Source: a virus. Taken from it: a DNA stretch of 20,415 nucleotides. A model generated the notes under the pieces. The model had not been told where the DNA came from. It made no database searches and worked only from the letters and a program-made list of their open reading frames with translations. The stretch lies in the IMG/VR virus record IMGVR_UViG_3300011013_000121, positions 1 to 20,415 of that record. The stretch is one strand, 5' to 3'. Made by a program: the position numbers and the translations under genes. Below are positions 1-20,415 of the stretch, in pieces. Position 1 is the stretch's first letter. Each line of letters begins with the position of its first letter.

Positions 1-27
1 GTACAGGTTGGTGATCAGGTTGGTCAT
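1..27 (-). CDS. Start of a leftward unknown gene (partial)
   Basis: Only nine codons lie inside the window, reading MTNLITNLY from an ATG whose first base is position 27 on the minus strand. The start is supported by a GGAG Shine-Dalgarno sequence six bases upstream (minus strand, about 34-37). The gene is divergent from the structural operon and lies directly downstream of the minus-strand RNA and its terminator-like hairpin. No function can be assigned from nine residues. The start call rests on the RBS and the ATG alone. Confidence 0.5.
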
Positions 28-75
28 GGTAATCTCCGTTGGGTTGATGGGCGGAAGTGCCCTGGTGAGTACCAT

Positions 76-100
76 AAATAAAGAGGCCCGAAGGCCCCTT
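76..100 (-). terminator. Minus-strand intrinsic terminator with UUCG loop
   Basis: Read on the minus strand, positions 100 to 81 form an 8-bp stem (AAGGGGCC / GGCCUCUU, one G-U pair) closed by a cUUCGg tetraloop. A U-rich run, UAUUUAUGG, follows. The plus strand would give a CGAA loop and no U tract, so the orientation is minus. An AAATAAAG at 76-83 can also pair with CTTTATTT at 112-119, giving a competing outer stem. It would end the leftward RNA described for 76-760 before the leftward gene that starts at 27. Confidence 0.6.
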
Positions 101-116
101 ATCCCGTTGCACTTTA

Positions 117-169
117 TTTAACCTCCTTGGCACAGGGAGGGGTTGCTGTGATTGGTTTAACCTCCTAGG
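117..169 (-). other. Possible pseudoknot with twin GGAGG arms
   Basis: On the minus strand a hairpin CACAG/CTGTG (131-150) carries a 10-nt loop containing CCUCC (positions 136-140 as GGAGG on plus). The same GGAGG partner occurs on both sides, at 161-165 and 122-126. Each copy sits in a direct repeat reading TTTAACCTCCTNGG on plus (117-130 and 156-169, offset 39). The loop could pair with either arm, giving two mutually exclusive pseudoknots just before the terminator. The pairing is seen in the sequence; its formation is inference. Confidence 0.35.
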
Positions 170-795
170 TATACGGTCTGTCTAACCGTCACTCCCTAGG
201 GCCCATGCAGGTAGCTACCCCTACATACCTACCATACAAAGCGTGGTGGCGCGCTTGTGGGTTGCTGACCCACTACAGTCCCCATGTTCACCATGGGCAG
301 AGGGGAGGGTGCGAACCCATCCTCTGTGTGGAACCCTCATGTCGCACCACACACACATGGTAGATCGCACCTACCAGTGTGTATGCACGAGGGCAGGGAC
401 ATTCACGCCGTCCCCTAGGCGTATCCCGCTACTACCTACCCGAAGGTAAGCTATAGCAGGTGGTGTATTGCTACTCTTGGTACACCGTACCTCACCAGGC
501 TGTATCGCTATACACTACACAGCATGGGCAGATCTCTCTGCTTGACGCTTATGTAGCTTATGGCCTGGACGCCCTGCTCTCATCGCATACACTATACGCA
601 CGAATGCATATAGCTTGGAGGCAATACCGTTAGGCGTTTACCAGGGGTTCTCTATTAAGAACTAATCTACCACAGGGGTATCAGAGTTCATGCTGGTCGA
701 TACTCGTGTGCGTACGGACAGCTAGCACCCTGTCACACGAGGGATATGTCACCGTAGCAACACACCATAAAAAAAGAAGGTCAGGCTATTAAACC

Positions 796-821
796 GGGGT
801 GGGCTCGCAACCGAGTACCCC
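796..821. other. GC-rich hairpin next to an A7/U7 run
   Basis: GGGGT at 796-800 pairs with ACCCC at 817-821, and an inner CTCG (804-807) pairs with CGAG (812-815) around a 4-base loop. On the minus strand a U7 run lies at 769-775, but about 20 bases downstream of the stem, too far for a textbook terminator. It may be a weak terminator, or the 5' domain of the minus-strand RNA. Confidence 0.35.
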
Positions 822-839
822 ATAGTAAAAAGTTACTAT
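822..839. repeat. Perfect palindrome ATAGTAA-N4-TTACTAT
   Basis: A 7-bp inverted repeat has a 4-base spacer (AAAG on plus). It lies in the untranslated control region between the minus-strand RNA and the rightward operon. It could be an operator for a dimeric protein. A second perfect 7-bp palindrome sharing the ATAGTA/TACTAT halves lies at 19024-19041, before the next transcription unit, but with a shorter distance between the halves. Function is unknown. Confidence 0.5.
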
Positions 840-847
840 CATAACCT

Positions 848-1015
848 GGTCTCAAGCTACTATATATCAATATCAAACTCCCTTATGGCTCCAGCCTGGT
901 TGGTCCCAACTCAATTTCTTTGTTATCTCAAAGCCCTGTATAAGCTTCCTGTTTGGTCCAACACTACTATATCTTGTTTTCAGCTTCTCTATTGAGGTCT
1001 TCGTTCGGTCCCAAC
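848..1015 (+). repeat. Four helically phased GGTCCCAAC-type repeats
   Basis: Four related sites read GGTCTCAAG (848-856), GGTCCCAAC (902-910), GGTCCAAC (955-962) and GGTCCCAAC (1007-1015). Their starts are 54, 53 and 52 bp apart, about five turns of B-DNA, so bound proteins would sit on one face. Similarity extends outward: CCTG or a relative precedes several copies, and CTACTATAT follows the first and third. The surroundings are pyrimidine rich on plus and contain no gene. They lie just upstream of the packaging and head operon. Possible roles are terminase recognition (pac/cos-like), an operator array or a replication site. None can be chosen from sequence alone. Confidence 0.6.
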
Positions 1016-1065
1016 TTCCCCTTCTATTAAACGAGGGGGGCTCTATATATCGTTTCCCCCAGCTC

Positions 1066-1093
1066 TTGCTCTCTACTGTCTGGGAAATATATA
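1066..1093 (+). promoter_or_regulatory. Possible sigma70-type promoter for the head operon
   Basis: TTGCTC (1066-1071) and TATATA (1088-1093) are separated by 16 bases. Transcription would begin near 1100, which leaves a short leader before the ATG at 1127. The -35 match is poor (3 of 6), so this is only a plausible candidate. It is the last AT-rich stretch before a gapless gene train. Confidence 0.3.
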
Positions 1094-1126
1094 TGTATGA
1101 GATTTTTTCTTCTATATGGGGTTCTT

Positions 1127-1369
1127 ATGAAAGAACTACTGCAGTTATCGCGAGATTTTGACTCTTTCTGTCGGGGGGTCTTACCGAAAGCTCAGAACTT
1201 TCATCTCTATCGGCTTAGGCATTTTGTAGATTCATCTAGTAAAGGTGAGAAGTGTACTTATGCTATTAGAACAGCTCAGCAATATGAGCAGGAAAACGAG
1301 ATGGAAGAAGTCAGAGAGTTTCTTAACTCTTTGAGAGATACTATTGATGATTTGTTGGAGAGGTTATGA
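1127..1369 (+). CDS. Small unknown protein, first gene of the operon
   Basis: An 80-residue, mostly helical, charged protein that I do not recognise. The C-terminal half (EMEEVREFLNSLRDTIDD) looks like a short coiled coil. I chose the ATG at 1127 because GGGG lies five bases upstream. An in-frame ATG at 1097 lacks a well-placed ribosome binding site and would lie before the possible transcription start. The stop overlaps the next start as ATGA, implying translational coupling. Its place at the head of the packaging operon fits a small regulatory or terminase-associated protein, but that is only a guess from position. Confidence 0.7.
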   Translation: MKELLQLSRDFDSFCRGVLPKAQNFHLYRLRHFVDSSSKGEKCTYAIRTAQQYEQENEMEEVREFLNSLRDTIDDLLERL

Positions 1370-1659
1370 AAGGGAATATAAGGATTGTTTCTGATGGGAC
1401 TTCTGATGGAACGAGAATAGAAGACGCCGAAACTGGGCGCGCGCTACCTGCTGTAGAGATGGTCAGCTGGTCTATCTCTGCGGAGACACAATTGGCTGAT
1501 GCTGTAGTCGTATTTGCTAATGTACCGTGTGATATAATCATTCCTCAGACTGTGCAGGATGGTGTTACTTTTGAGGTTGAGGAAGATGAGACTGTTACTA
1601 AGCGACTACCTGTTGATGAGTTTTTAAAGATATGGCAGACGAACAAGAAGCAGGACTAA
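1366..1659 (+). CDS. Conserved-type small phage protein, unknown function
   Basis: A 97-residue, beta-rich, acidic protein. It opens with IRIVSDGTSDGTRIEDAETG followed by an aromatic VEMVSWSISAE strand. I associate this opening with a widespread family of short phage proteins of unknown function. The central VVVFANVPCDIIIP segment is hydrophobic strand rather than a membrane helix. It starts inside the stop of the previous gene (ATGA) and overlaps the next gene by 28 bases. No catalytic motif is visible. The gene call is secure; the family placement is from memory of its opening pattern. Confidence 0.8.
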   Translation: MKGNIRIVSDGTSDGTRIEDAETGRALPAVEMVSWSISAETQLADAVVVFANVPCDIIIPQTVQDGVTFEVEEDETVTKRLPVDEFLKIWQTNKKQD

Positions 1660-2426
1660 CTCCGATTGATTCTCGGCAGGGGCGTGATAAGCGCGCGGCT
1701 GCTGCCTTGTCTATTGGTAACTCAGACCCCGAGTACGATAAGTACGTTAGCAGGCTCTCTAAGAGGAAGGTGGAGCGGATTCACCGGACTGCGGGGAACT
1801 TGAAGCATGGTCTTCATACGGCTGCGCCGTTAACTTGCACAGGTCCCAGGAAGTGTCCCTTTATCAACCATTGCCCCATCCCCGAGAGGGATGAGGACGG
1901 CTCTCTTAGCTTCGGGCCTCTTACTGACTATCCGATGTATAGGCCGTGTATTCTTGAGAAGCTTAAGATGGAGCAGGCGATAGTTGATTACATGGAAGTC
2001 CTGAAGATAGACCCGGATGACCCTATAGAAGTCGCTTTAGTTAGTGACTTGGCAGTAATTGATCTCTACAAGATGAGAGCCTCTATGGTTCTTAGTTCTG
2101 GTGACAGAGATGGAGAGGGTAGGGATTTGCTGCGTATAGATAACACTGGTTATTCAGAGCATGGTCAAGCTGCGACTAGCAGTCAGTTGCACCCAGCTTT
2201 CCAGGCTATAGAGTCACTGGAAAAGCGTCGACTTAAGGTGCTAACATCTCTACAAGCTACAAGAGAGAAGAAGTTTGAGAAGGCTGTTAAGCTTGGTACC
2301 AAGTCAGAGGATTCGAGGATTCTTGTAGAGCTTAGAGCTGTTAAGGCTGCTTTGACTGCTGCTGCCAAGCGAAGCGCAGATACTCCCGTTCCTCTCCTTG
2401 AGGAGCCTATGTACTTGGATAGGTAA
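1632..2426 (+). CDS. Putative terminase small subunit with Cys cluster
   Basis: 264 residues. The N-terminal third is basic. It is followed by a cysteine cluster, C69-x5-C75-x5-C81 with a further C106, likely to bind zinc or possibly an Fe-S cluster. The C-terminal part is helical (about 185-250, ending in a likely coiled coil after LHPAFQAIESLEKRRLKVL). That helix pattern, and a position upstream of the terminase large subunit at the front of the packaging operon, suggest a small terminase subunit that would recognise phage DNA. However, 4.4 kb separates it from the large subunit, and no classical DNA-binding helix-turn-helix is obvious. Alternatively it is a metal-binding regulator. The start at 1632 has only a weak RBS (AAAG) and relies on coupling with the overlapping upstream gene. 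The stop overlaps the next start as TAATG. Confidence 0.45.
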   Translation: MADEQEAGLTPIDSRQGRDKRAAAALSIGNSDPEYDKYVSRLSKRKVERIHRTAGNLKHGLHTAAPLTCTGPRKCPFINHCPIPERDEDGSLSFGPLTDYPMYRPCILEKLKMEQAIVDYMEVLKIDPDDPIEVALVSDLAVIDLYKMRASMVLSSGDRDGEGRDLLRIDNTGYSEHGQAATSSQLHPAFQAIESLEKRRLKVLTSLQATREKKFEKAVKLGTKSEDSRILVELRAVKAALTAAAKRSADTPVPLLEEPMYLDR

Positions 2427-5400
2427 TGCCCGGATACACTGACTTACTGAAGAACGCAGTTCTTCTAGATACTGAGACCCTGGGTTTAGCCCGGGGTTCT
2501 CCTATTCATGAGATTGCTTTTTATGATTTTGAAAAGCAGTCAGTATCTGAATACCTTATCAAGCCAAAAATGGTTCAGACGCAGGGTATTCGTGACCAGG
2601 ACGTAACCAGGTTAGTTAGTTCGGCCTATGATACTCACACTGGTGTCCAGTTTGATAACTGGACAAAGGCTATCCAAGAACAGATCTTCATGGAGACCAA
2701 GCGACGTGTCTCTCGTGAAAGAGTTATGGATACGCTCAGGTGGTCGAACCCTTTCCTTTATGAAGCTCTACAAGCTGGCAAACACGAGTATTTGTTAGGG
2801 AAGAGGGACTCTGCTGCCAAGACAGCAGCTCGTGTTCAGAACATGGCAGTGACCAATGCTCAGTTGGGTATGGAAACTACCATGGAGGCTATGCTTGGCT
2901 CTAAGAAGGCTCCGGGTATTCTCTCTCAGAAGTTAGCTGGGAAGGTTGTCTGGGGAGCTAACGTAGCTTTCGAAGCCAAGATGTTTGGCGCCCAGATTGG
3001 CGCCATGGTAGACGATGTAGATGGGTTTAAAGGTACCCTCGAAACTATCTCTCCAAGGTCTCCAGATCCGTTCTATGTGACAGGAGTAGAAGTAAACCAG
3101 GCTAGAGCTTATGCCTTGCAGACTGGTGACTGGACTGGTGTTTGGAAGGCTTACAAAAGCCACACCCCGAAGGCTGGGGAGACAGTAGTCAGAGATATTC
3201 TAGACGTTACCAAAGCTTTTATGTCTTATGGTCGGAAGAATGACTTGCTCAAGGGTGGTAGTAGTTACTTCGGTACTGGCATTGACCTCACTTCTCGGCT
3301 CTTAGGCTCCCTGGAGGATGATCCTAAAGAAGCTCTCAGAAGATTGACTACCGCTGAGGTTCACAGAGCAGCTGAAGATGTTGCTATCAGTGAGAAATAT
3401 GTTTTAGAGAAGATGCTCCACTACACAGAGGTGATGGAGCATGTAACTGACGGTACGGCTCAGGGCGCCAAGTACTTGCAGATGGCAAAAGAGGGTTCTG
3501 GCCCCCTGGCCAAGATCGCAGCTTACTTTGCCAGGCTTGAGAAGTTAGCTCCTGAGCTACAGAGAACAAACTTGGTAAAGCGTCTTGTTCGGGCTCAGCA
3601 AGACTTACATCAAGAGGGTAAGACCTGGCAGGTGTCAGGGGTAGAGAGTGTATACCACGCGCCCCAGATTACCCCGGAGGGGAAAGAGGTAAGAGTAGCC
3701 CGGGTTTCTCATGCGAAAGAATCCTTCTCCAACATGGATGATTTTGTTAAGTTTCTCAAAGCTGACTCTAACTATGCAGATTTTAGCAAGGTAGATCCTG
3801 GTACGGGCGAGTCTGTAATTGATGCTGAGTATAGGAAACTAGAGCAGGTAGTCAGTAAGAGTGAAGATCCTCTTAAAGCTCTAAATATCTACTCTCACAA
3901 TGCTGGTGACAGATTAGGTTCTTTCTTTAAGGAAGACGCAGCCGAAAGGCTACTGGACATACGAGGAACACAACACCTACAGAGGATGACAGCACCTCAC
4001 CTTCACCACAAGGCAAAGGACACCCTCATCAAGGGTGTTCAAGGGATGTCTACTGCGGGGCAGAAGTTCGCATGGGCTGCCGGGGGTATGGCAGCGATAG
4101 GCGCTATCTGGTCTCTTGGTGGGGGTAGAAGCCAGAAAGACAGGCTACCAAGCTCTATCGTCGCTACCAACTACCAAGAGTGGTTTGAAAGACAGCAGCC
4201 CCAGAACAACGGACTAGCTACTCAGGGTATGAGTAAGCAGTCTCGTAGATACAGAACTGACTTTGGATCTCCGTATCAAGGCCCTGTGACCAGTGCCAAT
4301 GTCTTAGCTGATCAAGAACTACTACAGCGTCGAGAGAAATGGCTTAGGGCTCAATACGGGGCTAAGCACTATCACCCACAGCACGGACTGTTTGGTATCT
4401 TTGGTCCTTTCAAGAACGTAAACGTACTGGGGCGTCGAGGGTATTCTTACTTCCAGGGTGGCACAGCAGTGGGTGCGGAGGAGTACCAAGGACTCAAGGG
4501 TTCTAAACTGAAAGCTATTGACCTGTCCAGAGGGAATTGGAAAGCGACCGTAGAGGATGCGGATACCATCTCTGTGAAGAGGGGTGGTGTCAGGGGTGCT
4601 ATCTCCTCCTTCTTTGGGTTCAACCGTAGCTATAGCTTCCGTATGGCCGGTATAGACTCTACTGAGACCTCTCACGGTAGCACCAGCTACCATGCCCCCC
4701 AGCCCTATGCAGAGTCTGCTAAAGAGGCTTTGAAGAGCCTTATCAAGGGCTCTAAGAATCTTGAGCTTGTGTTCAACCCAGAAGATACGACCTATGGTCG
4801 TATGATGGGTGCTCTGATCAAGGACGGTCAGAACCTTAACTTCCAGATGGTACGACAGGGTGTAGCTGCTCACTTGCCTTACGGTAAGTCTCGTGATGCT
4901 ATGATTGACTATCAAGCCATGAAGAAGATGGAAGAGGCTGCCTTCGCAGGTAACAGGGGTATGTGGATTACACCCTGGGCTCGGTCTTTCTATGATGTGA
5001 CGGAGGCTAGTGGTAGAAGGCTTACCTTTAACACTCTAACTAACGCAGGTAAGATTGCAGAGAATGCGGGCACCATGTCCATGATCTCTTTAATGGAACA
5101 AGCACAAGCACAAGGTCAGTACTCTAATGTGCATGCCCAAGCAGCCACTGCCTTAGGTAATGTGTATCAGGTTGGGAAGGATAAGGTTCAACCCTTCATG
5201 ATGGAGATGGGTGGTGCCCATTATGCACCATATACAGGTCAGCTCATGTTAGAGACCTCTCAGTTCATGAAAACCAAGGGTACTAACGTCAATTCGAACA
5301 AATACTCGCGTAGCAAAGGGTACGGGGCCTATGATGGGGGCATGGCCCTGGATTCCATGGGAACCACTAACAGTGTTTGGACTAAACGTAGACTAAACGC

Positions 5401-5524
5401 CTATGAACTGTATAATGTCAACAGAAGAACCCAGCAGCACTCACAAAGAGCTCAAATGGCCTCAATGCAAAGAGCTGCAAACAAAAGGTTTGGTCAAAGC
5501 CCAATCGGGCATCACCAGATGTGA
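2426..5524 (+). CDS. Two-nuclease protein: DEDDh exonuclease plus SNase
   Basis: 1032 residues. The N-terminus shows a DEDDh exonuclease fold. Exo I is D15-T-E17 with H28-E-I after it. An Exo II-like NVAFEAKMF has E183 where Asp is usual. Exo III is H313-x4-D318. A long helical region follows, then a hydrophobic glycine/alanine segment near 543-566 that could enter a membrane. Residues about 700-860 form a staphylococcal-nuclease domain. Its catalytic set looks intact: Asp in VEDADT, R739, D744, E747 and R792 in the TYGR motif. The C-terminal 160 residues are rich in Q, N and M. It is coupled to the gene before it (TAATG), and the next gene starts 7 bases after its stop. The position between the terminase genes suggests a virion or packaging-linked nuclease, perhaps acting on host nucleic acid on entry or on packaging ends. 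Role and substrate are inferred. Confidence 0.75.
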   Translation: MPGYTDLLKNAVLLDTETLGLARGSPIHEIAFYDFEKQSVSEYLIKPKMVQTQGIRDQDVTRLVSSAYDTHTGVQFDNWTKAIQEQIFMETKRRVSRERVMDTLRWSNPFLYEALQAGKHEYLLGKRDSAAKTAARVQNMAVTNAQLGMETTMEAMLGSKKAPGILSQKLAGKVVWGANVAFEAKMFGAQIGAMVDDVDGFKGTLETISPRSPDPFYVTGVEVNQARAYALQTGDWTGVWKAYKSHTPKAGETVVRDILDVTKAFMSYGRKNDLLKGGSSYFGTGIDLTSRLLGSLEDDPKEALRRLTTAEVHRAAEDVAISEKYVLEKMLHYTEVMEHVTDGTAQGAKYLQMAKEGSGPLAKIAAYFARLEKLAPELQRTNLVKRLVRAQQDLHQEGKTWQVSGVESVYHAPQITPEGKEVRVARVSHAKESFSNMDDFVKFLKADSNYADFSKVDPGTGESVIDAEYRKLEQVVSKSEDPLKALNIYSHNAGDRLGSFFKEDAAERLLDIRGTQHLQRMTAPHLHHKAKDTLIKGVQGMSTAGQKFAWAAGGMAAIGAIWSLGGGRSQKDRLPSSIVATNYQEWFERQQPQNNGLATQGMSKQSRRYRTDFGSPYQGPVTSANVLADQELLQRREKWLRAQYGAKHYHPQHGLFGIFGPFKNVNVLGRRGYSYFQGGTAVGAEEYQGLKGSKLKAIDLSRGNWKATVEDADTISVKRGGVRGAISSFFGFNRSYSFRMAGIDSTETSHGSTSYHAPQPYAESAKEALKSLIKGSKNLELVFNPEDTTYGRMMGALIKDGQNLNFQMVRQGVAAHLPYGKSRDAMIDYQAMKKMEEAAFAGNRGMWITPWARSFYDVTEASGRRLTFNTLTNAGKIAENAGTMSMISLMEQAQAQGQYSNVHAQAATALGNVYQVGKDKVQPFMMEMGGAHYAPYTGQLMLETSQFMKTKGTNVNSNKYSRSKGYGAYDGGMALDSMGTTNSVWTKRRLNAYELYNVNRRTQQHSQRAQMASMQRAANKRFGQSPIGHHQM

Positions 5525-5531
5525 GGTATAG

Positions 5532-6479
5532 ATGTCTAGCGAAGTACTGAAGGCTGCAATGGGCACAGTCGGGAAGGGTCTTGGCTTTATGCAGAGATGG
5601 GGTCCTGGAGAGACTCTTGCTCGGGGTGCTCTTGGTATGGGAGGTATTATCCCCGCAGGAGTGATGACAGCTACGACCGCAGGTGGTGCTGTGTCTGATA
5701 TGAATATCTGGCACGGTTATACGGTTGATGCTGGGTTTGATAAGTACGGGAAGATGGGCCACCTTGAAGCTAAAGGTATGCCTAAGACTTGGGGTGCCCG
5801 AGGCGCAATCGGCATGCAGTTGGTGGCCCCTATAGTTTCTGGCTACACAATCTACCAGGGCTATCAGCAAGATGGTGTTAGCGGAGCTTATGATGCGGCG
5901 ATCTTAGACCTCGGTGTCAACGCTGCATACATCAAGCATGGATTTAAGACTGCAGGTGGTTTAGGTACTGGCTTTAAGTCTACTAAGGTGGGTATAGGGG
6001 CTCTGGGTACGTTCGGTAGGATTGGTGGGGCTACTGTAGGTGGTAGTATCGGTCAAGCTATGGGGCAGGCTACAGGAATACCATTTGCTGGTACTGTAGG
6101 TGCTTTGGTCGGGAGTTCTTTTGGTGCTGCTCCAGTACAGGGTGCTAAGCAGGGAATGGCTGCCCTAGCAGCTTCTCCGCGTTTACTTGCTGCTGGTTTG
6201 GCTGGAGCTGCGGTGTTGGGGACTGCTACAGTGGTTAACCAGGCGGCAAGAGGTGGTTATAGTGTTCTTAAAGCTGGGTACCAGCACAAGAGAATGCAGA
6301 GAGGAATCCAAACTAGTGGAGACCTGTCCGCTTTTATGACTCAAGGAGCTATGACTATGAGATCTAGAGCAGTTTCTAATATTGCCAAGTCTCACATGAA
6401 TGCAAGAAGTGCTTTGGGAAGAGAAGCCTCTTTCCTTCATTCCTCTGCTAATCGCTCCTATCACTCTCGGTACAGGTAA
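5532..6479 (+). CDS. Glycine-zipper protein, possible membrane or ejection factor
   Basis: 315 residues, very rich in Gly and Ala. Several GxxxG-type runs occur, notably around residues 150-205 (GRIGGATVGGSIGQAMGQ and GTVGALVGSSFG), and a hydrophobic Ala/Leu helix lies near 216-237. The C-terminus is basic with many Ser and Arg. Such glycine zippers occur in membrane-inserting and pore-forming proteins, including some phage internal virion proteins, but no specific family is recognised. Its RBS (GAGG) sits in a stop-to-start junction identical for 16 bases to the one at 20164. A second protein of the same style is encoded at 9145, after the terminase. I am confident of the gene and unsure of its function. 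Confidence 0.7.
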   Translation: MSSEVLKAAMGTVGKGLGFMQRWGPGETLARGALGMGGIIPAGVMTATTAGGAVSDMNIWHGYTVDAGFDKYGKMGHLEAKGMPKTWGARGAIGMQLVAPIVSGYTIYQGYQQDGVSGAYDAAILDLGVNAAYIKHGFKTAGGLGTGFKSTKVGIGALGTFGRIGGATVGGSIGQAMGQATGIPFAGTVGALVGSSFGAAPVQGAKQGMAALAASPRLLAAGLAGAAVLGTATVVNQAARGGYSVLKAGYQHKRMQRGIQTSGDLSAFMTQGAMTMRSRAVSNIAKSHMNARSALGREASFLHSSANRSYHSRYR

Positions 6480-6483
6480 ACAT

Positions 6484-6903
6484 ATGAATTGTAGAGATCG
6501 ACAGACTTTCTTCCTTGAAGCGAAATCTATGCTAGAAGCTGGAAGTATGATTTTGGTTGTAGGGGGTGGTTTTCACTTCGATGTACTCAAGGGTGTGGCC
6601 AAGCACTATCTTGATAATGGAATAGATCCAGTAGCGGCTCTTGAGGAGCCGTGGCCTCACATAGAAGTGTTTGGTGGTGGTCAGCTTCACTTCATGGACT
6701 TGTTCGATTCACATTCAGCTAAACAGATTTGTTCAGAGATGCAAGAGCTTGGTGGACCCAACTGGGTTGTTATCTTTGAGGATAAGCCTGGTCAGTTCAT
6801 GCGCCAGGTGATCAGGTACGTATACCCTTCTCTAAGCTCTCATACGCGTATCATGGTTAGTTATACCAGTGACTTTAATGCCAAGAATCCCAAGAATAAC
6901 TGA
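6484..6903 (+). CDS. Unknown protein upstream of terminase large subunit
   Basis: 140 residues from the ATG at 6484, which follows AGGT at a 7-8 base spacing and the previous stop by 4 bases. A longer reading from 6400 would overlap the previous gene by 80 bases and has no support. The sequence alternates helices and strands. A hydrophobic strand, MILVVGGG near residues 23-30, is followed by a helix, which recalls a Rossmann-like fold, but no complete nucleotide-binding motif is present. Its last codons overlap the terminase start, so translation is probably coupled. Function unknown. Confidence 0.7.
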   Translation: MNCRDRQTFFLEAKSMLEAGSMILVVGGGFHFDVLKGVAKHYLDNGIDPVAALEEPWPHIEVFGGGQLHFMDLFDSHSAKQICSEMQELGGPNWVVIFEDKPGQFMRQVIRYVYPSLSSHTRIMVSYTSDFNAKNPKNN

Positions 6904-9148
6904 AAAGAGCGTTAAGGCGAAGCTCTATACAACCAACGAGTACGGTATAGAGCACCAGGACCCCGAAGCGGTTCTTACCGAGAGAGAGACTAAGTGGCTC
7001 GGTAAGAACTATGGGGTTCGTACGGATGTGCATCGCACCTGTATTAACTGTCAGGCTCGACAGCTCTTCAAATACAAAGGGATGAAAGACAAGAAGGGTA
7101 AGCCTATTAAGGACTTCAGAGTCCCGTGTAGCTTTATTCCTAACAAACTACCCTCTGGTTCTCGGGCAGCTTTGGAGCAGTTAGTCCATTCGGGCATGGA
7201 CAGAGACAGAGCTATGATGGTTATCAAGGCTCCTATCGATCCGGTGGCCTGGTGCGAACTTATGTTCGGCTTCAATGATAAGACTCCTGAGTGGAGGTTG
7301 AGGTCTTATCAGAAAGAGCAGATTAGATGTACTTCTAGACAGTTGGTTATCAGAGAGGGTCGCCGCTCTGGTAAGTCGTTCGCTATTGCTGTTAAGTTGC
7401 TCTACTACATCTTCAACATGGAAGTTTCGAAGGGCTTCAACTCTGAGGGGAAGGAGATTATTGTCGGTCCCGAGATCATGATCGTAACGCCGTTCTCTTC
7501 CCAGGTTGCAAACATCTTTGATGAGCTTCAGAAGCTGCTCCGTCGTAATGAAGAGTTGATGGAGGAGGTGTCTTCAGGTGTCGGGGGGAATCTCTTCACC
7601 AAGACCCCCTATCATTTAATGAGGTTTAAGAACAAAGGGATCATCAAGGGCTTTGTCTCGGGTGTCGGTACTAAAGAAGACGGTTCTGGTGGTGGTACTA
7701 TTCGTGGGCAGAACGCACACATCATCTACACAGATGAGCTGGACATGATCCCCTCTTCGATTCTGGAGAAGGCTGTCTTACCTGTTCGACTCACCTATAG
7801 TAAGGGTGTCTTTATAGGAACAAGTACCCCTATCGGGAAGCGAGATCGTTTCTATAGGTGGTGTCTTGAATCTCCTAAATGGAAAGAGGACTACCTCCCT
7901 TCTACCGTTCTCCCCAACTGGGACGACCACAAAGATGAGGCTGAGTCTGAGGGTACTTCAGAGACGTTCTCTGCTGAGTATTTAGCTGAGTTCATTGAAG
8001 GTGGCCATGGTGTGTTCAAGCCTTCGTATGTTTACGGAGCAATGGCAGACTTCACCTATGACCAGACTAGATTCTCCGGTTGGTGGAGGGAGTATGCTCG
8101 GGTACCGAATCCAAGCAAGTTAATGAAGGTTGTCGGTATCGACTGGAACAAGAATGCTGGTACTGAATTTTGCGTAGTTGCTTATGACCCAGCTACACAC
8201 AGGTGGGTTGTCTGCGAGACTATCAATGTGTCCGCGAGTGAGTTCTCTGGTCAGAAATGGAAAGAAGAAGTTGTTCGGCTTAACTACAAGTGGAAACCAG
8301 ACTACATTTATGCTGATGAAGGGTATGGCCACAACATCATTGAAGACCTTAAACTTTGGGCATACCAACTCCAGAGTAAGAAAGGTAAGACCTTAGAAGA
8401 TCTCCAGACCGTTCGTCTCGTTGATAGACTAATTGCCTATAACTTCAGCAGCAAGGTGACTCTGCGCAGCCCTGTAGATGGTACTGAGATTCAGAAACAT
8501 AGTAAAGAGTTCTTGGTTGAGAATGCTATTCGTGTCTTTGAGGAAGGTCGTATATGGTTCTCTGAACAAGATCTAGTCATGAGGAAAGAGCTACTAAACT
8601 ACGTTGTTCTTCGTTTTACCAATACGGGTCGTCCAGTCTATGGTCCGGAGAACTCAAACATTGGCGATCACAGACTTGATGCGCTCATGCTAGCTCTCGG
8701 TGGGCTTTATCTCCAGAACTCTCTCTACGCTGACAAGGCTAGCGGGACTTCGACTCCTTCCTTCCTCTCGAAAGAAAGGTTAGATAAGCGCTCTTTCCTC
8801 AAGCAGAGAGATAATGAGAAGAGCGAAGCTGCTAAGCTGATCTCTTATCTTGAGAAACAGCCCGCTACTGTCCCCGGAGCCCTGACTGTACTTGGGATAG
8901 AAAGACCGGGTAGAATCGAGCCAACACCTGCTTCTAACAAGGTTGCCCCGAGAAGACGGGGCAAGAAGAGTAACGAAGAAGGCCAACAAGTGTTTGATTA
9001 CTTTGACGAGAGAGCTCACAACACAGCAGGGTTTGACTGGGACCAGGAAGACCTTTACAAGCGTCCTGCTGTCAGAAGAGTTCAGAAGCGAGCACCTCGG
9101 AAAGGTCTTAGAGAACGAGCAAAACGTATTTTAAGGAGACGTAGATGA
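6869..9148 (+). CDS. terL: Terminase large subunit (packaging ATPase and nuclease)
   Basis: 759 residues. It would pump DNA into the procapsid through the portal and cut it. Walker A is G164-RRSGKS, Walker B ends in D289-E290 (HIIYTDE), and a coupling motif follows (IGTSTP). The RNase H-like nuclease acids are D425 (GIDWN), D483 (YADEG) and D600/D604 (DHRLD). Unusual additions are an N-terminal CxxC pair with a later Cys (near 52-90) and a C-terminal tail of about 110 residues ending in many Arg and Lys. The frame opens at a GTG at 6869. An ATG at 6878 (MPRIPRI) is an equally plausible start, and neither has a strong RBS because the gene overlaps the one before it. The stop overlaps the next start. 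Confidence 0.95.
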   Translation: MTLMPRIPRITEKSVKAKLYTTNEYGIEHQDPEAVLTERETKWLGKNYGVRTDVHRTCINCQARQLFKYKGMKDKKGKPIKDFRVPCSFIPNKLPSGSRAALEQLVHSGMDRDRAMMVIKAPIDPVAWCELMFGFNDKTPEWRLRSYQKEQIRCTSRQLVIREGRRSGKSFAIAVKLLYYIFNMEVSKGFNSEGKEIIVGPEIMIVTPFSSQVANIFDELQKLLRRNEELMEEVSSGVGGNLFTKTPYHLMRFKNKGIIKGFVSGVGTKEDGSGGGTIRGQNAHIIYTDELDMIPSSILEKAVLPVRLTYSKGVFIGTSTPIGKRDRFYRWCLESPKWKEDYLPSTVLPNWDDHKDEAESEGTSETFSAEYLAEFIEGGHGVFKPSYVYGAMADFTYDQTRFSGWWREYARVPNPSKLMKVVGIDWNKNAGTEFCVVAYDPATHRWVVCETINVSASEFSGQKWKEEVVRLNYKWKPDYIYADEGYGHNIIEDLKLWAYQLQSKKGKTLEDLQTVRLVDRLIAYNFSSKVTLRSPVDGTEIQKHSKEFLVENAIRVFEEGRIWFSEQDLVMRKELLNYVVLRFTNTGRPVYGPENSNIGDHRLDALMLALGGLYLQNSLYADKASGTSTPSFLSKERLDKRSFLKQRDNEKSEAAKLISYLEKQPATVPGALTVLGIERPGRIEPTPASNKVAPRRRGKKSNEEGQQVFDYFDERAHNTAGFDWDQEDLYKRPAVRRVQKRAPRKGLRERAKRILRRRR

Positions 9149-9678
9149 TAGGTACGTTAATTAGCGAGGTGGCCGGGGAGACCTGGGGAGCGGCTGCGAC
9201 GAATCTTGCAAAGCAATTTGGTGGGAGTGCTACCTCAGCGGCCAAAGCAGCTTCCGGTATTTCTCCCCAAGCTTTTGTTCAACAAAACATGCCTGCTACC
9301 GCGTTTGCTCATAGAGGCTATGGTGGGCTCATGGGTGTAGTGGGCGGGGCTATGACAGGCGGTATTGCTAGCTATGCTACTGGCGGGGAGTTCCATCGTG
9401 GAGCTTTCGCTGGTGCTATAGGTGGTGGCGCTATGGGCTTTGGTATGGGGAGGCAGGTTGTGTCTCGTGCTGGCCGTGCGTTGGGAAGGGGTGCTAACAC
9501 TATGGGCAAGGCCTCCTTTAGTACAGGCATGACCAAGGTCGGCAATCTCATGGAGTCAAAAGAAAGCAGAAGATTGATGTTCGGTAGTGGCGCTCTCTTA
9601 GGCGGGATTATGTTCGGTGGAAGAAGGAACCACAGCCGTGGTTTCAATCAGAATCGAGGCAATCGCTTCGGGAGGTAA
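9145..9678 (+). CDS. Second glycine-zipper protein
   Basis: 177 residues, rich in Gly, Ala and Met. Two hydrophobic glycine-zipper segments lie near 54-72 (YGGLMGVVGGAMTGGIASYA) and 81-100, with a shorter one near 146-160 (LMFGSGALLGGIMFGG). It ends in a basic Arg/Asn tail, NRGNRFGR. Its style matches the glycine-rich protein at 5532, and both flank the terminase. It could insert in membranes or form part of an ejection channel, but no family is recognised. The start has a strong RBS (AAGGAG) and overlaps the terminase stop (ATGA). Confidence 0.75.
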   Translation: MIGTLISEVAGETWGAAATNLAKQFGGSATSAAKAASGISPQAFVQQNMPATAFAHRGYGGLMGVVGGAMTGGIASYATGGEFHRGAFAGAIGGGAMGFGMGRQVVSRAGRALGRGANTMGKASFSTGMTKVGNLMESKESRRLMFGSGALLGGIMFGGRRNHSRGFNQNRGNRFGR

Positions 9679-9679
9679 G

Positions 9680-9853
9680 ATGAGAACTGGACATGAATTT
9701 TGGAATAGACTTGGATACTTTCGGTGGGTCCCTCACAACATATTTGCTCATCCAGTAAGTGAAGTTCTTTCTCTTGTTGGGTTTGAGAAGGCAGGGAACT
9801 GGATTCACGACATCACCTTACCTGCGCATAGTCATGGAACTGGACGGGGATAA
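9680..9853 (+). CDS. Small 57-residue unknown protein
   Basis: 57 residues from the ATG at 9680, placed 4 bases after GGGAGG. The longer frame from 9617 runs within the previous gene. Aromatic and histidine-rich, it ends in HDITLPAHSHGTGRG, and several His residues could bind metal. No family is recognised. It is tied to both neighbours: it starts one base after the previous stop, and its TAA overlaps the next ATG (TAATG). Confidence 0.65.
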   Translation: MRTGHEFWNRLGYFRWVPHNIFAHPVSEVLSLVGFEKAGNWIHDITLPAHSHGTGRG

Positions 9854-10305
9854 TGGCACTTCGATTTCACGATGAGAACAAGGATTTGTACTCAGAGAAC
9901 CCTCTTAGTTCAAATCAGGGTCCTCTTCACACTAATCTTGATGGGAACCTAGGTGGTTCCTTTGAGCAGAAGTTCTATCTTCGTAATGAAGACGTCTCTG
10001 TTTACTATACGAGCATTACTGTGGGTTATGAGAGTACTCTCTACTCGGGTGCAGGAGAGAGTGGCACTACCGGGTGGGGGGTTAAATTTGCTTATGGTGA
10101 ACGAAGACCAACAGAAGCTGAGTGGGACAAGGTGAACTCTGGGGAGGCTATTGCTTTACCAGATATAGGGGATACAACTTTAGCTGATACATATACGTTT
10201 CATCCTTTGTGGATTAGAGTGTATTGTCCTGGGGGACAAGCAGCTCAGCGTAGACAAGATCAGACTATTGTAGTAACCGCGTATGAGAGGAAGGTTGGTG
10301 CCTGA
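9853..10305 (+). CDS. Beta-rich putative virion protein
   Basis: 150 residues with predicted strands throughout. Examples are EQKFYLRNEDVSVYYTSITVGYEST and HPLWIRVYCPGG; the C-terminus is QTIVVTAYERKVGA. The pattern (a loose N-terminus, then LHTNLDGNLGG and YLRNED) resembles small phage structural domains, perhaps a decoration or adaptor protein, but I cannot name the family. It starts at TAATG with the previous gene and overlaps the next by a few bases. Confidence 0.65.
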   Translation: MALRFHDENKDLYSENPLSSNQGPLHTNLDGNLGGSFEQKFYLRNEDVSVYYTSITVGYESTLYSGAGESGTTGWGVKFAYGERRPTEAEWDKVNSGEAIALPDIGDTTLADTYTFHPLWIRVYCPGGQAAQRRQDQTIVVTAYERKVGA

Positions 10306-10798
10306 TAACTTACCAGATATTCGCCCTCCTAAAGACTTCCTAAGAGGTTTATACGACCCTGATTTCCTGCCTAAGCAGTTGAACATCAACAGGTTTGTTG
10401 AAGACCCTGAGAAGCGACAGGAGAAGGCTGTCCAAGCCGCACAACAGAGAATCGAGCAGGTAGACTTGTTCGATATCAATGAACGTGCTCCCTTGTCTGA
10501 AGAAGAGGCTGGGGCAATTGATGATAAGATCAGAGAACTTATTGCCCAGGTTGAAGCAACTAAAGAGCGTATCTCTCAAGCTAGGAAGTATATTGATGAT
10601 CGAGTTGCGCCTCCAGATAAGGAGGAGTTCGCTCTCTCTATAGACATTAGTAAGAAACGTAGACTTCGACGAGCAATCAAGAAGATCTTCGGAGTTAAGA
10701 CAGACACTCTGAGCTACTCTATGTATAAGCAAGCTATTGAGCTTAAGCGACAGATAGAGCAAGATGAGGCTAAGGCTTATACCAAAGGGGAGTACTAA
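10298..10798 (+). CDS. Coiled-coil unknown protein
   Basis: 166 residues if started at the GTG at 10298, which has GAGAGG seven bases upstream. An ATG at 10283 adds five residues but has no RBS. Highly charged and helical: one coiled coil runs roughly from residue 35 to 110 and another at the end (MYKQAIELKRQIEQDEAK), with a basic patch KKRRLRRAIKK between them. This suggests an oligomer or a scaffold-like or adaptor role in the head. Its TAA overlaps the next ATG. Confidence 0.65.
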   Translation: MPDNLPDIRPPKDFLRGLYDPDFLPKQLNINRFVEDPEKRQEKAVQAAQQRIEQVDLFDINERAPLSEEEAGAIDDKIRELIAQVEATKERISQARKYIDDRVAPPDKEEFALSIDISKKRRLRRAIKKIFGVKTDTLSYSMYKQAIELKRQIEQDEAKAYTKGEY

Positions 10799-11091
10799 TG
10801 GGCTTCCTAACTAAGGCTGCCTCTGGAGAAGACCAAGATGGTGGAAGTGATGGGAATGAGGAACTCTACAAGGAGTTGTTCCCGAAGATCGGTAGAGATT
10901 TCATCAGTCGTGGAGACTTCGTTCAGATTATGCAACGTATCATGGGTATCTTAGACCCTGGTGGGTTCTCTCCTATCAACTTCGAACAGGACTCTGAGGC
11001 TCGTCGCTTAGCTCAGGAATATAAGAGTATCCTGGATAGTGGTAAGAATGACGAGAACCAATACGAAGACTTGATTGATCTAGAGGACTAA
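10798..11091 (+). CDS. Small acidic unknown protein
   Basis: 97 residues. The N-terminus is Gly/Asp rich (SGEDQDGGSDGNEE), followed by two likely helices and an acidic C-terminus ending in YEDLIDLED. No motif or family is recognised. It begins at TAATG with the previous gene, and the next gene starts one base after its stop, so it is part of the same translational train. Confidence 0.65.
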   Translation: MGFLTKAASGEDQDGGSDGNEELYKELFPKIGRDFISRGDFVQIMQRIMGILDPGGFSPINFEQDSEARRLAQEYKSILDSGKNDENQYEDLIDLED

Positions 11092-11092
11092 C

Positions 11093-12628
11093 ATGCCAAT
11101 TAATAGAGATCATCCTCAGATCTACGAGCTCTTAGGGTTGATAATAAACGAGTACGAGGAGCTAGCTATCAAGGGACAAACCCGTGAGGGGATTATGTCC
11201 GTGATGAATGCTCCTCTTACAGGTATGGATATGGTTCTTGATGGAGCCAAGGACACTCTTACGCGTGTTTTGGACACGCGTGTAAAGCCTAACTCAAGTG
11301 CTGATGTTGACCCAGTAGAAGTGTCTGTTGTTGACCGTCCCGGGGAAGATCCAGACGCAGATCCAGCTCCAGAGATACCTCAAGTCCCACAGGTATCTGT
11401 TTCTGGTGGGGTTCAAGCCGACGCAGACTTGATTGCGATGCTGGACTCTACAGAGGATGGGCTCATCACTAAAGCTCTACAAGAGTGTTTAGGGTGTGAC
11501 CTTAGGCTGTCGTTTGATTGGCAATTGAAGCCAATCGATTTACTGGGACCTATCGCGGACATGATAGGCCAAATCAACGCTGCCCTTGACCAGTTGTGGA
11601 ATAACCTGGACCCTTTCAAAGCCGCTCAGGGTTTCTGCGAGAACATGAATGACTTCTCGTTGATATGTATCCCTGACTGGATTGCAATGCTCATGGCTCT
11701 GAAGATGCTTCTTCGGCGCTACATGACGTTCTCTCTTAATCTAAAGCTTGATTGGACTGTTATTCTCGGTCCTTTACTCAAGCTGATCATTGAGGCTATA
11801 ACTTCTCTTATCAACGAGATTGCAGGAGTAATTGTAGCTCCTCTCGATTGTGCTATTAGTGCCTTGGAGGTAATAGAGAAACTTGGCAGAGAAGCCAAGG
11901 ACCTGGCTCTACATGCTGATGCTTTCGCTGATCACCTGGTAGATCGGAACCAAGAATTGTCTGAGGGCAATATCCTAGGTGAAGATCCCATTGATTTCAT
12001 GTCTAAGGATGTGACCTGGGACGTAGATGAAGACGCAGAGGCTTTCGATCTCGGCCAACTAACAACTACCCAGAGGCAAGCCGGGGCAACCAAGAGAAAG
12101 GATGCCTTCTCCTTCCCAAGTGGCTTTGAGCTGTCCAGCAAGAGAGGTCTCCCCGATTCCCTAAAAGATCCAGAGTTCCTACAAACTCCGTTTGTTACTA
12201 AGCTTCGCGTCTCGGTTGAAGATGCAAAAGAGTATATTATGGAGCTTGTCCGCAAGCTTAACTACTCTCTGCGTAGTATAAACTCTCTTGTAGGTGGAGG
12301 ACTCTCTCTCCAGTTAGGTTCGTTGGGCCTGCTCCTGTTCATCAAGGACATCATCGCGCTTTTGATGGTCATCATTAGAATGATACAATCTCATTCGGTT
12401 CAGCCAGATGACTGGTGTCAGTACTTCCAGGATAACCCTCAGGTTCTAGATGCTGAGTTCCGACCCTTGCTTGGGATAGGGGTTGAAGCAGAGGGTACAG
12501 ATACTTTAGTATTTACGAGGGGCCCTGACACACATGTAGTTAGGACTTGCTCCAATGAGAACTCATCGGTCGATTCCAACTTGTTAAGTCAGTGGGTTGC
12601 AGACCTTAATTCGGGGAGTGGTTCCTGA
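11093..12628 (+). CDS. Hydrophobic structural-type protein before portal
   Basis: 511 residues. The N-terminus is followed by an acidic, proline-rich linker around 66-105. Hydrophobic helices then appear near 192-210 (IPDWIAMLMALKMLL), 221-258 and 403-432 (the last ending LLLFIKDIIALLMVIIRMI). Paired cysteines lie near the first (ECLGCD, CIPDW). Long amphipathic-to-hydrophobic stretches suggest a virion protein that reaches a membrane or packs in the head or connector. It sits immediately upstream of the portal (TGATG overlap), so a connector or internal head role is plausible. I do not recognise the family. Confidence 0.6.
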   Translation: MPINRDHPQIYELLGLIINEYEELAIKGQTREGIMSVMNAPLTGMDMVLDGAKDTLTRVLDTRVKPNSSADVDPVEVSVVDRPGEDPDADPAPEIPQVPQVSVSGGVQADADLIAMLDSTEDGLITKALQECLGCDLRLSFDWQLKPIDLLGPIADMIGQINAALDQLWNNLDPFKAAQGFCENMNDFSLICIPDWIAMLMALKMLLRRYMTFSLNLKLDWTVILGPLLKLIIEAITSLINEIAGVIVAPLDCAISALEVIEKLGREAKDLALHADAFADHLVDRNQELSEGNILGEDPIDFMSKDVTWDVDEDAEAFDLGQLTTTQRQAGATKRKDAFSFPSGFELSSKRGLPDSLKDPEFLQTPFVTKLRVSVEDAKEYIMELVRKLNYSLRSINSLVGGGLSLQLGSLGLLLFIKDIIALLMVIIRMIQSHSVQPDDWCQYFQDNPQVLDAEFRPLLGIGVEAEGTDTLVFTRGPDTHVVRTCSNENSSVDSNLLSQWVADLNSGSGS

Positions 12629-14394
12629 TGTATGCATCGTTAATTACCTCTGCTCTATCTCGAATGGAGGATCGGCAGGAGCGTATTGGCCAGGAGGATA
12701 AGAAGAGTCTCCAAAACTCTCTCTTGATCCACAAGGTGAATAGCCGAGCCCTTTCCTACACTGAGAGACATAGGGGGAACTGGTTCCGTCCTGAGTTTGA
12801 TTTTGATGAGATCCAGATCGCCCAAAGCACTGATGGGTATCTTGCTCGTGCAATCCAAAAGAAGGTTAACCGAGTTATTACTTCTGGTTGGGGTTGGACT
12901 GGTAAGAGTACTGAGACAGTAGAATATATTAAGATGCGTATTGCTCGGATAGAGTGGTCAAGCCAGTCTCCGTTTGTACAGCTGATAGTTGCATCTTTCC
13001 AGGACATGTTCCGATACAGCAACTGTATTTGGGTTAAGGTGCGTGATAATAAGCGGTCTGCAGGTTCAATTCGACGAGACTTCTATGGGACGATGATTGA
13101 TCCAGTTGCAGGCTATTTCATCCTACCTATGGAGACACTTGAGTTCCAAACCAAAGCCAATGGCGAGATCAAGCAAGTCCTTCAAAAACTTCCCTCTGGT
13201 AGGAAGAAGCAGTTCAATCGTAAAGATATCATTCACTTTTACGCGAACAAGAATCCTGGGTTTGCTACTGGTACTCCAGAGATGTTGCCAGCGCTTGATG
13301 ACATCGCACTACTGCGGAGGATTGAAGAGAATGTAGAGGACCTTATAGAGACCTCCCTCTTCCCAGTCTTCCACTACAAGGTTGGTAATGATAAGTTCCC
13401 TGAGAGACGTGGTACTGATGGTTACAAAGAGACCGATGTCGTTAAGGCTAATATCGAGTATATGCCTGCTGGAGGAGTATATGTCTCTGACCACCGGCAT
13501 GAGATCTCCGCAATTGGCTCTGAAGGTTCAGCTCTTAGGATTGACTACTATATACAGCACTTCAAAAATCGAGTCTTTGCTTCGCTAGGTGTCTCCGGGA
13601 TTGATCTTGGAGAAGGTGGTGATGCGAACCGGAGCACTGCCAGCACTCTTAGTAAGGGTATGCTCATGGATGTTGAAGCCATGACTATCCTCTTCAAGAA
13701 TTTTGTTGAGTTCTTTGTGGTGACAGAGTTGCTGCTTGAGGGTGGGTACAATCCCTTTGATGCTGAGCAAATGGTTCATATGAAGTTTGGTGTGATTGAT
13801 AAGGATTCCCGTCGTGCAGATGAGAACCAGGTTATCCAACTCTTCCAGGCCAACCTGAAGACTTACTCCGAGGCACGCGCAGCCCTTGGTGATCCCCCAG
13901 TTGATGAAGCAGACTTTGATGACCTACACCACAAGCTCTTTGCTGAGCCTACGAATCTTATCCGGGGTTTAGGTCCCGGGACTGCTGCTTCTGAAACACT
14001 GGCTGAGCACAAGGCGTCTAACATCTCCCCTGCTGCAGTGAAGAAAGAGAAAGCTGCCCAAGAAAAGGCAGAGAAGCAAAGAAACAACACAGCAACAGGT
14101 CGACCAGGGAAGACATCCGGGGACAAGACTAAAGCAGTTTCGGGTAACAAAGCCAAGCCCGCGAACCAGCATGGCTCCAGACAGAGCGCGAAGACAACCC
14201 GTGATGTACTAGTAAAAACTAGGGATGGTAGCGAGTATCACTTGACTTGCGATGATTCTTTGTCCGATGATAAGCTCCAATCATGGATTTCCATAGTCAA
14301 AGACCGATATTCACTTGTGGCAGATAGCGGAATCAAACTGAGAACTGTTGCTGACTCCCTCAAGTGGCGTTTAGAGGCTCCTACGAATGGCTGA
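12628..14394 (+). CDS. Portal protein
   Basis: 588 residues. Portals form the dodecameric DNA-entry vertex and bind the terminase and the neck. The evidence is position, length and sequence style. The N-terminal region has RAIQKKVNRVITSGWGWTG. A middle strand-rich part has DPVAGYFILPMETLEF and KDIIHFYANKNPG. A typical portal helix region runs near 332-365 (ANRSTASTLSKGM onward). The C-terminus is extended: a Lys/Ala-rich linker (about 460-520) and then a compact segment 522-588 containing TRDVLVKTRDGSEYHLTC. It overlaps the hydrophobic protein before it (TGATG), and its stop overlaps the start of the protease. Confidence 0.85.
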   Translation: MYASLITSALSRMEDRQERIGQEDKKSLQNSLLIHKVNSRALSYTERHRGNWFRPEFDFDEIQIAQSTDGYLARAIQKKVNRVITSGWGWTGKSTETVEYIKMRIARIEWSSQSPFVQLIVASFQDMFRYSNCIWVKVRDNKRSAGSIRRDFYGTMIDPVAGYFILPMETLEFQTKANGEIKQVLQKLPSGRKKQFNRKDIIHFYANKNPGFATGTPEMLPALDDIALLRRIEENVEDLIETSLFPVFHYKVGNDKFPERRGTDGYKETDVVKANIEYMPAGGVYVSDHRHEISAIGSEGSALRIDYYIQHFKNRVFASLGVSGIDLGEGGDANRSTASTLSKGMLMDVEAMTILFKNFVEFFVVTELLLEGGYNPFDAEQMVHMKFGVIDKDSRRADENQVIQLFQANLKTYSEARAALGDPPVDEADFDDLHHKLFAEPTNLIRGLGPGTAASETLAEHKASNISPAAVKKEKAAQEKAEKQRNNTATGRPGKTSGDKTKAVSGNKAKPANQHGSRQSAKTTRDVLVKTRDGSEYHLTCDDSLSDDKLQSWISIVKDRYSLVADSGIKLRTVADSLKWRLEAPTNG

Positions 14395-16240
14395 TTTAAT
14401 CAAACTCAGAGATGTTTTTAAGATCGATCCGATCAAGTCGTTGACCGATCTTAAGAAAACAGACAAGCACAAGCTTATGGATCGCCTCCTGAACATGCAG
14501 GATGCGAGCAAGAGAGGTCTGTCTCTGGATTTTGGTTTAAGTAACTCTGGCCGGCGTATCAACAACCGCATCTACCCCCCAAAGGGCCAGAGAGCAGGTA
14601 TCTCTACGTGGACAGAGCCTTACGAGAAGCCCATTATCCGGAACCATGATTCTAAAGAAGATCCAATTGGCCGTATTAAGGAGGTTGTCTATCAGCCTCT
14701 AGATGCTCAGGCCATGACCTTCTTTGGTCACGTGTCCACCTTTATGGCTGTGAAGGATGCGCTTGAGAGCGATTCTCCCAAGAGAATCTACAACTCTCTT
14801 AAGAAGCATAACCTACTCACGAACCCCCAGTGGCCAGGTATCGGGAGACTGAAGGGCACCGCTCTTGTCTCTGAGCAAGATGCTATTGAAAAGTTTCTTG
14901 ATGGTCGATACCTTACTTTTTCTGCAGGCACCTTCACAGACCGCTATACTTGTGGCGTTTGTTTGAGCGACTGGGCTCAGGGTGACATTTGTGATCACCG
15001 TCCTGGATCTATTACAGATGAGGGCGAGCTTGTTGTCACAATCGCTGGAACCTTTATTGGAGACGAAGCTTCAGTTCTATCCCGTCCAGGGAACGATCTA
15101 AGCCAGGTCTTCAGTATGCAACTTACTGATAAGATGATCGAGGTACACACGAATAATCGTGACTTCTACCTTGATCCCAGTACTATATATATGACTGATT
15201 GCCTTTTAACACCAGGAGAAGCAATGCCAACTCCAATTGAAAAGCTACAGGCTATGGACGCTAGAGACCTAGCCCGGCAGCTATTTGATGGCACTCTTGA
15301 AGTAGAACTTCGCGATGCTCTCATCGGCGAGAATCACCTAGAGACTACTTGGCTTGTACGTATCCACGATGCGCTACACTCTGAGTATGACTGGAGATTG
15401 CGCTGGGATGACGATGCTAAGACGAAGATCCCCACAGATACTTTTGGTCTTCATGCTAAGCTTCATGAGCTAGCTGATAGCGGAGAGTTCCGTGGTTCTT
15501 ACCTCAATGGTCCACTAGACAAGTTTGATGCAGCAGGCAAGGACTCGGATGCTTTCGTAGTCTCTGCTTCTGAGGATAACGCCACAGAAGATGACCCTAA
15601 ACTAGAAGATGGTAAGGCTAAGGAGCCTGAAGTCGAGCCTATTGAGGGCGAAGTCCTCGAGGGTTATGACCTAGAGACTGCGTTCAAAGAGGTCAGAGAT
15701 CTGATTTCTAGTGAGCGTGAGGCGCTGGTCGATGCCATCATGGCTAAGATCACACCACCTGTTAAGGATGAGAACAATGGCGTACAAGAAGCCAAAGAAA
15801 CGAAAGACGAAAAAGAAATCGAAGACAAAGTAGTCCCTCAGGAAGATGGCACACAAGAGCCAACTGATGACAACGAGGGTCTAAAGGCTGATTATGCGAA
15901 GGCTCTAGAGAACATCCAGACTTTACGGGATGAGCTTGACGAGTTGAAAAATCAGTTTGCATCACTTGACAACTCAACACCTACCCCTCAAAATGAAACT
16001 GAATCAACTAATTTGAATGATGAAGCTTCTCCTGTTGAAGATCCTTCCCAGAGTAACTCTGAAGATCTTAGCGGAACAAAGAAGCTTGATGACTATCATC
16101 AAAACGTGGTAAAGCATTTTAAGGCACTACGAGACGAGCGCGGCGGTCATGCCGCTTACACTTACATCTACCGCAAGCAGGCGGCAGGTCAGCTCTCTCG
16201 AACCTTCAACATTAACGAACACATTCAGGAGAGTGAATAA
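14387..16240 (+). CDS. Capsid maturation protease fused to scaffold-like tail
   Basis: 617 residues. The N-terminal 250 resemble phage prohead proteases. H87 lies in IIRNHDSKEDPIGRI, and a Ser at 179 (YLTFSAGTF) is a candidate nucleophile. A metal-binding cluster follows, C189-x2-C192-x9-C202-x-H204. The region about 395-560 is strongly acidic and low in complexity, with a coiled coil (NIQTLRDELDELKNQFASL). The C-terminal 50 residues are basic and helical, as in scaffolds that bind the capsid shell. The protein would assemble inside the procapsid and then cleave scaffold and itself. It sits between portal and major capsid, the usual place. The catalytic assignment is inferred from pattern. 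Confidence 0.75.
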   Translation: MADLIKLRDVFKIDPIKSLTDLKKTDKHKLMDRLLNMQDASKRGLSLDFGLSNSGRRINNRIYPPKGQRAGISTWTEPYEKPIIRNHDSKEDPIGRIKEVVYQPLDAQAMTFFGHVSTFMAVKDALESDSPKRIYNSLKKHNLLTNPQWPGIGRLKGTALVSEQDAIEKFLDGRYLTFSAGTFTDRYTCGVCLSDWAQGDICDHRPGSITDEGELVVTIAGTFIGDEASVLSRPGNDLSQVFSMQLTDKMIEVHTNNRDFYLDPSTIYMTDCLLTPGEAMPTPIEKLQAMDARDLARQLFDGTLEVELRDALIGENHLETTWLVRIHDALHSEYDWRLRWDDDAKTKIPTDTFGLHAKLHELADSGEFRGSYLNGPLDKFDAAGKDSDAFVVSASEDNATEDDPKLEDGKAKEPEVEPIEGEVLEGYDLETAFKEVRDLISSEREALVDAIMAKITPPVKDENNGVQEAKETKDEKEIEDKVVPQEDGTQEPTDDNEGLKADYAKALENIQTLRDELDELKNQFASLDNSTPTPQNETESTNLNDEASPVEDPSQSNSEDLSGTKKLDDYHQNVVKHFKALRDERGGHAAYTYIYRKQAAGQLSRTFNINEHIQESE

Positions 16241-17649
16241 TGGCCGCTAATCGGACAAACGCTCGTTTTTACACAAGAGATGATGTTTTTGGTAGCATCA
16301 CTCCTAACAATGTGCGGCAGCGGGAGATCGCTACTCCTCAGGGAGAGTGGAAGCCTGCGTCGTGGCTACCTATCCAGTTCACCAAGAACAACCGGGACTC
16401 TGGTACAGATGCTTTCGTCATCTCCAGTGGTAAGGTTGTAGCTCAGGACCGTCAGGGGCGTATCGTCCCAGCAGGTCTTCGCGCTGCTCTTCATGCTGGT
16501 CTTGTTACTGCTACAGTATTGTCTTACACATCTGACGATGTTGAGTGGGGCGTTATTGACCTCACTACTGGCGAGGCTGTCTCTGCCGCAACTTCCTACA
16601 CTGGGAACCAAGTTGCACTCGCTCTTCTAGAGCGTGGGCTCGTTCCTGCAGAGTTTTCAGCAGATGGACTATCTCCCGCTGCTGACACCTTTGACTATAG
16701 TTCAGATAGCCTCACAATTGCCCAGATTGCAGAGATCGTCGAAGCTTGGATCTCTGAGGCAGTTGGTGTTGTGCTATACGATGTACATGTTTATTCTGGG
16801 CAGCCCCAGGATGGCGACATGTACTACGACAACTACTCAAAGCAGGCACACATCCAGTTTGCTACAGAACTACAGATGGTTGTTCCTCACCGGGTAGCCA
16901 GCAGCAACACCTCTGATTCCGTTAACTTCACCACAGTGATTGTAACTACAGCCCCTGGCGGCGACGGTGACTTCATCGCTCCTGGTGAGATCTGGGACTC
17001 TGGCGCGATCAATGCTTTGACCCGCTACTCGGGCGAGGTCGCGGATGGTGATTCCGTTCATGCAGTCGGCCTAGACCCTGAAGGCGGTTTCGCTAATGGA
17101 GTGGCTACAATTGCTGCGAACACTGACCGGACTCCTTTCGAGAGTGACACCGATGGTGTTCTGACTTCTCAGAAGTCTTCGATTGGCCTGATCAACGAAG
17201 AGGGTGACTGGTATCTAGACGCTGAGGTTGGAGTTCTTTTCATCCACAGTGACACCTACACCACTCTAACTGGTGTCGGCGCTGTTGGGTTCAGCTACTA
17301 CTTCTACGATAGTTCTTCGGCTGGCGCAGATGCTCATCAGTACCCTCACTTTGATGGTGAGGCTCGCCCAGGTGACTATCTCGGTTACGATGCTCTGAGC
17401 AACTACGTTGTTCTAGGTAGCACCCCTGACATCAGTGGTGGAACCAAGCAGGATTCTATCGGTCGTATCCACTACGTTCTGGCTTATCCCCGGACTCTTC
17501 TAGACAAGGTCAAGACTGCGTTTAGTCTCACCGGCATGGCTGCATCGGGTAAGATGCCTGGCTCGGCTACCGAGGGCTACTCTGACGCGATCACCCTGTC
17601 TCAGGAAGATGTTTCCGACCAGGTTGCCGTCCTCACAATTCGTATATAA
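16240..17649 (+). CDS. Putative capsid decoration or head protein
   Basis: 469 residues, beta-rich and acidic. Between the protease and the major capsid gene, phages often carry a head-stabilising protein. Residues about 61-78 read VISSGKVVAQDRQGRIVPAG, a turn pattern I associate with capsid decoration proteins. The rest is strands and acidic loops with no enzyme motif. It is preceded by a good RBS (AGGAG) and overlaps the protease stop (TAATG). Codon choice shifts towards C-ending codons here and in the next gene, as in highly expressed proteins. It could instead be a minor head component. Confidence 0.55.
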   Translation: MAANRTNARFYTRDDVFGSITPNNVRQREIATPQGEWKPASWLPIQFTKNNRDSGTDAFVISSGKVVAQDRQGRIVPAGLRAALHAGLVTATVLSYTSDDVEWGVIDLTTGEAVSAATSYTGNQVALALLERGLVPAEFSADGLSPAADTFDYSSDSLTIAQIAEIVEAWISEAVGVVLYDVHVYSGQPQDGDMYYDNYSKQAHIQFATELQMVVPHRVASSNTSDSVNFTTVIVTTAPGGDGDFIAPGEIWDSGAINALTRYSGEVADGDSVHAVGLDPEGGFANGVATIAANTDRTPFESDTDGVLTSQKSSIGLINEEGDWYLDAEVGVLFIHSDTYTTLTGVGAVGFSYYFYDSSSAGADAHQYPHFDGEARPGDYLGYDALSNYVVLGSTPDISGGTKQDSIGRIHYVLAYPRTLLDKVKTAFSLTGMAASGKMPGSATEGYSDAITLSQEDVSDQVAVLTIRI

Positions 17650-17661
17650 TAGGGAGAACCT

Positions 17662-18966
17662 ATGCATCTCAAGCTAAGAGACAATAAGGAACTCACTCTA
17701 CCTGACGATCGTCGGCAAGCCGCTAACGTTCTTGCAGACCTGCTTCGGAACCAGGGAAACCTGGCCGACCAGGGCGTTAAGGTAGAATGGTCTGACTTTT
17801 GTAATTACCTATCCCCACGCAACAAGGATGCCGTTGCTTCGTCTGAGATTCGTCCACTACTCCAGTCTTCGCTGGAGGTAATCATCCGTGAGCCTATTGA
17901 GCCGCTGATGGTGCTGGCGAGCCTCTTCGACAAGGTGCAGTCCGAGGGTCTCTCGACTCAGGTCCTGGCTGGTGCAATCGGTGCTGTCACTGCTGGTGAC
18001 ATCCCTGAGCACGGTCCGTACCCAGAAGTCATGTTCCAGATTGGTGGAGCACTCCAGACAGCAGTCATCGGGAAGTCCGGTCTAGCGGCCAGCTTCACTG
18101 ATGAGGCTCTCCGGTACTCGACCTGGGACATTATGTCTCTGAACCTACGTGCCATGCGCGCTGCCCTACTCCGTCACAAGGAGCAGAAGGCTGCAGCATT
18201 CCTACGTAACCTAGGGACTGAGCTCTTCAACAACCGTACCCCAGCCACTTCGCTCTTCGGTGTTTGCACCGGTCGCGGTATTGACCTCGCAGCTAACGGC
18301 TCGATGTCTATCGATGACCTGTTCCGGGCCATGGCGCATATGTCTGAGGAAGGTTTTCATCCTGACACTCTTGTCATCAACCCACTGTTCTTCTACATGT
18401 TCCTGCAGGATCCAATCCTACGTAACATGATGCTAGCTCATGGTGGTGGTTCTTACTTCGGTCGTTGGAACGGTACTGCCGGTCCTCGTGATCCTTGGAG
18501 TAACGGCGCGATGGGCGCGATGGGCCCCAGCACTGGTAACAAGATCACCCCAACTGGCGCAGCTAGTGGTGAGTCGGCGACTGGTATCTCTGGTCGTGAG
18601 CACGGTATGACCGCATCTCCACAGATTCCTGGCTACTTCCCATGGCCATTCCGGGTTGAGGTCAGTCCTCTAGTACCATTTGATGCTGAGTCTGGTCTTG
18701 GTGACATCCTGCTCGTTAGTTCGGGTGATGTCGGCTACGAGCTACAGGACGAAGAGATGACTCAGGTTGAGTGGCGTGATGAGAACGTGGATGTTGTAAA
18801 GGTCAAGCTCCGTGAGCGTTATGCCTTCGCGATGAAGCACGAGGGTCAGGCAGTCGGCGTCATGAAGAACGTGAAGCTCGATCGCAACTACTTCGACGGT
18901 ACAGTCCGCGCAGTAGATAGTACTGGTCTAAGCGCAATCAGTGCTACCGCTACGGTGCTCTCCTAA
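17662..18966 (+). CDS. Major capsid protein (HK97-fold type)
   Basis: 434 residues. It would form the icosahedral shell. Call based on place (after the protease and decoration gene, just before a strong terminator), length, and features such as an N-terminal helical arm, an Ala/Arg helix (LNLRAMRAALLRHKEQKAAAFLRNLG), DTLVINPLFFYMFLQD, Gly-rich loops about residues 260-315, and a C-terminal YAFAMKHEGQAVGVMKNVKLDRNYF. Codon use is the most C-rich and restricted of the window, typical of an abundant structural protein. The RBS GGGAG lies seven bases before the ATG. A family search should confirm it quickly. Confidence 0.85.
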   Translation: MHLKLRDNKELTLPDDRRQAANVLADLLRNQGNLADQGVKVEWSDFCNYLSPRNKDAVASSEIRPLLQSSLEVIIREPIEPLMVLASLFDKVQSEGLSTQVLAGAIGAVTAGDIPEHGPYPEVMFQIGGALQTAVIGKSGLAASFTDEALRYSTWDIMSLNLRAMRAALLRHKEQKAAAFLRNLGTELFNNRTPATSLFGVCTGRGIDLAANGSMSIDDLFRAMAHMSEEGFHPDTLVINPLFFYMFLQDPILRNMMLAHGGGSYFGRWNGTAGPRDPWSNGAMGAMGPSTGNKITPTGAASGESATGISGREHGMTASPQIPGYFPWPFRVEVSPLVPFDAESGLGDILLVSSGDVGYELQDEEMTQVEWRDENVDVVKVKLRERYAFAMKHEGQAVGVMKNVKLDRNYFDGTVRAVDSTGLSAISATATVLS

Positions 18967-18996
18967 TCTGAACTTTGGTTCTGATGAGTAAGAGCT

Positions 18997-19024
18997 AGGG
19001 CCCTTAGGGGCCCTTTCTTTTTGC
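18997..19024 (+). terminator. Strong intrinsic terminator after major capsid gene
   Basis: AGGGCCC (18997-19003) and GGGCCCT (19008-19014) form a 7-bp stem with a TTAG loop, followed at once by TTTCTTTTTG. This would end the head operon or reduce read-through into the next gene. Confidence 0.9.
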
Positions 19025-19041
19025 TATAGTAGATACTATAG
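19024..19041. repeat. Perfect palindrome CTATAGT-AGAT-ACTATAG
   Basis: A 7-bp inverted repeat with a 4-base spacer lies between the terminator and the RBS of the next gene. It could be an operator, or a small hairpin in the mRNA leader. Its half-sites resemble those of the palindrome at 822-839. Confidence 0.5.
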
Positions 19042-19047
19042 TCTAGT

Positions 19048-19057
19048 AGGAGGTGAT
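19048..19057 (+). promoter_or_regulatory. Near-perfect ribosome binding site AGGAGGTGAT
   Basis: Ten bases match the 16S anti-Shine-Dalgarno sequence, with AGGAGG six bases before the ATG at 19060. This is much stronger than the other sites in the window and decides the start over the TTG at 19057. It predicts heavy translation of the Ig-like protein. Confidence 0.85.
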
Positions 19058-19059
19058 TG

Positions 19060-20166
19060 ATGGCCGTTCCAGTTTCCACTCTTGTTTACCCAGCTGATGA
19101 GGATACTGGTGTTCCAGTTGGCGCGACGATACTCTTGTATTTCGATGTTGGTGTAGATCTCGAGAGTGTTAAGAAATCTATTGTCCTGTATGGCGCAGAT
19201 TATGATCTCACTTCTGGCCCTGACATTGCTATGTGGATTGATAAGGACACAGGGAACAACCCTTACTTCCTTCGCTCCCCAGGGTTTAAGGGGCTGGTGC
19301 CCCTAGAGTTTGAGTTGGTTTATGTTGATTTAACTTCTCAGACAGAGACAGATCCGGGGACAATTACTAGCCAGGCTGATGAGGCTTCGGCGAATGTTGG
19401 CTCTCTGGTTCGAGCGACACCTAAAGATGGTCCTCTTGCGGGAGATTTGGAGTACACTCTCTATGTTACTGGAGACCCTGACTCTCAAGATGTGGGGGTC
19501 AGCTCAAGAACAGTCTTTGATGTTGAGCCTGATGCAGGGAATGCAGCAGATACCGGTAGCCTTGTGGTCTTTGGGACTTGGGAGGGTTCAGCCGATGACA
19601 CGGTGGTAGTGGAGATCACAACTGATGGCAATATCGGCACTGCTGATTATAGTTGGTATTACTCTTCACTAGGTGCTGGTTCTGCTGTTGAGGGGAGAAT
19701 AACAAACAGACGCTTCAGGCGTCTGGAAGATGGGCTCCAAATCAGGTTCACAGGCTCTGGGTTTGTGACAGGGGACACCTATACTTTTAACGTCTCTCCT
19801 GTTGGTAGGATGGCAGCTAGCTTTAAGGTTGTCTTCACAACCAATGATGGCAGCTATACCGAAGCTCCAGACTCACCTAGCACACCGGCAGAGTCAGAAG
19901 TACCTGCGTTTATCCTCCCCGGTAGTGACTCAGAAGTACTAGAAGTGACTGGTATGACTCCAGAGAACGGAGCCTACAACGTGAAGGTCTCAAATAGGAC
20001 TATCACGATTGAGTTCTCTGATGATTTAGACGCTACTACTATTGATGACGATAGTGTTAAACTGTGGAAGTATCCGGTCGATGGTTCTTATGGAGAGACT
20101 TACGAGCCTGTCCAGCTTCAAAAGACTATGTCCGTATCTGGTAATGTTTTAACAATCACGTTCTGA
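19060..20166 (+). CDS. Ig-like virion protein, two Big_5-type domains
   Basis: 368 residues, beta-rich and acidic. The N-terminus (about 8-45) and C-terminus (about 292-368) both look like Big_5-type bacterial Ig domains: VYPADEDTGVPVGATILLYF, and MTPENGAYNVKVSNRTITIEF with FSDDLDATTIDDDSV. Phages often place such domains on capsid or tail surfaces to bind glycans or host cells. The chain stops at SGNVLTITF, just where a Big_5 domain usually continues, so the last domain may be short. The start is the ATG at 19060. The gene follows a terminator and is transcribed either by read-through or from its own promoter. Confidence 0.7.
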   Translation: MAVPVSTLVYPADEDTGVPVGATILLYFDVGVDLESVKKSIVLYGADYDLTSGPDIAMWIDKDTGNNPYFLRSPGFKGLVPLEFELVYVDLTSQTETDPGTITSQADEASANVGSLVRATPKDGPLAGDLEYTLYVTGDPDSQDVGVSSRTVFDVEPDAGNAADTGSLVVFGTWEGSADDTVVVEITTDGNIGTADYSWYYSSLGAGSAVEGRITNRRFRRLEDGLQIRFTGSGFVTGDTYTFNVSPVGRMAASFKVVFTTNDGSYTEAPDSPSTPAESEVPAFILPGSDSEVLEVTGMTPENGAYNVKVSNRTITIEFSDDLDATTIDDDSVKLWKYPVDGSYGETYEPVQLQKTMSVSGNVLTITF

Positions 20167-20173
20167 GGTATAG

Positions 20174-20415
20174 ATGTCTGCATATTCTAGAGAAGGTGTG
20201 CTCACTGGGCAGACTATTAATCTCCGTGTTGCGTTTACAGATGACGAGGGTTGTCTTGTCGATCCAGACAGTACTCCCTCTATCTATATCTACGACTCTA
20301 ATGTTGATACAGATACCATCAATGATGAGATTGATGCGACTACTTTTGCGAGCGCATTAGTTGGCCCGGTCTCAGCTACTCAACTCTCTACTGGTTACTA
20401 TGAGTACCAATATAC
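20174..20415 (+). CDS. Unknown structural-type protein, 3' truncated by window
   Basis: About 80 residues are visible (MSAYSREGVLTGQTINLRV onward) before the window ends. The opening, with VAFTDDEGCLVDPDSTPSIYIYD, recalls small beta-rich head or tail proteins that begin with a binding module, but the family is unclear. The ATG follows GAGG, and the 16-base junction TGAGGTATAGATGTCT is identical to the one before the gene at 5532. The gene continues beyond 20415. Confidence 0.6.
   Translation, partial: MSAYSREGVLTGQTINLRVAFTDDEGCLVDPDSTPSIYIYDSNVDTDTINDEIDATTFASALVGPVSATQLSTGYYEYQY

What the first reader, a model, noticed from the sequence alone, without database searches (positions are those of the whole stretch)
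2426..5524. Exonuclease and staphylococcal-nuclease domains in one head-operon protein
One 1032-residue protein carries a DEDDh-type exonuclease at the N-terminus and an SNase domain with an intact-looking catalytic set, separated by a long helical region with a hydrophobic segment. I know of no standard head protein with this pair. It may be ejected into the host or act on DNA during packaging.
Basis: partly seen in the sequence, partly recalled or inferred. Interest (0 to 1): 0.65.

Follow-up and report, generated by a model that had tools for sequence, protein, structure and literature searches.

The report
Two-nuclease protein in phage head operon
A family of uncultivated large phages carries, just before its DNA-packaging gene, one long protein with two different DNA-cutting enzymes, in a position where more distant relatives carry other enzymes, which suggests (untested) a virus-borne toolkit delivered into the host with the phage DNA.

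Summary
Window 2426-5524 encodes 1032 aa with a DEDDh-like exonuclease (residues ~4-345), a weakly hydrophobic A/G-rich segment (~548-566) and an SNase domain (~705-850; Pfam PF00565, E=3e-15). This is no chance pairing: 58 non-redundant homologs at ~22-45% identity keep both catalytic sets nearly invariant. One departure: the ExoII Asp is Glu in this protein and most relatives (Asp in a few). Three relatives carry an intein inserted exactly after that ExoII residue. The AlphaFold model of the exonuclease domain is confident (pLDDT 93) and resembles DEDD exonucleases, though weakly by E-value; the phage ME3 protein in the same locus matches the whole model well (E=2e-8).

Followed outwards, the gene is a conserved slot (g264 - THIS - g315 - TerL - ... 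- portal). The hydrophobic segment plus a TDFGSP[YW]xG motif persists in nearly all members, while enzyme cargo changes in divergent phages: Cas4-like PD-(D/E)XK, Bud32/ABC1-like kinase, HExxH-bearing domains. I read it as a polyvalent-protein-like effector, probably packaged in the head and ejected with DNA to attack host nucleic acid (inferred, ~0.5). A packaging/head-completion nuclease is the main rival (~0.27). No virion data exist.

The parts
2426..5524 (+). two-nuclease protein, 1032 aa, whole ORF
   Evidence: homologs at 69 viral loci; AF2 mean pLDDT 81
2435..3463 (+). DEDDh-like exonuclease domain (residues 4-346) with long insertions between the motifs
   Evidence: (pLDDT 93, pTM 0.92)
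2468..2476 (+). ExoI motif D15-T-E17
   Evidence: D15 51/51, E17 50/51
2960..2974 (+). ExoII motif N179-V-A-F-E183 (Glu where DEDD exonucleases have Asp); insertion site of inteins in L046, L087, L127
3362..3379 (+). ExoIII-epsilon motif H313-RAAE-D318
   Evidence: 55/55 for both
3464..4030 (+). middle region, helical with a long two-stranded element (400-434)
   Evidence: poorly conserved (mean 0.30)
4067..4123 (+). A/G-rich weakly hydrophobic segment (residues 548-566), present in every family member measured
4256..4285 (+). signature TDFGSPYQGP (residues 611-620)
   Evidence: F613, S615, Y617 57/57; occurs in one to several copies in divergent members
4538..4975 (+). SNase domain (residues 705-850), catalytic D713, R739, D744, E747, R792
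5003..5521 (+). conserved C-terminal tail ending SPIGHHQM (family: SPIGHHRM)
1632..2426 (+). g264, conserved upstream neighbour with a Cys motif in many homologs (C.GP.KCPF); intein-like insert in ME3
5532..6479 (+). g315, conserved downstream neighbour, 34% Gly+Ala with a hydrophobic segment
6869..9148 (+). terminase large subunit
   Evidence: phrog_2 E=4e-31
12628..14394 (+). portal
   Evidence: phrog_9232 E=3e-47; 33% to Bacillus phage KLEB27-3
14387..16240 (+). putative prohead protease/scaffold
   Evidence: phrog_18299 E=0.0016
17662..18966 (+). major capsid protein
   Evidence: PF25209 E=1e-11

Best explanation
The protein is a two-nuclease effector made late with the head proteins, packaged inside the capsid and ejected with the phage DNA. 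The Gly/Ala-rich hydrophobic segment, the TDFGSP[YW]xG unit and the conserved tail form a constant chassis for loading or ejection; the enzymes are cargo. In the host, SNase would nick nucleic acid and the DEDDh-like exonuclease would digest from the new ends, degrading host DNA or RNA, or competitor DNA, on entry. Shown by sequence: two intact-looking nuclease sites, a fixed locus in the head operon, a constant chassis with varied cargo. Inferred: presence in virions, ejection, target, and how the phage's own genome is spared.
For: Both catalytic sets nearly invariant in 58 homologs whose domains are otherwise poorly conserved. Same slot between g264 and g315/TerL in about 40 loci, and in most divergent relatives where it could be tested. 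Cargo varies while hydrophobic segment and motif remain: Cas4-like PD-(D/E)XK in L092/L096 (phrog_1706 3e-17); SNase plus Bud32-like kinase without exonuclease in L155/L163; ABC1-like kinase in L137 (weak); HExxH motifs in L112, L121, L152 (motif only); no SNase in L087. Varied enzymes in one polypeptide encoded among virion genes is the pattern described for injected polyvalent proteins (PMC5512222). The downstream neighbour g315 is Gly/Ala-rich and hydrophobic throughout. Only one motif-bearing protein in each of two large contigs scanned, 204 and 192 kb.
Against: No virion proteomics or activity data. The 32-row TerL clade that includes the window keeps exonuclease+SNase almost without exception, more constant than an arms-race effector usually is. 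The hydrophobic segment is below a TM threshold in many members. A DNase ejected with the genome needs restraint (ions, timing) that I cannot identify. Several cargo identities in divergent members rest on motifs alone.
Confidence: 0.5

Rival explanations
1. A packaging or head-completion nuclease: the two activities trim or resolve replicated DNA (branches, ends) at the portal during or after packaging, doing the job of the T4 gp4-type nuclease.
For: Encoded close upstream of TerL with portal and capsid genes. ME3, which has the exonuclease part without SNase, carries a gp4/TnsA-like head-closure nuclease next to it (PF08722 5e-14; phrog_218 4e-19), while nine large contigs of the family show none, with ME3 as positive control. 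T4 gp4 DNase activity is needed for packaging (as cited in PMC7824862). High conservation within the main clade fits a core role.
Against: Cargo in divergent members includes kinase-like and HExxH-bearing domains with no obvious packaging role; the exonuclease is absent in L155/L163, and SNase in L087, L096, L137 and L152. The complementary pattern rests on one cultured phage.
Confidence: 0.27
2. A nucleic-acid metabolism enzyme (host genome degradation or recombination late in infection) that is not a virion protein and sits in the head operon only for expression timing.
For: DEDD exonucleases and SNases occur as non-virion phage enzymes; the closest folds are polymerase proofreading domains and T4 DexA.
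Against: A fixed head-operon slot through deep divergence, with fused hydrophobic segment, signature motif and conserved tail, is unneeded for a soluble enzyme.
Confidence: 0.15
3. One domain is catalytically dead and serves as a nucleic-acid-binding module (for example the exonuclease with Glu at ExoII).
For: ExoII Asp replaced by Glu in 47 of 50 aligned homologs and in ME3.
Against: The residue stays acidic; D15, E17, H313 and D318 are 98-100% kept; relatives with Asp exist (L033, L087, L096, L156); inteins, which favour active sites, sit exactly there.
Confidence: 0.08

Closest known systems
Polyvalent proteins of phages and conjugative elements (Iyer et al. 2017, PMC5512222)
   Same: Several enzyme domains in one polypeptide, encoded among virion genes, cargo varies between relatives
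   Different: The window protein has two nucleases rather than biochemically disparate activities; in that paper's main text 'staphylococcal nuclease' and 'thermonuclease' do not occur and 'exonuclease' only in a reference; I did not see the TDFGSP[YW]xG unit or the fixed g264/TerL slot described
Acinetobacter phage ME3 protein ME3_11 (529 aa, hypothetical)
   Same: DEDDh-like motifs with Glu at ExoII, hydrophobic segment, same slot between g264 and TerL, fold match E=2.4e-8 over 549 columns
   Different: No SNase, no TDFGSP motif; a separate gp4/TnsA-like nuclease lies next to it
Staphylococcal nuclease (thermonuclease, PF00565)
   Same: OB-fold domain with the D21/R35/D40/E43/R87 equivalents
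   Different: Fused in a 1032-aa phage protein
DEDDh 3'-5' exonucleases (DnaQ/PolIII epsilon) and T4 DexA
   Same: ExoI D-x-E, ExoIII H-x4-D, similar fold
   Different: Glu at ExoII; large insertions between motifs
SNase domain on a baseplate hub protein of BtI1 (relative of phage 0305phi8-36; PMC2147016)
   Same: SNase fused to a virion protein in a related phage lineage
   Different: Tail hub, not this locus
T4 gp4 / TnsA-like head-completion nuclease
   Same: Nuclease encoded in the head region; proposed rival role
   Different: PD-(D/E)XK fold, single small domain

Membership tests
SNase family (PF00565) | profile match above curated cut-off | tested here: met
   E=3.3e-15, 56.9 vs 21 bits
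SNase family (PF00565) | catalytic Asp/Arg/Asp/Glu/Arg set | tested here: met
   D713, R739, D744, E747, R792; 96-98% conserved
SNase family (PF00565) | Ca2+-dependent nuclease activity | not testable with these tools
   needs protein
DEDDh exonuclease family | ExoI D-x-E and ExoIII H-x4-D | tested here: met
   D15, E17, H313, D318 at 98-100%
DEDDh exonuclease family | Asp at ExoII | tested here: not met
   Glu183 in this protein and most homologs; Asp in L033, L087, L096, L156, L146. Hence described as DEDDh-like, not filed as a strict member
DEDDh exonuclease family | RNase H-like exonuclease fold | tested here: inconclusive
   top PDB hits mostly DEDD exonucleases but E 0.04-0.5; homolog L156 passes PF03104
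Polyvalent proteins | several disparate enzymatic domains in one polypeptide | tested here: inconclusive
   two nucleases here; disparate domains only in divergent slot members, some on motifs alone
Polyvalent proteins | encoded among virion genes | tested here: met
Polyvalent proteins | co-injected with DNA | not testable with these tools
   needs virion proteomics and a translocation assay
T4 gp4-type head-completion nuclease | TnsA-like PD-(D/E)XK domain (PF08722/phrog_218) | tested here: not met
   no such match in P0001

The most novel reading that the evidence does not exclude
A dedicated, exchangeable effector slot in the head operon of a deep lineage of large phages: the Gly/Ala-rich hydrophobic segment plus TDFGSP[YW]xG acts as a portable loading or ejection signal, repeated in proteins with more domains, that delivers interchangeable enzymes (nucleases, kinases, peptidases) into the host.
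Probability: 0.33. Interest if true: 0.85.

Novelty: new variant of a known kind. Interest (0 to 1): 0.62.

Why it matters
If the protein is ejected, it would be a virion-borne pair of nucleases acting at the very start of infection, and it would make the sorting of enzymes into phage heads testable through one short motif. It also gives a working hypothesis for a locus annotated, where annotated at all, as hypothetical or SNase, in phages known almost only from metagenomes.

Tried and rejected
Single-sequence profile searches for the N-terminal domain were sub-threshold; not taken as disproof because motif columns and fold agree. The single-protein genome-contig search gave no relative and the profile search gave only SNase-domain matches. 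The TDFGSP motif was sought in other genes: none in the first 95 loci and none besides this protein in two large contigs. The search for PF08722 rang nowhere, controls included, so it was repeated with phrog_218 and ME3 as positive control. PDB searches with the L146 glycosyltransferase-like and L155 nucleotidyltransferase-like segments found nothing useful, and Pfam found nothing for those or for an NlpC/P60-like segment, so these three names are impressions only and are not used as evidence. Phage 0305phi8-36 is not in the collection and its virion proteomics paper is not held.

Full report
The observation. The ORF at 2426-5524 encodes 1032 aa. Pfam finds SNase at 738-848 (E=3.3e-15), and PDB SNases match by sequence and fold. 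The N-terminal domain is not found by Pfam in this protein, so it was tested through relatives. A terminase search brought 28 loci, most with a homolog of the protein; a profile search gave 69 loci. In 58 non-redundant homologs the exonuclease residues D15, E17, E183, H313, D318 are 94-100% conserved against a domain mean of 43%, and the SNase residues D713, R739, D744, E747, R792 are 96-98% conserved against 56%. All five of each set fall among the few most conserved columns (hypergeometric 7e-8 and 4e-5; the homologs are related, so these figures are descriptive). The ExoII position is Glu in most, Asp in L033, L087, L096 and L156.

Structure. AlphaFold2 with 50 sequences gave mean pLDDT 81, and the N-terminal domain alone 93. 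The best PDB matches of that domain are mostly DEDD exonucleases (RB69 gp43, T4 DexA, arenavirus NP) but with E 0.04-0.5. In the viral fold library the full model matches an uncultured phage protein named for SNase only (5e-39) and the 529-aa ME3_11 (2.4e-8), which lies in the same slot of a cultured phage.

Inteins. L046, L087 and L127 carry inteins that begin directly after the ExoII acid (TAFE|C, VGFD|C, APFE|C) and end HN|S or HN|T; they are homologous to one another. PF14890 passes its cut-off in L087 and is below it in L127. Inteins favour conserved active sites (general knowledge), so this supports a functional exonuclease site; that step is inference.

The locus. About 40 loci share g264 - this protein - g315 - TerL - small genes - portal - protease. 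HMMs made from these families recover the same neighbourhood in L127, L137, L146, L151 and L163; in L152 the gene lies upstream of g264. g315 is 21-38% Gly+Ala, often with a hydrophobic segment.

Cargo. The TDFGSP[YW] signature, found in nearly all members measured, and the hydrophobic segment persist while enzymes change: Cas4-like PD-(D/E)XK in L096 (phrog_1706 3e-17); SNase with a Bud32-like kinase and no exonuclease in L163; ABC1-like kinase in L137 (weak); HExxH in L112, L121, L152 (motif only); no SNase in L087. Sixteen records tested each carry an SNase match in an open frame of 987-1462 aa; one also has a second, broken one. Each of the two large contigs scanned has one motif-bearing protein. 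On the TerL tree the 32-row clade containing the window keeps exonuclease+SNase almost throughout, and other cargo sits on long outer branches whose placement is unsure.

Interpretation. A constant chassis plus varied enzymes among head genes is the pattern of injected polyvalent proteins (PMC5512222). The rival is a packaging nuclease: ME3 has a gp4-like nuclease beside its exonuclease-only version, and nine family contigs show none; T4 gp4 is a DNase needed for packaging (as cited in PMC7824862). Neither virion presence nor activity is tested here. No paper found in the library describes the pairing, and absence from this open-licence library is not proof of novelty.

Noticed in passing
L093 4078-5370 (ME3_9, g264 homolog): ME3 g264 (431 aa against a usual ~255) ends an insert with FDIEVAANHNFIANNFIVHN|C, an intein-like C-terminus next to the conserved CP motif; annotated as a methyltransferase.
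   Followed up: partly
window 1632-2426 and homologs: g264 has a conserved Cys motif (C.GP.KCPF in many homologs), suggesting a metal site; function unknown.
   Followed up: no
window 9145-9678; neighbours of the slot gene in L087, L096, L137: Several small Gly/Ala-rich hydrophobic proteins surround TerL in these phages, as would suit ejection or membrane proteins.
   Followed up: partly
TerL of L064, L127, L060: TerL of 1162, 1117 and 1086 aa against a usual ~750; likely insertions (inteins?), not examined.
   Followed up: no
L137 880-2595: ORF between g264 and the slot gene looks transposase-like by eye; possible insertion element next to the slot gene.
   Followed up: no
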